64,000 nt of DNA from Rhizobium sp. RU20A (GTDB lineage: Bacteria; Pseudomonadota; Alphaproteobacteria; Rhizobiales; Rhizobiaceae). Below are positions 1 through 64,000 of the stretch, one piece after another; position 1 is the first letter of the stretch; each line of letters begins with the position of its first letter. The translations under genes and the position numbers were made by a program. Where the stretch lies: the NCBI RefSeq assembly GCF_900155885.1, contig NZ_FTMB01000005.1:124001-188000 (forward strand). Reading direction: 5' to 3'. The notes beneath the pieces are model-generated. The model ran no database searches, had not been told where the DNA came from, and was given only the letters and a program-made list of their open reading frames with translations.

Positions 1-907
1 GCAGCGTGTGGCCCGTCGAAAGCGGGAATTCCTGGTAGAATTGCACGAGTTCCGGCGTGGTGGCGATGACCGCGTTCGGAAACAGCCCGAAATAGACCCA
101 GGCCCGTTGTAACCCTTCCGGCAGATGCGTGGCCGGCGGGGCGAGGTGTACGTAATTGCGCACGCTCCAGCGGCGGCCGGCATGGGGATTGTAGGTGGCG
201 TAGGAGCGGCAGAGGCCGTTGACGAAGGGTTCGTCGTAGTAGGTCGAGCCGTAGAGATCCTGCAGGGCCGGGTGGGCCATGGCGACGTGGTAGCCCTCAT
301 TGTCGACGTCGCGGACGGATTTCCAGTTGACGGGGGTTTCCTGCGTCCACACGCCGCCTGTCGGCACGAAGGTCTCCGGCTGATAGGCGCCAAGCTCCGC
401 CGCAAAGGGCTGCATCAGGCTCGCCACATCCGGCTGCGGCCCCTTGCGGAAGCGGATGAAGACAAAGCCCATCCAGACCTCGGCCTCGATCGGCTTCAGG
501 CCGAACTCGGTCTTGTCGAGCGGCGGGAAGCTCTTCGGCCTTGCCGCACCGCGCAGCGTGCCATCGAGATTGTAGACCCAGCCGTGGAAGGGACAGACGA
601 GCGCATTGCTGCAATGGCCTGTGGGCTCCGTCACCAGCCGCGAGCCGCGATGTCGGCAGATATTGTGCAGGGCGCGCACCGCCCCGTCCCGGTCGCGCAG
701 GATGAGAGCCCGCTCGCCGACGATGTCCAGCGTCAGGTAGTCGCCGGGCTCGGGAATGTCGCTGACATGGCAGGCGATCTGCCAGTGGGCGCGAAACACG
801 TGGTCCCGCTCGAGGTCCAGCAGCGCTTCGCTGTGATAGCACCAGCCGGGCAGGCCGCGCCGATCCCAGTTTTCCGGAATGGAGAGATTGCGGACGGCCT
901 CATTCAT
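1..907 (-). CDS. Rieske-type aromatic ring-hydroxylating / N-demethylating oxygenase, alpha subunit (partial)
   Basis: This gene runs off the left edge of the window, so only about the first 302 codons are present. The protein has a Rieske [2Fe-2S] site (CRHRGS followed by CPFHGW, roughly residues 85-110). After it comes the start of the mononuclear-iron catalytic domain, with DVDNEGYHVAMAH, which supplies the Asp and two His typical of the Fe(II) site. Family members such as GbcA and stachydrine demethylase remove methyl groups from quaternary amines as formaldehyde, using electrons from a separate reductase not seen here. ATG at 907 is chosen over ATG at 913 because GGAG lies six bases before it. 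Its place downstream of purU and the N-methylglutamate genes favours an amine substrate. Glycine betaine is the leading guess and is inference only. Confidence 0.85.
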   Translation of the reverse strand, partial: MNEAVRNLSIPENWDRRGLPGWCYHSEALLDLERDHVFRAHWQIACHVSDIPEPGDYLTLDIVGERALILRDRDGAVRALHNICRHRGSRLVTEPTGHCSNALVCPFHGWVYNLDGTLRGAARPKSFPPLDKTEFGLKPIEAEVWMGFVFIRFRKGPQPDVASLMQPFAAELGAYQPETFVPTGGVWTQETPVNWKSVRDVDNEGYHVAMAHPALQDLYGSTYYDEPFVNGLCRSYATYNPHAGRRWSVRNYVHLAPPATHLPEGLQRAWVYFGLFPNAVIATTPELVQFYQEFPLSTGHTL

Positions 908-923
908 ATGCATCTCCATTTGC

Positions 924-933
924 TGAACGTTCA
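924..933. promoter_or_regulatory. BetI-like inverted repeat before the Rieske oxygenase
   Basis: TGAACGTTCA is a perfect 10-base palindrome 17 bases upstream of the chosen start. Read on the gene's strand the context is TTGAATGAACGTTCA. This resembles, from memory, the dyads bound by TetR-family choline/betaine repressors (BetI), with one arm extended. No betI gene is in the window. Confidence 0.35.
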
Positions 934-1029
934 TTCAATATCAGCACAAAATGAGCCGCGGGGCAAGGTGTTGCACCGGTTTCCGGGCAGCTCTCGCGGA
1001 GGCAAACAGGGCCGGGCGCATACGCACAA

Positions 1030-1054
1030 CGGCCGGATGTGTGGCATCCGGCCG
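1030..1054 (-). terminator. strong hairpin downstream of purU
   Basis: Ten-base arms CGGCCGGATG and CATCCGGCCG enclose a five-base loop 69 bases past the purU stop codon. No clear T-run follows on either strand, so this is a terminator-like or RNA-stabilising hairpin rather than a textbook intrinsic terminator. It separates purU from the Rieske gene. Confidence 0.5.
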
Positions 1055-1122
1055 CTGGTGTCGAAAGAGGATAGGCGTGCCAGCCAAGGGCGCGGGCAGG
1101 GTTTGCCCGACCGCTGGTCGTC

Positions 1123-2019
1123 TTAGCCCATACGCTCGGAGGCGTAGGAGCCCGGGCTTGCCGGGAAGACGATCGTCTTGTTGCCGTTCATGAAGACGCG
1201 GTGGTGGATGTGGGCGTGGATGGCGCGGGCCAGAACCTGGCTTTCCACGTCGCGGCCGATCGAGACATAGTCGTCCGGCGACTGGGCATGGGTGATACGG
1301 GCGACGTCCTGCTCGATGATCGGGCCTTCGTCGAGGTCGGCGGTGACGTAGTGGGCGGTCGCGCCGATCAGCTTCACGCCGCGCTCGAAGGCCTGCTTGT
1401 AGGGGTTGGCACCCTTGAAGCTCGGCAGGAAGGAGTGGTGGATGTTGATGATGCGACCCGACATCTTCTTGCAGATGGCGTCGGAGAGAACCTGCATGTA
1501 GCGGGCGAGCACTATGAGTTCGGCGCCGGACTGCTCGACGATTTCCATCAGCTTGGCTTCGGCCTGCGGCTTGTTTTCCTTGGTCACCTTGATGTGGTGG
1601 AAGGGGATGTCGTGGTTGACGACCACCTTCTGGTATTCGAAGTGGTTGGAGACGACGCCGACGATCTCGATTGGCAGGGCGCCGATCTTCCAGCGGTAGA
1701 GCAGGTCGTTCAGGCAGTGGCCGAAACGCGACACCATGAGCATGACCTTCATCTTGGCGTCGCTGTCATGGAACTCGTAGGTCATGCCGAACTGCTTGGC
1801 GATCGGAGCAAAGCCCGACTTGATCTCCTCGCCCGCAACGCCTTCCTGGCTGATGAAGGTGAGGCGCATGAAGAACAGGCCTGTCTCAAGATCGTCGAAC
1901 TGCGAGCTATCGACAATGTTTCCACCCTTTTCGGCGAGGTAGCCGGTGATGGCGGCGACGATGCCGCGGGTGGACTTGCAGGAAACGGTCAGCACGTAGC
2001 TCTTCATCGGGCTTGTCAT
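1123..2019 (-). CDS. purU: formyltetrahydrofolate deformylase
   Basis: PurU hydrolyses 10-formyl-tetrahydrofolate to formate and tetrahydrofolate, which drains one-carbon units and frees the cofactor. The 298-residue protein has the family's two parts. An N-terminal ACT domain occupies about residues 5-85 (YVLTVSCKSTRGIVAAI). A formyltransferase-fold catalytic domain follows from about residue 90, with NIHHSFLPSF, the GATAHYV stretch and DEGPIIEQD carrying the catalytic Asn, His and Asp. An in-frame ATG four codons downstream (MKSYVL) is an alternative start. The gene sits on the same strand as gmaS and the mgs genes, 182 bases below gmaS. In that setting it plausibly handles formyl-folate made when methyl groups from amines are oxidised. 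Confidence 0.93.
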   Translation of the reverse strand: MTSPMKSYVLTVSCKSTRGIVAAITGYLAEKGGNIVDSSQFDDLETGLFFMRLTFISQEGVAGEEIKSGFAPIAKQFGMTYEFHDSDAKMKVMLMVSRFGHCLNDLLYRWKIGALPIEIVGVVSNHFEYQKVVVNHDIPFHHIKVTKENKPQAEAKLMEIVEQSGAELIVLARYMQVLSDAICKKMSGRIINIHHSFLPSFKGANPYKQAFERGVKLIGATAHYVTADLDEGPIIEQDVARITHAQSPDDYVSIGRDVESQVLARAIHAHIHHRVFMNGNKTIVFPASPGSYASERMG

Positions 2020-2201
2020 CGGTTCGGTCTCTCGCTTTCGGGTCTGTCCGGCTCTCCCCTAATGACTTCCGGACGGCACAACAAGTAGCGCGACGCCGGC
2101 CCTTCTGCCGATACCGAATGCGACATCGGCAAGACTGAAAAGACCGGCGGGCATCAAGGCAAGGGGCGGGCGGCGCCTTGTCCACCCGCAAGAGAGTAAG
2201 G

Positions 2202-3509
2202 TCAGATATCCAGTGTCGTCTGGCGTTCCCAATCGGTGAAGTGGGAGGCATAGGCGTTCCATTCGCCATGCTTCAGCTTCAGGAAAGCGGCAGAGAAATC
2301 GGCGCCGAGCGCCGCCTTCAAGCCCTCGTCCTTGTCGAACTCCCGTAGCGCATCGAGAAGGTTCAGTGGCAGGCGCGGCGCATCGGTGATGGTGTGGCCT
2401 TCCTTGTACATGTCGATGTCGTAGTGGCGGCCGGGATCGGCGTCCGTCTTGATACCGTCGAGGCCGGCGGCGATGATGACGGCCTGCAGCAAATAGGGGT
2501 TCACGGCGCCGTCCGGCAGGCGCAACTCGAAACGGCCGGCGCCCGGCACGCGCACCATGTGGGTGCGGTTGTTGCCCGTCCAGGTCACCGAGTTCGGCGC
2601 CCAGGTGGCGCCGGAGATGGTGCGCGGCGCGTTGATGCGCTTGTAGGAATTGACCGTCGGGTTGGTGATGGCGGCGAGCGCGGAAGCGTGCTTCATGATG
2701 CCGCCGAGGAAGGTCTTGCCCTTAGCGGAGAGGCCGAAGGGCTGGGCCTTGTCGGCAAAGACGTTGGTCTTTCCGTCCTTGTCCCAGACCGAAATGTGGC
2801 AATGGCAGCCATTGCCGGTAAGCCCTTTGAAGGGCTTGGGCATGAAGGTGGCGCGCAGCCCGTGCTTTTCGGCGACGGACTTTACCATGAACTTGAAGAA
2901 GGAGTGCTTGTCAGCGGTCTTCAGCGTGTCGTCATATTCCCAGTTCATCTCGAACTGGCCGTTCGCGTCCTCGTGGTCGTTCTGGTAGGGCTTCCAGCCG
3001 AGTTCGAGCATGTAGTCGCAGATTTCGGCGATGACATCGTAGCGGCGCATCACGGCCTGCTGGTCGTAGCAGGGCTTTTCGGCGGTGTCGTAGATGTCCG
3101 AGATGGCCGAGCCATCCGGCTGGATCAGGAAGAATTCGGCTTCGACGCCGGTCTTCACATGCATGCCCATGCTCTCCGCCTCGGCAACCAGCGCCTTCAG
3201 CACGTTGCGCGGTGCCTGGCCCACGGACTTGCCTTCCATCATGCAGTCGGCCGCGACCCAGGCCACGTCCTTCTTCCAGGGCAGCTGGATGACGGAGGAA
3301 GGGTCGGGAAGCGCGAAGAGGTCCGGATGGGCCGGCGTCATGTCGAGCCAGGTGGCGAAGCCGGCAAAACCGGCACCGTCTGCCTGCATCTCGGCGATCG
3401 CCTGGGCGGGCACCAGCTTGGCACGCTGGCCGCCGAAGAGATCGGTGTAGGAAATCATGAAATATTTGATGCCGCGCTCGGCGGCAAAGGCTGCGAGGTC
3501 TGTGGTCAT
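2202..3509 (-). CDS. gmaS: gamma-glutamylmethylamide synthetase (glutamine synthetase type III / GlnT family)
   Basis: This 435-residue protein belongs to the glutamine-synthetase superfamily. It shows the beta-grasp start (SYTDLFGGQRAK), the metal-binding EAEFFL (about residue 126), NGCHCHIS (about residue 240) and the RVPGAGRFELRLPDGAVNPYL arginine/glutamate region. In the N-methylglutamate pathway this subfamily ligates methylamine to glutamate with ATP. The GlnT name in rhizobia refers to the same family, described as a poor glutamine synthetase. The choice of GmaS rests on context: mgsABC lie upstream on the same strand and mgdABCD lie nearby. The start ATG has GGGGA eight bases upstream. 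Substrate preference (methylamine, ethylamine or ammonia) cannot be read from sequence. Confidence 0.8.
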   Translation of the reverse strand: MTTDLAAFAAERGIKYFMISYTDLFGGQRAKLVPAQAIAEMQADGAGFAGFATWLDMTPAHPDLFALPDPSSVIQLPWKKDVAWVAADCMMEGKSVGQAPRNVLKALVAEAESMGMHVKTGVEAEFFLIQPDGSAISDIYDTAEKPCYDQQAVMRRYDVIAEICDYMLELGWKPYQNDHEDANGQFEMNWEYDDTLKTADKHSFFKFMVKSVAEKHGLRATFMPKPFKGLTGNGCHCHISVWDKDGKTNVFADKAQPFGLSAKGKTFLGGIMKHASALAAITNPTVNSYKRINAPRTISGATWAPNSVTWTGNNRTHMVRVPGAGRFELRLPDGAVNPYLLQAVIIAAGLDGIKTDADPGRHYDIDMYKEGHTITDAPRLPLNLLDALREFDKDEGLKAALGADFSAAFLKLKHGEWNAYASHFTDWERQTTLDI

Positions 3510-3627
3510 GAGAGGTTCCCCTTGGTTCTTCAGAACCGGCCGTTTTGGCTTTGTCGGGGCGCCGGTCCGATGGGTTCAGGCCGGCGCTCCGATTGTCTTG
3601 CTGTGATGCAGGGTCGCGCCGGTCGGA

Positions 3628-4089
3628 TCAGGCGCGCGGCTCGCACCGCACATCGGTGCGCACCGAATTGGCGATGAAGCACTCGTCGTGGGCCGCGTGG
3701 TGCAGCGCGTCGAGCGTTTCGGCATCCGGTGTCTCGCCCTCCCAAGCGATGACCGGATGCAGCACGACTTCGGATACCCAGACGCGTCCTTCCGGCGTCT
3801 TGGCCATCCTTCCCTCGGCGACATCCTCGTAGCGGTTGACCGTCAGGCCCTTTTTTGCCGCGAGATAGAGGAATGTCAGCATGTGGCAGGACGAGAGGCT
3901 GGCGATGAAGGCCTCTTCCGGGTCGACACCCGCCGGGTCCGAGTAGCGCGGCACGACGTGGGGCGAAGACGAGGCGCGAAAGCTTACGCCGCCATCAAAG
4001 CTCCACTGGTGGCCGCGCCCGTAGCGGTTGTCTGTGAAGACCTCCTCGGGCCCGCGTTCCCACAGGATCGTTGCGGTGTAGCTCGCCAT
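3628..4089 (-). CDS. OsmC-family thiol peroxidase-like protein
   Basis: This 153-residue protein is an OsmC/Ohr-fold member. It has a first cysteine in SLSSCHMLTFLYLA (about residue 68) and a second in HDECFIANSVRTDV near the C-terminus, the pair that reduces organic hydroperoxides in this family. It lies between mgsC (one base upstream) and gmaS (118 bases downstream) on the same strand, so it is almost certainly co-transcribed with N-methylglutamate synthase. No OsmC protein is a recognised part of the pathway. A role against peroxide or aldehyde by-products of methyl-group oxidation is a guess from position. Family assignment is firm, substrate unknown. Confidence 0.85.
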   Translation of the reverse strand: MASYTATILWERGPEEVFTDNRYGRGHQWSFDGGVSFRASSSPHVVPRYSDPAGVDPEEAFIASLSSCHMLTFLYLAAKKGLTVNRYEDVAEGRMAKTPEGRVWVSEVVLHPVIAWEGETPDAETLDALHHAAHDECFIANSVRTDVRCEPRA

Positions 4090-4090
4090 C

Positions 4091-5419
4091 TCAGAACCCG
4101 CCCTTGCCCGGATACCAGCTGGTGCCGGCCAGCGGCACCTGCGCCATGGCGGCGGCTTCCATCGTCAGGGCGCAGAGATCTTCCGGCTCCAGATTGGTCA
4201 GCTTGTTCTTGCCGCAGGCGCGCGCAATCGTCTGCGCCTCCAGCGTCATGACCTTGAGATAGTTGGCAAGACGGCGGCCGGCGAGGACCGGGTCGAGGCG
4301 GGCGGCAAGCTCGGGGTCCTGCGTGGTGATGCCGGCCGGATCCTTGCCCTCGTGCCAGTCGTCATAGGCCCCGGCCGTTGTGCCGAGCTTCTTGTATTCC
4401 TCTTCCCAGTGCGGGTCGTTGTCACCGATGGCGACGAGCGCCGCCGTGCCGATCGAGACGGCGTCCGCGCCGAGCGCCAGCGCCTTGGCCACATCAGCGC
4501 CGGAGCGGATGCCGCCGGAGACCACCAGCTGCACCTTGCGGTGCATGCCGAGATCCTGGAGCGCCTGAACGGCGGGGCGGATGCAGGCAAGCGTCGGCAT
4601 GCCGACATGCTCGATAAAGACATCCTGGGTTGCCGCTGTTCCTCCTTGCATGCCGTCGAGGACCACGACATCGGCGCCGGCCTTCACGGCGAGCGCCGTG
4701 TCGTAATAGGGGCGCGCACCGCCGACCTTCACATAGATGGGCTTTTCCCAGTCGGTGATTTCGCGCAGCTCGAGGATCTTGATTTCGAGATCGTCCGGGC
4801 CGGTCCAGTCCGGGTGGCGGCAGGCGGAGCGCTGGTCGATGCCCTTCGGCAGGTTGCGCATGTTGGCGACACGATCGGAGATCTTCTGTCCGAGCAGCAT
4901 GCCGCCGCCGCCGGGCTTGGCGCCCTGGCCGACCACGACCTCGATGGCATCGGCGCGGCGAAGATCCTTCGGGTTCATGCCGTAGCGCGAGGGCAGGTAC
5001 TGGTAGACGAGCTTTTCGGAATGGCCGCGCTCCTCATCCGTCATGCCGCCGTCGCCGGTGGTGGTGGAGGTGCCGGCGAGCGTGGCGCCGCGGCCCATGG
5101 CCTCCTTGGCATTGCCCGAGAGCGCGCCGAACGACATGCCGGCAATGGTGATCGGGATCTTCAGCTCGATCGGCTTCTTGGCAAAGCGCGTGCCGAGCAC
5201 GACGGAGGTGTCGCACTTCTCGCGGTAGCCTTCGAGCGGATAGCGCGAGATGGAGGCGCCGAGGAAGAGCAGGTCGTCGAAATGCGGCACCTTCCGCTTC
5301 GTGCCGCCGCCTCTGATGTCATAGATGCCGGTGGCCGCGGCGCGGCGGATTTCGGCCATGGTCGCATCGTCGAAGGTGGCCGACTTGCGGGGCGGGGTCT
5401 GCGGATTGCTGTAGCTCAT
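4091..5419 (-). CDS. mgsC: N-methylglutamate synthase subunit C (FMN-binding glutamate-synthase-like)
   Basis: The 442-residue protein matches the FMN/iron-sulfur domain of the glutamate synthase large subunit as a stand-alone polypeptide. It has the GPGGGGMLLGQK-like loop (GAKPGGGGMLLGQKI, about residue 168), YVKVGGARPYYD, the VVLDGMQGGTAATQ motif and VSGGIRSGADVAKALALGADAV, which is the FMN-phosphate site. MgsC works with MgsA (amidotransferase) and MgsB (GXGXG) to turn gamma-glutamylmethylamide into N-methylglutamate. In rhizobia the same genes are called glxBCD. It follows mgsB by 12 bases and precedes the OsmC gene by one base, so it lies inside one operon. FMN is used as in family relatives; this is not shown here. 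Confidence 0.85.
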   Translation of the reverse strand: MSYSNPQTPPRKSATFDDATMAEIRRAAATGIYDIRGGGTKRKVPHFDDLLFLGASISRYPLEGYREKCDTSVVLGTRFAKKPIELKIPITIAGMSFGALSGNAKEAMGRGATLAGTSTTTGDGGMTDEERGHSEKLVYQYLPSRYGMNPKDLRRADAIEVVVGQGAKPGGGGMLLGQKISDRVANMRNLPKGIDQRSACRHPDWTGPDDLEIKILELREITDWEKPIYVKVGGARPYYDTALAVKAGADVVVLDGMQGGTAATQDVFIEHVGMPTLACIRPAVQALQDLGMHRKVQLVVSGGIRSGADVAKALALGADAVSIGTAALVAIGDNDPHWEEEYKKLGTTAGAYDDWHEGKDPAGITTQDPELAARLDPVLAGRRLANYLKVMTLEAQTIARACGKNKLTNLEPEDLCALTMEAAAMAQVPLAGTSWYPGKGGF

Positions 5420-5431
5420 GATTGCGGCCCC

Positions 5432-6118
5432 TCAATATGCTTCGGCATTGTCGATGTTGAAATTGTAGAGCTTGCGGGCCGAGCCGTAGCGCTTGAACTC
5501 TTCCGGCTGGACATCCGTGACGCCGGCCTTGTCCAGAAGCTCTCGCAGCTTTTCGATGTGCTCGGGGCGCAGCGGTTTTTCGATGCAGTCGGCGCCGAGG
5601 CTTTTGACCGTGCCGCGCACGAAGAGCTTGGCTTCATAGAGGCTGTCGCCCAGCGCCTCGCCGGCATCGCCGAGCACGACGAGGTGGCCGGACTGGCCCA
5701 TGAAGGCCGACATGTGGCCGATCGACCCGTGCACGACGATGTCGATGCCCTTCATGGAGATGCCGCAGCGCGAGGCCGCATTGCCCTTGATGACCAGCAG
5801 GCCGCCGCGGCCGGTGGCACCCGCATATTGCGAGGCATCGCCCTCGATGACGACGGTGCCGGACATCATGTTTTCGGCAACGCCCGGACCGGCCGAGCCA
5901 TGGACGGTGACGGTGCCGCCATCATTCATGCCGGCGCAGTAGTAACCGACGGAGCCGCGCACCTCGACGGTGACGGGGCTGTCGATGCCGACGGCGACCG
6001 CATGGTGGCCGCGCGGATTGACGACCTCGAAGGCGGTGTCATTGGTGCCGGCGGAAAGGCCGTGCAGCGCGCTGTTCAGCGCACGAAGCGGGGTTTGGGA
6101 AAGATCGAAGACGGGCAT
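5432..6118 (-). CDS. mgsB: N-methylglutamate synthase subunit B (GXGXG domain)
   Basis: This is a 228-residue version of the C-terminal beta-helix domain of glutamate synthase. The repeated Gly-x-x-Gly rungs are visible as GSVGYYCAGMNDGG, GSAGPGVAENMMSG, GDASQYAGATGRGG and GNAASRCGISMKG between about residues 50 and 130. In glutamate synthase this domain is structural and supports the ammonia channel. Here it is a separate subunit between MgsA and MgsC. It starts 54 bases after the mgsA stop and ends 12 bases before mgsC. The order A-B-C matches the N-methylglutamate synthase operons of methylotrophs and the glxBCD genes of rhizobia. Confidence 0.85.
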   Translation of the reverse strand: MPVFDLSQTPLRALNSALHGLSAGTNDTAFEVVNPRGHHAVAVGIDSPVTVEVRGSVGYYCAGMNDGGTVTVHGSAGPGVAENMMSGTVVIEGDASQYAGATGRGGLLVIKGNAASRCGISMKGIDIVVHGSIGHMSAFMGQSGHLVVLGDAGEALGDSLYEAKLFVRGTVKSLGADCIEKPLRPEHIEKLRELLDKAGVTDVQPEEFKRYGSARKLYNFNIDNAEAY

Positions 6119-6172
6119 GGGTGGAAGGCTTTCCTGACGGTTCGTGCCAAGGGGAGAGCGGAGAGGCGGGTA

Positions 6173-7081
6173 TCAGGCCGCCTTCTCGTGATCCCAGAAA
6201 TAGACGGTGGCCGGTTCCGGCTCCCAGACGCGGGCGGTCTCGATGCCGGGCAGGCCGACCAGCGCGCGATATTCCGAGCCGAAGGCGACATACTGGTCGG
6301 TCTCGGCCATGACGGCGGGCTTGCAGGCAATGGGATCGCGCACCACGCCGAAGCCCGACTTGGTGCCGACAACGAAAGTGAAGAAGCCGTCGAGATCATC
6401 GAGCGCGCCGGTGAGCGCCTCGCCCAGATCCTTGCCCTTGGCCATTTCGGCCGTGAGATAGGCGGCGGCGACTTCCGAGTCGTTTTCCGTCTCGAAGCGC
6501 ATGCCTTCGCGCTTCAGTTCGCGGCGCAGATTGTTGTGGTTGGAGAGCGAGCCGTTGTGCACGAGGCACTGATCGGCGCCGGTGGAGAAGGGGTGGGCGC
6601 CGAGCGTCGTCACCGCGCTTTCGGTCGCCATGCGGGTGTGGCCGATGCCGTGGCTGCCGGACATGGCCTCGACGCCGAAGCGGGCGACGACATCCTTCGG
6701 TAGGCCGGTTTCCTTGTAGATTTCAACGCTTTCGCCCGCACCCATGACGCGGATGGCAGGGCGCAGCGTGGCGATGGCCGCGCGGGCCTCCGCGAGCTTG
6801 TCGGCGGGAACCTCGATCACGGCATGGGTGCTCTTGACGGAGACGGCCGGCTTCACGCCAAGTGCGTCATCCAGCGCCTCGCCAAGGCCGTCGAAATCCG
6901 TCGCCGGATTGGCAGACTGGACCGTCAGCTTGCCCTTGCCATCAGCAGCGCCACCATAGATGGCGATGCCGGCCGAATCCGGGCCGCGATCGGTCATGGT
7001 GACCAGCATGTCCGACAGGAGCTGGCCGAGCTTCGGCTCCAGACTCTTGTCCTTCAGAAACAGCCCGACAATCCCGCACAT
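6173..7081 (-). CDS. mgsA: N-methylglutamate synthase subunit A (class II glutamine amidotransferase)
   Basis: The protein begins Met-Cys-Gly-Ile-Val-Gly, and removal of Met exposes the catalytic N-terminal cysteine of a class II (Ntn) amidotransferase. This decides the start at 7081. A longer in-frame reading from 7144 would bury the cysteine behind 21 residues, and GGAGG lies 11 bases before the chosen ATG. Other family marks are RGPDSAG, SHGIGHTRMATES, HPFS and LVHNGSLSNHNNLRREL. At 302 residues it is a stand-alone glutaminase-type domain. It releases the amine from the gamma-amide of glutamate for transfer by MgsBC. It opens the mgsABC-osmC-gmaS-purU run and has a palindrome in its promoter region (7161-7175). 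Confidence 0.85.
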   Translation of the reverse strand: MCGIVGLFLKDKSLEPKLGQLLSDMLVTMTDRGPDSAGIAIYGGAADGKGKLTVQSANPATDFDGLGEALDDALGVKPAVSVKSTHAVIEVPADKLAEARAAIATLRPAIRVMGAGESVEIYKETGLPKDVVARFGVEAMSGSHGIGHTRMATESAVTTLGAHPFSTGADQCLVHNGSLSNHNNLRRELKREGMRFETENDSEVAAAYLTAEMAKGKDLGEALTGALDDLDGFFTFVVGTKSGFGVVRDPIACKPAVMAETDQYVAFGSEYRALVGLPGIETARVWEPEPATVYFWDHEKAA

Positions 7082-7160
7082 GGCTTTCAAAACCTCCATC
7101 GTTCGACTGATGGAAGCTGTAGCACCTGATAAGGGTGATATCAACTAGGGGGAATAAAAG

Positions 7161-7175
7161 TTTCTCTAGGAGAAA
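7161..7175. promoter_or_regulatory. palindrome upstream of mgsA, candidate XRE-cupin operator
   Basis: TTTCTC-TAG-GAGAAA is a perfect dyad 80 bases before the mgsA start and directly after the XRE-cupin gene's stop. A related half (CCCCCTAG on the mgsA strand) lies a few bases closer to mgsA. XRE-cupin repressors usually bind such short dyads at the operon they control. The assignment is inference. Confidence 0.4.
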
Positions 7176-7195
7176 TATGTTTGTCACTGCCGGAC

Positions 7196-7891
7196 CTAGC
7201 TTCCGGCCTTTCGCTGGGGATAGGAAATGATCGACAGATAGCGACAAGGCAGCTTCGTCAGCACCTCCGGCCCGTGCGGCGCATCGGCGTCGAAGAACAG
7301 GCTGTCGCCGGGATGCATCGGGTAGAGCCGGTCGCCGTGGCGGTAGGACACCTCGCCCTCCAGCATGTAGATCAGTTCCATGCCCTCGTGCTGGAAGGTG
7401 GGGAAAACGTCGGATTCGGCATTCAGCGTGATCAGGTAGGGCTCGACCGTCACGCCGCTCGAATTGTTGTCGATGTGGCCGAGCAGGCTGTATTGGTGGC
7501 CTGCGCGCGTTCCGCGTCGCTCGATAGACACGCCTTCGCCGGCCTTGACGAAAACGGCGTTGCGCGGCTCCTCATAGCGCCGGAAAAACGCCGTCAACGG
7601 CACGCCGAGCGCCTTCGACAGGGATTGCAGCGTGGTCAGCGAGGGCGAGATATTGCCGTTCTCGATCTTCGAGAGCATGCCGAGCGAAATGCCGGTGGCG
7701 GCGGCAAGGTCGGTCACGGTGATGCCGAGCTGCTTGCGATAGGCGCGCACCTCATGGCCGATTGCCATTTCGAGGTTGTTTTCCTTGGGCTCGCGCAGCG
7801 CGTGGGGATCCTGGGTGAGGGCGGGGTTGCCCGTGCCGCCTGCTTCCGTCTTCTGCACTGCCATCTCTATGTCTTTCACCCGATCCGTCAT
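7196..7891 (-). CDS. XRE-family transcriptional regulator with C-terminal cupin domain
   Basis: The chosen reading frame gives 231 residues. An N-terminal helix-turn-helix occupies about residues 45-100 (VTDLAAATGISLGMLSKIEN then ISPSLTTLQSLSKAL). A C-terminal cupin sensor domain covers about residues 150-225 (FPTFQHEGMELIYMLEGEV and MHPGDSLFFDADAPHGPE). ATG at 7891 is preferred over longer in-frame readings because it overlaps the upstream winged-helix gene's stop by four bases (ATGA), implying translational coupling. Proteins of this type bind a small amine or amino acid in the cupin and control nearby catabolic genes. Here mgsA lies 114 bases downstream, so control of methylamine use is likely. 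The effector is unknown. Confidence 0.85.
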   Translation of the reverse strand: MTDRVKDIEMAVQKTEAGGTGNPALTQDPHALREPKENNLEMAIGHEVRAYRKQLGITVTDLAAATGISLGMLSKIENGNISPSLTTLQSLSKALGVPLTAFFRRYEEPRNAVFVKAGEGVSIERRGTRAGHQYSLLGHIDNNSSGVTVEPYLITLNAESDVFPTFQHEGMELIYMLEGEVSYRHGDRLYPMHPGDSLFFDADAPHGPEVLTKLPCRYLSIISYPQRKAGS

Positions 7892-8256
7892 GCAGCCGCG
7901 CCGATATCGAACTCGACATGGATACGGTCGAAGGGGAAGACGAAACCGTCCGGTGTCCGGTCGATCACGCCGCTCTTTGCCAGCAGGTCCAGATCGGCAT
8001 GGACGTTCTTCACGTCGCGACCGACTCGCCGCGCGACGTCGCGCACGCTCAAAGGGCCCTGTCCCGCCATCGCCTTGATGATCTCCAGCCGCTTGGGCGC
8101 CAATGTCCGGTGCATCGCATCCCATGTGTCGAATGAGAGCGTCTGTCCGTCAGCGACTTCGCCATCGGTCGCTGCGTGCTTCCAACTGGATGCGGCGGCG
8201 GCCAGCGTGTCTTCCAAAGTCTCGATCTTAACGCTCAGGGTTCTCATGTTGGTCAT
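7888..8256 (-). CDS. small winged-helix DNA-binding protein (MarR-like, HVO_A0114 type)
   Basis: This reading gives 122 residues from ATG 8256, with AGGAGAG ten bases before it; starts at 8247 or 8283 are possible. The C-terminal half is a winged helix (GPLSVRDVARRVGRDVKNVH then DLDLLAKSGVIDR), followed by the conserved ending FPFDRIHVEFDI seen in this family of putative antitoxin-like regulators. No toxin gene of the usual kind is next to it. Instead its stop overlaps the start of the XRE-cupin regulator, so the two regulators are made together. Two GTTGG/CCAAC dyads lie at and just before its start and probably serve autoregulation. Function beyond DNA binding is unknown. Confidence 0.7.
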   Translation of the reverse strand: MTNMRTLSVKIETLEDTLAAAASSWKHAATDGEVADGQTLSFDTWDAMHRTLAPKRLEIIKAMAGQGPLSVRDVARRVGRDVKNVHADLDLLAKSGVIDRTPDGFVFPFDRIHVEFDIGAAA

Positions 8257-8265
8257 TCTACCAAC
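8248..8265. promoter_or_regulatory. operator-like dyad 1 (GTTGG-N8-CCAAC)
   Basis: GTTGG-N8-CCAAC overlaps the start codon of the winged-helix gene. Its centre is 28 bases from that of an identical-length dyad at 8276-8293. Paired dyads at a regulator's own start are typical of autorepression. Confidence 0.5.
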
Positions 8266-8275
8266 GCTCTCCTGT

Positions 8276-8293
8276 GTTGGCAATCACGCCAAC
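8276..8293. promoter_or_regulatory. operator-like dyad 2 (GTTGGC-N6-GCCAAC)
   Basis: This is a perfect six-base-arm dyad of the same 18-base length as the one at 8248-8265. It lies between the AraC-type gene's stop and the winged-helix start. Both share the GTTGG/CCAAC arms. Confidence 0.5.
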
Positions 8294-8295
8294 GA

Positions 8296-9324
8296 CTAGC
8301 GATCGCCCCGCATCTGCCCCGGTGTCGCGCCGAAGGCGGTCTTGAACTGGCGTGTGAAATGCGAGGCGCTGGAAAAGCCGGTGGCAAAGGCGATCTCGGA
8401 AATGGAGAGGGGGCTTTGGGCAAGCAACTTGCGAGCCTGGTCGAGGCGCAGGCGTCGGTAGGTCTCAGAAAAGCCGGCGCCGAGTTCTTCCGAAAAGAGG
8501 CGGTCGAGGTGGCGGATGCTGATGCCGGCGGTGCGGGCGATGGTGGTTCGGGGCAGGGGCCGTTCCAGCGTCCTCTCCATAGTCTCGAGGGCGACGAGCA
8601 GGGCCGGATGGCGGGTGCCGTGGCGCTCGACGGCCGAGCCGCGTTGTGGCCCCTCGGGTTCGGCGATGGCCGTGTGGAGATACCAGTCGCTGACACGGCG
8701 GGCAAAGGCCGGACCCATGCGGTCGGATATCAGCGCATGCATCATGTCGAGCGGTGCAATACCGCCGCCACAGGTGATCCGGTCGCGGTCGATGACGAAG
8801 CGGGCCGGGCGCGGCGCGAGCGTCGGGAAGGCTTCCTTCAGCGCCGGGGCGTGTTCCCAGTGGATGGTGAAGTCGCGGTCATTTAGCAGCCCGGCTTCGG
8901 CCAGGAGGTAGGAGCCGGAGGAGATGCCGCCGAGCCTGACGCCTTCGCGGGAGAGGCGCCTGAGCGCCGGATAGGCGGCGCGCGCGGCTTTCCAGTCCTC
9001 GGGATTGCCGCCGGCGAGGACGAAAACGGTGTGGAGGCCGGGCGCAGCGCGGGCCATGTCGGTGGCGGGCACGGCGAAGCCGGCGGAGGAACGAACCATT
9101 TCGGCCGCGGCGCTGAGGATCTCGACGGAATAGAGGTCGGCGCCTGCAATCAGGTTCGCGGCGCGAAGGGGTTCGGTCGCCGAGGCAAAGGACATCAAGG
9201 CGAAACGATCGACCAGCAGGAAACCGAAGCGCTGGGTGGCCTGGCCGGCCGGATTGGCCTGCTTCGTCTGGGCGGCCGTGTCGACGTCGACGCCCGCGGG
9301 GCGCAACTGGGGAAAATCACTCAT
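8296..9324 (-). CDS. GlxA-type transcriptional activator (GATase1-like + AraC helix-turn-helix)
   Basis: This 342-residue regulator has an N-terminal DJ-1/PfpI-like (GATase1-like) sensor domain, from RFGFLLVDRFALMSF to about residue 190. A C-terminal AraC DNA-binding domain holds two helix-turn-helix motifs (ARTAGISIRHLDRLFSEELG and SEIAFATGFSSASHFTRQFK). ATG at 9324 is chosen over a longer frame that runs into the divergent mgdA start. The GlxA/GbdR/ArgR-like subfamily activates genes for choline, betaine, carnitine or amino-acid breakdown. It is divergent from mgdABCD with 94 bases between starts, so it is the obvious activator of that operon. The name glxA is used for the equivalent gene next to glxBCD-glnT in Sinorhizobium, so the same role is probable. 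Confidence 0.85.
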   Translation of the reverse strand: MSDFPQLRPAGVDVDTAAQTKQANPAGQATQRFGFLLVDRFALMSFASATEPLRAANLIAGADLYSVEILSAAAEMVRSSAGFAVPATDMARAAPGLHTVFVLAGGNPEDWKAARAAYPALRRLSREGVRLGGISSGSYLLAEAGLLNDRDFTIHWEHAPALKEAFPTLAPRPARFVIDRDRITCGGGIAPLDMMHALISDRMGPAFARRVSDWYLHTAIAEPEGPQRGSAVERHGTRHPALLVALETMERTLERPLPRTTIARTAGISIRHLDRLFSEELGAGFSETYRRLRLDQARKLLAQSPLSISEIAFATGFSSASHFTRQFKTAFGATPGQMRGDR

Positions 9325-9418
9325 GGCCTGAAAATGACATGTAATGGCCCATTTATGCAATTCCGTTTGCAGCCAGCGGCGTAGCCTTCCTGTCATCTTC
9401 CGATAACGGGTCGCCGCC

Positions 9419-10669
9419 ATGCGCTATTCCGCACTCTCGCTTCTCACCAAGGCCCTCGGCGGCAACAAGGGCTGGTCGCCGGCCTTTCGCTCGCCGACGC
9501 CGAAGCCGCATTACGACGTGATCATCGTCGGGGGCGGAGGGCATGGGCTCGCGACGGCCTATTACCTTTCCAAGGTTTTCGGGATCACCAATGTGGCGGT
9601 GCTGGAAAAGGGCTATCTCGGCTCCGGCAATATCGGCCGCAACACGACGATCATCCGTTCCAACTACCTGCTGCCGGGCAACAATCCCTTCTACGAGCTC
9701 TCCATGAAGCTGTGGGAAGGGCTAGAGCAGGACTTCAATTTCAACGCGATGGTTTCGCAGCGCGGCATCGTCAATCTCTTCCATTCCGATGGCCAGCGCG
9801 ATGCCTATACGCGGCGCGGTAATGCCATGCAGTTGCTGGGCGTGGGTGCGGAACTGCTAGACCGGGACGCGGTCAAGACCATGCTGCCCTTCATGGATTT
9901 CGACAATGCGCGCTTCCCCATTCTCGGAGGTTTGCTTCACCGCCGCGGCGGCACGGTGCGGCATGATGCGGTGGCCTGGGGCTATGCGCGCGGGGCCGAC
10001 AGCCATGGGGTCGACATCATCCAGCACTGCGAGGTCACCGGCATTCGCCGCGAGAACGGCAAGGTGACCGGTGTCGAGACCTCCAAGGGCTTCATCGGCT
10101 GCAACCGTCTGGCGCTCGCCGCGGCGGGCAATTCCACCGTCGTCGCCGACATGGCCGGGCTTCGTCTGCCGATCGAAAGCCACGTGCTGCAGGCCTTCGT
10201 TTCCGAAGGGCTGAAGCCCTTCATCGACTGCGTCGTGACCTTCGGCGCCGGGCATTTCTATGTTTCGCAGTCCGACAAGGGTGGCCTTGTCTTCGGCGGC
10301 GATATCGACGGCTACAATTCCTATGCGCAGCGCGGCAATCTGGCGACGGTGGAGCATGTGGCCGAAGCCGGCGTTGCGATGATCCCGTCGCTCTCCCGGG
10401 TTCGGGTGCTGCGCTCCTGGGGCGGCATCATGGACATGAGCATGGACGGCTCGCCGATCATCGATCGCACGCACATCGACAATCTCTACCTGAATGCCGG
10501 CTGGTGTTACGGCGGCTTCAAGGCGACGCCGGCCTCCGGCTACTGTTTCGCGCATCTGATCGCCCGCAACGCGCCGCACGAGACGGCGCGTGCCTTCCGC
10601 CTCGACCGGTTCGAAACCGGCCGGCTCATCGATGAAAAGGGCGTCGGCGCCCAGCCCAACCTGCACTGA
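9419..10669 (+). CDS. mgdA: N-methylglutamate dehydrogenase subunit A (sarcosine oxidase beta-like)
   Basis: This 416-residue flavoprotein is closest to the beta subunit of heterotetrameric sarcosine oxidase. It has the N-terminal FAD dinucleotide fold (DVIIVGGGGHGLATAYYL, about residues 32-50), a second conserved stretch GYLGSGNIGRNTTIIRSNYL and the C-terminal WCYGGFKATPASGYCFAHLI. In sarcosine oxidase this subunit holds the FAD that oxidises the N-methyl group and the covalent FMN. Here the adjoining mgsABC and gmaS favour N-methylglutamate over sarcosine as substrate, but the two enzymes are homologous and sequence alone does not settle it. It is the first gene of a tight operon, 9 bases before mgdB. 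Confidence 0.78.
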   Translation: MRYSALSLLTKALGGNKGWSPAFRSPTPKPHYDVIIVGGGGHGLATAYYLSKVFGITNVAVLEKGYLGSGNIGRNTTIIRSNYLLPGNNPFYELSMKLWEGLEQDFNFNAMVSQRGIVNLFHSDGQRDAYTRRGNAMQLLGVGAELLDRDAVKTMLPFMDFDNARFPILGGLLHRRGGTVRHDAVAWGYARGADSHGVDIIQHCEVTGIRRENGKVTGVETSKGFIGCNRLALAAAGNSTVVADMAGLRLPIESHVLQAFVSEGLKPFIDCVVTFGAGHFYVSQSDKGGLVFGGDIDGYNSYAQRGNLATVEHVAEAGVAMIPSLSRVRVLRSWGGIMDMSMDGSPIIDRTHIDNLYLNAGWCYGGFKATPASGYCFAHLIARNAPHETARAFRLDRFETGRLIDEKGVGAQPNLH

Positions 10670-10678
10670 GGATCGGAT

Positions 10679-10960
10679 ATGGCAAGCCTCATCACCTGCC
10701 CCCATTGCGGCCCGCGCCCCAAGGAAGAATTTTCCATCAGGAGCGATGCGTCGCTGACCCGCCCGGCGCCGGATGCCGATGCCGAGACCTGGCATGCCTA
10801 TGTCTATCTGCGCGACAATTCGCGCGGTCGGCATCGGGAATACTGGCACCATGCCGCGGGCTGCCGGCGCTGGCTGGTGGTGGAGCGTGACACACAGACC
10901 CATGTCGTGCATTCCGTGACCGATGCGGCGGACGCGACCCGCACCAGAGGTGCCGCATGA
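10679..10960 (+). CDS. mgdB: N-methylglutamate dehydrogenase subunit B (sarcosine oxidase delta-like)
   Basis: At 93 residues this matches the small zinc-binding delta subunit. An N-terminal CPHCGPRPKEEFS knuckle and the later REYWHHAAGCRRWL supply the three Cys and one His that bind zinc in the family. The subunit stabilises the complex and does no chemistry itself. Its stop overlaps the mgdC start by four bases (ATGA). Confidence 0.85.
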   Translation: MASLITCPHCGPRPKEEFSIRSDASLTRPAPDADAETWHAYVYLRDNSRGRHREYWHHAAGCRRWLVVERDTQTHVVHSVTDAADATRTRGAA

Positions 10961-13911
10961 CCCCCTTTCGTCTTCCGGCCGGCGGGCGCATCGACCGCAG
11001 CCACAAGATCGGCTTTTCCTTCGACGGACGCGCCTATTACGGCCACGCCGGCGATACGCTGGCGTCTGCGCTGCTCGCCAACGGCGTCAGCCTCATGGCG
11101 CGCTCGTTCAAATATCACCGCCCGCGCGGTCCGGTAACGGCAGGTGCCTCCGAGCCGAACGCGCTTGTCACCATCGGCACCGGCGGGCGCACAGAGCCGA
11201 ACACGCGGGCGACCGTCGCCGAGCTTTACGAGGGGCTGGATGCCGTCAGCCAGAACCGCTGGCCGTCTCTGTCCTTCGACATCGGTTCGGTCAACAGCCT
11301 TCTCTCCCCGGTGCTGGGTGCCGGCTTCTACTACAAGACCTTCATGTGGCCCGCCGCTTTCTGGGAGAAGGTCTATGAGCCGTTGATCCGCAAGGCCGCG
11401 GGTCTCGGCCGTGCCACCTACGAGGCGGATCCGGACTCTTACGAGAAGTGCTGGGCCCATTGCGACCTGCTGGTAATCGGCGGCGGTGCGGCCGGGCTTT
11501 CCGCCGCCGTGACGGCGGCGCGGGCCGGGGCGCGGGTGATCGTCGCCGACGAGCAGGCGGAGATGGGCGGCTGGCTGCTCTCGGAAAGCGGCGTCATCGA
11601 TGGTACGCTGGCGGCGACGGTGCTGGCCGGTCTGCTCTTTGAGCTTGAAGGGCACCCGAATGTGACGCTGCTGTCGCGCAGCACGGTCTTCGGCTGGTAC
11701 GATGACGGCGTGTTCGGTGCGGTGGAGCGGGTGCAGAAGCATGTGCCGCGGATCGACGCCAACCGTCCGGTCGAGCGCCTGTGGCGCATCGCGGCGCGGC
11801 ACGCCATTCTGGCGACCGGCGCGGAAGAGCGCCCGCTGGTGTTCGGCGGCAACGACATTCCAGGCGTGATGACGGCATCCGCCATGCGGACCTGGCTGAC
11901 CCGCTACGGCGTAGCGGCGGGGAAGAATCCTGCCATCTTCGCCAATGATGACAGCGCCTATGCGCTTGCGGCCGATCTCGAAGCGGCTGGCATGGCGGTC
12001 GCGGCGATTGTCGATCCGCGTGCCGATGGCGGCCGCGATTGGACGGGGCGAGCCGAGGTGCTGCGGGGTGCGGTCGTCACGGACGCCCATGGCGGCAAGG
12101 CGGTGGAGGCGATCTCGGTGCGAGTGAATGGCACGCTGCGCAAGATCGCGGCCGATGCGCTCGCCATGGCCGGGGGATTCAGTCCTGTCATCCATCTTTC
12201 CTGCCATCGCGGCGCCAAGCCCGTCTGGTCGGAGGAAAAGGCCGCGTTCCTTGCGCCGTCCGGCCTCGACGGTTTGACGGTCGCCGGCGGTGCGGCGGCG
12301 CTGCGTGGTCTCGGTGCCGTCATGGCCGACGGGGCCGCGAAGGCGGCGTCGGTGCTTGCTGCGATCGGTTTTGCTGGGACGCCGGCTTTTGCCTCGGCGC
12401 CGGAGGAGGGCGGGGCGGCAAAGCCGCTCTGGTCGGTTCCGGGCACCAAAGGCAAGGCTTTCGTCGATTACCAGAACGATGTGCATACAAAGGATCTGGG
12501 GCTCGCCGTGCGCGAGGGCTACGGTCACGTCGAGCTTGCCAAGCGCTACACCACAAACGGCATGGCGACCGACCAAGGCAAGCTTGGGAATGTGAATGCG
12601 ATCGGCATTCTGGCGGAAGCGCGCGGCGTTTCGCCGGCCGAGGTCGGTACGACGACGTTCCGGCCCTTCTATACGCCCGTCTCTTTCGGTGCGCTCGCCG
12701 GCACGTCGCGTGGCAAGCATTTCCAGCCGGTACGCCAGTCGCCGCTGCATGGCTGGGCAAAAAGGAACGGCGCGACCTTTGTCGAGACGGGGCTCTGGTA
12801 TCGCTCCGCCTGGTTCCCGCGGGCCGGCGAGACGACATGGCGCGAGAGCGTCGACCGCGAGGTGACGACGACGCGCAGCGCCGCCGGGCTCTGCGACGTC
12901 TCCACCCTCGGCAAGATCGAGATTACCGGCAGGGATGCCGCCACTTTCCTCGACCGCGTCTATTGCAACGGTTTCGCCAAGCTCCCCGTCGGCAAGGCGC
13001 GCTACGGGCTGATGTTGCGCGAGGACGGGTTCATCTACGACGACGGCACCACGAGCCGGCTGGAGGAAAACCGCTACTTCATGACGACCACCACGGCCTA
13101 TGCGGCCGGCGTCATGGCGCATCTGGAGTTCTGCGCGCAGGCGCTCTGGCCCGAGCTCGACGTGCGCTTCGCCTCCGTCACCGATGAATGGGCGCAGATG
13201 GCGATTGCCGGGCCGAAGTCGCGGGAGATCCTCTCCGCGATCGTCGATGCCGATCTTTCGGATGCGGCCATGCCCTTCCTCGGCGCGAAGACCGTGACGC
13301 TCGGCGGCGGGGCGATCGAGGCGCGGCTGTTCCGTATCTCGTTTTCGGGCGAGCTTGCCTATGAACTCGCCGTGCCCGCCGGCTATGGCGAGGCGGTGGC
13401 GGATGCGATCATGGAGGCGGGGCGGGTGCATGGCATCTGCGCCTATGGCGTCGAAGCGCTGGCCGTGATGCGCATCGAGAAGGGGCATGTGACGCATAAC
13501 GAGATCAACGGCACGGTGGTGCCCGCCGATCTCGGCTTCGGCCGCATGGTCTCGGCCACCAAGGCGGATTTCATCGGCAGGGCCATGCTCGCGCGCGAGG
13601 GGCTGACCGATCTCGACCGGCCGCGCCTCGTGGGCGTCAAGCCGGTCGATCCCAAGGACGGCTTCCGCACCGGCAGCCACATCCTCGCGGAAGGGGCGGA
13701 GGCGACGCTGGAGAACGATCAGGGCTACGTCTCCTCCTCCTGCTATTCGCCTTCCCTCGGCCACACCATCGGCCTTGCGCTCGTCAAGCGCGGGCCCGAG
13801 CGGCTCGGCGAGCGGGTGCAGATCTGGAATTCCCTGCGCGGTGAATTCACCATGGGTGTCCTGACCAGCCCCGTCTTCATCGACCCAGACAATGCGAGGC
13901 TCCATGGCTGA
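10957..13911 (+). CDS. mgdC: N-methylglutamate dehydrogenase subunit C (sarcosine oxidase alpha-like, folate-binding)
   Basis: This is a 984-residue alpha-type subunit with the full domain series. An N-terminal ferredoxin-like domain covers about residues 10-90 (FDGRAYYGHAGDTLASALLA). An NAD/FAD dinucleotide fold starts near residue 172 (LLVIGGGAAGLSAAVTAARA). A linker holds KRYTTNGMATDQGK. A C-terminal folate-binding domain of the GcvT type covers about residues 600-980. The C-terminal domain accepts the one-carbon unit as methylene-tetrahydrofolate, which links the enzyme to PurU. mgdC overlaps mgdB by four bases and mgdD by eight. A long open frame on the opposite strand is an artefact of codon bias. 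Confidence 0.85.
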   Translation: MTPFRLPAGGRIDRSHKIGFSFDGRAYYGHAGDTLASALLANGVSLMARSFKYHRPRGPVTAGASEPNALVTIGTGGRTEPNTRATVAELYEGLDAVSQNRWPSLSFDIGSVNSLLSPVLGAGFYYKTFMWPAAFWEKVYEPLIRKAAGLGRATYEADPDSYEKCWAHCDLLVIGGGAAGLSAAVTAARAGARVIVADEQAEMGGWLLSESGVIDGTLAATVLAGLLFELEGHPNVTLLSRSTVFGWYDDGVFGAVERVQKHVPRIDANRPVERLWRIAARHAILATGAEERPLVFGGNDIPGVMTASAMRTWLTRYGVAAGKNPAIFANDDSAYALAADLEAAGMAVAAIVDPRADGGRDWTGRAEVLRGAVVTDAHGGKAVEAISVRVNGTLRKIAADALAMAGGFSPVIHLSCHRGAKPVWSEEKAAFLAPSGLDGLTVAGGAAALRGLGAVMADGAAKAASVLAAIGFAGTPAFASAPEEGGAAKPLWSVPGTKGKAFVDYQNDVHTKDLGLAVREGYGHVELAKRYTTNGMATDQGKLGNVNAIGILAEARGVSPAEVGTTTFRPFYTPVSFGALAGTSRGKHFQPVRQSPLHGWAKRNGATFVETGLWYRSAWFPRAGETTWRESVDREVTTTRSAAGLCDVSTLGKIEITGRDAATFLDRVYCNGFAKLPVGKARYGLMLREDGFIYDDGTTSRLEENRYFMTTTTAYAAGVMAHLEFCAQALWPELDVRFASVTDEWAQMAIAGPKSREILSAIVDADLSDAAMPFLGAKTVTLGGGAIEARLFRISFSGELAYELAVPAGYGEAVADAIMEAGRVHGICAYGVEALAVMRIEKGHVTHNEINGTVVPADLGFGRMVSATKADFIGRAMLAREGLTDLDRPRLVGVKPVDPKDGFRTGSHILAEGAEATLENDQGYVSSSCYSPSLGHTIGLALVKRGPERLGERVQIWNSLRGEFTMGVLTSPVFIDPDNARLHG

Positions 13912-14470
13912 GATCGTGCTTTCCCACCGCGCCGCGCTGGCCGGCGTTGCCACCGGTCGCTTCGGAGCCGCCTTCGATTCCAGCCGCTCGCTGACGCTGA
14001 CGGCCCTGCCGGAAGGCCATGTTCTGCATCTTTTGGCCGCGCCCGGCGCTGTCCCTCATGCAGGCGCCATCACCGCTGCGGGTGGGGGCACGCTGCGCGC
14101 CTACGCGCCCGGCCAGTGGTTCGTCGTCGGGGACGAGAGGCTGACGGCGTCGCAGAAGGCGGAAATTGCCGGCCGGCTTGCGGGCGTGGCGGATGTCGTT
14201 GATACCAGCCATGGGCGCGTGCGCATGGCGCTGTCCGGCGCCGCGGTCGAGCGCGTGCTGGCCAAGGGCACGGCGGTCGATCTGGCGCCTTCCGCCTTTC
14301 CGGTCGGCCGGAGCGCGACGACGCTGGTTGGGCATATCTCGGTGCAGATCACCCGCACGGGTGAGCAGAGCTTTGAACTCATGGTGCTGCGCGGCTTTGC
14401 GGAAAGCCTGTGGGATGAGCTGATCGGCATGGCCCGGGAATTCGGCGTGGAGGCGGTCGGGCCGGCCTGA
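13904..14470 (+). CDS. mgdD: N-methylglutamate dehydrogenase subunit D (sarcosine oxidase gamma-like)
   Basis: From ATG 13904 this is a 188-residue gamma subunit; a start four codons earlier (13892) is also open. It has the family's GcvT-like small fold, with WFVVGDE near residue 70, the DTSHGRVRMALSGAAVERVL stretch and the C-terminal GFAESLWDELIGMAREFG. The gamma subunit contacts the folate domain of the alpha subunit. It overlaps the end of mgdC by eight bases and closes the mgdABCD operon. The modE-type gene follows after 39 bases on the same strand, so read-through into it is possible. Confidence 0.83.
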   Translation: MAEIVLSHRAALAGVATGRFGAAFDSSRSLTLTALPEGHVLHLLAAPGAVPHAGAITAAGGGTLRAYAPGQWFVVGDERLTASQKAEIAGRLAGVADVVDTSHGRVRMALSGAAVERVLAKGTAVDLAPSAFPVGRSATTLVGHISVQITRTGEQSFELMVLRGFAESLWDELIGMAREFGVEAVGPA

Positions 14471-14509
14471 GGCCTTCCGCCCATCCATGTCTACGCTTAA
14501 GGTGCGGCC

Positions 14510-14869
14510 ATGACGAAACCCGCCCCGCTCAAGCCCGTGCTCCGCATCGATTTTCCGCCCGGCGACCGGCTCGGTCGCGGCAAGATCGAATTGCTCGAAC
14601 ATATCCGCGACACCGGCTCCATCTCTGCGGCCGGCCGTGCCATGGACATGTCCTACCGCCGCGCCTGGCTTCTCATAAGCGATCTCAACCGCATGTTCCG
14701 CGAACCTTCCGTCACCAGCCAGCGGGGCGGGCGCGAGGGCGGCGGCGCGGCGCTGACCCCGTTCGGCGAGGAACTGATCCGGCGGTTCCGCCAGATGGAG
14801 GCGGATGCCGCGGCGGCGATGCGGGCCGATCTCGACTGGCTTGAGACGGCGCGATCCACTGACGACTAA
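14510..14869 (+). CDS. ModE-type molybdate-responsive regulator, DNA-binding domain only
   Basis: This 119-residue protein is the LysR-like winged-helix domain of ModE (RGKIELLEHIRDTGSISAAGRAMDMSYRRAWLL, then a Gly-rich RGGREGGGAALTPFG wing). The C-terminal Mop/molybdate-binding domains of E. coli ModE are absent, as in many alphaproteobacterial one-domain members, so how it senses molybdate is unclear. Its TAA overlaps the modC stop on the other strand by four bases in a tail-to-tail arrangement. Two ModE-type boxes lie upstream of modA, 4 kb away, and are the likely targets. It may be transcribed from its own promoter or by read-through from mgdABCD. Confidence 0.82.
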   Translation: MTKPAPLKPVLRIDFPPGDRLGRGKIELLEHIRDTGSISAAGRAMDMSYRRAWLLISDLNRMFREPSVTSQRGGREGGGAALTPFGEELIRRFRQMEADAAAAMRADLDWLETARSTDD

Positions 14870-15936
14870 CGCGTCAGCGCCACGCTCTTGATCACGGCAT
14901 GAACGGGGCGCCCCGGTGCGAGGCCGAGGCTGCGGGCGGAATGCGTGGTGATCCGCGAGAGCAGCTGCGTGCCGGCGCAGTCGAGCGTCAGGTCCACCGT
15001 TCCGTCCTCGGCCGGCGTGATCTTGACGAGCGTGGCCGGCAGGATGTTGAGGGCGCTGAGGCCGTGGGGATGGTCGAGTGCGATCATCACGTCGCGGGCG
15101 GGCACGAAAAGCCGGACGGATCCATCGGGCGGGGCACTGAGGCCGGGGATGCGCAGCGTCAGCCCGCTGTCGGTCCGTACCGTTGCCAGCCCGTCCGCTT
15201 CCCCCGCAAAGCGGGCCTCGATGCGGACGCCGGCCTCGTTGCGGCCGAGGCGGTCGGCGAGCGTTGCGGTGGAAAGAATAGTGGAAGCGGGGCCTTCGGC
15301 GACCATGTGGCCCGCCTCCAGCACCACGACGCGGTCGGCGAGCAGTGCAATCTCCTGCAGGGCATGGCTGACGTAGAGGATGGGAATGCGCGTCTGCCGG
15401 CAGAGGCGTTCCAGATAGGGCAGGATGTCGGCCTTGCGTTCCTCGTCCAGCGCCGAGAGCGGCTCATCCATCAAAAGCGCGCGCGGCGCCGACAGAAGGG
15501 CGCGGCCGATGGCGACGCGCTGGCGCTCGCCGCCGGAGAGCGTCGCCGGACGCCGGTCGAGGAGATGGGTGATGCCGAGAAGATCGACCACGGGGCCGGG
15601 TGCATCCGGCACGATGCCGCGCGGCAGGAAGCGCTGGCCATAGGCAAGGTTCTGCCGCACCGTCATGTGCGGGAAGAGGCGCGGTTCCTGAAAGACATAG
15701 CCGAAGCGGCGGCGGTGGATGGGCGTGCTGAGGCGCCGTTCCGTATCCAGAAGCACGGTATCGTCGATCGACACGCGCCCCGCATCCGGCGCCAGCAGGC
15801 CGGCGACGGCATTGATCAGCGAGGTCTTGCCCGAGCCCGAACGGCCGAAGAGGGCGGTGACGCCCGGCGGTACGGTAAAGCCGGCATCGAGTGTCAGCGT
15901 GCCCAGGCGGTGGCGGATGGCAATGGAAAGCGTCAT
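14866..15936 (-). CDS. modC: molybdate ABC transporter ATP-binding protein
   Basis: ModC powers molybdate uptake through ModB. The 356-residue protein has a Walker A (LFGRSGSGKTSLI, about residue 33), a Q-loop (VFQEPRLFPH), the signature LSGGERQRVAIGRALL, a Walker B (ALLMDEPLSALDEE) and the H-loop VSHALQE. A C-terminal extension from about residue 290 (LFVPARDVMIAL, HAVIKSVAL) is the molybdate-binding TOBE/Mop domain of the family. ATG at 15936 overlaps the modB stop (ATGA). A much longer in-frame reading upstream is only the antisense of modB coding bias. It ends within the last codons of the ModE-type gene. Confidence 0.95.
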   Translation of the reverse strand: MTLSIAIRHRLGTLTLDAGFTVPPGVTALFGRSGSGKTSLINAVAGLLAPDAGRVSIDDTVLLDTERRLSTPIHRRRFGYVFQEPRLFPHMTVRQNLAYGQRFLPRGIVPDAPGPVVDLLGITHLLDRRPATLSGGERQRVAIGRALLSAPRALLMDEPLSALDEERKADILPYLERLCRQTRIPILYVSHALQEIALLADRVVVLEAGHMVAEGPASTILSTATLADRLGRNEAGVRIEARFAGEADGLATVRTDSGLTLRIPGLSAPPDGSVRLFVPARDVMIALDHPHGLSALNILPATLVKITPAEDGTVDLTLDCAGTQLLSRITTHSARSLGLAPGRPVHAVIKSVALTR

Positions 15937-16634
15937 GCGGCTGCGCTCCTGCGGGCGACGCGGCCTGCCAGCATTTCCGAGGCGACCAGCGCCGCCATGG
16001 AGATGGCGACCGATATCAACGTCAGCCGCAGCGCATTGGCATCGCCCCCCGGCACCTGCGTGAAGGCATAGATGGCCGCCGACAGCGTCTGCGTCTCGCC
16101 GGGGATGGCTGAGACGAAGGTGATGGTGGCGCCGAACTCGCCCATGGCCTTGGCAAAGCCGAGGATGGCGCCGGCGATGACGCCGGGCAGGATGAGCGGC
16201 AGGGTGACCGTGGCGAAGACCTGCACCCGCCCGGCCCCAAGGGTTGCGGCGGCCTGTTCGAGCCTGCGGTCCACCATCTCGATCGACAGGCGGATGCTGC
16301 GCACCATCAGCGGAAAGCCCATGATGGCGGCGGCGAGCGCCGCGCCCGTCCAGCGGAAGGAGAAGACGAGGCCGAGATGGGCTTCGAGGAAGGCGCCGAC
16401 AGGGCCCTTGCGGCCGAAGGTGATGAGCAGCAGGAAACCGGTGACGACGGGCGGCAGGATGAGCGGCAGGTGGACGAGCCCATTCAGGAGGCTCCTGCCC
16501 GGAAAGCGGCCGCGCGCCAGGGCCAGCGCCACGAGAATGGCGAACGGCAGGCTGACGAGGGTGGCCACGGTCGCGATCCGGATCGTCAGCAGGATCGCCG
16601 TTGTCTCTGCCCCGCTCAGCATCCAGCCGTCCAT
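15933..16634 (-). CDS. modB: molybdate ABC transporter permease
   Basis: This 233-residue inner-membrane protein has about five transmembrane helices. The EAA loop that docks ModC is visible as RRLEQAAATLGAGRVQVFATVTLPLILPGVIAG (about residues 123-155). GFAKAMGEFGATITF is the ModB family motif. It is coupled to modC by an ATGA overlap. Its usual partner modA is on the same strand but about 1.5 kb upstream, on the far side of a reversed aldolase gene. No ModE-type box was found just upstream of modB; the only dyad there is at 16682-16699. Confidence 0.94.
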   Translation of the reverse strand: MDGWMLSGAETTAILLTIRIATVATLVSLPFAILVALALARGRFPGRSLLNGLVHLPLILPPVVTGFLLLITFGRKGPVGAFLEAHLGLVFSFRWTGAALAAAIMGFPLMVRSIRLSIEMVDRRLEQAAATLGAGRVQVFATVTLPLILPGVIAGAILGFAKAMGEFGATITFVSAIPGETQTLSAAIYAFTQVPGGDANALRLTLISVAISMAALVASEMLAGRVARRSAAA

Positions 16635-16681
16635 GCCCGTCTCGTCCTTCCCGGCGACCCGAAGAGGCGCCTGTCATGAAA

Positions 16682-16699
16682 GGTCCATATCATTGGACC
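16682..16699. promoter_or_regulatory. perfect dyad upstream of modB (GGTCCA-N6-TGGACC)
   Basis: Six-base perfect arms with a six-base AT-rich centre lie 48 bases above the modB start. It does not look like a ModE box. The protein that binds it, if any, is unknown. Confidence 0.35.
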
Positions 16700-16861
16700 G
16701 GAGCCGAGCGAATAGTTCTCTCCAATTGAAAAATTCCAGCGTGCGCTGCAGCAAAATTCAGCAATCAAAGGTTTAATTTCGTCTGCAACGCATGGGTGAA
16801 AAGCGCTAGGGCGAGGTCGATGAAATTTCTTGCAAGCATTTGTATCGATTAAAAAAAGCGG

Positions 16862-16878
16862 AACCGATCTTTTCGGTT
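16862..16878. promoter_or_regulatory. perfect dyad upstream of the fba promoter (AACCGA-N5-TCGGTT)
   Basis: The dyad ends nine bases before the proposed -35 box of fba, a usual place for an activator or a LacI/GntR-type regulator. No candidate regulator gene is adjacent. Confidence 0.4.
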
Positions 16879-16887
16879 GAATGACCG

Positions 16888-16915
16888 TTGTCAAACGCTT
16901 TTCTGTGTCTATGGT
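16888..16915 (+). promoter_or_regulatory. sigma-70-like promoter for fba
   Basis: TTGTCA and TATGGT are separated by 16 bases. This leaves a leader of roughly 100 bases before the fba start, long enough to hold the two hairpins at 16943-16998. Confidence 0.4.
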
Positions 16916-16942
16916 GGCCGCATTGCGGACCTGAGAGGGGCC

Positions 16943-16998
16943 ACGGCGCGGCTTGAACGCGCCGTCAGCAGCGATTTTCGCGGCGCGCCGAGCGCCGC
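16943..16998 (+). promoter_or_regulatory. fba leader with two mutually exclusive hairpins
   Basis: Hairpin 1 (16943-16965) pairs ACGGCGCG with CGCGCCGT around a seven-base loop. Hairpin 2 (16980-16998) pairs GCGGCGC with GCGCCGC around five bases. The 3' arm of hairpin 1 (16958-16964) can instead pair with the 5' arm of hairpin 2 (16981-16987) over seven G-C pairs, so the two folds compete. This is attenuator-like geometry, but hairpin 2 is followed only by ATTTTAAC. Confidence 0.4.
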
Positions 16999-17020
16999 AT
17001 TTTAACAGGGAGACGACGGA

Positions 17021-18064
17021 ATGGCCTTGATCACCATGCGGCAGCTTTTGGACCATGCGGCCGAGCACAACTATGCGCTGCCTGCGTTTAACGTGAACAA
17101 TCTCGAATATGTTCAGTCTGTCATGCGCGCCGCCGATGCGACGGATTCGCCCGTGATCCTGCAGGCCAGCCGCGGCGCCCGCGCCTATGCCGGCGACGGC
17201 TTCCTGCGCCACCTGATCCTCGGCGCGGCCGAAGAATATCCGCATATCCCGGTCTGCCTGCATCTCGACCATGGCGACCAGCCCTCGACCTGCATTTCGG
17301 CCATCACCAACGGCTTCACCTCGGTCATGATGGACGGCTCGCTGCTGGCCGACGGCAAGACGGTCGCCACCTATGACTATAACGTCGACGTCACCGCCGA
17401 AGTGGTAAAGATCGCCCATGCGGCCGGCGTTTCCGTCGAAGGTGAACTCGGATGTCTCGGCAATCTGGAAACGGGCGCCGGCGACAAGGAAGACGGCCAC
17501 GGCTTTGAAGGCAAGCTCTCGCGCGAGGAACTGCTGACCGATCCGGACCAGGCGCTCGACTTCGTGACGAAGACCGGCGTCGATGCGCTGGCCGTCGCCA
17601 TCGGCACCAGCCACGGCGCCTACAAGTTCACCCGCGCCCCCGATGGCGACATTCTGTCGATCGACACGATCGCCAAGATCAATGCCAAGCTGCCGAACAC
17701 GCACCTCGTCATGCACGGTTCCTCCTCGGTGCCGCAGGACCTGCAGGACCTCTTCACCACCTATGGCGGCGAGATGAAGCAGACCTGGGGCGTTCCGGTC
17801 TCGGAAATCCAGAAAGCGATCCCGCTCGGCGTGCGCAAGGTCAACATCGACACGGACCTGCGTCTGGCCATGACCGGCACGATCCGCAAGAACTTCAAGG
17901 AAAAGCCCGACAATTTCGACCCGCGCAACTATCTGAAGCCGGCTGTCGCGCTGATGACGGAAGTCTGCAAGGAGCGCTTCATCGCCTTCCGCACCGCCGG
18001 CAACGCCTCGAAGATCCGCGCCAAGCGCCTTAACGAAATGGCGAAGATCTACGCCGCCGGCTGA
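17021..18064 (+). CDS. fba: fructose-bisphosphate aldolase, class II
   Basis: The 347-residue enzyme cleaves fructose 1,6-bisphosphate to triose phosphates, or runs in reverse in gluconeogenesis and the Calvin cycle. Zinc-dependent class II marks are visible: the start [14 protein letters not shown], the [11 protein letters not shown] metal and catalytic site (about residues 80-90), [10 protein letters not shown], the GTSHGAYKF phosphate-binding histidine region, HGSSSVP and the [13 protein letters not shown] phosphate loop. It is the long CbbA-like form. AGGGAG precedes the ATG. The gene stands alone, in reverse orientation between modA and modB, with its own promoter, leader and terminator, which suggests insertion into a former modABC operon. 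Confidence 0.94.
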
Positions 18065-18097
18065 TCGGCGCGGCGGTTCGTGACTGGACTTTGGACG

Positions 18098-18125
18098 GCG
18101 CGGGTGGAAACATCCGCGCTGTTTT
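18098..18125 (+). terminator. rho-independent terminator of fba
   Basis: GCGCGGGTG and CATCCGCGC pair (one G-T pair) around a GAAA tetraloop and are followed by TGTTTT. The start is 34 bases past the fba stop and 20 bases before the modA stop on the other strand. No T-run is present on the modA strand. Confidence 0.75.
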
Positions 18126-18144
18126 CGTTCTGGGTCAGTGCCCC

Positions 18145-18945
18145 TCACTTCCCCAGCATCGTGAACCCGTACCTCTCGAAAATGGCAGCCGCTTCCGGCG
18201 TTTTGAGGAAGGCAAGGTAGGCCGCCGATGGTGCCTCCTTGCCGGCTGCGAGCGCGGCGGCGGGGTAGACGATCTTCGGGTGGCTGTCTTGCGGGAAGGT
18301 GCCGATGATGGCGACGCCGGCGTCGGCTTTGGCGTCGGTCTCGTAGACGATGCCGAAGGGAGCTTCGCCGCGCGAGACGAGGAGGAGGGCGGCGCGCACG
18401 TTTTCCGCGCCGGCGACCTTGCCTTGCACTGCAGGCCAGATGCCGAGCGCCGTCAGCGCCGCCTTGCCGTATTTGCCGGCGGGCACACTGTCCACCGCGC
18501 CCATGGCCAGCCTGCCGTCGCCGAGAAGGGCGGCAAGGTCGAAGCCCTTTTCGATGGTCACCGATGTTGCCTTGTCCTTCGGCGCGATCAGCACGAGACG
18601 ATTGCCGAGAAGATCGCTGCGCGTGGCGTCGCGGATCAGCTTACGTTCGGCAAGGTAATCCATCCAGGCAAGGTCGGCGGAAAGGAAGACGTCGGCGGGC
18701 GCGCCTGCCTCGATCTGCTTGGCGAGCGCCGAGCTTGCCGCATAGGAGACGGTTGCCGTCCCGCCGCCCTTTTCCTTCCAGGCCGCATCGACCTCGTCCA
18801 GCGCGCCCTTGAGGCTGGCGGCGGCGAAGACGGTGACATCATCGGCGGCGCGCGCCTGATGCAGAGCGGGGAGCGTGGCGAAGCCGAGGGGCAGGGCAAG
18901 AAGGAGTGCAAGAAGCATGCGACGGGCAGGACGGAAAGGGGGCAT
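18145..18945 (-). CDS. modA: molybdate ABC transporter substrate-binding protein
   Basis: ModA captures molybdate in the periplasm and delivers it to ModBC. The 266-residue precursor starts with an n-region rich in Arg and a hydrophobic stretch ending ALHQARA-A, a likely signal-peptidase I site near residue 31. The mature part has the family motifs [38 protein letters not shown] and the GIVYETDA segment. ATG at 18945 has GGAG eight bases upstream; longer in-frame readings cross the regulatory boxes and lack a signal-peptide start. Two ModE-type boxes lie 16 and 60 bases upstream of the start. modB lies beyond the reversed aldolase gene. Confidence 0.94.
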
Positions 18946-18960
18946 GGCGGGCTCCGGGAT

Positions 18961-18984
18961 CGATGTATCACGCCGAATATATCG
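18961..18984 (-). promoter_or_regulatory. ModE box, modA-proximal
   Basis: CGATGTAT-N8-ATATATCG has the 8-8-8 layout of the E. coli modA operator, and its arms match each other at seven of eight bases. It sits 16 bases before the modA start codon, where bound ModE would block transcription or initiation. Confidence 0.6.
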
Positions 18985-19004
18985 ATCCCTCAGCGAAGGG
19001 CCAG

Positions 19005-19028
19005 CGTTATGTTTTGTGGAATATAATG
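19005..19028 (-). promoter_or_regulatory. ModE box, modA-distal (canonical form)
   Basis: On the modA strand this reads CATTATAT-N8-ACATAACG, one base away from the arms of the E. coli modA operator. Its centre is 44 bases (about four helical turns) from the proximal box. It lies about 100 bases upstream of the divergent ung gene. Confidence 0.65.
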
Positions 19029-19129
19029 AAAGGCACGAAACGTTTCGGCGGCGCAGTTGTTTCCTCATTTGGCCAAAGCCGGTATGCACCGGTGCCGGAA
19101 AACAGCGACAGACAGGCAGGGAGGCGATG

Positions 19130-19831
19130 ATGGCCGATCAGCAGATGGTGAAGCTCAACGATAGCTGGAAAGCGGTGCTGGCGCCGGAATTCGAAAGCCC
19201 CTACATGGCCGGGCTGAAGGATTTCCTGACGGCGGAGAAGGCGGCCGGGAAGACGATTTTCCCGAAGGGATCCGAATATTTCCGCGCCCTTGATCTGACG
19301 CCCTTCGACAAGGTGCGTGTCGTCATTCTCGGACAGGATCCCTATCACGGCGAGGGGCAGGCCCATGGTCTGTGCTTCAGCGTTCGCCCCGGCGTGCGCC
19401 CGCCGCCCTCGCTCGTCAACATCTACAAGGAACTGAAGAGCGATCTCGGCATCGAGCCGCCTCGCCACGGCTTTCTGGAGCACTGGGCGCGGCAGGGCGT
19501 GCTCCTGCTCAACAGCGTGCTGACCGTGGAGCGCGGGCTTGCCGCCTCGCATCAGGGGCGCGGCTGGGAAAAATTCACCGATGCCGTGATCCGCGCCGTC
19601 AACAATCTGCCCTATCCCGTCGTCTTCATTCTTTGGGGCTCCTATGCGCAGAAGAAGGCGGCCTTCGTCGACGGGACACGGCATCTGGTGCTGAAGTCCG
19701 CGCATCCCTCGCCGCTCTCGGCCCATTCCGGCTTTCTCGGTTCGCGACCCTTTTCCAGGACCAATGAGTTTCTGGTCTCCAAGGGCGATGCGCCGATCGA
19801 CTGGAGCCTGCCGGCCGACCCGACCGTCTGA
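19130..19831 (+). CDS. ung: uracil-DNA glycosylase, family 1
   Basis: Ung removes uracil from DNA after cytosine deamination or dUMP misincorporation. The 233-residue protein has the water-activating motif [18 protein letters not shown] (catalytic Asp, about residues 64-81), [10 protein letters not shown], and the minor-groove loop [11 protein letters not shown], whose His stabilises the leaving uracil. Two adjacent ATGs (19127 and 19130) are possible; 19130 is chosen because GGGAGG ends five bases before it. It is divergent from modA and 109 bases ahead of cobF, with no functional link to either. Confidence 0.95.
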
Positions 19832-19940
19832 GGCGCGCGACGGGCCGCGTCGCTGGCGGGCTTGCGCGCCGGCGGCCGATCCGCCATCACCGTCTGGACA
19901 GATGCAGGACAGGGCAGGCAGACAGTATGGCAGGGGGCGC

Positions 19941-20717
19941 ATGAAAACCATTCTCGTGATCGGCATCGGCACCGGCAATCCCGATCACCTGACGATTGAG
20001 GCGGTCAAGGCGCTGAATGCGGCCGACGTGCTGTTCATTCCGCTGAAGGGCGAGGAGAAGGCGGGGCTCGCCGAGGTTCGCCGCGAGATCTGCCGCCAGC
20101 ATGTGACGCGTGCCGACAGCCGGCAGGTGGAATTCTCGCTGCCCAAGCGGCAGGCCGAGGGGCGTGCCTATGTCGCCGGCGTCGATGACTGGCATGCGGC
20201 GATTGCGGCGACCTATGAGGACCTGTTCGCGCGGGAGATCCCGCAGGGCGGTACTGGCGGTTTGCTCGTCTGGGGCGATCCGATGCTCTACGATTCCACG
20301 ATCCGCATTCTGAACCGCGTGGTGGCGCGCGGGAATGTCGCTTTCCACATGCGCGTCATTCCCGGCATCACCAGCGTGCAAACGCTGTGCGCGGCCCATG
20401 GCATTCCGCTCAACCTGGTCGGCAAGCCCGTCGAGATCACCACGGGCCGGCGGCTGAAGGAGACGTTTCCGCAACGGTCGGAAAGCGCCGTGGTGATGCT
20501 GGACGGCGAGCAGGCCTTCATGGCGATCGACGATCCCGATGCGCGCATCTATTGGGGCGCCTATCTCGGCACGGCGGACGAGATCGTCATTGCCGGTCGG
20601 CTGTCAGAGGTGAAGGACGAGATCCTCGCGACCCGGCAGGCGGCCCGGCAACGCCACGGCTGGATCATGGACATCTACCTGCTGCAGAAGGGCGAGGATT
20701 TCGACGATCTGGCGTGA
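19941..20717 (+). CDS. cobF: precorrin-6A synthase (deacetylating)
   Basis: CobF methylates C-1 of precorrin-5 and removes the acetyl group in the aerobic route to cobalamin. The 258-residue protein is a tetrapyrrole methyltransferase with the S-adenosylmethionine loop IGIGTGNPDHLTIEAV at the N-terminus, GGLLVWGDPMLYDS (about residue 105) and VIPGITSVQTLCAAHGIPL. CobF-specific length and the ending HGWIMDIYLLQKGEDFDDL support the call over other family members. AGGGGG precedes the ATG. It opens the cob cluster; cobG follows after 111 bases. No cobalamin riboswitch was recognised upstream. Confidence 0.92.
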   Translation: MKTILVIGIGTGNPDHLTIEAVKALNAADVLFIPLKGEEKAGLAEVRREICRQHVTRADSRQVEFSLPKRQAEGRAYVAGVDDWHAAIAATYEDLFAREIPQGGTGGLLVWGDPMLYDSTIRILNRVVARGNVAFHMRVIPGITSVQTLCAAHGIPLNLVGKPVEITTGRRLKETFPQRSESAVVMLDGEQAFMAIDDPDARIYWGAYLGTADEIVIAGRLSEVKDEILATRQAARQRHGWIMDIYLLQKGEDFDDLA

Positions 20718-20828
20718 GTGGCCGTCAGCGACCCGCAGCCGATTGATCCTGCGCAAGGACAGGAGCGGCAAGATGCGGTGAGCACGGCCATGCTTCTGTC
20801 ATTCACCGGGATAGGATAGGGTGCCGCC

Positions 20829-22238
20829 ATGACTCTCGTCGATAGGCTACTTGCCGACACACACAATGGCGCTTCGCCGTCCTCAGCCGAGCGCGCCTCC
20901 GCCTCGCTGGCGCGCGGCGCCTGTCCGACGCTCTCGGCGCCGATGCAGACGGGGGATGGCCTCCTGGCGCGGCTGCGGCCGCTTGAACCCGGCTTGTCGC
21001 CTGACACCTTCACCGCCCTGATGCGGGCGGCAGCGACGACAGGCAACGGCATCGTCGATATCACTGCGCGCGGCAATCTGCAGGTGCGCGGCCTGACGAG
21101 TGAGAGCGCTGAACGACTGTCGCGCATGATTGCCGATGTTCCGCTGCCGCTCGCTACCGGCCTTGCCATCGAGGTTCCGCCGCTGGCGGGCATCGATCCC
21201 TACGAAATCGCCGATCCGGCGCCGCTCGCCGCTGACCTGCGGGCTGTCGTGGCGGCCTCCGGTTTTCAGCTGGCGCCAAAGCTTTCGGTCGTTCTCGACG
21301 GCGGCGGGCAGCTCGATCTGTCGGCCAGCGCGGCGGATCTGAGGGCCGATGCCGTCAAGGCCGGTCTCTGGCGGATTTCCGCTGGCGGGGAAGCGGCGCG
21401 GGCGCGGCTGATCGGTCATGTGGGGACGGGGGGTGTCGTGCCTGCCCTTACCGCCTGCCTTGCGGCCCTGCACGCAAGCGGGCCCCGGGCGCGCGGGCGG
21501 GACCTGATGGCGCAGATGGTCGCTTTCGATCGTTTCGTGGAGAACAGCGATCCGCTCGTGCGGCCGGCTTCGGTCGCCATTCCCGGACTGCACGATATGG
21601 GCTCTGCCGGGACAGTGCTGGGCCTTGGCCTTGCCTATGGACAGGCGGAAGCCCCGACGCTTGCCCATCTCGCCGGCAGGCTGGCCGATCTCGGTGCCAC
21701 GGAAATCCGGCTGGCGCGGGACCATGGCTTTCTCGTGCTCGGCCTTGCTCCGGCTTCGATCGACGCGGCCTTGCAGCTTGCCAAGGAGGCGGGCCTGCGC
21801 CTTGCGGCCGACGATCCGCGCAATCACATCGATGCCTGCGTTGGTGTCGGCGCCTGCGCATCGGCCACCATCGCAACGCAGGCGCTGGCCGCGCGGCTGA
21901 TCGCCGGTGCGCCGTCGCTTTTCGATGGTTCGGTGGCGATGCATCTGTCCGGCTGCCCCAAGGGCTGCGCGCGGCCGGCGGCGGCAGACCTCGCTCTCGT
22001 GGGTGCGCCATCAGGATATGGATTGGTCGTCAATGGGACGGCATCACGCCTGCCTCTTGCCTATAGGGGGGAGGATGGGATAGGCCCGGCTATCGACCGC
22101 CTCGGCAGGTTGGTGGAGGAGCAAAGGCATCCCGGCGAAACGGCCCGTGCCTGTCTCCAGCGGCTCGGGGAGGAGACGGTCGCATCGGCATTCCGCGAGG
22201 CCTCGGCCTCAAACGGACCGAGCGGCCAAGGAAAATGA
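20829..22238 (+). CDS. cobG: precorrin-3B synthase
   Basis: CobG is the oxygen-dependent monooxygenase that makes precorrin-3B, the step that defines the aerobic pathway. The 469-residue protein belongs to the nitrite/sulfite reductase-like group. Two ferredoxin-like half-domains start at ACPTLSAPMQTGDGLLARL and near residue 240. The iron-sulfur ligands are CVGVGAC (about residues 337-343) and CPKGC (about residues 377-381). Its presence shows that this organism makes B12 aerobically rather than by the cobalt-early CbiG/CbiD route. It is 58 bases ahead of cobH. Confidence 0.92.
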   Translation: MTLVDRLLADTHNGASPSSAERASASLARGACPTLSAPMQTGDGLLARLRPLEPGLSPDTFTALMRAAATTGNGIVDITARGNLQVRGLTSESAERLSRMIADVPLPLATGLAIEVPPLAGIDPYEIADPAPLAADLRAVVAASGFQLAPKLSVVLDGGGQLDLSASAADLRADAVKAGLWRISAGGEAARARLIGHVGTGGVVPALTACLAALHASGPRARGRDLMAQMVAFDRFVENSDPLVRPASVAIPGLHDMGSAGTVLGLGLAYGQAEAPTLAHLAGRLADLGATEIRLARDHGFLVLGLAPASIDAALQLAKEAGLRLAADDPRNHIDACVGVGACASATIATQALAARLIAGAPSLFDGSVAMHLSGCPKGCARPAAADLALVGAPSGYGLVVNGTASRLPLAYRGEDGIGPAIDRLGRLVEEQRHPGETARACLQRLGEETVASAFREASASNGPSGQGK

Positions 22239-22296
22239 GCCGGTAAACCCGGCCTCAGGCCCGTGAGACGGCCTGGATGAGCGGCCAGGATCAGGA

Positions 22297-22929
22297 ATGC
22301 CAGACTACGATTACATCCGCGAGGGCGATGCGATTTATGAGCGCTCCTTCGCCATCATCCGGGCCGAAGCGGATCTGACACGCTTTTCCGAAGCGGAAGC
22401 CGACCTTGCGGTGCGCATGGTGCATGCCTGCGGCCTTGTCGAGGCTGCGCAGCATTTTGTCTTCTCGCCCGACTTCGTCGCTGCGGCCCGCGGTGCGCTC
22501 AAGGCCGGGGCGCCGATCCTGTGCGACGCCAACATGGTGGCGCATGGCGTGACGCATGCACGGCTGCCGGCCAAGAACGAGGTGATCTGCACGCTGCGCG
22601 ACCCGCGCACGGCCGAGATCGCCAAGGCGATCGGCAATACGCGCTCGGCCGCGGCCATCGATCTGTGGATGGACAGGATGGCGGGTGCAGTCGTGGCGAT
22701 CGGCAATGCGCCGACCGCGCTCTTCTACCTGCTCGAAAAACTTCGCGATGGCGCACCGAAGCCGGCGGCGATCCTCGGCATGCCGGTCGGTTTCGTCGGT
22801 GCGGCCGAAAGCAAGGATGCGCTGGCCGAGCAGTCCTACGGCGTGCCCTTCGCCATCGTGCGCGGACGCCTTGGCGGCTCGGCGATGACGGCGGCGGCGC
22901 TGAATTCGCTCGCGAGGCCGGGCCTGTGA
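22297..22929 (+). CDS. cobH: precorrin-8X methylmutase
   Basis: CobH moves the C-11 methyl to C-12, giving hydrogenobyrinic acid. The 210-residue protein has the family start DYIREGDAIYERSFAIIRAEADL, the catalytic-histidine region MVHACGL (about residue 43), CDANMVAHGV and GNAPTALFYLLE, and the GMPVGFVGAAESK loop. Its TGA overlaps the GTG start of cobI (GTGA). Confidence 0.95.
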   Translation: MPDYDYIREGDAIYERSFAIIRAEADLTRFSEAEADLAVRMVHACGLVEAAQHFVFSPDFVAAARGALKAGAPILCDANMVAHGVTHARLPAKNEVICTLRDPRTAEIAKAIGNTRSAAAIDLWMDRMAGAVVAIGNAPTALFYLLEKLRDGAPKPAAILGMPVGFVGAAESKDALAEQSYGVPFAIVRGRLGGSAMTAAALNSLARPGL

Positions 22930-23666
22930 GCGCGGCCGAGATGAAGGGCCTGCTCTATGGCGTCGGCACCGGACCCGGTGATCCGGATCTTCTGACCGTC
23001 AAGGCCGTGCGGATCATCGAGGATTGCGACGTTCTCGCCTATTTCGCCAAGGCGGGACGGCGCGGCAACGGCCGCGGCATCATCGACCGCCTCGCGCGCA
23101 AGCACACGGAAGAACTGCCGCTCTACTATCCCGTGACGACCGAGATCGACAAGGAAGAGGACGGTTACAAGAGCCAGATCACCGGCTTTTACGACGCGTC
23201 GGCCGCGGCCGTTGCCGCCCATCTCGAGGCCGGCCGCACGGTCGCCATCCTCTCGGAAGGTGATCCGCTGTTTTATGGCTCCTACATGCATCTGCATGTG
23301 CGCCTCGCGCATCGCTATACGACCGAGGTCATTCCCGGCATCACGGCCATGTCCGGCTGCTGGTCGGCCGCGGGCATGCCTCTGGTGCAGGGCGATGATG
23401 TCCTGTCCGTGCTGCCCGGAACCATGCCCGAGTTCGAGCTGACGCGCCGCCTGTCGGATACGGAAGGCGCCGTGATCATGAAGGTGGGCCGCAACCTGCC
23501 AAAGATCCGCCGGGCGCTGCAGGCCGCCGGCAAGCTGGACAATGCCATCTACGTCGAGCGCGGCACCATGGCCAACCAGGCGATGATCTCGCTCGCCGAG
23601 AAGGAAACGGACGAGGCGCCCTATTTCTCGCTGGTGCTGGTGCCCGGCTGGAAGGCACGGCCATGA
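22926..23666 (+). CDS. cobI: precorrin-2 C20-methyltransferase
   Basis: CobI methylates C-20 of precorrin-2. The 246-residue protein has the N-terminal methyltransferase loop LYGVGTGPGDPDLLTVKAVRII, ILSEGDPLFYGSYMHLH (about residue 110) and VIPGITAMSGCWSAAG. The start is taken as GTG at 22926, overlapping the cobH stop, because this gives the usual family N-terminus; ATG at 22941 is an alternative. The stop overlaps the cobJ start (ATGA), so cobH, cobI and cobJ are translationally coupled. Confidence 0.93.
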   Translation: MSAAEMKGLLYGVGTGPGDPDLLTVKAVRIIEDCDVLAYFAKAGRRGNGRGIIDRLARKHTEELPLYYPVTTEIDKEEDGYKSQITGFYDASAAAVAAHLEAGRTVAILSEGDPLFYGSYMHLHVRLAHRYTTEVIPGITAMSGCWSAAGMPLVQGDDVLSVLPGTMPEFELTRRLSDTEGAVIMKVGRNLPKIRRALQAAGKLDNAIYVERGTMANQAMISLAEKETDEAPYFSLVLVPGWKARP

Positions 23667-24454
23667 CGGCGGGGGCACAGCGCGGGCGCCTCTACGTCGT
23701 CGGCACCGGGCCGGGCAGCCCGGAGCAGATGACGCCCGAGGCGCTGGCTGCCGTTTCGGCAGCGACGGAATTCTTCGGCTACGGACCCTATCTCGATCGG
23801 CTGACGCTTCGGCCCGACCAGGTGCGCGTCGCCTCCGACAACCGCGAAGAGCTTGATCGCGCCCGCCATGCGCTGACCCGGGCAGCAGCGGGCGTCGATG
23901 TCTGCGTCGTCTCCGGCGGCGATCCCGGCGTCTTTGCCATGGCGGCTGCCATGTGCGAGGCGATCGATGCGGGGCCGGCCGAATGGCGCGAGATCGAATT
24001 CATCGTGACGCCCGGCGTCACCGCGATGCTGGCCGTGGCCGCGCGCATCGGCGCCCCGCTCGGGCATGACTTCTGCGCCATCTCGCTTTCGGACAATCTG
24101 AAGCCCTGGGAGGTGATTACCCATCGCTTGCGGCTGATGGCCGAGGCTGGCATGGTAATCGCGCTCTACAATCCCATCTCCAAGGCCCGGCCCTGGCAAC
24201 TCGGTGAGGCCTTTACGCTCCTGCGGGGCCTTCTGCCGGCATCCGTGCCTGTCATCTTCGGACGCGCGGCCGGTCGGCCGGACGAGCGCATCGTGGTGAA
24301 GCCGCTTGTGGAAGCCGATGCGGCGCTGGCGGACATGGCGACCTGCGTCATCATTGGGTCGCCGGAAACGCGGATCATCGCGCGTCCGGACCTGCCGGAT
24401 CTCGTCTATACGCCGCGCTTTATCGATCCCACATCCGGGACGCCGAAGCGATGA
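23663..24454 (+). CDS. cobJ: precorrin-3B C17-methyltransferase
   Basis: CobJ contracts the ring and methylates C-17. The 263-residue protein has YVVGTGPGSPEQMTPEALAA, VCVVSGGDPGVFAMAAAM (about residue 82), FIVTPGVTAMLAVAARIGAPLGHDFCAISLSDN, and LYNPISKARPWQL, a stretch typical of CobJ/CbiH. Its last 49 bases overlap the 3' end of cobK on the other strand, so the two genes share coding DNA tail to tail. Confidence 0.95.
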   Translation: MTAGAQRGRLYVVGTGPGSPEQMTPEALAAVSAATEFFGYGPYLDRLTLRPDQVRVASDNREELDRARHALTRAAAGVDVCVVSGGDPGVFAMAAAMCEAIDAGPAEWREIEFIVTPGVTAMLAVAARIGAPLGHDFCAISLSDNLKPWEVITHRLRLMAEAGMVIALYNPISKARPWQLGEAFTLLRGLLPASVPVIFGRAAGRPDERIVVKPLVEADAALADMATCVIIGSPETRIIARPDLPDLVYTPRFIDPTSGTPKR

Positions 24455-25188
24455 GCGATGGCGGCGAGCGCAGCCTCCACGGTTTCGACCGTCGGCACCT
24501 GCGGCGGCAGGCGGCGCTCGACCATGATCACGTCGATCCCAAGCACACGGGCGGCTGCGAGCTTGGCGGCCGTCGCCTCGCCGCCGCTGTTCTTGGTGAC
24601 GATGACGTCGATGGCGTGGCCGGCGAAGAGCGCGGTCTCGGCTTCCAGCGTGAAGGGGCCTGCGGAGAGAATGTAGTTCGCGCTCGGCACGGACAGCGGC
24701 GGATCGACGGGATCGACGCTGCGGATCAGATAATGGTGCTGCGGGGCGGCGGCGAAGCGATGGGCTTCCTGCCGGCCGATGGCGAGGAAGACGCGGCGGG
24801 GCGTTTCGCCAAGCGCCCGGACGGCCGCGTCGATCTCCGTGACGGACGTCCAGCGATCGCCCGCGACGGGCTGCCAGGCGGTGCGGCGCAGCGCGAAGAC
24901 GGGCGTACCCGTGCCGACCGACGCCTCGGCCGCGTTGATGGACATTCGGGCTGCGAAAGGGTGCGTGGCGTCGATCAGAAGGTCGATCGCCTCGTCCTTC
25001 AGGTATCGGGCGAGGCCTTCGGCGCCGCCGAAACCGCCGATGCGGGTCGGAAGCGGCAGGGGACGCGGCTCGGCCGTGCGGCCCGCCAGCGAAATGGTGG
25101 CTTCGATATCGGGCAGGCCGGCAAGGCGTTCCGCCAGCCGGCGGGCTTCGGTCGTGCCGCCCAGAATGAGAATGCGGTGCGCGCCCAT
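24406..25188 (-). CDS. cobK: precorrin-6A reductase
   Basis: CobK reduces precorrin-6A to 6B with NADPH. The 260-residue protein has the nucleotide-binding start ILILGGTTEARRLAERL, DLLIDATHPFAARMS (about residue 70), RRVFLAIGRQEAHRF and DVIVTKNSGGEATAAKLAAARVLGIDVIMVERR. It is the only cob gene here on the minus strand. Its ATG (25186-25188) overlaps the cobL ATG (25187-25189) in the same CATG, and its 3' end overlaps cobJ by 49 bases. It therefore has no private intergenic DNA, and its promoter must lie inside cobL. Confidence 0.93.
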   Translation of the reverse strand: MGAHRILILGGTTEARRLAERLAGLPDIEATISLAGRTAEPRPLPLPTRIGGFGGAEGLARYLKDEAIDLLIDATHPFAARMSINAAEASVGTGTPVFALRRTAWQPVAGDRWTSVTEIDAAVRALGETPRRVFLAIGRQEAHRFAAAPQHHYLIRSVDPVDPPLSVPSANYILSAGPFTLEAETALFAGHAIDVIVTKNSGGEATAAKLAAARVLGIDVIMVERRLPPQVPTVETVEAALAAIAHRFGVPDVGSIKRGV

Positions 25189-26428
25189 GTCTACCCTTGA
25201 TCCCTCGTGCCTTGCCGTGCGCCCCTGGCTGACCGTGGTCGGCATCGGCGAGGATGGTCTAGCGGGTCTTGGCGACGAGGCCAAGCGGGCGATCGCGGCG
25301 GCCGCGACGGTCTTTGGCGGCGAGCGGCATCTGGACCTCGCGGCGCCGCTGATTGCCGGCAAGCCGGTGCGCTGGCCGGTTCCCTTCGATGCCGCCGTGC
25401 AGGCGGTGGTGGACGGACGCGGTACGCCGACCGTGGTGCTGGCTTCGGGCGATCCCTTCTTCTTCGGCGTCGGCGTGACGCTGTCGCGGCGCATTGCGAT
25501 TGCGGAAATGCGGGTGATGCCGGCGCCCTCCAGCTTCAGCCTTGCGGCGGCCCGGCTCGGCTGGGCGTTGCAGGATGTCACGACCGTCTCTTTGCATGGC
25601 CGGCCGCTCGATCTCATCCGCCCGCATCTGCAACCCGGCGCCCGCCTTCTGGCGCTGACCTCGGATGGCGACGGGCCCGCGGCGCTCGCCGCACTGCTGA
25701 CGGCGACGGGATTTGGTCGTTCGATGCTGACGGTTCTGGAGGCGCTCGGCGGCAGCGAGGAGCGGGTGACGCACGGGCCGGCCGGCAGCTTCGCGCTGAC
25801 GAACGTCAATGCGCTGAACCTCTGCGCCATCGAGGTCGTCGCGGATGCCGAGGCGCGGGTCCTGCCGCGTGCGGCGGGGCTCGACGACGGTCTCTTTGAG
25901 CATGACGGGCAGATCACCAAGTCCGAGGTCCGCGCCATCACGCTGTCTGCGCTGCAGCCGCGCCGGGGCGAATTGCTCTGGGATATCGGTGCGGGTTCCG
26001 GCTCGATCGGTATCGAGTGGATGCTGGCCGACGTCGCCAACCGGGCGATTGCCATCGAGCAGCATGGGGAACGATCGCAGCGCATCCGGCGCAATGCGGT
26101 GGCTTTCGGCGTGCCGGGACTGGTTCTGGTGGAGGGTGTTGCGCCTGCGGCGCTGACTGGCCTGCCGACACCGGACGCGATCTTCATCGGTGGCGGCGGC
26201 AGCGAGGCGGGCGTGTTCGACGCCGCCGTCGCCGCGCTGAAGCCGGGCGGGCGTCTCGTCGCCAATGGCGTGACACTGGAGATGGAGGCGTTGCTGCTTG
26301 CCGCTCACCAGCGCCTCGGCGGCAACCTGATCCGCATCGACATTGCCCGGGCCAGCCCGGTCGGCGGCATGACGGGCTGGCGTCCGGCCATGCCGGTCAC
26401 GCAGTGGCGCTGGGTGAAGCCGTCGTGA
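25187..26428 (+). CDS. cobL: precorrin-6B C5,15-methyltransferase (decarboxylating)
   Basis: CobL methylates C-5 and C-15 and removes a carboxyl group. The 413-residue protein is the fused form. A CbiE-like domain covers about residues 12-200 (LTVVGIGEDGLAGLGDEAK, VLASGDPFFFGVGVTL). A CbiT-like domain follows from about residue 225 (ITKSEVRAITLSALQPRRGE, LLWDIGAGSGSIGIEWM, AIAIEQHGERSQRI, IFIGGGGSEAGVFDAA). It is divergent from cobK with overlapping start codons. The gap of 231 bases to cobM holds a repeat element rather than a gene. Confidence 0.95.
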   Translation: MSTLDPSCLAVRPWLTVVGIGEDGLAGLGDEAKRAIAAAATVFGGERHLDLAAPLIAGKPVRWPVPFDAAVQAVVDGRGTPTVVLASGDPFFFGVGVTLSRRIAIAEMRVMPAPSSFSLAAARLGWALQDVTTVSLHGRPLDLIRPHLQPGARLLALTSDGDGPAALAALLTATGFGRSMLTVLEALGGSEERVTHGPAGSFALTNVNALNLCAIEVVADAEARVLPRAAGLDDGLFEHDGQITKSEVRAITLSALQPRRGELLWDIGAGSGSIGIEWMLADVANRAIAIEQHGERSQRIRRNAVAFGVPGLVLVEGVAPAALTGLPTPDAIFIGGGGSEAGVFDAAVAALKPGGRLVANGVTLEMEALLLAAHQRLGGNLIRIDIARASPVGGMTGWRPAMPVTQWRWVKPS

Positions 26429-26457
26429 CGGCGCGCCTTGACGGTTTGGGCGCAGGC

Positions 26458-26590
26458 CGCTCATCCGCCCTTCGGGCACCTTCTCCCCGAGGGGAGAAGG
26501 GACGCGTCGCGCGCTTCTTCTTCTCATTCACCGCTCGGTTTGTGGCAGGGATCTCTTCTCCCCAACGGGGAGAGGGCAGGGCGAGGGGGT
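26458..26590. repeat. RIME-like palindromic intergenic element
   Basis: Two short palindromes lie between cobL and cobM. The first (26479-26500) has perfect arms CCTTCTCCCC and GGGGAGAAGG. The second (about 26557-26573) has arms TCTCCCC and GGGGAGA. A leading CTCATCCGCCCTTCGGGCA and a closing GCGAGGGGGTG match the general look of RIME mosaic elements of Rhizobiaceae. Assignment is by recognition, not by a search. Confidence 0.6.
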
Positions 26591-26659
26591 GCCCAGCCCT
26601 CCGACACCTGCGACTGGCCAACCACGCGCAAACATTCCTGCATTGAAAGGACCATCATC

Positions 26660-27439
26660 ATGACCGTGCATTTCATCGGAGCCGGGCCGGGCGCGGCGGA
26701 TCTGATTACGGTTCGCGGACGCGATATTATCGCGCGGGCGCCGGTGTGCCTCTACGCCGGTTCGATCGTCTCGCCGGAGCTTCTCACCTGGTGCCGGGCG
26801 GATGCGCGCATCGTCGATACGGCGCCGATGTCGCTGGACGAGATCGAGGCGGAATATGTGCGGGCGCATCAGGCGGGCGAGGATGTGGCGCGGCTGCATT
26901 CGGGGGATCTGTCCGTCTGGAGCGCCGTGGCCGAGCAGATCCGCCGGCTGGAAAAGCACGGCATCCCCTACACGCTGACGCCGGGCGTTCCGTCCTTTGC
27001 GGCGGCGGCGGCAACGCTCGGGCGGGAGTTGACCCTTCCCGCCGTGGCACAGAGCCTCGTCCTGACGCGGGTTTCCGGCCGGGCCTCGCCCATGCCGGCC
27101 GGCGAAACGCTCGCCGGCTTCGGTGCGACGGGCGCGACGCTCGCCATTCACCTCGCCATTCACGCCCTGCCGCGGATCGTTGCGGAGCTTTCGCCGCTCT
27201 ATGGGACCGATTGCCCCGTCGCCATCGTCGTCAAGGCCTCCTGGCCGGATGAGCGGGTGGTGCGCGGCACGCTCGGCGATATCGAGGCGAAAGTCTCTGA
27301 AGAGCCGATCGAGCGCACAGCCCTCGTCTTCGTGGGGCGCACGCTGGCCGCCGAAGGGTTTCGCGAAAGTGCGCTTTATGACGCTGCGTACCAGCGCCGC
27401 TTCCGTGGCCGCGATGGAAATGCCGGGCTGGACGAGTAG
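26660..27439 (+). CDS. cobM: precorrin-4 C11-methyltransferase
   Basis: CobM methylates C-11 of precorrin-4. The 259-residue protein has [53 protein letters not shown] (about residue 76) and [24 protein letters not shown], all usual for CobM/CbiF. GAAAGGA lies upstream of the ATG at 26660. It is set apart from cobL by a repeat element, so its transcription may be partly independent. It converges on phaG with six bases between stop codons. Confidence 0.94.
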
Positions 27440-27451
27440 GCGGGGCTACTC
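27434..27451. terminator. small hairpin bridging the cobM and phaG stop codons
   Basis: GAGTAG-N6-CTACTC is a perfect dyad whose arms contain the two convergent TAG stop codons. It has no T-run, so its role as a terminator is uncertain. Confidence 0.35.
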
Positions 27452-27847
27452 CGTCGGCAGTTCCGGCAGGCGGTTGGCGGCTGCATCGGCGATGGAAGGG
27501 CCGGGCACGGTCTTGGCCGGCACATCGTTGCCCTCGGTGCGGTCGCGGTAGAGCGAGGCCTTGCCGAGCAGCATGAGCGTGATCGGTGTCGTCAGCACCG
27601 TGAAGATGATGATCAGCACCTCATGCACGATCCAGCGGCCTTCCAGCAGCGCAAAGCAGAGACCCGAGCCGAGGCAGACGAGAATGACAGCGCCGCTGGT
27701 GGCAAGGCCCGGCGCGTGGAGCCGCTGGTAGAATTCCGGCAGGCGCACCATGCCGATGGCACCGATCAGCGAAAAGAGGCTACCGGCCAGAACGAGCAGG
27801 CAGACGATGATGGCGGCCCAGACGGGCAGGTCGGCAATCCCGGTCAT
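27446..27847 (-). CDS. phaG: Na+(K+)/H+ antiporter subunit G
   Basis: This 133-residue small membrane subunit of the Mrp/Pha antiporter has three predicted helices and the family motif GAIGMVRLPEFYQRLHAPG (about residue 29), followed by a hydrophilic C-terminal tail. It is the last gene of the operon and overlaps phaF by four bases (ATGA). It is required for assembly of the full complex in studied relatives. Confidence 0.93.
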   Translation of the reverse strand: MTGIADLPVWAAIIVCLLVLAGSLFSLIGAIGMVRLPEFYQRLHAPGLATSGAVILVCLGSGLCFALLEGRWIVHEVLIIIFTVLTTPITLMLLGKASLYRDRTEGNDVPAKTVPGPSIADAAANRLPELPTE

Positions 27848-28125
27848 TCGATCACCTCGCCGCGCATGAGGAATTTGGCGAGCGCGATGGTGGAGACGAA
27901 GCCGAGCAGCGCGACCGCCAGCGAGATTTCGAAGTAGATGCTGTCGCCGGTGCGAATGCCGAAGGTGATAAGCATCAGCATGGCGTTCACGTAGAGCACG
28001 TCGAGGCCGAGGATGCGGTCCTGTGCGCGGGGGCCCTTGATGATCCGGTAAAGGATCAGCAGCATGGCGGCGCCGAGCAGGATCTGCGCGAACTGGATGG
28101 ACCAGACAAGGAAAAGCGCCGTCAT
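27844..28125 (-). CDS. phaF: Na+(K+)/H+ antiporter subunit F
   Basis: A 93-residue protein with three hydrophobic helices and the MrpF motif RIIKGPRAQDRILGLDVLYVN. It overlaps both neighbours by four bases (phaE before, phaG after). In Mrp complexes subunits E, F and G form one end of the membrane arm. Confidence 0.93.
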   Translation of the reverse strand: MTALFLVWSIQFAQILLGAAMLLILYRIIKGPRAQDRILGLDVLYVNAMLMLITFGIRTGDSIYFEISLAVALLGFVSTIALAKFLMRGEVIE

Positions 28126-28610
28126 CGGAAAATCTCCAAAAGCGGTTTTTCATAGCGATCCCGGATGATCGTCGGCCAGTCCTCGGAATCGTCGAGGTCG
28201 AGAATATGCAACAGAAGCGTGCCACTGCGCCGGTCGAAGGAAAGCCAGGCGGTCCCGGGCGTCGCCGTCAGGATGCAGGCCAGGAGGGCGAGACCGTTCT
28301 CGTCCTTCAGCGTCAGATGCACCGTAGCAAAGCCCGAGCGCGGCGGGCGGCGGAGACTTCTGAGGATGCTGCGGGCGACCTTCATGTTGGAGAGCGTCAG
28401 GTCCGTGACGACATTGCCGGCAAGGCGCACCATGGCGCCAGGGCCACGCACGCGTGACTTCAGGGGTTCCAGATTGACCATGGCCCAGGCGGCGGGGACC
28501 GACAGGAGGATGCCGAGGAGCAGATTGGCCGTCGATGCCGAGCGCGTCATGACGATCCACATGACCAGCAGGCCAAGTGTCAGCAGCGGGAAGGGAAACC
28601 AGTAGCGCAT
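28122..28610 (-). CDS. phaE: Na+(K+)/H+ antiporter subunit E
   Basis: From ATG 28610 this is a 162-residue protein with two or three N-terminal helices (WFPFPLLTLGLLVMWIVM) and a cytoplasmic tail containing ILTATPGTAWLSFDRRSGTLLLHILD, typical of MrpE. A longer frame to 28682 lies inside phaD and is rejected. It begins four bases after the phaD stop and overlaps phaF by four bases. Confidence 0.92.
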   Translation of the reverse strand: MRYWFPFPLLTLGLLVMWIVMTRSASTANLLLGILLSVPAAWAMVNLEPLKSRVRGPGAMVRLAGNVVTDLTLSNMKVARSILRSLRRPPRSGFATVHLTLKDENGLALLACILTATPGTAWLSFDRRSGTLLLHILDLDDSEDWPTIIRDRYEKPLLEIFR

Positions 28611-28614
28611 GGCC

Positions 28615-30243
28615 TCAGCCTCCTTCCGCAACGGGTTTGGCGCCAATGACCTGTTCGGCCGGCGGCACGGTGACCGCGCCACGCACGGCCTCGATGTAGC
28701 GGGCCGGCTCCATCAGCGCGTCTGCCGTATCATCCATGTAGGCGATGGCGGAGGCCGCCCGGATGCTGAAGAGCACGCAAATGCCGAGCAGCATGATGAC
28801 GGGCAGGATCTCGACGACCATGACGCGCGGCACGGTGCCTTCCAGCGAGGCCCAGAAGGTGCGGATGCCGGCGCGGCTCATGGCGATCATGGCGGCAAGA
28901 CCGGAGACGATGAGAAGGGCGACAAAGCTCCACTGCGCGGCCGTCACGGCGCCGGGATTGCCACCGATGACGCCGCTGAGCATCGCGAATTTGGCCAGGA
29001 AACCGGACAGCGGCGGCAGGCCGGCAATCAGGATGCCGCAGGCCGAGAAGCAGAAGCCGAGCACCGCGATCGTGGCGGGAATGGCAACCCCGACTTCCTG
29101 CTCCACTTCTTCGTCTTCTGCATCGCCGTAGGCCTCCATCGTCACCGCCAGAACGTCGGCGCCCGCATCGCGGCCGCGTTCGACAAGCTCGATCAGCAGG
29201 AAGAGGGCGGCCAGCGTCAGGGTGGAACTGACGAGGTAGAAGAGCGCGCCGCCGATCACCTCCGGCTTGCCGAGGCCGATGGCGGCCAGCAAGGTGCCGG
29301 AGGAAACCAGCACGCAATAGCTCGCCAGACGCCCCATGGCCTGGGAGGCGAGAACGCCGATCATGCCGAAGGCGATGGTGGCAAGGCCGCCGTAAAAGAG
29401 CAGCGCCTGGCCAAAGCCGGCAGACGCGCCGGATCCGGGGCCGAAGACCAGTACGCTGAGGCGCAGCAGAATGTAGATGCCGACCTTGCTGAGAATGGCA
29501 AAGATGGCGGCTGCCGGCGGCGTCGCGACGGAGTAGGCCCCCGGCAGCCAGAAGCACAGCGGCCACATGCCCGCCTTGATCAGGAAGGTGATGCCGATGG
29601 CGGTGGCGCCGGCCTCGAGCAAGAGCCGGTTTGCTGGCTCCGCCTCGCGAAAGGCAAGCGCGATGCCGGCCATGTTCAGCGTTCCCGCCGCGCCGTAGAT
29701 GAGCGCGATGCCGACGAGGAAGAGCGAGGAGGCCGCAAGATTGATGGCGATGTAATGCAGCCCGGCGCGCACGCGCTGCGGACCTGAGCCGTGCAGCAAC
29801 AGGCCGTAGGAGGCGGCCAGCAGCATCTCGAAAAAGACGAAGAGATTGAAAATGTCGCCGGTGAGATAGGCGCCGTTGAGGCCGGCGACCAGCATCAGGA
29901 ACAGGCTGTGGAAGTGGTACCCGGCCGTGTGCCACTTCGCCATGCCATAGACCTGCGCGGCCAGCGCCAGAATGCTGGTGAGAAACAGCATCAGCACGGA
30001 CAGTCGATCGGCGACGAGAACGATGCCGAACGCGGATGACCAGTTGCCGAGCAGGTAGACCAACGGCACGGCGTCGGCTTCTGCCGCCTGACGCATCAGG
30101 ACGACGGAAATGATGAAGACGACGAAGGTGGTCGAGACGCCGAGCAGGCCCTTGAGGATGCGGCTGCGTTCACTGATCGGGATCATGGCGGCCGCAACGA
30201 TCAGTGGCAGCAGGATGGGCAGGGTTATCAGGTGGTTCGGCAT
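28615..30243 (-). CDS. phaD: Na+(K+)/H+ antiporter subunit D
   Basis: This 542-residue integral membrane protein is related to the proton-pumping NuoL/M/N subunits of complex I and has about 14 helices. Family stretches are MLAASYGLLLHGSGPQRVRAGLHY and FLIKAGMWPLCFWLPGAYSVATPPAAAIFAILSKVG, which holds the buried Lys used for proton transfer. With phaAB it forms the ion-moving core. An acidic insertion (AYGDAEDEEVEQEVG, about residue 373) joins two helices. It lies six bases after phaC. Confidence 0.95.
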   Translation of the reverse strand: MPNHLITLPILLPLIVAAAMIPISERSRILKGLLGVSTTFVVFIISVVLMRQAAEADAVPLVYLLGNWSSAFGIVLVADRLSVLMLFLTSILALAAQVYGMAKWHTAGYHFHSLFLMLVAGLNGAYLTGDIFNLFVFFEMLLAASYGLLLHGSGPQRVRAGLHYIAINLAASSLFLVGIALIYGAAGTLNMAGIALAFREAEPANRLLLEAGATAIGITFLIKAGMWPLCFWLPGAYSVATPPAAAIFAILSKVGIYILLRLSVLVFGPGSGASAGFGQALLFYGGLATIAFGMIGVLASQAMGRLASYCVLVSSGTLLAAIGLGKPEVIGGALFYLVSSTLTLAALFLLIELVERGRDAGADVLAVTMEAYGDAEDEEVEQEVGVAIPATIAVLGFCFSACGILIAGLPPLSGFLAKFAMLSGVIGGNPGAVTAAQWSFVALLIVSGLAAMIAMSRAGIRTFWASLEGTVPRVMVVEILPVIMLLGICVLFSIRAASAIAYMDDTADALMEPARYIEAVRGAVTVPPAEQVIGAKPVAEGG

Positions 30244-30249
30244 GGCCCG

Positions 30250-30585
30250 CTACTCCCTGCCATCGACATGGTCGGTGCGGGTGAAGCCGCGCGAGGCGAG
30301 CAGCACGACGAGAAAGAGGGCTGTCATGGCAAAGCCGATGACGATGGCCGTCAGCACAAGCGCCTGCGGCACGGGATCGGTGTAGGCGGCAACGGGCGGA
30401 TTGGCGATCTTGTCGATGACCGGTGGTGCATCGACGCGCAGGCGTCCCATGCTGAAGATGAAGAGGTTGACCGCATAGGAGAGCAGGGACAGGCCGATGA
30501 CCACCTGATAGGTGCGCGGGCGCAGGATGAGCCAGATGCCGGATGCCGCAAGAACGCCGATGGCCGCCGAGAGGATCAGTTCCAT
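30250..30585 (-). CDS. phaC: Na+(K+)/H+ antiporter subunit C
   Basis: A 111-residue NuoK-like subunit with three helices and the MrpC motif YQVVIGLSLLSYAVNLFIFSMG. It overlaps the end of phaAB by ten bases and precedes phaD by six, so it is tightly coupled to both. Confidence 0.94.
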   Translation of the reverse strand: MELILSAAIGVLAASGIWLILRPRTYQVVIGLSLLSYAVNLFIFSMGRLRVDAPPVIDKIANPPVAAYTDPVPQALVLTAIVIGFAMTALFLVVLLASRGFTRTDHVDGRE

Positions 30586-33518
30586 TCCGGAGCCTCCGCA
30601 CTGTTGGCCGATGCGGCCGCACGCTTCTGGGCACGGGCATGGGCGCGGGGGGCGCGCACTGACTGGTGGGCGAGCGCGATGAGGATGAGGACGGTGGCGC
30701 CGAGCACGAGGGAGAAAACGCCGAGGTCGAAGATGAGCGCTGAGGCGGCCGGGATCTTCCCGAGATAAGGAAGGTCGAGATACTGGAAATAGGTCGTCAG
30801 GAACGGATAGCCGAAGACCCAGGAGGCAAGGCCCGTCGCCGTCGCCAGCACGAGGCCGATACCCGCCCAGCGCAGCGGGTGGATGCGCAGCCGCTCCTCG
30901 ACCCAGCGTGTACCGCCGGCCATGTATTGCAGGATGAAGCCGATCGACATGGCGATGCCGGCCGCAAAACCGCCGCCGGGCATATCGTGGCCACGGAAGA
31001 ACAGCCAGGCGGCGAAGAGGCCAATGACCGGGAACAGCCAGCGCATCAGCACCGAGGGGATGAAGACGTATTCGGTGGCGCTTTCGCCGTCGTCGCGGTC
31101 CGGATGGTCGCTGTCGAAGGCGTTCTGGATCCGCTGCTGCTCCGGCTTTTCAAGGCTGTCGGTCGCGGGGCGGAAGCGCAGAAGAAGGGCAAAGACGGTC
31201 AGGGCGACGATGGCCAGCACGCCGATTTCCCCGAGCGTATCGAAACTGCGGAAGTCGACGAGGATGACATTGACCACATTGGTGCCGCCGCCTTCAGGAT
31301 AGGCGCGCTTGAGGAATTCGTCTGCGATGGTCTGCCCCTGCGGCGTCGTCATGACGGTGTAGGAGAGCACGGCGAGGCCAAGACCGGCGAAGACGGCCAT
31401 GACGAGGTCGCGCAGGCGGCGAAGCCTGACGTTCAGGGCGTTTTCCTCGGCCGGATTGACGCTCTTGAAGCGCTTCGGGAGCCAGCGAAGGCCGAGCAGG
31501 ATCAGAACGGTGGTGACGATCTCCACCAAAAACTGCGTGAGGGCGAGATCTGGGGCGGAAAACCAGACGAAGGTGATGCAGGTGGCAAGCCCGGCGCCGC
31601 CGAGCAGCACCAGAGCTGCCAGGCGATGGAACTTCGCCTGATAGGCAGCCGCGATCGCGCAGCCGCCGCCCACCAGCCAGACGAACGCCAGCACAGGATC
31701 GGCAGCACGCAGGGTCACGTCCGGCGGATTGAAGCGGGCCAGAAACAGCGGTACGCCGACGGCGGCGATGGCGATGCCAAACAGAAGGCGCATCTGCGGC
31801 TGCAGACGGCGGGTGCCGGCGAAGGCTTCCACGGCGCGTGCCCATTTCCAGGAAACGGCGACCAGCACGCGCTCGAAGATGCGTTGCCCTTCGAGGCGGC
31901 GGATCAGCGGCGGACCTTCCGGGCTGGTCTTCAGGTAATTTTTCAGGATGAGGTGCAGGACGACGCCGCCGACCAGCGCGACCAGACTCATGACCAGCGG
32001 CATGTTGAAGCCATGCCAGATGGAGAGCGAATATTCCGGCGTTTGCGTACCGAGAACAGACACGACGGCCAGATGCAGGAAGGGGCCGATCGTATAGGCC
32101 GGCACGATGCCGATGATCAGGCAGATCAGCACGAGCAGCTCGATCGGCGCGCGCATCCAGCGCGCCGGCTCGTGGGGATCTTTCGGCAGATCGGTGGCGG
32201 GCGGGCCGAAGAAGACGCTTTGAATGAAGCGCAGCGAATAGGTGACCGCGAACATGCCGGCGAGCGTTGCGAGATAGGGCGTCAGCGTATCCAGAATGTT
32301 GAGCTGGTGCGTCTCGATCGCTTCGGCGAAGAACATTTCCTTTGAGATGAAGCCGTTCAGCAGCGGCACGCCGGCCATGGCGGCGCTGGCGACCATGGCG
32401 AGCGTTGCCGTATAGGGCAGCGCCCTGAAGAGGCCGCTCAGCCGCCGCATGTCGCGCGTGCCGGTCTCGTGGTCGATGATACCGGCGGCCATGAAGAGGG
32501 AGGCCTTGAAGGTGGCGTGGTTGGCGGTGTGGAAAATGGCGGCGACGGCCGCCAGGGGACTGCCAAGCGAGAGCAGCACCACGATGAGGCCGAGATGGCT
32601 GATGGTGGAATAGGCCAGGAGGCCCTTGATGTCCTGCTGGAAGATGGCGAACCAGGATCCCAGAACGAGCGTCGCGAGGCCGGCAAGGCCGAGCAACCAG
32701 AACCATTCGGGCGTGCCCGACAAAACGGGCCAGAAACGGGTGAGCAGGAAAACGCCCGCCTTGACCATCGTCGCCGAGTGCAGGAAGGCCGATACAGGGG
32801 TCGGCGCGGCCATGGCATGCGGTAGCCAGAAGTGGAAGGGAAACTGCGCGCTCTTGGTCAGGGCACCGAGCAGGACGAGGACGAGCATCGTCAGATAGAG
32901 CGGATGCTCGCGGATGACATTGCCGGATGCCAGGACCACATCGAGGTCATAGGAGCCGACGATGCTGCCCATGATGAGGAGGCCGACCAGCAGGCAAAGG
33001 CCTCCTGTTCCGGTCATGATCAGCGCCATGCGTGCACCGTCACGGGCGGCGGCGCTGTGGTGCCAGTAGCCGATCAGCAGGAAGGACACGATGCTGGTCA
33101 TTTCCCAGAAGACGGCGATGAGGATGAGGTTGCCCGCCAGGACGAGGCCAAGCATGGCGCCCATGAAGGCCAGGAACAGGGCGAAGAAGCGCGGGATGGG
33201 GTCGTTGGGCGACATGTAGTAGCGCGCATAGGCGACGACGAGCATGCCGATGGCAGTAATGAGGGTCGCAAACAGCCAGGAATAGCCGTCCATGCGCAGC
33301 TTCAGGTCAAGCCCGTATTCCGGCATCCAGGGCACGACGTGGCTGAGGACCGTGCCGCCGCTGATGGCGGGAAAAAAGGCCAGGTTGAGGAGAAAGAGAA
33401 GAAAGGAGACACCGCCTGCCAGCCAACCGGCAAGATCACCTCTTCGAGCCGGGACGCACAGAACAAGCATGCTGGCCAGGAAGGGCAGGAAGACCACAAG
33501 CAACAGGAAGGGTGTCAA
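30576..33518 (-). CDS. phaAB: Na+(K+)/H+ antiporter subunit A/B fusion
   Basis: This 980-residue protein fuses two subunits that are separate in Bacillus Mrp. The NuoL-like MrpA part covers about residues 1-770 and includes TSIVSFLLIGYWH, TKSAQFPFHFWLPHAMAAPTPVSAFLHSATMVKAG and the MrpA-specific C-terminal helices. The MrpB part covers about residues 830-945 (EYVFIPSVLMRWLFPVIGLF, HDMPGGGFAAGIAMSIGFILQYMAGG). The start codon is TTG; an AGGAG lies 17 bases upstream, so initiation is probably weak. In Sinorhizobium the Pha1 system exports K+ and is needed for pH adaptation and symbiosis; ion choice cannot be told here. Confidence 0.93.
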   Translation of the reverse strand: MTPFLLLVVFLPFLASMLVLCVPARRGDLAGWLAGGVSFLLFLLNLAFFPAISGGTVLSHVVPWMPEYGLDLKLRMDGYSWLFATLITAIGMLVVAYARYYMSPNDPIPRFFALFLAFMGAMLGLVLAGNLILIAVFWEMTSIVSFLLIGYWHHSAAARDGARMALIMTGTGGLCLLVGLLIMGSIVGSYDLDVVLASGNVIREHPLYLTMLVLVLLGALTKSAQFPFHFWLPHAMAAPTPVSAFLHSATMVKAGVFLLTRFWPVLSGTPEWFWLLGLAGLATLVLGSWFAIFQQDIKGLLAYSTISHLGLIVVLLSLGSPLAAVAAIFHTANHATFKASLFMAAGIIDHETGTRDMRRLSGLFRALPYTATLAMVASAAMAGVPLLNGFISKEMFFAEAIETHQLNILDTLTPYLATLAGMFAVTYSLRFIQSVFFGPPATDLPKDPHEPARWMRAPIELLVLICLIIGIVPAYTIGPFLHLAVVSVLGTQTPEYSLSIWHGFNMPLVMSLVALVGGVVLHLILKNYLKTSPEGPPLIRRLEGQRIFERVLVAVSWKWARAVEAFAGTRRLQPQMRLLFGIAIAAVGVPLFLARFNPPDVTLRAADPVLAFVWLVGGGCAIAAAYQAKFHRLAALVLLGGAGLATCITFVWFSAPDLALTQFLVEIVTTVLILLGLRWLPKRFKSVNPAEENALNVRLRRLRDLVMAVFAGLGLAVLSYTVMTTPQGQTIADEFLKRAYPEGGGTNVVNVILVDFRSFDTLGEIGVLAIVALTVFALLLRFRPATDSLEKPEQQRIQNAFDSDHPDRDDGESATEYVFIPSVLMRWLFPVIGLFAAWLFFRGHDMPGGGFAAGIAMSIGFILQYMAGGTRWVEERLRIHPLRWAGIGLVLATATGLASWVFGYPFLTTYFQYLDLPYLGKIPAASALIFDLGVFSLVLGATVLILIALAHQSVRAPRAHARAQKRAAASANSAEAPEWN

Positions 33519-33672
33519 GTCGTCGATCGTCTCGGCTCCTTTGAAACGGCTTCAGGCAGAGGGATGGCGCGGCCGGGGCCGCAAGGCGACGAGGCCACAG
33601 GCAATCTATGTCGCACTGCGAAAGGTGCCAAGTCTTTCGCTTAAAAATTACGCCTTTTCACAAAATTGTAGG

Positions 33673-33686
33673 TTCCACTTGTGGAA
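33673..33686. promoter_or_regulatory. perfect dyad TTCCAC-TT-GTGGAA
   Basis: A 14-base palindrome in the AT-rich centre of the phaAB/response-regulator intergenic region, about 155 bases above the phaAB start. It may be an operator for the antiporter operon. No binding protein can be named. Confidence 0.3.
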
Positions 33687-33816
33687 GCTGCGAAGATTGG
33701 TTTTTGTCTTGCAATATGGTCCAGCCGGGATATGGAACGTTCGCCAGAGCTTAATTTAGAATTCGATCGTGGCAGATCTCGGCCTGACCTGTTCCACATA
33801 TGCTGCCGAGCGCAGG

Positions 33817-33835
33817 TGTCAGGCGCATGTCAGGC
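33817..33835. promoter_or_regulatory. direct repeat TGTCAGGC with 11-base period
   Basis: TGTCAGGC occurs at 33817 and 33828, exactly one helical turn apart, about 100 bases upstream of the OmpR-type gene. OmpR/PhoB-family regulators bind such head-to-tail repeats, so autoregulation is a reasonable guess. Confidence 0.4.
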
Positions 33836-33935
33836 AGGCATGCGTCAACGGTTTTGAGTGTGCGTCGCATAGAAGCAAAGAGACAGAGCATGACAGGCGT
33901 CCCGCTTTTCGCCGGAATCGCGCCAGAGGTCGAAA

Positions 33936-34652
33936 ATGGAAACCGCGCCCCATATTCTTGTCGTCGATGACGACCCCGAGATCTGCCGGCTGCTGACGAA
34001 GTATCTGGATAGCCAGGGCTTTCGCGTCACCTCGGCCGGGAGTCGTGCGGAGTGCGAGGCATGCCTCGCCGAGCAGTTTATCGATCTCGTCGTTCTCGAT
34101 GTGATGCTGCCCGATGGATCGGGGCTGGATCTGTGCCGTTCCCTCAGCACGCGCTTTCCGCAGCTGGGCGTCATCCTCCTGACGGCGCTGAGGGAAGACG
34201 TCGACCGCATCATTGGTCTCGAATTCGGGGCCGATGACTATCTTGGCAAGCCCTTCAATCCGCGGGAACTGGTCGCGCGGATCCGCGCCGTGCTGCGCCG
34301 CGGGCGGGCGGCTGCTTCCGTGGCCCTCCCCGAAACGCGGTTCCAGTTTGCCGGTTACGTCGCCGATCTCGAGCAGCGCAGCGTGACGGCGCCTGATGGC
34401 TCGGTGATCGAACTCACCGGCGGTGAGTTCGATCTGCTCGCCGTCTTTCTCCTGCGCCCGGGCCGCGTTCTGTCGCGGGACAACCTGCTGACCCTCACCC
34501 AGGGGCGCACGCCCGATCCGTATGATCGCTCGATCGACATTCTGATCTCGAGGCTTCGACGGAAGCTCGGCGGAGCCTCGGTCTTCACCCTGCTGAAGAC
34601 GGTGCGGAACAAGGGCTACCAGATGGCCACCTTCGTCGAGCGAGTGCGCTGA
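33936..34652 (+). CDS. two-component response regulator, OmpR family
   Basis: The 238-residue protein has a receiver domain (acidic pocket DDD at 11-13, phosphoacceptor Asp about residue 55 in VVLDVMLPDGSG, Lys in DDYLGKPF) and a C-terminal OmpR/PhoB winged helix from about residue 140 (ELTGGEFDLLAVFLLRPGRVLSRDNL, then DRSIDILISRLRRKLG). The histidine kinase gene begins three bases after its stop. The pair faces the RND efflux operon tail to tail and may or may not control it. It shares a long intergenic region with the antiporter operon, so that operon is another possible target. Confidence 0.93.
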   Translation: METAPHILVVDDDPEICRLLTKYLDSQGFRVTSAGSRAECEACLAEQFIDLVVLDVMLPDGSGLDLCRSLSTRFPQLGVILLTALREDVDRIIGLEFGADDYLGKPFNPRELVARIRAVLRRGRAAASVALPETRFQFAGYVADLEQRSVTAPDGSVIELTGGEFDLLAVFLLRPGRVLSRDNLLTLTQGRTPDPYDRSIDILISRLRRKLGGASVFTLLKTVRNKGYQMATFVERVR

Positions 34653-34655
34653 TCC

Positions 34656-35912
34656 ATGTCGCTTCGCGCCCGTTTCGCCCTTGTGCTGATGATTGCCGTG
34701 CTGATCGTGGTGATTTTGGCGAGCATTATCACAATGCATCTTGTGCGGCGTCCCTCCGACGCCCGCGTGAGCGAAGTTGTGGCGGAGAAGGTCCAGATCG
34801 CGCGGCTGCTGTTTCAGGAGGATCCTGGTGCTGCGGAACGGCTCGGTCTGGAGATTGGTCCTGCGCCAGACTATAATTCGATCGATATCGCGCGTACCGC
34901 CAGCGTCAGGGACCTGCTTCGGGAGCGTGGTCAGGGCGAGGAGACTTCGGTCTTCTGGCGTACCGAACAAGACGGGGAGCGCACGACACATGTCGCAGTT
35001 CCCATGCAGGATGGGCGTTTTGCCTATCTTGGCATTCCCCGGCGCGATACATTCGCGAGCATTCCCTTGCTGGCCTATCTTGCTTTGGTCGCCATTGGCG
35101 TCAGCGTCGTTGCCCACTATGCCGGCATCATCGTGATGCGACCGCTGCGCTTGCTGGAGGACACGGTCAGTCGGGTGGGTGCCGATGGCATGCTCCCGAA
35201 CCTTGCCGAAAAGGGACCGGCCGAGGTGCGCGCGACGGCAGCGGTCATCAATCGGCTGTCGGCGCGTCTCAACTCGGCGATTGCCGGGCGCATGCGCATG
35301 GCCGCCGCGGCCGCGCACGACATGCGCACACCGATGACGCGGATGCGCCTGCGACTGGAGTTTCTCCCGGATGCGGAGGAGCGAGCCGCATGGAGCGCCG
35401 ATCTCGATGAGCTCGAGCACATGGCCGACAGCGCCGTTCGGCTGGTGCGCGAGGAGGTCGGCGCGGCGGGCGCCGGCCCGGTGCGTCTCGACCTCGTCGT
35501 GGCGGAAATCATCCAGGAAATGCGCGAGACGGAGCTCAGGATCGCTCTTGCGGGCGTGCTGCCACGGGCGGAAATCGCGGGGACACCCCTGGCGCTCAAG
35601 CGGGCCCTGCGCAATCTGTTCGTCAATGCCGCGACCCACGGCGCGGGGGCTACGGTGACGCTGAAGATCATGGATGGCAAGGTCGTGCTCAAGATTGTCG
35701 ATTGCGGCCCCGGTATTCCGGTCGAGCTCCTGACGCGCGTCTTCGAGCCCTTCTTCCGCGTCGATCAGGCGCGGCGGCAGACCGTTCCGGGTGCCGGGCT
35801 CGGCCTCGCGATTGCCCGCGAGATCATCGAGAAGCACGGTGGAACGATTTCGATATGGAACCGGGATGGTGGCGGCCTGGAACAGACGGTGACGCTGCCT
35901 CTGCGCGGCTGA
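34656..35912 (+). CDS. two-component sensor histidine kinase
   Basis: This 418-residue membrane kinase has transmembrane helices at about residues 7-30 and 130-155 that enclose a periplasmic sensor of about 100 residues with no recognised ligand fold. A HAMP linker follows (MRPLRLLEDTVSRV). The H-box is AAAAHDMRTPMTRMRLRLEF, with the phospho-accepting His near residue 222. The ATPase domain shows the N-box LFVNAATHGAG, the G1 box IVDCGPGIP and G2 GAGLGLAIAREIIEKHGG. It is coupled to the response regulator by a three-base gap. The terminator at 36003-36036 follows. Confidence 0.93.
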   Translation: MSLRARFALVLMIAVLIVVILASIITMHLVRRPSDARVSEVVAEKVQIARLLFQEDPGAAERLGLEIGPAPDYNSIDIARTASVRDLLRERGQGEETSVFWRTEQDGERTTHVAVPMQDGRFAYLGIPRRDTFASIPLLAYLALVAIGVSVVAHYAGIIVMRPLRLLEDTVSRVGADGMLPNLAEKGPAEVRATAAVINRLSARLNSAIAGRMRMAAAAAHDMRTPMTRMRLRLEFLPDAEERAAWSADLDELEHMADSAVRLVREEVGAAGAGPVRLDLVVAEIIQEMRETELRIALAGVLPRAEIAGTPLALKRALRNLFVNAATHGAGATVTLKIMDGKVVLKIVDCGPGIPVELLTRVFEPFFRVDQARRQTVPGAGLGLAIAREIIEKHGGTISIWNRDGGGLEQTVTLPLRG

Positions 35913-36002
35913 GCGCGATATCACGGCGATGATCCCGGTTGGCTCATGGCCACCAAGGCCGGGCCTACGCCTTCATGACCTGGCCGCCATCCGCCAAAGC
36001 AG

Positions 36003-36036
36003 AAGGCCCGGTCCGCAAGGGAGCCGGGCCTTTCTT
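36003..36036. terminator. rho-independent terminator after the two-component pair
   Basis: AAGGCCCGG and CCGGGCCTT form a perfect nine-base stem around 12 bases and are followed by TCTT, 90 bases past the kinase stop. The same stem also serves the converging efflux operon on the other strand. Confidence 0.75.
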
Positions 36037-36092
36037 CACTGAGGTCCGACGGTTTGTGATGAGATCCTCAAGCCGCAGGATTGAACGAGCGG

Positions 36093-37547
36093 TCAGTTCG
36101 TTGCCTTCGCTACAACGTCGCGCTTGCCAGCTCCGGTGATGGTCACGAGATCGTCGATGGACGAGCCGCCGCCCGTGGCAATGTTGAGGGCGACGTAATC
36201 ACGGGCCAATTGGCGAATGCCGGAGGCGAGCTGCAGGCGGCCGCTGGCGAGCGAGCGCTCGGCATCGAGCACGTCGAGGATCGAGCTTGCGCCGCCGCGA
36301 TAGCTTTCACGGGCAAGGTTGAGGGCCTGTTCGTAGGAGGTGACGACCTTGCGCAGCGCTTCCACCGTCTGGCGGTCGCGACGCAGGGCGATCATCGCAT
36401 TTTCGGTTTCCTCGACAGCCTTCAGGACGGTCGCCTTCCAGTTCAGATAGGCCTGCTGGGCCTGGGACTCGGCAATCGTCACACGGGCCTTCAGCGCGCC
36501 GCCATTGAAGATCGGCAGGTTGATGGTGGGGCCGAAGGACCATGCCGAGAGGCTGCCCGTGCCGGTGACGGCGCTGGTGACGACGCGCGACAGGCTGACG
36601 TTGCCGGAGAGCTGCAGGCTCGGGTAGAGCTGCGATTCTGCAACGCCGATGGCGGCGGTCGCGGCAGCCAGCTGGCGTTCGGCTGCGCGCACGTCCGGGC
36701 GATTGCGCAGGAGATCGGCCGGCACGCCGACCTTGGTGTCGAAGCGCGGCGAGGGCTGAGGCGCGCCGCCGATCAGTTCGCCCGTCAAGGACGCGGCCGG
36801 CTGGCCGAGGAGGGTGGCGATGTGGTTTGCGGCGACATGGAAACCCGTCTCCAGGGCCGGCAACTCCGCAAGCGTGGCGTTGACGAGGCCTTCGGCCTGA
36901 ACCACGTCGAGACTGGAGGCGGCACCGGCACTGCGGATGTCGTTGGTCAGCTTCAGTGTTTCGCGGCGCGATGCCAGGTTCTGGCGCTGCAGCGCAATCG
37001 ATGCCTGATAGAAGCGCGCGTCGATATAGGTGCTCACGAGATCCGAGAGATAGGCGAGGCGCGCCACGCCGATATTGTCGTAGGCAGCGTCGAGCGAGGC
37101 ATCTGCCGATTCCCGGGCGCGGCGATACTGGCCGAAGAGGTCCAGCAGCCATGAGGCGCCAAGCGCCGTGGAAGCCTGCTTGCGCTCGGTGGACTGTCCG
37201 CCGGGACCGATGACTTCCTGCCCGCTGACTTCCGCGCTGGACTGGCTGCTGAGCGACGGCAGACCGCCTGCGCCGGCCACGATGATGTTGGCCTGCGCCT
37301 CCTCGATGCGGGACAGCGCCTGCATGACGGTGAGGTTCTGGCTCTTGCCACGTTCGACGAGGCTGTCCAGCTTCCGGTCGCGGAACGCCTTCCACCAGGC
37401 GGCATTGGCATTGTCGACACCGACGCCGGCCTTGCCCTCGGAAAACTTCACCGGCAGCGCGGTTTCGGGGGCCTTGTAGTCAGGACCCACGACGCAGCCC
37501 GACAGGGAGAGAAGGGCAAGCGGGATTACAGCATGAACGAACTTCAT
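36093..37547 (-). CDS. RND efflux system outer-membrane lipoprotein (OprM/NodT family)
   Basis: The 484-residue precursor has a lipoprotein signal peptide with lipobox LSGC (Cys about residue 18), so it is lipid-anchored in the outer membrane. It holds the two TolC-like repeats of the family, with LTVMQALSRIEEAQANI, LLDLFGQYRRARESADASLDAA, RNRPDVRAAERQLAAATAAIGVAESQLYP and YRGGASSILDVLDAERSLASG. It provides the exit duct for the pump. It overlaps the pump gene's stop by four bases and is the last gene of the three-gene operon. Confidence 0.93.
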   Translation of the reverse strand: MKFVHAVIPLALLSLSGCVVGPDYKAPETALPVKFSEGKAGVGVDNANAAWWKAFRDRKLDSLVERGKSQNLTVMQALSRIEEAQANIIVAGAGGLPSLSSQSSAEVSGQEVIGPGGQSTERKQASTALGASWLLDLFGQYRRARESADASLDAAYDNIGVARLAYLSDLVSTYIDARFYQASIALQRQNLASRRETLKLTNDIRSAGAASSLDVVQAEGLVNATLAELPALETGFHVAANHIATLLGQPAASLTGELIGGAPQPSPRFDTKVGVPADLLRNRPDVRAAERQLAAATAAIGVAESQLYPSLQLSGNVSLSRVVTSAVTGTGSLSAWSFGPTINLPIFNGGALKARVTIAESQAQQAYLNWKATVLKAVEETENAMIALRRDRQTVEALRKVVTSYEQALNLARESYRGGASSILDVLDAERSLASGRLQLASGIRQLARDYVALNIATGGGSSIDDLVTITGAGKRDVVAKATN

Positions 37548-40500
37548 TTCGTCTCTCCATCGGCAAGCGCAACGGGCTGCGCTGATTCGCCGGTTCGGTT
37601 TTCTGACTTCTTAACTACGAGTTTCTGGATCAGAATGAAAAGCGCCGGGACAAAGAATATCCCCAGAACTGTTGCGGACACCATGCCCCCGAGCACGCCG
37701 ATGCCGATGGCATTCTGGGCGGCGGAGCCGGCGCCGGTTGCGATAGCCAGCGGCAGAACGCCGAGGATGAAGGCCAGCGAGGTCATGATGATCGGGCGAA
37801 GACGCAGCCGCGCCGCCTCCATGGTCGCCGATAGGAGATCCTGGCCGCGATCGTAGCGTTCCTTGGCGAACTCCACGATCAGGATCGCGTTCTTGGCGGC
37901 TAGGCCGATCGTCGTCAGAAGACCCACCTTGAAGTAGACATCGTTGGACTGGCCGAAATAGACCGCCGCTGCCAGAGCGCCGAGCACGCCGACGGGAACG
38001 GCGAGGATCACCGAGACCGGGACGATCCAGCTTTCATAGAGCGCGGCGAGGCACAGGAAAACGACGAGGATCGAGATGGCGTAGAGCATCGGTGCCTGTG
38101 AGCCGGAGAGGCGCTCCTGATAGGAGATGCCCGACCAGGCCGTGCCGTAGCCGCCCGGTAGGCCGGCGACCAGCTCTTCCATCTTGTCCATGGCGACGCC
38201 GGAGGAGACGCCTGGAACGGGCGCACCGCTGATCGAGACGGCGCTGACGCCATTGAAGCGATCGAGCGTCGGCAGGCCCTGGACCCAGCTGGTGGTGGCA
38301 AAGGCCGAGAAGGGCACCATTTCGCCGGCGGCGTTGCGGGCATACCATTTGCCGAGGTCCTCCGGCTGCATGCGGAACGGCGCATCGCCCTGCACGTAGA
38401 CGGGACGGATCTCGTTTTCGAGCAGGAAGTCGTTGACTTTCGATCCTGCGAAGATCGTGCCGAGCATGGCGTTGGCGGCGGCAAGATCGACGCCGAGCGC
38501 GCCGGCCTTTGCCTGGTCGATGTCGATGCGCAGCTGCGACTGGCGGCTTGTCGTGTTGCCGCGCACGCCGGTCACGACGCCCGAGGCCTGGGCGGCCGCG
38601 GCCAGCTGGTTTGCCGCATCCTGGAGGGCAGCGGCGCCGTTGTTGCCGTTGTCGACGAGGTACATTTCAAAGCCGCTGGACGTGCCGAGGCCGGGCATGG
38701 AGGGCGGTGCCAGCGCAAAGACCTGTGCCTCGCGCATGCCGCCCATGAAGGCGCCCATGGCGCGGCCTGCCACCGCCTGGGCCGACAGGTTCGGGTCGGT
38801 CCGCTCATCGAAGTCCTTCAGGCGCACGAAGGTGATGGCATTGTTCTGGCCGGTGCCGGAGAAGGAGAAGCCGAGGGCGGAGAAGACGCTGTCCACGGCC
38901 TCCTTCTCGTTTTCGAGATAGTGCTTCTCCACCTGCTTGACGACGTCGAGCGAGCGCTCGGTCGTTGCGCCTTCCGGCAGGGTGATGATGGTCAGCAGGA
39001 TGCCCTGGTCCTCATCGGGGATGAAGGAGCCCGGCAGCTTCTGGAGAAGCCACCAGGAGGCGCCGCAGACTACGACCAGCATGACGAGCACGCGGAAGGT
39101 GCGCTTCAGGAGGTAGCCGGTGGTCGAGACGTAACCGTTCGTCGCCTTGCCGAAGCCGGTGTTGAAGGCCCGGAAGAAGACGTTCTTGGGCTTGTGGTGC
39201 GTATTCTTCAGAAGCGTCGCGCACAGCGCCGGCGTCAGCACCAGGGCGACCAGCACCGAGAGCAGCATGGCCGAGACGATGGTAACGGAGAACTGCCGGT
39301 AGATGATGCCGACCGAGCCGCCGAAAAAGGCCATGGGAATGAAGACCGCCGTCAGCACGAGCGCGATGCCGATCAGGGCGCTGGTGATCTCGTCCATCGA
39401 CTTGCGTGTGGCTTCGCGCGGGGAAAGGTTCTCTTCCTCCATTATGCGCTCGACGTTTTCCACAACGACGATGGCGTCGTCGACGAGGAGGCCGATAGCC
39501 AGCACCATGGCGAACATGGTGAGCGTGTTGATGGAATAGCCGAAGAGGGCCAAGATCCCGAAGGTGCCGAGCAGGACGACCGGCACGGCGATCGTCGGGA
39601 TCAGCGTGGCGCGGAAGCTCTGCAGGAAGACGAAGAGCACGACGAAGACCAGCACGACGGCTTCGATCAGCGTGTGCACCACCTTTTCGATCGAGAGCTC
39701 GACGAAGGGCGATGTGTCGTAGGGATAAACCACCTCGACATTGTCGGGCAGCGTGTTTTCGATCGAGGCCATCGCTTCCTTGACGCGCGCGGCGGTATCA
39801 ATCGCGTTGGCGCCGGTGGCGAGGTTGACGGCAAAGCCAGCGGCCGGCAGGCCCTTGTAGCGGCTGTCGCCGCCATAGGTCTCGCGGCCGATCTCGACGC
39901 GCCCGACATCGCTGAGGCGCACGAGATCGCCGCCCTGGCCGGATTTGAGGATGATGCCCTCGAATTCGGCGACGGTCTTCAGCTGGCTCTGGGCGGTGAT
40001 GGTGGCTGTGAATTGCTGGCCGGGAATGACCGGCTGGTTGCCGATGGCACCGGCCGAAACCTGGACGTTCTGGGCCTGCACGGCGGCGGTGACGTCGCCG
40101 GGCGTCAGCTGGAACTGGTTGAGTTTGAAGGGGTCCAGCCAGAGCCGCATCGCATAGCCGGAGCCGAAGGTGTTGATGCTGCCGACGCCTTCAAGGCGCT
40201 TGATCTGGTCTTCGATGTTGCCGGACAGGATGTTGCCGAGCTCGACGGAGGAGCGCTTGCCATCCGTCGAGACGAGCGTGCCGACGAGCAGGAAGCTCGT
40301 GGTGGAGCGTTCGACGCGCAGGCCAAGCTGCTGCACGCTGCTGGGCAATTGCGGGGTGACGAGCTGCAGCTTGTTCTGCACTTGCACCTGGGCAATGTCG
40401 GGGTTGATCGTCTGGCCGAAGGTGAGGGTGACACTCGATGCGCCCTGCGACGAGCTCGATGTCATGTAGGTGAGGTCGTCGAGGCCGGTCATGGCCTGCT

Positions 40501-40696
40501 CGATCACTTTCGTCACCGAGTTTTCGACACCCTCGGCCGTTGCGCCCGAATAGGTCGCGGAAATGCTGACGGTGGTGGGAGCGATATCGGGATATTGCGA
40601 TACCGAGAGGGTGGAAATGGCCAGCATCCCACCAATCATGATCGCGATGGCGATCACCCAGGCGAAGACGGGCCTGTCAATGAAAAAGCGTGCCAT
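37544..40696 (-). CDS. RND multidrug efflux pump, inner-membrane transporter (HAE1/AcrB family)
   Basis: This 1050-residue transporter has the full AcrB architecture: 12 helices and two large periplasmic loops. Visible family marks are FFIDRPVFAWVIAIAIMIGG at the N-terminus, QYPDIAPTTVSISATYSGA, the helix-4 proton-relay Asp pair (LLVDDAIVVVENVERIM), GSVGIIYRQFSVTIVSAMLLS and, in the second half, GLAAKNAILIVEFAKERYD with the conserved Lys. It exports drugs or detergents using proton motive force. Substrates are unknown. The adaptor gene lies two bases upstream and the outer-membrane gene overlaps its end. Confidence 0.95.
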   Translation of the reverse strand: MARFFIDRPVFAWVIAIAIMIGGMLAISTLSVSQYPDIAPTTVSISATYSGATAEGVENSVTKVIEQAMTGLDDLTYMTSSSSQGASSVTLTFGQTINPDIAQVQVQNKLQLVTPQLPSSVQQLGLRVERSTTSFLLVGTLVSTDGKRSSVELGNILSGNIEDQIKRLEGVGSINTFGSGYAMRLWLDPFKLNQFQLTPGDVTAAVQAQNVQVSAGAIGNQPVIPGQQFTATITAQSQLKTVAEFEGIILKSGQGGDLVRLSDVGRVEIGRETYGGDSRYKGLPAAGFAVNLATGANAIDTAARVKEAMASIENTLPDNVEVVYPYDTSPFVELSIEKVVHTLIEAVVLVFVVLFVFLQSFRATLIPTIAVPVVLLGTFGILALFGYSINTLTMFAMVLAIGLLVDDAIVVVENVERIMEEENLSPREATRKSMDEITSALIGIALVLTAVFIPMAFFGGSVGIIYRQFSVTIVSAMLLSVLVALVLTPALCATLLKNTHHKPKNVFFRAFNTGFGKATNGYVSTTGYLLKRTFRVLVMLVVVCGASWWLLQKLPGSFIPDEDQGILLTIITLPEGATTERSLDVVKQVEKHYLENEKEAVDSVFSALGFSFSGTGQNNAITFVRLKDFDERTDPNLSAQAVAGRAMGAFMGGMREAQVFALAPPSMPGLGTSSGFEMYLVDNGNNGAAALQDAANQLAAAAQASGVVTGVRGNTTSRQSQLRIDIDQAKAGALGVDLAAANAMLGTIFAGSKVNDFLLENEIRPVYVQGDAPFRMQPEDLGKWYARNAAGEMVPFSAFATTSWVQGLPTLDRFNGVSAVSISGAPVPGVSSGVAMDKMEELVAGLPGGYGTAWSGISYQERLSGSQAPMLYAISILVVFLCLAALYESWIVPVSVILAVPVGVLGALAAAVYFGQSNDVYFKVGLLTTIGLAAKNAILIVEFAKERYDRGQDLLSATMEAARLRLRPIIMTSLAFILGVLPLAIATGAGSAAQNAIGIGVLGGMVSATVLGIFFVPALFILIQKLVVKKSENRTGESAQPVALADGETK

Positions 40697-40698
40697 AC

Positions 40699-41955
40699 TC
40701 AGTTCGAGCCTCCGCTTTCGGCCGGCGCGGCGGGCTGTTCACCCGCCTTGCCGGCGTCTGCCGGGGCCTGTTCTTGGGCGGGCCGCTCGATCTCGCCGCT
40801 CGGGCCGAGCTTCACTTCCTCAGCCTTGACGTCCATGCCGGTGCCGATGCGCTGCAGGCCGTCGACGATCAGCTTGTCGCCATCCTTGACGCCTTCGGTG
40901 ATCAGCCAGGCATTGTCGATGGCGCGTTCGGTTTTCAGCACGCGCTCCTCGACCTTTCCTTCAGGCGACACGAAGCGTGCCGTCAGGTTGCCGGAGGGGT
41001 CCCGGCTGCCGGCCAGTTGCGGCAGAAGGAAACCGCGCTCCTGGCCCTGCATGACGGCGGCGCGAACGAACATGCCCGGCAGCAGCAGCTGATCCTTGTT
41101 TTCAAAGCGCACGCGGATCGAGAAGCTGCCGGTGGTCTGGCTGACGGTGAAATCGGGCGCCTGGAGCGTGCCGATCTTGTCATAGGCGGTGCCGTTCTCC
41201 AGCGTCAGCTTGACCTGACCGACATTCGGCGTCTGCTTGAGCGTGCCGGAGGCGATGGCTTCGCGCAGGCGCAGCAGGTTGGCGCTGGAGTCGGTGAGGT
41301 CCACGTAGATCGGATCGAGCTGGCGGATGGTCGTCAGCGCATCGGCCTGGCTGGCGGTGACGACCGTGCCCACGCTGATGTTGGAGATGCTGGTGACGCC
41401 GGAGATGGGGGCGCGGACCTCGGTGAGACCGAGATCGATCCGCGCGGCCTTGAGATTGGCTTCTGCCGATGCGACGTCGGCGCGCGCCTGGGCGAGCGTC
41501 AGGCGGGCATTGTCGAGCTGGATCTGCGTGCCGCCGCTGTCGACGAGCTGTTCGTAGCGCGTCACATTGGCTTCGGCCGTGGGGAGGCTGGCGCGCGCCT
41601 TCTGGAGCGCTGCTTCCGCGACAGCGACGGTTGCCTCGTAGCTGTCGTCGGCGATCTTGTAGAGAACCTGGCCCTTTTCGACGGGCTTGCCATCCTCGAA
41701 GCCGATGCTCTCAATGATGCCGCCGACGCGGGGGCGAATGTCCGCGGAGGCGAACGGAACGACGCGGCCCGAGAGCACGGCATTCACGTTTACGTCAGAT
41801 TCCTTCAGCGTCACGACGCCGACCGTCACAGGTCCGCCGGCGCCCGGCATTCCGCCCGGTCCAGCGGCAGGCTTTTCCTCGCTGCAGGCGGAAAGAAGGC
41901 CGAGGAGAAGGGCGAAGCCGGCGAGGGCTGCGGGGCGGTGCGATCTCAAAACCAT
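40699..41955 (-). CDS. RND efflux periplasmic adaptor (membrane fusion protein)
   Basis: From ATG 41955 the protein has 418 residues, with a lipoprotein signal peptide ending LLSAC (Cys about residue 24). It then has the two lipoyl half-motifs (VLSGRVVPFASADIRPRVGGIIESIGFEDGKPVEKGQVLY and GLTEVRAPISGVTSISNISVG) around a coiled-coil hairpin (about residues 100-170), and beta-barrel and membrane-proximal domains. GGAAG lies five bases before this start; longer frames cross the regulatory box and are rejected. It heads the efflux operon. A TetR-type box like those of the distant emrAB operon lies about 115 bases upstream. Confidence 0.93.
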   Translation of the reverse strand: MVLRSHRPAALAGFALLLGLLSACSEEKPAAGPGGMPGAGGPVTVGVVTLKESDVNVNAVLSGRVVPFASADIRPRVGGIIESIGFEDGKPVEKGQVLYKIADDSYEATVAVAEAALQKARASLPTAEANVTRYEQLVDSGGTQIQLDNARLTLAQARADVASAEANLKAARIDLGLTEVRAPISGVTSISNISVGTVVTASQADALTTIRQLDPIYVDLTDSSANLLRLREAIASGTLKQTPNVGQVKLTLENGTAYDKIGTLQAPDFTVSQTTGSFSIRVRFENKDQLLLPGMFVRAAVMQGQERGFLLPQLAGSRDPSGNLTARFVSPEGKVEERVLKTERAIDNAWLITEGVKDGDKLIVDGLQRIGTGMDVKAEEVKLGPSGEIERPAQEQAPADAGKAGEQPAAPAESGGSN

Positions 41956-42288
41956 AAATTCTTCCAATAGGTTCACAGGATCATCATCTGCGCTTTGAAA
42001 CGGTTGGGCGCGGACGGGCCGTCGGACGGCCAAAAAGAATGGCAGGCGAACGGAGTGCCCACGATTGATCGAACCATATAGTTCGAATTGGCGATCGTCC
42101 ATCCCGTCCACGCGCGAAGTCGCCACATGTGTTAAAAAAGCCATACCTCTTCGACAGGCGCGAAAAGGCGCGGGAGCGTCAACGATCGTGACGGCTTTCA
42201 GGCCCCGCGATCCAGCCCGCACTCTCCCTGCACCCATCTTGGCGAAGACACAAAACAGTTTTGCAACGGCTGGTCCGCGGCGATCGAG
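41956..42288. other. promoter region of the RND operon
   Basis: These 333 bases lie between the adaptor start and the DNA ligase stop. They hold a TetR-type box at 42071-42084 and a GGCCGTC/GACGGCC inverted repeat at 42017-42031 in the putative leader. No further coding sequence was seen. Confidence 0.6.
42071..42084. promoter_or_regulatory. TetR-type operator upstream of the RND operon
   Basis: GAACCATATAGTTC, extended to TCGAAC-N6-GTTCGA, differs at only three positions from the box at 60151-60164 beside the tetR gene. It lies 116 bases before the adaptor start. Confidence 0.55.
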
Positions 42289-43896
42289 TCAGTCGATCAT
42301 CGCCAGCAATGTATCCAGCCGGTCGGCCTCACGCGGCAGCTTGTCCTGCCGCAGCCGCGCGATGCGGGGGAAGCGCATGGCGACCCCGGACTTGTGGCGC
42401 GACGAGCGGGCAATGCCCTCGAAGGCGACCTCCAGCACAAAACCCTTGTCTGGTTCGGCAAGGACGGAGCGCACCGGGCCGAAGCGCTCGACGGTGTTGT
42501 TGCGCACGAAGCGGTCGAGCACTTCCAGTTCCTCGTCGGTAAAGCCGAAATAGGCCTTGCCGACCGGCACCAGCACGTCGCGCCCCTCGGCCTGCGTCCA
42601 GACGCCGAAGGTGAAGTCGGAATAATAGCTGGAGCGTTTGCCGTGGCCGCGCTGGGCATACATCATCACAGCATCGACCGTGTGCGGATTGCGCTTCCAC
42701 TTGAACCAGGGGCCTTTAACGCGACCCGGCAGGTAGGATGTCTGCAGCCCCTTGATCATCACGCCTTCGATGACCGGATCGGGCGGATCGGCGCGCAGGC
42801 GCTCCAGTTCGTCCCAGCTATCGAAGGGCACGAGCGGGGAGAGGTCGAAGCGGTCTGACGGTAGCTGCTCGATGACGGCGGCAAGGCGGGCGCGGCGGGC
42901 GAGGAAGCTTTCCGCCCGCACGTCCTCGTTGCCGTCGAAGAGCAGGTCGTAGGCCCGCACGAAGGCTGGATACTCCGTCAGCATCGCCTTCGACACGGCC
43001 TTGCGGTTCAGCCGCTGCTGGAGGTCGGAGAAGGATCGGGTCGTGCCGCCGGCGCGGCTTGCCGTGCCGATCAACAGTTCGCCGTCGATGACACCTTCGA
43101 AGGCTGCGGCTTCGACGATATCGGGAAAGGCGTGGGAGATGTCGTCGCCGCTGCGCGAATAGAGCCGGCGATTCCCGCCATTGGCTGAAAGCTGGATGCG
43201 GATGCCGTCCCACTTCCATTCGGCCGCGTAATCGGTGGGCAGGATGCCGGCGAGGTCGCGATCCTCGACGGGATGGGCGAGCATGACCGGATGGAAGATG
43301 GTGCGGCTTTCCGGCTCTGGCTTGTCCGCCTTGCCTTCAAGCCACTCGAAGAGGGCCACATAGGGCGGGTCGAGCCCGTGCCAGAGGGTCTCGATCTCCA
43401 TCGCGTCAACGCCCCCGAAATCGGCCAGCGCCTGCCGGGCGAGGCGGGCCGAAACGCCGATACGGAAGCCGCCGGTGACGAGTTTGAGGAAGGCGAAGCG
43501 CTCTGAGGCATCGAGGCGGTCGAGGAGGGTGCGGACCAGGCTGCGCACCTCGGTGCGGCCCGCCGCTTGCAGGGCGTCGATGACCTCGCCAAGCGGCGGG
43601 CTTCGGTTGGCGCGCATGTCTTCGGGCGCCTGCCAGACCAGCGCGATGGTTTCGGCGAGGTCGCCGACATAGTCGTAGGAGTAGCGGAACAGCACCTCGT
43701 CCATCCGCTCCAGGACGAGTTCGCGCAGCAGTGCGGGTTTGACCGTCTTCAGCGTCAGCGTGCCGGCGATGGCGGCGAGCGCATATCCGCGGTCGGGGTC
43801 CGGCGTGGCGCGAAAGTAGTCGGTCAGGAGCGTGATCTTGGCGTTGCGCTGCGGGGTCAGGACGAGACGGTCGAGCAGGGCGGCGAAGGCCTTCAT
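42289..43896 (-). CDS. ATP-dependent DNA ligase (LPD-operon type)
   Basis: This 535-residue ligase has an N-terminal DNA-binding domain (about residues 1-190), an adenylation domain with the nucleotidyl-Lys motif AEWKWDGIRIQL (about residue 228), later motifs VIDGELLIG, FVRAYDLLFDG and EGVMIKGLQ, and the OB-fold start VKGPWFKWKRNPHTVDAVMMYAQ. It matches the bacterial ligases found next to a metallo-beta-lactamase-fold exonuclease, not the Ku-linked LigD. The exonuclease gene overlaps its start by four bases. The usual further partners, an Lhr-type helicase and the PdeM phosphoesterase, are not in this stretch. Confidence 0.92.
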   Translation of the reverse strand: MKAFAALLDRLVLTPQRNAKITLLTDYFRATPDPDRGYALAAIAGTLTLKTVKPALLRELVLERMDEVLFRYSYDYVGDLAETIALVWQAPEDMRANRSPPLGEVIDALQAAGRTEVRSLVRTLLDRLDASERFAFLKLVTGGFRIGVSARLARQALADFGGVDAMEIETLWHGLDPPYVALFEWLEGKADKPEPESRTIFHPVMLAHPVEDRDLAGILPTDYAAEWKWDGIRIQLSANGGNRRLYSRSGDDISHAFPDIVEAAAFEGVIDGELLIGTASRAGGTTRSFSDLQQRLNRKAVSKAMLTEYPAFVRAYDLLFDGNEDVRAESFLARRARLAAVIEQLPSDRFDLSPLVPFDSWDELERLRADPPDPVIEGVMIKGLQTSYLPGRVKGPWFKWKRNPHTVDAVMMYAQRGHGKRSSYYSDFTFGVWTQAEGRDVLVPVGKAYFGFTDEELEVLDRFVRNNTVERFGPVRSVLAEPDKGFVLEVAFEGIARSSRHKSGVAMRFPRIARLRQDKLPREADRLDTLLAMID

Positions 43897-44909
43897 GCCT
43901 CTCCTCCCTCGTCTTCATAGCCGACGAGATGCAGGGGCTTGGCGGGCAGGCCTTGCAGGGCGCACCAGCGCACCAGCGCCTCTTCGCGTCCATGGGTCAC
44001 CCAGACTTCGCCCGGACGGATCCCCTCGATGGTGGCGATGAGTTCGTCCCAGTCGCAGTGGTCGGAGATGATCATCGGCAGCTCCACGCCGCGCTGCTTG
44101 GCGCGCTGGCGCACCAGCATCCAGCCCGAGGCGAAGATCGGCAGCGGATCGGCAAAGCGCCGTGCCCAGCGATCGGCGAAGGCGGAGGGCGGGCCGACGA
44201 CGATGGCGCCCGCAAACGAGCGCTTGCCGCCCGATGCGAGGGTTGCCGGCTCCAGCGGGCCAAGATCGATGCCACGCTCGACGTAGAAGTCGCAGAGCCG
44301 TTGCAGGGCACCGTGGATGTAGATCGGCGCATCGTAGCCCGTCTCGCGGATCAGCCGGATGACGCGCTGCGCCTTGCCGAGAGAGTAAGCGCCGACGAGA
44401 TGGGCGCGCTCGGGGAATTGCGCAAGCGAGGTCATCAGTTTGGCGACCTCGCCCGTGTCGGCGGGATGGCGGAAGACCGGCAGGCCGAAGGTGGCTTCGG
44501 TGATGAAGACGTCGCAGGAGACGGGTTCGAAGGGCAGGCAGGTCGGGTCGCGACGGCGCTTGTAATCGCCGGAGACGACGATGCGCGTGGGGCCAGTCTC
44601 CACCGCTATCTGCGCGGAGCCGAGCACATGGCCGGCCGGGTGAAAATGCACGGTGACGCCGTTGATGGTCATGACTTCGCCGAGCGTCGCGACCTGTCGG
44701 CTGCCGGCAAAATCGGCCCCGTAGCGGATCGCCATGATGTCGAGGGTTTCTTCCGTCGCCAGCACATGGCCGTGGCCGGCGCGGGCATGGTCGGAGTGGC
44801 CGTGGGTGATCAGCGCCCTGTCGACCGGGGCGACGGGATCGATATAGAAGCCGCCGGCCTCGCAATAGAGGCCCTTCGGGGTCGGGTAGAGGAGCTGGTC
44901 GGGTTTCAT
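43893..44909 (-). CDS. ligase-associated DNA exonuclease (metallo-beta-lactamase / Pso2-like fold)
   Basis: From ATG 44909 the protein has 338 residues and the start KPDQLLYPTPKGLYCEAGGFYIDP usual for the family. The metal site HGHSDHARAGH (about residue 37) is the HxHxDH signature of the metallo-beta-lactamase fold. FHPAGHVLGSAQI, VVSGDYKRRRDPT and the C-terminal WVTHGREEALVRW add further ligands. It resembles the nuclease half of eukaryotic SNM1/Pso2 and is expected to act in cross-link or DNA-end repair together with the overlapping ligase gene. No good ribosome-binding site is visible before the start, and a frame 16 codons longer is possible. Confidence 0.92.
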   Translation of the reverse strand: MKPDQLLYPTPKGLYCEAGGFYIDPVAPVDRALITHGHSDHARAGHGHVLATEETLDIMAIRYGADFAGSRQVATLGEVMTINGVTVHFHPAGHVLGSAQIAVETGPTRIVVSGDYKRRRDPTCLPFEPVSCDVFITEATFGLPVFRHPADTGEVAKLMTSLAQFPERAHLVGAYSLGKAQRVIRLIRETGYDAPIYIHGALQRLCDFYVERGIDLGPLEPATLASGGKRSFAGAIVVGPPSAFADRWARRFADPLPIFASGWMLVRQRAKQRGVELPMIISDHCDWDELIATIEGIRPGEVWVTHGREEALVRWCALQGLPAKPLHLVGYEDEGGEA

Positions 44910-45235
44910 GCAAGGGAGAAGATAGCCGCGCCGCGGCGGCGTGCCAGTCTTTCGCATTCGATTTCTTCGCGGATGGCTTCCAATTATCGCGTCGCGCCGC
45001 CGACCCGTACAGACGCGAGACGCCGACAGGCTTTAATCCGAAGATCCGACAGCCCATTGTCGATCCGATGGCCTCCAAGCGGCAGCCCTTCGCCGTCATC
45101 CTCGGGCTTGACCCGAGGATCTATATCGCGCGCTCGGTGGTCGCCGCGTGGATGGTCGGGTCAAGCCCGACCATGACGGAAGAAAAAGTTGCACGTTGAC
45201 AGCAACCTGTTCGAACGCCTCCGTCCGGTTTCGTC
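44910..45235. other. intergenic region between the exonuclease and nucleoside hydrolase genes
   Basis: These 326 bases hold the exonuclease promoter region and, at 45095-45177, a composite inverted repeat. The rest shows no gene or recognisable site. Confidence 0.6.
45095..45177. repeat. composite palindromic repeat, copy 1
   Basis: Two palindromes lie head to head: CCTCGGGCTTGACCCGAGG (within 45098-45120) and its sequence relative GGTCGGGTCAAGCCCGACC (within 45152-45174) in reverse orientation. They are bounded by GTCAT and ATGAC. A second copy is at 54886-54987. Confidence 0.7.
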
Positions 45236-46189
45236 TCAGCCCGCGTTGACGAGCGTCTTGTGGATGAGGTCGAGCACGGCTTTCGCGTCGATGCCGATGG
45301 CGGCCTGCTGGCTCGGGAGGTTGTCCCAGTGGCTCGGCGGGAACTTGCGGCCGTCCGGTTTCTGGATCGTCTGTCCATCGGCAATGCCGCCGCAGACGAC
45401 GCGCATGGCGCCGCTTCTGAGCGTGAAAAGCTCGGGTGCGACGACGTAGACGCAGGCGCAGCTGTCATGCACGACCATGCCGTCGTCCACCAGACCCTCG
45501 TAGAAATCGATGTAGAACTGCGAGAGATCGGAGAGAAGCTCAGCGCGCTTGCCGCCGGCCTTGGCGATGTCGGCGAGCTGGCTGCGGGTCATCACCGTCT
45601 GCATGGTGACATCAAGGCCGATGACGACGACGGGCCAGGGGGCGGTGAAGACGCGGTCGGCGGCTTCCGGGTCGCCGTGGATATTGGCTTCGGCTGCGGG
45701 CGTGACGTTGCCGGGCACGTCGAAGGCGCCGCCCATGATGACGACGGACTTGACGAGGCCGGCGATCTCCGGAGCTTCGCCGAGCGCATTGGCAAGGTTC
45801 GTCATGCGGCCGACGGCGACCAGCGTGATCTCGCCCGGATGGGCGCGCACCATGTCGATGATGAAGCGATGCGCCGGGCGCGGATCGGCTGAGAGGCCGA
45901 TGTCGTCGGGTACGTTGATGTTGCCCAGCCCGTCATCGCCGTGGATGAAGGTCGGCCAAGGGGCATGCGGGCGATGCGGATCGATGGTCTCGTTGGCACC
46001 GCGTGCGACAGGCGCGGGGATCTCCCATTCGCGCTTCAGGAACAGCGCGTTGCGCGTCGTCGTCTCGATGGCCGCATTGCCGAAGACGCTGGTGACGCCG
46101 ACGAGATCGATTTCGGGGTGCTGGTGGAGAAACAGAAGCGCCATGGCGTCGTCGACGCCGGGATCCGTATCGAAAATGACTTTGTGCAT
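45236..46189 (-). CDS. nucleoside hydrolase (IunH family)
   Basis: The enzyme splits ribonucleosides into base and ribose. The 317-residue protein begins KVIFDTDPGVDDAMALLFL, whose aspartates bind calcium and activate water. It has VTSVFGNAAIETTTRNAL, PWPTFIHGDDGLGN, ITLVAVGRMTNLANAL, VVIMGGAFDVPGNVTPAAEANIHGDPEAADRVF and the calcium-binding Asp in DGMVVHDSCACVYVV. Substrate range (inosine-uridine or broader) cannot be set. A longer frame upstream is rejected because it lacks family sequence. It stands alone; the oxidoreductase gene 86 bases upstream has no obvious link. Confidence 0.92.
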   Translation of the reverse strand: MHKVIFDTDPGVDDAMALLFLHQHPEIDLVGVTSVFGNAAIETTTRNALFLKREWEIPAPVARGANETIDPHRPHAPWPTFIHGDDGLGNINVPDDIGLSADPRPAHRFIIDMVRAHPGEITLVAVGRMTNLANALGEAPEIAGLVKSVVIMGGAFDVPGNVTPAAEANIHGDPEAADRVFTAPWPVVVIGLDVTMQTVMTRSQLADIAKAGGKRAELLSDLSQFYIDFYEGLVDDGMVVHDSCACVYVVAPELFTLRSGAMRVVCGGIADGQTIQKPDGRKFPPSHWDNLPSQQAAIGIDAKAVLDLIHKTLVNAG

Positions 46190-46275
46190 GATGGTTCTTC
46201 TTGGTGTTGCAGTCCGCGCTAAAGGACCGGAGGCCTTGGCGAATGTCAACTGCGGGGCGACCGTTGGCTTCGGCC

Positions 46276-47511
46276 CTACTGGAAGCGGGCGATAGAGAAG
46301 GGCCGCGCGCCTTCGGTGTCGCCCTGTTCGAGAAGGTCGCAGACGCGGCGCGCCGTGACGGCAGAGAGGGTGAGGCCGAGATGGCCGTGCCCGAAGGCCA
46401 TGGCGATGCGCGGGTCGGAGGGTGCGAGGCTGATGACGGGAATGGAATCGGGCGTCGAGGGGCGGCAGCCCATCCATTCGGTGCCGCCCGTCTCCGGCAG
46501 CGAGGGCACATAGCGGCGCATCTTTTCCCGCATGGCGCGGGCGCGGGCATAGTTGGCCGGTGCTTCGGGACGGGCAAGCTCCACCGCCCCGCCGACGCGC
46601 AGGCGGCCCTCCAGCGGCGTGGCGCAGAAGCCGTGTTCGGAGAAGAAGACGGGCATGTCGAAGCCGGAAAGCGGCGCATCATAGGTGGTGTTGTAGCCGC
46701 GCTCGGTTTCGAGGCAGACGGTCAGACCCAGCGGGCGCAAAAGATCGCGCGACCAGACGCCGGAGGCGACCAGCACCTTGTCGAAGAGGGTCTCGCTGCC
46801 ATCCGCCGTCAGGAAGGCGACGCCATTGGCGCGGGGGAGGACGGCCTTGACGGCGCTGGACACGAAGCTGCCGCGGGCGCGGATGAGATCGCGTGCGGCG
46901 GCGAGTAGCACGGCGGGATCCTTGAAGGCGCGGTAGCCGCTGGCATAGACGGCGCCGGCAAAGGGGCCTTCCAGCGCGGGCACGCGGGCCCTTGCGGCTG
47001 CGGTATCCAGCCACTCGACGTCGAAGCCGAGCAGGCGGCCGGCCTCCCGCTCGCTGGTATAGGCGGCGTCAGTGCGGACCTTGCTGTCGAAGACGTGGAT
47101 GGCACCGGTGGGGCGCATGTGGCCGGTGAGGCCAACGGCCTCGCCGAGCGCCACATGGGCCGCTTCGGCCTCCAGCATCAGGGAGAGCAGCGCCTTGCGC
47201 GAGTTCTCGACGGTGGAGGGGCGGGCGGCAAGGGCGAAGCGGATCAGCCAGGGGGCGAGATTGCCGATGTCCTGCCAGCGCAGCGCCAGCGGACCCAGCG
47301 GATCGAGCAGCCATTTCGGCGCCGCCATCAGGGTCGCGACATTGGCGAGCGGGGCTATTTCGGGAACGGCGAGGAGGGCGGCATTGCCAACCGAGGCGGG
47401 CTTGCCATCCGGATCGCGCTCGAAGACGGTGACGTCATGGCCGCGGGCGATGAGTTCCACTGCCGCCGCCGAAGCGATGATGCCGCCGCCTGCAATTCCG
47501 ATCCGTGCCAT
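46276..47511 (-). CDS. FAD-dependent D-amino-acid dehydrogenase-like oxidoreductase (DadA family)
   Basis: A 411-residue flavoprotein of the DAO/DadA family. It has the N-terminal FAD motif IGIAGGGIIASAAAVELIARGHDVTVFERD, the PASVGNAALLAVPEIAPLANV region, a RPTGAIHVFDS strand, the ERGYNTTYDAP segment and a C-terminal GCRPSTPDSIPVI plus AFGHGHLGLTLSAVTARRVCDL FAD contact. The likely reaction is oxidative deamination of a D-amino acid or similar amine with electrons passed to quinone. The true substrate is unknown. ATG at 47511 is chosen over one ten codons upstream because it gives the usual Met-Ala-Arg-Ile-Gly-Ile start. Confidence 0.85.
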   Translation of the reverse strand: MARIGIAGGGIIASAAAVELIARGHDVTVFERDPDGKPASVGNAALLAVPEIAPLANVATLMAAPKWLLDPLGPLALRWQDIGNLAPWLIRFALAARPSTVENSRKALLSLMLEAEAAHVALGEAVGLTGHMRPTGAIHVFDSKVRTDAAYTSEREAGRLLGFDVEWLDTAAARARVPALEGPFAGAVYASGYRAFKDPAVLLAAARDLIRARGSFVSSAVKAVLPRANGVAFLTADGSETLFDKVLVASGVWSRDLLRPLGLTVCLETERGYNTTYDAPLSGFDMPVFFSEHGFCATPLEGRLRVGGAVELARPEAPANYARARAMREKMRRYVPSLPETGGTEWMGCRPSTPDSIPVISLAPSDPRIAMAFGHGHLGLTLSAVTARRVCDLLEQGDTEGARPFSIARFQ

Positions 47512-47598
47512 CTCTTGCGCCCTTTCATCATCGACCGGCATGGGCCGGGCGGGGCGACCCTACAACACTGACCCGGGAAGCGGAATCGATTTTGCGCG

Positions 47599-48468
47599 TC
47601 AGATGGCGGCGGTCTGGTCGGCCTGTTGATCTGCTTGGCGATCAGCCTTGCGGTCGGCGCGCATGCGGTTGAGGAAGGCCGCGACAAAGGCAATGCTCAT
47701 CAGCAGGACGATGGTGGGGGCGGGGGCACTGTCGAGGAAGAAGCTGATATAGATGCCAAGGAACGAGCATCCGAGCGCGAGCGCGACCGCGGTCGCCAGC
47801 ATGGCGTCGAAGCGGCGCGTCAGCAGGAACGCGATGGTGCCGGGGGCGATCAGCAGCGCGACGGAGAGGATGATGCCGACCGCCTTCAGCGCGCCGACGA
47901 CGGTCAGCGACAGCACGATCAGCAGGCCGTAATGCAGCACCCGTACCGGCAGGCCGATGGCGCGCGCGTGCTGCGGATCGAAGGCATGGACGAGCAGATC
48001 GCGGCGCCGGCCGAAGACGAAGAGGCCGCTGGCGAGCGCGATGAGGCCCGTTTCCAGGATATCGAGGCGCGAAATGCCGAGCATGTCGCCGAAGAGGATA
48101 TGGTCGAGATGCACCTCCGGCCGTGCCCAGACGAAGATGACGAGGCCGATACCGAACATGCCGGAGAAGACGATGCCCAGCACCGTGTCTTCCTTGATGC
48201 GGGAATTCTCCTTGAGGTAGCCGGACAGGACAGCGCAGGTGAGACCCGCGACGAAGGCCCCGACCGCAAGCGGCAGGCCGACGAGATAGGCTGTGACGAT
48301 GCCCGGCAGGACGGCATGCGAGACCGCGTCGCCCATCAGCGACCAGCCTTTCAGCACGAGAAAGCAGGAGATGGCCGCCATGGGCACGGCGATCATCAGC
48401 GTGACCGTGAAGGCGTGCTGCATGAAGGGGAGGGAGAGCGGCAGGAGGAGATAATCGAGCGTGCTCAT
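47599..48468 (-). CDS. sitD: metal ABC transporter permease (manganese/iron type)
   Basis: A 289-residue member of the ABC-3 (ZnuB/MntB/SitC-D) permease family with about eight helices. It shows MAAISCFLVLKGWSLMGDAVSHAVLPGIVTAYLVGLP and the sequence AVGIILSVALLIAPGTIAFLL. The tail ends in a run of charged residues (RADRKADRQADQQ) that is unusual for the family. It overlaps sitC by four bases. The two permeases form a heterodimeric channel, as in other SitABCD systems. Confidence 0.9.
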   Translation of the reverse strand: MSTLDYLLLPLSLPFMQHAFTVTLMIAVPMAAISCFLVLKGWSLMGDAVSHAVLPGIVTAYLVGLPLAVGAFVAGLTCAVLSGYLKENSRIKEDTVLGIVFSGMFGIGLVIFVWARPEVHLDHILFGDMLGISRLDILETGLIALASGLFVFGRRRDLLVHAFDPQHARAIGLPVRVLHYGLLIVLSLTVVGALKAVGIILSVALLIAPGTIAFLLTRRFDAMLATAVALALGCSFLGIYISFFLDSAPAPTIVLLMSIAFVAAFLNRMRADRKADRQADQQADQTAAI

Positions 48469-49331
48469 TGCGCCGCCTCCGCTCTCTCCAGCGACAGGCG
48501 CGCGCGCCGGCGGGCGGCGAAGAGGCCGTGCTTGGGGGCGAGTGCGAAGGCCGCGAGGAAGATCAGCGTCTGGAGCGCGACGATGACGCCGCCCGTCGCG
48601 CCGTCGAGGAAGTAGCTGAGATACGCACCGGTGACGCTGGTTCCCGCGCCGATCGCAAAAGCGGTGATCAGCAGGCGGCCGAAGCGGTCGGTGAGGAGAT
48701 AGGCGGTGGCGCCGGGCGTGACGACCATGGCCACGACGAGGAAGGCGCCGACCGTCTGCAGGGCTGCGACGGTGGAGGCGGCGAGCAGGGTGAAGAAGAG
48801 CAGCTTCAGGGCCGTGACGTTGAGGCCGATGGTGCGGGCATGGCTCTCGTCGAAGAATGTGACCATCAGGTCCTTCCATTTGAGGCACAGGAGAACCAGG
48901 CTGACGCCGCCGATCAGCACGAGCTGGATCGTATCCTCCGGCGTGATGGCGAGGATGTTGCCGAGCACGATGGTCTGCACATTCACCGATGTCGGTGAGA
49001 GCGAAACCATGAAGAGGCCGAGGCCGAAGAAGGCGGAGAAGATCATGCCGATGATGGCGTCTTCCTTCAGCTTGGTGCGCCGGTTGAGGAAGAGCATGGC
49101 GCCGGCCGCAAGACCGCCGGAGAGAAAGGCGCCGGCCGAGAAGGGAAGGCCCAGCATATAGGCGCCGGCCACGCCGGGCACGATGGCATGGGAGAGCGCG
49201 TCGCCGATCAGTGACCAGCCCTTCAGCATCAGATAGGCCGAGAGGAAGCCGCACACCCCGCCGACGAGGCCGCTGACCCAGATGGCGGTGAACATGTAAT
49301 CGTATTGGAAGGGTTCCAGAAGGATGCTCAT
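48465..49331 (-). CDS. sitC: metal ABC transporter permease (manganese/iron type)
   Basis: A 288-residue ABC-3 permease paralogous to its downstream neighbour, with [35 protein letters not shown] near the N-terminus, [16 protein letters not shown] and [23 protein letters not shown]. It overlaps sitB and sitD by four bases each. The operon order A-B-C-D matches sitABCD of rhizobia, which takes up Mn2+ and to a lesser degree Fe2+. Confidence 0.9.
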
Positions 49332-50236
49332 GGGCGGGGCGCATCCAAGATCTGCGCCTCTGCGGCGCGGGCCGGCGCACCCGTTTTGCCGTCGGAATAG
49401 GTGACGAAGGGGCGCTCGTCGTCGGAAATGACCGTCAGGCGGCGCGGATCCTCGTCCTCGTGCAGGTCGCTGCCCGACAGCACGAAATGGCGCAGCACGC
49501 CGCCGAAGGTCAGCGCCAGGTTTTCATGGGTGAAGGTCTCGGAGGTTGGGCCATGAGCGAGCACGGTGCGGTTGATCAGCACGGTGCGATCGCAGAAATC
49601 GGGAATGGAGCCGAGATTGTGGGTGGAGACCAGCATGACGCGGCCTTCGTCGCGCAGCGCCTTGAGAAGCGCGATGATCTGCTCCTCGGTGGTGACGTCG
49701 ACGCCGGTGAAGGGCTCGTCGAGCAGGATGACCTGACCTTCCTGCGCCAGCGCCCGGGCGAGGAAGACGCGCTTCCTCTGGCCGCCGGAGAGTTCGCCGA
49801 TCTGGCGTTTGCGATAGTCCAGCATGCCGACGCGGGAAAGCGCGCGTTCAACCATTTCCCTGTCGCGGGCCGAGGCGATGCGCAGCCAGTTCATGTGTCC
49901 GTAGCGGCCCATCATCACCACGTCCTCGACCAGAACCGGGAAGTTCCAGTCGACCTCCTCGGCCTGCGGCACATAGGCGACGAGGTTCTTCTTCAGCGCT
50001 TCGGCGACGGGCATGCCGAGCACGGTAACGCCGCCGGCTGCGACCGGCACGAAGCCCATGATCGCCTTGAAGAGGGTTGATTTGCCCGAGCCATTGACGC
50101 CGACGAGAGCGGTGATCGTGCCGCGCGGAATCTCGAAGCTGGCATTGCGCAGCGCCGTGTGGCCGTTGCGATAGGTGACGGTGACGTTTGATGCGGCAAT
50201 GCCGCTTCTATCCCGGCCCTTGCCCATCATCATCAT
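49328..50236 (-). CDS. sitB: metal ABC transporter ATP-binding protein
   Basis: A 302-residue ATPase with Walker A ([16 protein letters not shown]), Q-loop ([16 protein letters not shown], a pattern typical of Mn/Zn/Fe importers), signature [17 protein letters not shown], Walker [13 protein letters not shown] and H-loop STHNLG. The start has four Met codons in a row; the first overlaps the sitA stop (ATGA). The C-terminal 60 residues extend past the usual ATPase core. Confidence 0.92.
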
Positions 50237-51117
50237 TTCGTCAGCCCCTCCACGATCGTGCGCGTCGTCACATCGAGGAGGTCGAGATAGGTCGGCACGG
50301 GACCATCCGCCTCGGAGAGGGAATCGACGTAGAGCACGCCGCCATAGGCCGCTCCCGTCTCGGCCGCCACCTGCTCGGCCGGGGCCGGGGAGACGGTGCT
50401 TTCGGAAAAGACGACGCCGATGCCGTGTTCGCGCACGGCGTCGATGACGGCCTTGACCTGTTTCGGCGTGCCCTGCTGGTCAGCATTGATCGGCCAGAGG
50501 TAAAGCTCCTTGAGGCCGAAATCGCGCGCGAGATAGCTGAACGCGCCCTCGCTCGTCACCAGCCATCGCTTGTCCTGCGGGACGGTCGCCAGCGCAGATT
50601 TCACTTTCTCCCGCAGCGCCTTGATGCGTTCGGAATAGGCGGCGGCATTGGCGGCGTAGGTCGCGGCGTTGGCCGGATCGACCTCTGTCAGCGCCTTGCG
50701 GATATTCTCGACATAGATCAGCGCGTTGTCGGGGGACATCCAGGCATGCGGGTTCGGCTTGCCTTCATAGGGGCCGGCAGCGATGCCCATCGGCTCGACG
50801 CCATCGGTGACGATGACGTTCGGCTTGTCGCCGAGATTGTCGAGGAACTTCTGGAACCAGAGCTCGAGATTGAGGCCGTTCCACAGAACGAGGTCGGCGT
50901 CGGCGGCCTTGAAGATGTCCTGCGGGGTCGGCTGGTAATTGTGGATCTCGGCACCGGGCTTGGTGATGGAAACCACCTCGGCGGCGTCGCCGGCGACATT
51001 GCGCGCCATGTCCGCAATCACGGTAAAGGTGGTGACGACCTTCGGCTTGGCCAGTGCGGCAGGCGCAAAGGCCAGAAGGGCGAGAAGGCAGACGGTCAGG
51101 CGTCGAAGGCCGGTCAT
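50233..51117 (-). CDS. sitA: manganese/iron ABC transporter substrate-binding protein
   Basis: A 294-residue cluster A-I (formerly cluster 9) periplasmic metal-binding protein. It has a signal peptide ([19 protein letters not shown], cut near residue 23), then [17 protein letters not shown]. Metal ligands are visible as [11 protein letters not shown] (first His), [11 protein letters not shown] (second His), the Glu in [17 protein letters not shown] and an Asp near VLYVDSLSE. The absence of a His-rich loop favours Mn/Fe over Zn. ATG at 51117 is preferred; a frame from 51177 would run into the regulatory boxes. Two Mur/Fur-type dyads lie upstream, so manganese-responsive repression is likely. 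Confidence 0.92.
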
Positions 51118-51160
51118 CGGGTTTCCATTCGGCGGCCCGGTGCGGCCGCGTTTGCTCGGA

Positions 51161-51177
51161 TTGCGAATGAGTTGCAT
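51161..51177 (-). promoter_or_regulatory. Mur/Fur-type box, sitA-proximal
   Basis: TTGCGAATGAGTTGCAT, 44 bases before the sitA start, shares TTGCGAATGA with the reverse complement of the distal box. It resembles the manganese-responsive sequences described upstream of rhizobial sitABCD. Its symmetry is weaker than that of the distal box. Confidence 0.55.
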
Positions 51178-51213
51178 TCAAAGATAGGAGGAATTTGGCA
51201 ACTGTCAATGCAA

Positions 51214-51230
51214 TTGCAAATCATTCGCAA
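51214..51230. promoter_or_regulatory. Mur/Fur-type box, distal
   Basis: TTGCAAATCATTCGCAA is an 8-1-8 dyad with seven of eight arm bases matched. It lies 97 bases above the sitA start and 169 bases above the divergent His-rich protein gene, so it could act on both promoters. Confidence 0.65.
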
Positions 51231-51398
51231 GAATGGCGTGCCTGTGGCTCGTCCGCCGGTGCAGCGGCCGGGTGCGCGGTACGGTGATCGCCGGAGCCCT
51301 GCGCCGCTTCGGCCCATTATCCTTAAGCATTCGGAAAGGCTGGTCTTCTAGACTGCGGCAACGAGCGTGTGCGTATATGAGTAGGGCAGAGTTTTTCG

Positions 51399-53132
51399 AT
51401 GGCCGGCGTGAAGGCGATCCTGGGCAAGTTCAAATTGCGTCGCAAGACGTTGATCTTGCTGTCGGCTGCCCTTCTCCTGTCGGCGACCTCGGGGGCCGCA
51501 GCGCTTTATATCAGCACGAAATCGGCCCATGAGGAGGCGGTTCGCAAGGAAACCTCCGGCCTCGAATGCACGGCGCTGCGCACCATCCGGCTCGGCCGCA
51601 ACGGCCAGCGCTGGATCCGCAAATATGTTCAGGTGACGAAATCGACCGGCGAGGACCGGCTGCGCACGGCGTTGCGCGTTGCCGGACTTCTGTCGAAGGC
51701 CGAGAAGGCCGATCTCTATCAGGTGGTGGTGCTCGATGCCAGCGGGCCGACGGAGCGCGCGGCGATCCGCGGCGCGGCCATCGGCGCCGAAGTGCTGTTT
51801 GCTCCCGATCCCACCAAGCTGCCGGGCATGGAGCGCCCCTTCGAAGTCGCCTATATCGATGGCGAGGCGAATGCGGCCGGGCTTTACCAGGGCGAGCGCG
51901 TCGTCGTTCCCTTCGAGGATATCGGCAAGGTGATGACCGGCATGGTCGATCACACCGACTGTACGGACCCGCCGCCGGATCCGGCCGCCGAAGCTGCGGA
52001 CGGGCATGGCGAGACCAAGGGCCATGGCGAGAGCAGCGGGCATGGTGAAGCCGCGGCCGACGGGCATGGCGAGGCGAGCGGGCATGGCGAAGCGCCCGCC
52101 GAAGGCCATGGTGAGGCGCCGGCCGGAGACCATGGCGCGCCGGCCGACGGCGAGCATGCCGCCGAAGCTGCGCATGGCGAGGGCGACACGAAGGAAAGCG
52201 GTGGCCTGTTGGCCTCGTTGACCGGCATGATCTTCGGCAGTTCGGAAGAGGCGACCCCGCATGGTGCGCCGGCCGATGGCCATGGCGACGCGCAGAGCGG
52301 TGATGCGCATGGTGCCACGCCGGCCGAGGGCCACGGCACCGATGCCGCCGCGGGGCATGGTGAGGCGCCTGCGGATGCGCATGGTGCGGTGCCGGCCGCA
52401 TCCGGCCATGACGCGCCGGCTGAGAAGCCTGCCGAAGAAGCGAAAGGCTTCTTCTCACCGGTGACGGATTTCCTGTTTGGCGCCGATGAGGCCAAGCCGG
52501 CTGGCGAGACCCACGGTGAGATGCCGGCTGAGGGCCATGCCACCGGCGAAGCGTCAGGCCATGAGACCGCCCCGGAAACGGGTCACGCGGCAGCGCCTGC
52601 GTCCGAGGGGCACGGCGCGCATGGGGATGCGCCGGCCGGGACTGCACCGGACGGCCACGCGCCCGACACCCATGCAAGCGAAGGGCATGCCGCCGAAGGC
52701 CACATGGCGGGAGCAGCCGACCATGCCGCGGCGCCGGCCGGAACGAAGGATGCGGCGGCGGGCGATCACGCTGCCGCAGCAGAACATAAGGCGCCGCCGG
52801 CTGGGGCTCAGGAAGCCGATGCACATGCGGCCCTTGCCGCATCGACCCATGAGACGGCCGCAACAGGTGTCGATGCCGCGGCCCATGGAGCCGAAGGTCA
52901 CCAGACGACGCCGGCGCCGGCGGCCACGAGCGCCCACGACACGACCGCCGGTGAGGCGTCCCATGGCGGTGCCGCCGCCGATGGCGAAACCGCGCCGGCA
53001 GGCTCCCATGAAGCGCCGGCAAAGAAGATCCTGCCGCCGGTCGACGATCACGCAGCTGCCGAGCCGCAGCCGGTGGCGGAGAAGGCGCATGCGCAGCAAG
53101 CCGACGCCCACGGGACGACGGCGGCGCACTGA
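51399..53132 (+). CDS. membrane-anchored histidine-rich protein of unknown function
   Basis: I do not recognise this 577-residue protein. A basic N-terminus and one transmembrane helix (about residues 16-38) place the rest outside the cytoplasm. Residues 45-190 form a compact domain with Cys 57 and a second Cys near 188 (DHTDCTDPPP). From about residue 195 to the end it is low-complexity, rich in Ala, Gly, Glu, Asp and Pro, with about 40 His, mostly in Asp/Glu/Ser-Gly-His-Gly-Glu units. Two short hydrophobic islands interrupt it: GLLASLTGMIFGSSEEA (about residue 270) and GFFSPVTDFLFGADEA (about residue 350). It is divergent from sitABCD with Mur/Fur-type boxes between. Metal buffering or delivery in the periplasm is the simplest idea, unproven. 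Confidence 0.75.
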   Translation: MAGVKAILGKFKLRRKTLILLSAALLLSATSGAAALYISTKSAHEEAVRKETSGLECTALRTIRLGRNGQRWIRKYVQVTKSTGEDRLRTALRVAGLLSKAEKADLYQVVVLDASGPTERAAIRGAAIGAEVLFAPDPTKLPGMERPFEVAYIDGEANAAGLYQGERVVVPFEDIGKVMTGMVDHTDCTDPPPDPAAEAADGHGETKGHGESSGHGEAAADGHGEASGHGEAPAEGHGEAPAGDHGAPADGEHAAEAAHGEGDTKESGGLLASLTGMIFGSSEEATPHGAPADGHGDAQSGDAHGATPAEGHGTDAAAGHGEAPADAHGAVPAASGHDAPAEKPAEEAKGFFSPVTDFLFGADEAKPAGETHGEMPAEGHATGEASGHETAPETGHAAAPASEGHGAHGDAPAGTAPDGHAPDTHASEGHAAEGHMAGAADHAAAPAGTKDAAAGDHAAAAEHKAPPAGAQEADAHAALAASTHETAATGVDAAAHGAEGHQTTPAPAATSAHDTTAGEASHGGAAADGETAPAGSHEAPAKKILPPVDDHAAAEPQPVAEKAHAQQADAHGTTAAH

Positions 53133-53271
53133 AGCCGTCTGCAATTTTCTAGAAAGTCTTTCAGTCGAGCACTTGGGCTGGCTGATCCCGTATCCCGTGC
53201 AAGGTGAGGGAGAAGGGCTGGCTACACCCTGGCCGCCTTTCAACAACCCCTTTGGCGTGCCGTCAGGACAA

Positions 53272-53300
53272 GTGTCGCGACCTCATGGCGGTCGCGACAC
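53272..53300. terminator. strong hairpin between the His-rich gene and lysS
   Basis: Ten-base perfect arms GTGTCGCGAC and GTCGCGACAC enclose nine bases, 12 bases past the lysS stop and 139 past the His-rich gene's stop. No long T-run follows on either strand. The position suits a shared terminator for the converging genes. Confidence 0.55.
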
Positions 53301-53312
53301 CGTTCACAATCC

Positions 53313-54809
53313 TCAATCCGCCTTGTTGCGGCGGGCCGGGAAGAGGATCACGTCGCGGATCGACGGGGCGTTGGTGAGCAGCATGATCAGGCGATCGACG
53401 CCGATGCCGAGGCCGCCGGCGGGCGGCATGCCCTGGTCGATGGCATCGAGGAACTCGTCGTCCAGCTGCTTGTCCTTCTCGCCGCGGGCATGGGCCTGCT
53501 CCAGCTGCTCGACCATGCGGGCGCGCTGCTCGACGGGGTCGTTGAGCTCGGAGAAGGCGTTGCCGACTTCCCAGGCGTTGCAATAGGTCTCGAAGCGCTC
53601 GACGAGGCGCGGCTCGCCCGGCACTTCCTTGGCGAAGGGCGAGATGTCCTTCGGGAAATGCGTGACGTGGGACGGCTGGATGAGCGTGCCCTCGACCTTT
53701 TCCTCGAAGATGAAGGCGAGGCATTCGCCCCAGGTCCAGTCCTTCTCGACCTCAAAGCCGGCGGCCTTTGCAGCGGCGCGGGCTTCCTCGTCGGTCTTGA
53801 TTGCGAGGAAGTCGATGCCGGTGGCTTCCTTGACGGCATCGGGCATCGGCACGCGGCGGAAGGGGCCGGCAAACGAGATGGTCTTGTCGCCGTAGACGAC
53901 GTCGGTCGAGCCGTGGATCTTCACCGCGAGATCGGCGAAGAGGCGTTCCACGAGGTCCATGACGTCCTCGTAGTCGGCATAGGCCCAGTAGCACTCCATC
54001 ATCGTGAATTCCGGATTGTGCCGGGTGGAGACGCCTTCGTTGCGGAAGTTGCGGTTGATCTCGAAGACCTTGTCGGAGAGACCGGAGACCAGCGTGCGCT
54101 TCAGGAAGAGTTCCGGCGCGATGCGCAGGTACATGTCCATCTTCAGCGTGTTGTGGAAGGTCTTGAAGGGATCGGCGGTGGCGCCGCCATAGACCGTCTG
54201 GAGCATGGGCGTCTCGACCTCCAGGAACCCGTCGGTCTCCATGAAACGGCGCAGCGCGGAGATGATCTTCGAGCGCTGCAGGAAGCGCAGCTTGGATTCC
54301 TCGTTGGTCATGATGTCGAGGTGACGCTTGCGGTAGCGGATCTCGACGTCGGAGACGCCATGCCACTTCTCGGGCATCGGCAGCAGCGCCTTGGTGAGCA
54401 TGGTGATCTCGTGCGCGTTGATCGTCAGCTCGCCGCGCTTGGTGCGGCGCACGGCGCCGGTGACGCCGATGATGTCGCCGAGATCGATCATCGGCAGCAG
54501 GGCGCGGGCCGCCTCCGGCGTCGTGTCCTTGTGGGAGAAGATCTGGATCTTTCCGGCGGCGTCATGGATATCCATGAACATGCCGGAATTGCGCGACGAA
54601 TAGACCCGGCCGGCGACGGTGACGATGTCGCCCGTCTCGGTGTCGGGCTCGAGGCCGGCATATTTCTCGGCCAACTCGCCATTGGTCAGCGTGCGGTGGA
54701 AGTGGGCCGGATAGACATCGCCGATCTGCTGGCGCAGCAGGTCGAGCTTCTGGCGGCGGACTTCCGTCACGTCGGAGGAAAGGGCGGTCTCGGTTTTCGT
54801 TTCGGTCAT
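53313..54809 (-). CDS. lysS: lysyl-tRNA synthetase, class II
   Basis: LysS charges tRNA-Lys. From ATG 54809 the protein has 498 residues. The N-terminal OB-fold anticodon domain is at about residues 55-155 (VTVAGRVYSSRNSGMFMDIHD). The class II core has motif 1 (FMETDGFLEVETPMLQ), motif 2 (FEINRNFRNEGVSTRHNPEFTMMECY) and motif 3 (GLGIGVDRLIMLLTN). The upstream in-frame extension contains a palindromic repeat and is rejected. It lies downstream of gltX on the same strand, separated by 213 bases that hold a repeat. Confidence 0.96.
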   Translation of the reverse strand: MTETKTETALSSDVTEVRRQKLDLLRQQIGDVYPAHFHRTLTNGELAEKYAGLEPDTETGDIVTVAGRVYSSRNSGMFMDIHDAAGKIQIFSHKDTTPEAARALLPMIDLGDIIGVTGAVRRTKRGELTINAHEITMLTKALLPMPEKWHGVSDVEIRYRKRHLDIMTNEESKLRFLQRSKIISALRRFMETDGFLEVETPMLQTVYGGATADPFKTFHNTLKMDMYLRIAPELFLKRTLVSGLSDKVFEINRNFRNEGVSTRHNPEFTMMECYWAYADYEDVMDLVERLFADLAVKIHGSTDVVYGDKTISFAGPFRRVPMPDAVKEATGIDFLAIKTDEEARAAAKAAGFEVEKDWTWGECLAFIFEEKVEGTLIQPSHVTHFPKDISPFAKEVPGEPRLVERFETYCNAWEVGNAFSELNDPVEQRARMVEQLEQAHARGEKDKQLDDEFLDAIDQGMPPAGGLGIGVDRLIMLLTNAPSIRDVILFPARRNKAD

Positions 54810-54885
54810 GGTGTTCGCCTTTTTGGGCACGTTGTTCTGTTGGCCGGGCGGGAGCCTTTTGAGGCACGCGCACCTTTCCGTCTCC

Positions 54886-54987
54886 GTCATCCTCGGGCTT
54901 GACCCGAGGATCCATTTGTCATGTGCCTGCATGCCCTGTGCGCCCACTGCCTGCGGCATGGATCCTCGGGTCAAGCCCGAGGATGAC
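54886..54987. repeat. composite palindromic repeat, copy 2
   Basis: CCTCGGGCTTGACCCGAGG (within 54889-54911) and its reverse-orientation partner CCTCGGGTCAAGCCCGAGG (within 54962-54984) lie in the gltX-lysS gap, bounded by GTCAT and ATGAC like the copy at 45095-45177. The two units are 50 bases apart here and 31 in copy 1. Confidence 0.7.
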
Positions 54988-55022
54988 GGGCGGCGAGAGG
55001 CTGCAACAATCGCAGGTCCGTC

Positions 55023-56486
55023 TTACTTTCCGCTGCCCGCCATGGACGCCACCACCTGACCGGCGACCTTGAGGCGCTGGCGCACGACGGAGCGGCCGAG
55101 CACGGCCATGGAGTCGAAGAGCGGCAGCGAGCGCGACGAGCCGGAGACGGCAACGAAAAGCGGCGCGACGACGACCTTCAGCTTCTTGCCGAGGCGGTCG
55201 GCGACGGCGCGCAGCTCGGCCTCGATCGAGGCGACGTCCCACTCGACGATCTTTTCGAGGGAGGGCTGCACCTCGTTGAAGATCTCGACCAGTTCTTCCG
55301 GCGAGGACTTAACCTTGGCAAAATGGGCGGGTTCCAGGCCGAGGTCGGATTTCAGCAGGAAGCCGGCGAGATCGGGCAGTTCGCCGAGCTTGGAAATGCG
55401 CGACTGCGAGAGCTTCAGGCCCTCCGTCAGGCGGCTGTTTTCCATCGCCCACTCGATGACGCGGCGGCGGAAGTCCTCATCCGACAGCTTTTCGCGAATC
55501 CAGCGACCGTTCAGCCAGTCGAGCTTCTGGATGTCGAAGATGGCGCCGGCCTTGGAGAGGTTTTCCGGGTCGAACTTGGCGGCCAGCTCGTCCATGGTCA
55601 GCAGTTCCTCGCCCTCCGCGATCTGGATGAAGAACAGGCCGAGGAAGTTCATCAGCGCTTCCGGCAGGTAGCCGAGCGCGGAATAGTAGGAGATCGAGGT
55701 CGGGTTCTTGCGCTTCGACAGCTTCGACTTGTCGGCATTGCGCATCAGGGAAAGATGCATGAAGACCGGCGGCTCGAGGCCGAGATAGCGATAGATGAGA
55801 ATGTGCTTCGGCACCGAGGCCAGCCACTCCTCGCCGCGCGCGACGTGGGTGATCTTCATCAGGTGGTCGTCGACCACATTCGCCATGTGGTAGGTCGGCA
55901 TGCCGTCCGCCTTCAGCAGAACCTGCATGTCCACGGCATCCCACGGGATTTCCACTTCGCCGTAAACGCCGTCCACGAACTTGCAGGCGCCTTCTGTCGG
56001 GATCTTCATACGCACGACATGGGGCTCGCCGCTGGCGACGCGGGTGGTGACTTCTTCCGCCGAGAGCGAGAGGCACAGCCCGTCATATTTCGGCGGCTTG
56101 CCAGCGGCACGCTGTCCTTCGCGCATCTTTTCGAGGCGCTCGGGCGTGCAGAAGCAGCGGAAGCCGTGGCCGGCCTCAACGATCTTCTCCACATAGGGGC
56201 GGTAGATGTCCTTGCGGTCGGACTGGCGGTAGGGGCCGTAGGGGCCGCCGATATCCGGGCCTTCGGACCATTCGAGGCCACACCATTTCAGCGCATCCAG
56301 CACCTTGCGCTCGAATTCCGGCGTGGAGCGGGTCGCGTCCGTATCCTCGATGCGCAGGATGAAGGTGCCGTTGTTCTTTTTCGCAAAGAGATAGTTGAAG
56401 AGCGCGATATAGGCGGTGCCGACATGGGGTTCGCCGGTCGGCGAAGGGGCGATGCGGACGCGCACGGGGGCGGCGGGGCTGGTCAT
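55023..56486 (-). CDS. gltX: glutamyl-tRNA synthetase
   Basis: GltX charges tRNA-Glu (and in many alphaproteobacteria also tRNA-Gln before amidation). From ATG 56486 the protein has 487 residues. Class I marks are IAPSPTGEPHVGTAYIALFNYLFA (HIGH-type motif HVGT), the RIEDTDATRSTPEFE stretch and the KMSKS-type loop KLSKRKNPTS (about residue 255). The C-terminal part is the helical anticodon-binding domain. An upstream frame of 21 codons is rejected because the family starts near this Met. Whether it is the discriminating or non-discriminating form is not clear. Confidence 0.95.
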   Translation of the reverse strand: MTSPAAPVRVRIAPSPTGEPHVGTAYIALFNYLFAKKNNGTFILRIEDTDATRSTPEFERKVLDALKWCGLEWSEGPDIGGPYGPYRQSDRKDIYRPYVEKIVEAGHGFRCFCTPERLEKMREGQRAAGKPPKYDGLCLSLSAEEVTTRVASGEPHVVRMKIPTEGACKFVDGVYGEVEIPWDAVDMQVLLKADGMPTYHMANVVDDHLMKITHVARGEEWLASVPKHILIYRYLGLEPPVFMHLSLMRNADKSKLSKRKNPTSISYYSALGYLPEALMNFLGLFFIQIAEGEELLTMDELAAKFDPENLSKAGAIFDIQKLDWLNGRWIREKLSDEDFRRRVIEWAMENSRLTEGLKLSQSRISKLGELPDLAGFLLKSDLGLEPAHFAKVKSSPEELVEIFNEVQPSLEKIVEWDVASIEAELRAVADRLGKKLKVVVAPLFVAVSGSSRSLPLFDSMAVLGRSVVRQRLKVAGQVVASMAGSGK

Positions 56487-56664
56487 GGTGTTTTCGGCCT
56501 GTTGCGAGGGGAGGGGCGCCCTTCGGAATGACCCGGCGGCTTCCCGCATCCCATGAGTTTGCGGCCGTTTGCGCCTTCAGCGTCCGGCCGTTTCCATGCC
56601 GGTGGCAAGACCACATTAGGCCCCTCGCGTCAAGGGAAAGGCCGTGGCGGTCAGCGCTTGCGCC

Positions 56665-58434
56665 TCACTGTGCCGGCCAGAAGAACAGGATGGTCGGCAC
56701 GCCGACGAGAATGATGATGGTGGAGAGCGGCAGGCCGAGGCGGGGATAGTCGCTGAAGCGGTAGCCGCCCGGACCCATGACGAGCGTGTTGCACTGGTGG
56801 CCGATGGGGGTGAGGAAGTCACAGCCCGCGCCAACCGCAACGGCCATCAGGAAGGGCTCGGGCCGATAGCCAAGGCCGGTGGCGAAACTTGCGGCAATCG
56901 GCGCGACGACGAGCACGGTCGCGGCATTGTTGAGGAAGGGGGTGACCGCCATGGCCGTCACGAGAATGAGGGCGACCGCGCCCCAGGCCGGCAGGGCGGA
57001 GGCGAAGCTGCCGAGGAAGCCGGCGATGAGGTCGCTGCCGCCGGTGGTGCGCAGCGTGTCGGAGACGGGGATCAGAGCCGCCAGCATGACGAGGATGGGC
57101 CCATCCAGCGAGCGGTAGGCGTCATTTGCCGGGATCACCTTGAAGGCGATCATGGCGACGGCAGCGGCAAAGAAGGCGGGGGCGACGGGGGCAAAGCCGG
57201 TCGCCGTCGAGCCGATCGCCACGGCGAGAATGAGGAGCGGCACCCAGGCCTTGCGGCGTTCGCCGAGCAGGATGTCGCGCTGGGCGAGCGGCAGACAGCT
57301 GACCTCCTGCAGGAACTGCGGAAGGCCCGCGGCATGGCCTTGCAGGACGACGACATCGCCGGCCTGCAGGCGGATGCCGCTCAGCTTTTCCTTCAGCCGT
57401 TCGCCGCGCCGCGAGACGGCCAGCAGGTTGACGCCGTGGGTGTGGACCAGCGAGAGGTCCTTGGCCGAGAGACCAACCAGCGGGGAATCGCTGGCGATCA
57501 CCGCCTCGACGGCCGTCACCTCTCCGGTGTCGCGTGCGCCACGCATCGGTTGGCCTGACAGTTCCAGGTCGCCGGCTTCCACCACCCGGTGCAGGCTTTC
57601 GGCCTTGCCCTCGAAAAGAATGACGTCGTTCGCGGCCAGCACCATGTCGGGCAGCGGCGTCATGTGGCGCTCGCCGCGCAGCACGCCGGTGGCGATCACA
57701 TCGCCCTCGCCGGACTTGAGGAGGTGGGAGAGCGTCTTGCCGATGATGGAAGACCCTTCCGGTACGGTCGCGTCGGAGGAAAAGGCCGAGCCCGCCAAGG
57801 CTTCCTCGATGGAGGGCGCCATGTTCTTGCGGTCGGGCACCAGCCAGTAGAACAGGATGAGAAAGCCGATGCCGAGCACCGTCAGCGTCAGGCCGACGGC
57901 GGTGAAATCGAACATGGTGAAGCTCTCGCCGCCCATTTCGGCGCGCACGCGCGACACGATGATGTTGGGCGAGGTGCCGATCTGCGTCATCAGCCCGCCA
58001 AGCAGCGCGGAAAAAGCCATGGGCATCAGATAGCGCGATGGCGGCACGCCGGCCTTGCGGGCGAACTGGAAGGCGACCGGCATCATGATGGCAAGGGCGC
58101 CGATATTCTTGATGAAGGCCGAGAGGAAGGCGACGGTCACGAGCAGCAGCGCCATCTGGGCGCGCATCGCCGTCAGCGTCGGGAAGAAGCGCTGGACCGC
58201 CATGTTGACGACGCCCGAGCGGGCAATGCCCGCGCTGACCACGAGGGCGCTGCCGACGATGATGACGATATCGTCTGCAAAGCCCGAAAAGGCCTTTTCC
58301 GGCGGCACGATGCCGACCAGCAGCCCAACGATGAGGGCGCCGCAAGCCACGAGATCATACCGGAAGCGGTCGAGAATGAACACCGCCATCATGCCGCCAA
58401 TGACGCAAAACGAGAGGATCTGATCGGTCGTCAT
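56665..58434 (-). CDS. SLC13/DASS-family permease with RCK_C (TrkA-C) domains
   Basis: A 589-residue membrane protein. Helical halves at about residues 1-205 and 415-589 enclose two cytoplasmic TrkA-C/RCK_C regulatory domains. The halves carry FSGFADDIVIIVGSALVVSAGIARSG, IKNIGALAIMMPVAFQFARKAG, LLGGLMTQIGTSPNIIVSRVR and, at the end, NNAATVLVVAPIAAS and GHQCNTLVMGPGGY. The RCK_C domains hold VLRGERHMTPLPDMVLAANDVILFEGKAE and RLKEKLSGIRLQAGDVVVLQGHA. The family moves dicarboxylates, sulfate or similar anions with Na+. The double RCK_C insertion is usual in bacterial members with unassigned substrate. ATG at 58434 is chosen over a longer frame without family sequence. Confidence 0.85.
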   Translation of the reverse strand: MTTDQILSFCVIGGMMAVFILDRFRYDLVACGALIVGLLVGIVPPEKAFSGFADDIVIIVGSALVVSAGIARSGVVNMAVQRFFPTLTAMRAQMALLLVTVAFLSAFIKNIGALAIMMPVAFQFARKAGVPPSRYLMPMAFSALLGGLMTQIGTSPNIIVSRVRAEMGGESFTMFDFTAVGLTLTVLGIGFLILFYWLVPDRKNMAPSIEEALAGSAFSSDATVPEGSSIIGKTLSHLLKSGEGDVIATGVLRGERHMTPLPDMVLAANDVILFEGKAESLHRVVEAGDLELSGQPMRGARDTGEVTAVEAVIASDSPLVGLSAKDLSLVHTHGVNLLAVSRRGERLKEKLSGIRLQAGDVVVLQGHAAGLPQFLQEVSCLPLAQRDILLGERRKAWVPLLILAVAIGSTATGFAPVAPAFFAAAVAMIAFKVIPANDAYRSLDGPILVMLAALIPVSDTLRTTGGSDLIAGFLGSFASALPAWGAVALILVTAMAVTPFLNNAATVLVVAPIAASFATGLGYRPEPFLMAVAVGAGCDFLTPIGHQCNTLVMGPGGYRFSDYPRLGLPLSTIIILVGVPTILFFWPAQ

Positions 58435-58499
58435 CGAGGGCTCGTTTCGCTTCTTCCGGGTATGGCCGGTTCGCGCGCTGGTCGCGTTCGTTCGGATCG

Positions 58500-58526
58500 T
58501 TTCCGGCAGCGCCGGGCTGCCGGAAA
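58500..58526. repeat. perfect inverted repeat upstream of the SLC13 gene
   Basis: TTTCCGGCAG and CTGCCGGAAA are ten-base perfect arms around seven bases, in the 114-base gap between terC and the permease gene, 66 bases before the permease start. It could be a terminator stem for terC or an operator. No T-run follows. Confidence 0.4.
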
Positions 58527-58535
58527 CCATGTCTC

Positions 58536-58560
58536 AAACCCCGTAACGTCAGTGGGGTTT
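58536..58560 (-). terminator. terminator-like stem at the terC stop
   Basis: AAACCCC and GGGGTTT pair around 11 bases that include the terC stop codon. On the terC strand the stem ends in TTT only, so efficiency is doubtful. Confidence 0.35.
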
Positions 58561-59304
58561 CGTCACCGGCGCCTTTTTCCGTCGGGCATTGCGCGAGAGC
58601 ATGTTCAAGAGCTCAACGAGGGCGGAGAAGGCCATGGCGGCGTACACATACCCCTTGGGTACATGGAAGCCCATGCCTTCGGCAATCAGCGTGGTGCCGA
58701 TCATCAGGAGGAAGGCGAGCGCCAGCATGACGATGGTCGGGTTGCGCTCGATGAAATTGGCGAGCGGGGTGGCGGCGACGAGCATGACCGTGACGGCGAC
58801 GATGACGGCGATCACCATGATCGGCACATGCGGCGTCATGCCGACGGCGGTGATGATGCTGTCAACGGAGAAGACGAGGTCGAGCAGCAGGATCTGGCCG
58901 ATGGCAGCCGCGAAGCTGGTGGCCACCTTGCCGCCCACGATGTCTTCCTTGTGGTCCTCGGGGTCCACATTGTGGTGGATTTCCTTGGTCGCCTTCCACA
59001 CGAGGAAGAGGCCGCCCGCAATGAGGATGATGTCTTTCCAGGAGAAGCCATGGCCGAAGGCTTCGAAGAGGGGTGTCGTCAGCTGCACGATCCAGGCGAC
59101 GGTTCCCAGCAGGGCAAGGCGCATGATGAGCGCAAGGCCGATGCCAATGCGGCGGGCCTTTTCACGCTGGTCCACCGGCAGCTTGTTGGTGAGAATGGAA
59201 ATGAAGATCAGGTTGTCGATGCCGAGCACCACTTCCATGACGATCAGCGTCACGAGGGCGATCCAGGCTGCCGGGTCCTGAGCAAGCGTCAGTAAGTCCT
59301 GCAT
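58549..59304 (-). CDS. TerC-family integral membrane protein
   Basis: A 251-residue protein with about seven helices. The two conserved acidic motifs lie inside the membrane: [21 protein letters not shown] (about residue 23) and [18 protein letters not shown] (about residue 140). In TerC/Alx/YoaE proteins these aspartates are thought to bind Mn2+ or another metal, and several members export manganese or metallate secreted enzymes. No yybP-type manganese riboswitch was recognised upstream. It ends 115 bases before the SLC13 permease gene, on the same strand. Confidence 0.9.
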
Positions 59305-59417
59305 CGGGGAGGGTCCTTGCCGGTAGGCGTTTGAGAGGAGTCAACGCTCTATCTATATGGACCGTGGCCCTTGGCAAGGCGTCCCTTGATCGATCAGGTC
59401 GCCCGAGGGTCGAACAC

Positions 59418-60116
59418 CTATCCCGATTGTGTCTCGACCCTAACCGGATGGATGCACAAAAACGCTGCGACGGCTTTGGTGACGGTGTCGCGGATGACGT
59501 CCGGGGTCGGCGGTGTATCCAGCTTGCCGAAGAGGCGCTGCTTGAAAAGGCCGGCGGTGCACAGGGCGAAGAATTCGTGCCCCGCCCACTCCGTGTCGTC
59601 GATCTGAAGCCGGCCAGCCTTCACCTGCGCGTCGAGGTAGCTCTGCAGGACCGTCAGCCCATTGTCGGGGGTCGCTTCAAAGAAGGTGCGGGCAAGTTTC
59701 GGCATACGGTCAAAGACGCCGATGACGCTGCGCATGGCGCGGATCGTGTATTCCGAGGTAATGCCGGTGACCATGGCGACGCCGTATTCGCACAAGGCCT
59801 CATCCAGCGGGCGACATTCTTCGAGCACGCTGCGGCCGAGCTTGAGGATGCGATCGCGCTCCGCGCTGATCAGGGCGGCGAAGAGGTCTTCCTTGTTGGT
59901 GAAGTAGACATAAATCGTGCCCTTGGAGACGCCCGCCTCGCGCGTCACCTCGTTCATGCTGGTGGCGTCGAAGCCCTTCTGCATGAAGACGCGCTTGGCG
60001 CCCGCCAAGATCTGCTCGCGCTTGGCCGGGTCTTCGCCCGCGGCATGCCGTCCGCCGGAGCCAAGATCCGGCGCTTCCATCGCGCAGGCGCCCATCTTTT
60101 CCAGGTCGAGGGTCAT
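59418..60116 (-). CDS. TetR/AcrR-family transcriptional repressor
   Basis: From ATG 60116 this is a 232-residue regulator. Its N-terminal helix-turn-helix is at about residues 36-75 (ILAGAKRVFMQKGFDATSMNEVTREAGVSKGTIYVYFTNKEDLF). A C-terminal ligand-binding domain of the AcrR-C type follows (FRMPK-like DRMPKLARTFFEATPDNGL). A TTG six codons upstream is an alternative start. It is divergent from the emrAB-type genes with two GAACC/GGTTC boxes between the starts, the classical layout of a local efflux repressor. A related box precedes the RND operon 18 kb away. Confidence 0.92.
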   Translation of the reverse strand: MTLDLEKMGACAMEAPDLGSGGRHAAGEDPAKREQILAGAKRVFMQKGFDATSMNEVTREAGVSKGTIYVYFTNKEDLFAALISAERDRILKLGRSVLEECRPLDEALCEYGVAMVTGITSEYTIRAMRSVIGVFDRMPKLARTFFEATPDNGLTVLQSYLDAQVKAGRLQIDDTEWAGHEFFALCTAGLFKQRLFGKLDTPPTPDVIRDTVTKAVAAFLCIHPVRVETQSG

Positions 60117-60150
60117 TTCAGCTGAAGCCTTCAATTTTTTCTAAGCAATG

Positions 60151-60164
60151 GAACCGTATGGTTC
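60151..60164. promoter_or_regulatory. TetR-type operator 1 (GAACC-N4-GGTTC)
   Basis: GAACCGTATGGTTC lies 34 bases above the tetR start, placed to repress tetR itself. It begins exactly 60 bases from the second box. Confidence 0.65.
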
Positions 60165-60210
60165 GATAACACTTGATATGCCTGTTGGACCGCGCTATGT
60201 CAAGGCAATC

Positions 60211-60224
60211 GAACCGTACGGTTC
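60211..60224. promoter_or_regulatory. TetR-type operator 2 (GAACCGTACGGTTC)
   Basis: A perfect 14-base palindrome 45 bases before the emrA-type start, placed to repress the efflux genes. Confidence 0.7.
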
Positions 60225-60269
60225 AGTCCGACGCCCCGTTCGCGCCCAGAACGAAATGGAACTTCGACC

Positions 60270-61490
60270 ATGTCTGCATTGCCCCGCACTTCTTCATCCC
60301 GTGTTCAAGCGGTACCTGATTCGCGCAATATCCCGGAAGAGGTGGTTGAGCCCGCCGCTCGCGCCGAAGCCCCAGCGGCACCGGCTGCCGTTGCTGCACA
60401 GCCCGCAGCCGAGGAGGCGCCTGCCAAGAAAAAGGGTGCCAAGCGCTTCGTGCTCCCCGTGCTGCTGATCGGCCTTCTGGCGGGCGGCGCCTGGTATGGC
60501 CACGAGTGGTGGACCAATGGTCGCTTCATGATCTCCACGGACGATGCCTACGTGCAGGGCGAGATCACGGCGATTGCGCCCAAGGTGACCGGTTATGTCT
60601 CGCGGGTGATCGTCAAGGCGAACCAGGCGGTCAAGGCGGGCGACCCGCTCGTGCAGCTTGATGATGGCGACTACAGGATTGCGCTCCAGCAGGCGGAAGC
60701 GCAGATCGCCACGCAAAACGTTTCCCTGAAGCGCTTCGACGCCCAGATCGATGGTGCAAAGGCGGCGCTCGCCCAGGCGCAGGCGCAGAAGCAGTCGGCT
60801 GTCGCTGCCCAGAGCGGCGCCGAGATTGCGGCCTCGCGCGCCGGTGCGCTGGCAGACAAGTCGGTCGGAACGGTCGCTGCACTCGATACGGCCAAGGTCG
60901 CGCTCGACCAGGCCAAGGCGGCGGTCGTTGGCGCGGATGCCAACATCGTTGCGGCCGAGGCCAGCATCGCGACGCTTCAGGCGCAGCGCGCGGAAGCGCA
61001 GAGCAGCCTGCAGTCGCTCCAACTCGCCCGCGACAAGGCCGTTCGCGACCTCGACTTCACCGTGCTCAAGGCGCCCTATGACGGTGTCGTCGGCAATCTC
61101 TCGGTGCAGGAAGGCAATCTCGTCAGTCCCGGCCAGCGGCTTGCCGCGCTGGTGCCGGTGAAGGAGCTGTACGTCGAGGCGAACTTCAAGGAAACCCAGA
61201 TCGCCGGCCTCGTGCCGGGCGAGAAGGTGAAGGTTCATGTCGACGCCTTCGAGGAAGACGATATCGAAGGCACGGTTGCCTCGATCGCGCCGGCTTCCGG
61301 CTCCGTCTTCTCGTTGCTGCCGCCGGAAAATGCGACCGGCAACTTCACCAAGGTCACGCAGCGCATTCCGGTGCGCATCGCGCTGCCAGCCGAAGCGCTT
61401 GATAGCGGCAAGCTGCGCGCCGGCCTCAGCGTCGTCGTCGATGTCGATTCCCGCACCGCGCCGAATGCGCAGAGCGCCGCCGCCCAGTAA
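60270..61490 (+). CDS. EmrA/HlyD-type efflux adaptor
   Basis: A 406-residue membrane fusion protein. A proline/alanine-rich cytoplasmic N-terminus (about residues 1-55) is followed by one helix (FVLPVLLIGLLAGGAWYGHEWW), the lipoyl half STDDAYVQGEITAIAPKVTGYVSRVIVKANQAVKAGDPLVQLDD, a long coiled coil rich in Ala and Gln (about residues 125-245), the second lipoyl half DLDFTVLKAPYDGVVGNLSVQEGNLVSPGQRL and the beta-barrel ending. It links the MFS pump encoded next to an outer-membrane duct. No tolC-type gene is adjacent; the OprM-like protein of the RND operon could serve but this is a guess. Confidence 0.92.
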   Translation: MSALPRTSSSRVQAVPDSRNIPEEVVEPAARAEAPAAPAAVAAQPAAEEAPAKKKGAKRFVLPVLLIGLLAGGAWYGHEWWTNGRFMISTDDAYVQGEITAIAPKVTGYVSRVIVKANQAVKAGDPLVQLDDGDYRIALQQAEAQIATQNVSLKRFDAQIDGAKAALAQAQAQKQSAVAAQSGAEIAASRAGALADKSVGTVAALDTAKVALDQAKAAVVGADANIVAAEASIATLQAQRAEAQSSLQSLQLARDKAVRDLDFTVLKAPYDGVVGNLSVQEGNLVSPGQRLAALVPVKELYVEANFKETQIAGLVPGEKVKVHVDAFEEDDIEGTVASIAPASGSVFSLLPPENATGNFTKVTQRIPVRIALPAEALDSGKLRAGLSVVVDVDSRTAPNAQSAAAQ

Positions 61491-61613
61491 GGCGCGCAAG
61501 CAGGGCCTGCCCGCGGGATCGCGGGCCCGCCTGACCATTGAAAACACCGTTCGAAACGAAACCGGGGAGCATGGCTCCTCGGCGAGATTGGGCCGCCGGC
61601 AAGACCGACGGGT

Positions 61614-63227
61614 ATGACCATGGCCGCCTCAGCAACCCTAACATCCCCATCCGCCGCCGCCGCGTCCCCCGCCACAGCCGGGGCCGACGAGAAGATGGAT
61701 CCGCGCCGCCTCATCGCCTTCTTCGCGATGGTGTTCGGCATGTTCATGTCGATTCTCGACATCCAGATCGTCTCGGCCTCGCTGGCCGAGATCCAGGCCG
61801 GCCTCGGCGCCGGCGCGGAAGAGGTCGCCTGGGTGCAGACCTCCTACCTGATCGCCGAGGTCATCATGATCCCGCTGTCGGGTACGCTGGCGCGCATCGT
61901 CTCGACCCGCTACCTCTTCGCCTTCTCGGCGGCCGGCTTCACGGCGGCGAGTGCGCTTGCCGCCACGGCCACCAACATCGACCAGATGATCGTCTACCGT
62001 GCCATTCAGGGCTTCATCGGCGGTGGCATGATCCCCTCGGTCTTTGCCGCGGCCTTCACCATCTTCCCGCCCTCAAAGCGCGCCATTGTTTCGCCGATCA
62101 TCGGCCTCGTTGCGACGCTTGCCCCGACCATCGGGCCGACGGTCGGTGGCTATCTCAGCCACGCCTTTTCCTGGCACTGGCTGTTCCTGGTCAACATCAT
62201 TCCCGGCATCATCGTGACGATCGTCACGTTCAACTTCATCGATTTCGACAAGCCGGAATTCAACCTCATCAAGAAGTTCGACTGGTGGGGGCTGGCCTCC
62301 ATGGCGCTCTTCCTCGGCTCGCTGGAATATGTGCTGGAGGAGGGCAACAACAAGGACTGGTTCAACGACGAGAAGATCGTCATCGGCACGCTCGCGATCG
62401 CCATCGGGGCCTTCGTGTTCTTCTGGCGCGCCTTCAAGGTCGAATTCCCGGTGGTGGATCTGAAAGCCTTCGCGAACCGCAACTTCGCCTTCGGATCGCT
62501 CTTCTCCTTCACGATGGGTATCGGGCTTTATGGTCTCACCTATCTTTACCCTCTCTATCTGGCGCGCATTCGCGGTTACGACTCGCTGATGATCGGCGAG
62601 ACCATGTTCGTGTCGGGCCTTGCCATGTTCCTCACGGCGCCAGTGGCCGGCGCCATGTCGGCGCGCATGGATCCGCGCATCATGATGGCCATGGGCTTCT
62701 TCGGTTTCGGTCTCGGCACCTGGCAGATGCACTTCATCACGGCCGACTGGGACTTCTACGAGCTGCTCGTGCCGCAGATCCTGCGCGGCGTGTCGCTGAT
62801 GATCTGCATGGTGCCGATCAACAATATCGCGCTGGGCACGCTGCCTCCCGCCCGCATCCGCAATGCGTCCGGCCTCTTCAACCTGACGCGAAACCTCGGC
62901 GGGGCCGTGGGTCTTGCGATCATCAACACGCTGATCACCCAGCGCACCGACGAGCATTATGCACGGCTGTCCGAACATGTGCAGTGGGGCAATCCGGAAG
63001 CGATCTCGCAGATGAACAATATCGCCGCCACCTACAATGCCCACGGCATGGACGGCCAGACGATCGCGATCCAGAAACTGGCTGGCATGGTGCGCCAGCA
63101 GGCGTCGGTCATGTCCTTTGCGGATATCTTCCTGCTGCTGACGGGTCTGTTCTTCTCCCTGATCTTCCTGGTCATGCTGATCAAGAAGCCGAGCGCTGTC
63201 CCGGCCAGTGCGGGCGGCGGGCACTGA
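61614..63227 (+). CDS. MFS drug exporter, DHA2 family (EmrB-like)
   Basis: A 537-residue protein with about 14 helices. Visible motifs are MFMSILDIQIVSASLAEIQAGL (helix 1, with the conserved Asp), VQTSYLIAEVIMIPLSGTLARIVSTR (motif A region), FIGGGMIPSVFAA, GLVATLAPTIGPTVGGYLSHAFSWHWLFLVN (motif C, the antiporter signature) and RNLGGAVGLAIINTLI. It exports hydrophobic toxins by proton antiport with the EmrA-type adaptor. It starts 123 bases after the adaptor stop. The two form one transcription unit under the divergent TetR protein. Confidence 0.93.
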   Translation: MTMAASATLTSPSAAAASPATAGADEKMDPRRLIAFFAMVFGMFMSILDIQIVSASLAEIQAGLGAGAEEVAWVQTSYLIAEVIMIPLSGTLARIVSTRYLFAFSAAGFTAASALAATATNIDQMIVYRAIQGFIGGGMIPSVFAAAFTIFPPSKRAIVSPIIGLVATLAPTIGPTVGGYLSHAFSWHWLFLVNIIPGIIVTIVTFNFIDFDKPEFNLIKKFDWWGLASMALFLGSLEYVLEEGNNKDWFNDEKIVIGTLAIAIGAFVFFWRAFKVEFPVVDLKAFANRNFAFGSLFSFTMGIGLYGLTYLYPLYLARIRGYDSLMIGETMFVSGLAMFLTAPVAGAMSARMDPRIMMAMGFFGFGLGTWQMHFITADWDFYELLVPQILRGVSLMICMVPINNIALGTLPPARIRNASGLFNLTRNLGGAVGLAIINTLITQRTDEHYARLSEHVQWGNPEAISQMNNIAATYNAHGMDGQTIAIQKLAGMVRQQASVMSFADIFLLLTGLFFSLIFLVMLIKKPSAVPASAGGGH

Positions 63228-63331
63228 CTCCAATGGATTGACGGCGCCGAGACTTTGCCTCAGGGGGCGGGTATGATGCGGGCTCGTATCCGGTTCGCCC
63301 CCTGATTCCCATGCGCCGAGGTTTCACGCCC

Positions 63332-64000
63332 ATGCCCGCCCTTCGCCGTCGCCACCTGCTTGCCGGTCTTGCCGCCATGGGCTTCATGCCCGCGGGCCGG
63401 CTTCTGGCGGCGGGCAAGCCTGCCGTGGATGCCACTTTCGTTTTCGCCACCGACATGCATGCCTGCCTCATCGATGCCGATCATCTTGGGCCGGACTGCG
63501 AGGCCGAGGGAAAGACGGATGCCAATCTGTTGCGTCACGTGCGCGCCCTGAACGGGCTGCACGCCCAGATCTGGCCGGAAACGATCGACGGCAAGCCGAG
63601 CGGGCTTTCGAGCGCGGGCCGCAGGATCGGCCATCCGCTCGGCATGGTCTGCGGCGGCGACATGACCGATGATGGCGGCGGGCAGCTGAAGGTGCCGGGG
63701 GAGGGCTGGCAGCTGAAGCAGTTCGCCAATCGCTACCAGCAGGGCAGCGGGCCGGATCGCATTCACATGCCGGTCTATGCCGGGCTCGGCAATCACGACC
63801 TCGACCAGGACGGCACGCCGCCGCATGTGGACTGGTACCGCCGTGAGCTGCGCGACTATGTCGAGATGAACCACCGTACCGGCGTGTTCTTCAAGCCGCC
63901 AGTGCCGGTCGCCAATTACGATGCGCTTTCCGACAGCTATTCCTGGGACTGGGGCGGGCTGCACATGGTGCATCTGCAGCGCTTCGGCGGCGATACGACC
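63332..64000 (+). CDS. Tat-exported calcineurin-like metallophosphoesterase (partial)
   Basis: The gene runs off the right edge; 223 codons are present. The N-terminus has a twin-arginine signal (LRRRHLLAGLAAMGFM) and a cut site near AGRLLAA, so the enzyme is folded before export. Metal-site motifs of the calcineurin fold follow in order: FATDMHACLID (DxH), GGDMTDDGG (GDxxD-like, with Met before the first distal Asp) and GLGNHDLDQDG (GNHD). The substrate is unknown. ATG at 63332 has GAGG ten bases upstream; ATG at 63311, seven codons earlier in frame, is also possible. Confidence 0.85.
   Translation, partial: MPALRRRHLLAGLAAMGFMPAGRLLAAGKPAVDATFVFATDMHACLIDADHLGPDCEAEGKTDANLLRHVRALNGLHAQIWPETIDGKPSGLSSAGRRIGHPLGMVCGGDMTDDGGGQLKVPGEGWQLKQFANRYQQGSGPDRIHMPVYAGLGNHDLDQDGTPPHVDWYRRELRDYVEMNHRTGVFFKPPVPVANYDALSDSYSWDWGGLHMVHLQRFGGDTT

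Follow-up and report, generated by a model that had tools for sequence, protein, structure and literature searches.

A membrane-anchored protein family of the Rhizobiaceae with a DUF4875-like domain and a histidine-rich tail of variable length

Flexible histidine-rich loops are found in ZnuA-type binding proteins and in CDF and ZIP transporters, where the histidines typically stand in HxH or HH clusters. Squid beak proteins are histidine-rich too; they coacervate and carry spaced GHG-type repeats. Here we describe a gene in a window of 64,000 nucleotides from Rhizobium sp. RU20A (the window being the whole stretch analysed), whose product ends in a long histidine-rich tail. Like the loops of metal transporters, this tail is rich in His and flexible, but its family lacks HxH. 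Its histidines are isolated and regularly spaced between Gly-rich spacers, as in squid beak-type proteins; there is no homology to these. The features of the locus are collected in Table 1.

Table 1. Features of the locus, in window coordinates
Feature	Position	Strand	Basis
Gene for a 577-aa membrane-anchored His-rich protein	51399..53132	+	ORF; homologues in family genomes
Membrane anchor, about residues 17-37	51447..51509	+	sequence; helix in structure models
DUF4875-like domain, about residues 45-190	51531..51968	+	alignment, fold, Pfam match of member L075
Predicted disordered His/Gly/Ala/Glu/Pro tail, residues 192-577, 40 His	51972..53129	+	composition, spacing counts, full-length model
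Hydrophobic island 1, GGLLASLTGMIFGS, residues 268-281	52200..52241	+	motif count; helix 269-278 in model
Hydrophobic island 2, KGFFSPVTDFLFGA, residues 349-362	52443..52484	+	motif count
Own conserved upstream element TTAAGCATTCGGAAA	51323..51337	+	pattern across loci; strict form unique in own genome
Mur-type box TTGCAAATCATTCGCAA, 17/17 to core, assigned to sitA	51214..51230		motif match
Second Mur-type box TTGCGAATGAGTTGCAT, 15/17, assigned to sitA	51161..51177		motif match
sitA, substrate-binding protein of Mn/Fe importer, likely start 51117	50233..51117	-	ZnuA family, E 1.3e-90
sitB, ATP-binding subunit	49328..50236	-	NF011630 Mn/Fe ABC transporter ATPase, above cut-off
lysS, convergent, constant neighbour	53313..54809	-	locus comparison
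gltX, adjoins lysS	55023..56486	-	locus comparison

The protein and its folded domain

The gene is real and encodes a tethered, previously undescribed protein of the Rhizobiaceae inner membrane, with 42 His in all according to the reading frame. Using its first 196 residues as query, homologues were found in 117 of the 395 genomes of the family, in 26 of 109 genera. A 67-sequence profile gave no match outside the same family in a sample of the order (297 genomes), and its sole match in a sample of the class (289 genomes) was the window's own genome. Named relatives belong to Ensifer, Sinorhizobium, Rhizobium and Shinella; the homologue of S. meliloti Ak57 is a 206-aa "hypothetical protein" flanked by a nucleoside hydrolase gene and lysS. 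One further homologue (L077, G070:C45:28045-28626) contains an in-frame TAA and is probably a broken copy.

A positive stretch, KFKLRRK, precedes the only hydrophobic N-terminal helix, in agreement with the single membrane anchor of the preliminary description. By the positive-inside rule this suggests an N-in, C-out topology, the rest of the protein being periplasmic. The earlier label of surface protein is thus replaced by that of a predicted inner-membrane-anchored, periplasmic one.

The compact domain expected after the anchor was modelled confidently: AlphaFold2, run with 67 aligned sequences, gave pLDDT >90 over approximately residues 51-180, a folded unit of about 130 residues. Eight residues are invariant in the alignment (C57, R87, L106, P117, R120, G161, G165 and C188), and C57 and C188 probably form a disulphide. 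No invariant His/Asp/Glu set suggestive of a metal site was found in the aligned domain.

Searches of Pfam and NCBIfam with the window protein returned nothing above noise, and a profile search of PDB sequences gave no convincing match. The fold was more informative. The best match is PDB 4lg3 (DESPIG_00776 of Desulfovibrio piger), which shares the fold at 11% identity, with Z 12.7 and rmsd 2.9 over 122 residues (runner-up, Z 7.4) and a Foldseek E of 3.4e-4. The title of this entry is truncated to 'DUF487 family'; our reading is that it is a DUF4875 protein. In Pfam, the homologue L075 scores above the DUF4875 (PF16175) cut-off, with 26.5 bits against 25, and in its genus this gene is the best DUF4875 match in all seven genomes, mostly below cut-off, although the window protein itself has no Pfam DUF4875 match. 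On the 4lg3 fold match and, independently, the L075 Pfam match, we assign the domain to the fold group of DUF4875. To our knowledge, no long His-rich tail is known in DUF4875 or 4lg3.

Other candidates were discarded. BtpiA immunity protein (Z 7.4) and the MamM C-terminal domain (Z 5-6) lie below the tool's level for a meaningful match, and weak profile matches to FliL and TraB (best E 0.0025 and 0.14) were attributed to the membrane helix. A search of a viral structure library gave nothing under E 0.001. We found no papers on DUF4875, DESPIG_00776 or the presumed locus tag SMc03174.

A tail of isolated histidines and hydrophobic islands

The preliminary description had reported a tail of nearly 400 residues broken by two matching hydrophobic islands, and both observations hold: the tail has 386 residues, 10.4% of them His, with ten GHG and nine HGE units, and its two islands follow one common motif. 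Throughout the family, tail length ranges from 6 to about 390 residues and tail His from 0 to 40. In the nearest relatives of the window protein, from Ensifer/Sinorhizobium, the tail is 13-31 residues long and contains 0-3 His, and sit genes are absent; we therefore regard the long tail of the window protein as an expansion in its own lineage. Long tails arose in separate branches of the maximum-likelihood tree of the domain. Tail His count does not clearly differ between sit-adjacent loci (median 7.5) and sit-less ones (median 3; Mann-Whitney p 0.07, kinship ignored). As judged from these comparisons, the tail evolves fast in both length and His content, and does so irrespective of sitABCD. 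The DNA of the tail contains tandem repeats of 18-42 nt.

In a full-length model built with seven sequences the tail has a pLDDT of about 30-50, except for island 1, which is modelled weakly (pLDDT about 56) as a short helix, and helicity appears at one island only. Low pLDDT and the presence of the island motif in repeat copies indicate a tail that is predicted to be disordered and multivalent. Island matches number 62 in the family against 9.8 in shuffled tails (related sequences are included in this count and in the His-spacing and terminal-His counts below). The motif, roughly G-hydrophobic-hydrophobic-x-S-x-x-x-M-[IV]-x-G, is common to many genera and is kept even in genus g12, although His is absent from three of its four tails. 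Islands are missing from some short tails, of 6-31 residues.

His-His spacings of 1, 2, 3 and 4 were seen 2, 0, 3 and 10 times, with about 53 of each expected from shuffled tails, adding up to 15 against some 212, and spacings of 6-8 are enriched. Among the approximately 700 tail histidines of the aligned family there is no HxH and HH occurs twice. On these spacing counts, the pattern is that of stickers and spacers rather than of chelating clusters. The last residue is His in 52 of 72 proteins, with a mean tail His content of 6.9%; the terminal His (53127-53129 in the window) is also present in His-poor tails.

Genomic context and regulation

We compared 76 loci, with a few duplicates among them, and scored 73 of them, window included, for sit adjacency. 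At all 76 but four, namely L067 (a plasmid-like paralogue), L080 (a contig end), L073 and L087, the next genes downstream are a convergent lysS and then gltX. We read this tail-to-tail linkage as plain synteny. Between lysS and gltX, at 54885-54990 of the window, there is an inverted repeat of the CCTCGGGCTTGACCCGAGGATCC type, which we take to resemble palindromic repeats known from rhizobia.

On the other side, sitABCD is found upstream at 22 of the 73 loci and is absent beside the remaining 51. All sampled loci are sit-adjacent in ten genera, some are in two and none in fourteen, and the most divergent lineages (g12, g13 and g70) never are. On the maximum-likelihood domain tree, sit adjacency changes seven times, at least three changes being forced by well-supported branches. 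In the window, sitA is a divergent neighbour outside the transcription unit of the His-rich gene, and its signal peptide makes 51117, not 51177, its likely start.

The intergenic region does contain the Mur/Fur-type boxes noted earlier next to the divergent sitABCD, as two palindromes. Their distance from the likely sitA start is 44-113 nt, and from the start of the His-rich gene at least some 170 nt. The Mur-type core TTGCNAATNATTNGCAA occurs at 15/17 or better in every one of the 22 sit-adjacent loci, and at a single sit-less one, L079, where the box is intact and a 53-residue remnant of sitA (58% identity) is found approximately 90-250 nt upstream of the homologue. The remnant suggests that the sit operon was lost at L079 while the His-rich gene stayed. 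An ORF for an ArsA-like ATPase lies beyond the remnant, the operon having apparently been lost and replaced. Since the boxes are present in all sit loci and otherwise only at the remnant-bearing one, they belong to sitA; as far as motif comparison can tell, they track sitA, and Mur control of the His-rich gene itself is not supported. In R. leguminosarum, sitABCD and mntH are under Mur control (PMC5575495).

The His-rich gene has a conserved upstream element of its own. Of 71 loci, 57 carry its pattern, TTAANNNTT[ACT][CGT][GT][CTA]AA, compared with 4 of 1360 random windows, and it is found both with sit (20 of 21 loci) and without it (37 of 50). No clear regulon emerged from the element: its strict form has a single match in the genome and a relaxed form has 13, against 5 for the reversed control. 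Its likeness to a CtrA site (TTAA-N7-TTAA) is no more than a lead.

A branch of paralogues is carried on plasmids of Rhizobium sp. WL3, Rhizobium sp. X9, A. pusense SX41, P. flavum YW14 and Rhizobium sp. Khangiran2. The paralogue WP_147884719.1 (Rhizobium sp. WL3), recovered by tblastn when the domain of the window protein was the query (37% over 132 residues), and its relatives have anchor and domain as in the window protein, but the tail of WP_147884719.1 is short and without His, and its context is one of metal and cell-wall genes. Four of the five plasmid records have an annotated Nramp gene no more than 2 kb from the paralogue. In those four, Nramp is preceded at some 50 nt by a Mur-type box (15-16/17), and a similar box occurs in the fifth record. 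Some records have genes for a metal P-type ATPase, PCu(A)C, a cell-wall hydrolase, DUF882 and an L,D-transpeptidase nearby. The five loci, L121-L125, have the look of a plasmid module that joins Nramp with its Mur-type box, the P-type ATPase and PCu(A)C to a cell-wall part, which also includes lspA or lnt. A second paralogue, L067, lies near genes for CDF efflux, a DsbA-like protein, LspA, an L,D-transpeptidase and a multicopper oxidase. The association of paralogues with metal genes goes back to no more than one or two events in evolution, and envelope genes are found in these clusters too. Given this context, the domain, rather than the tail, may have a metal or envelope-stress role.

Possible functions

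The role proposed in the preliminary description, a metal chaperone or buffer working specifically with SitA and Mur-co-regulated with sitABCD, is suggested by the divergent arrangement with two Mur boxes in the window and by the 21 other sit-adjacent loci. We consider it very improbable. Most loci have no adjoining sit, lysS being the constant neighbour; the boxes, far from the start of the gene, disappear along with sit except beside the L079 remnant; the gene's own element is kept where they are missing; and tail His count does not clearly differ with sit adjacency. The Mn importer is an occasional neighbour, and a partnership with the His-rich protein is unlikely. The homologues do not consistently lack His-rich tails and metal-gene neighbours: many are His-tailed and the plasmid paralogues sit among metal genes, sit being only occasional.

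We tentatively favour an inner-membrane-anchored periplasmic scaffold or tether protein, independent of the neighbouring Mn importer. The domain would dock on a conserved envelope partner, and the tail would project into the periplasm, presenting one to three copies of the short amphipathic or hydrophobic island motif, which might contact the membrane or a protein partner. The evenly spaced, isolated histidines between islands would provide soluble spacers; the charge of these would shift with pH, as perhaps would a weak affinity for metals. The proposal draws on the well-predicted domain with its invariant cysteine pair, the predicted disorder of the tail, the island motif shared among genera, the spacing of the histidines, the separate origins of long tails and the upstream element that belongs to the gene itself. 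As island-less tails of 6-31 residues exist, the scaffold part must be dispensable in some genera. Against this proposal, His spacing could result from repeat expansion alone, and the plasmid paralogues sit among metal genes. The main rival is a protein that would buffer metal in the periplasm or act in metal stress (Zn, Cu, Ni or Mn), its tail being a sponge of low affinity with no particular tie to SitA, a reading we consider unlikely though second in our order of preference. The 40 His of the window tail and the hundreds in those of the aligned family speak for it, as do the predominance of His as last residue and the paralogues near Mur-boxed Nramp, heavy-metal P-type ATPase, PCu(A)C, RND or CDF efflux and multicopper oxidase genes. 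Yet the 67-sequence alignment of the domain has no invariant metal ligands other than the two cysteines, HxH is missing and HH almost so, translated plasmid paralogue(s) beside metal genes have no His tail, and some lineages have almost no His.

It is more doubtful that the domain alone matters, the tail being a low-complexity extension under loose constraint that lengthens and shortens by repeat slippage. The wide range of tail length and His number inside one family and the tandem repeats would be so explained, but not the maintenance of one island motif across genera, the strong family-wide avoidance of close His pairs or the His that ends most proteins. Among these predicted roles we thus rank the scaffold ahead of the general metal buffer, the low-function tail and, far behind, the SitA partner. 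Under the scaffold proposal, it is tempting, if improbable, to propose that the conserved grammar of the tail (isolated His spacers, island motif, terminal His) gives rise to a pH- or metal-responsive periplasmic condensate or a tether between inner membrane and a further layer of the envelope.

In summary, an unannotated Rhizobiaceae family is now given boundaries, and an attractive link to Mn import, for which support is poor, is set aside. With 0 to 40 tail histidines on one domain, the family is a natural series in which the role of His-rich disorder in the bacterial envelope becomes testable.
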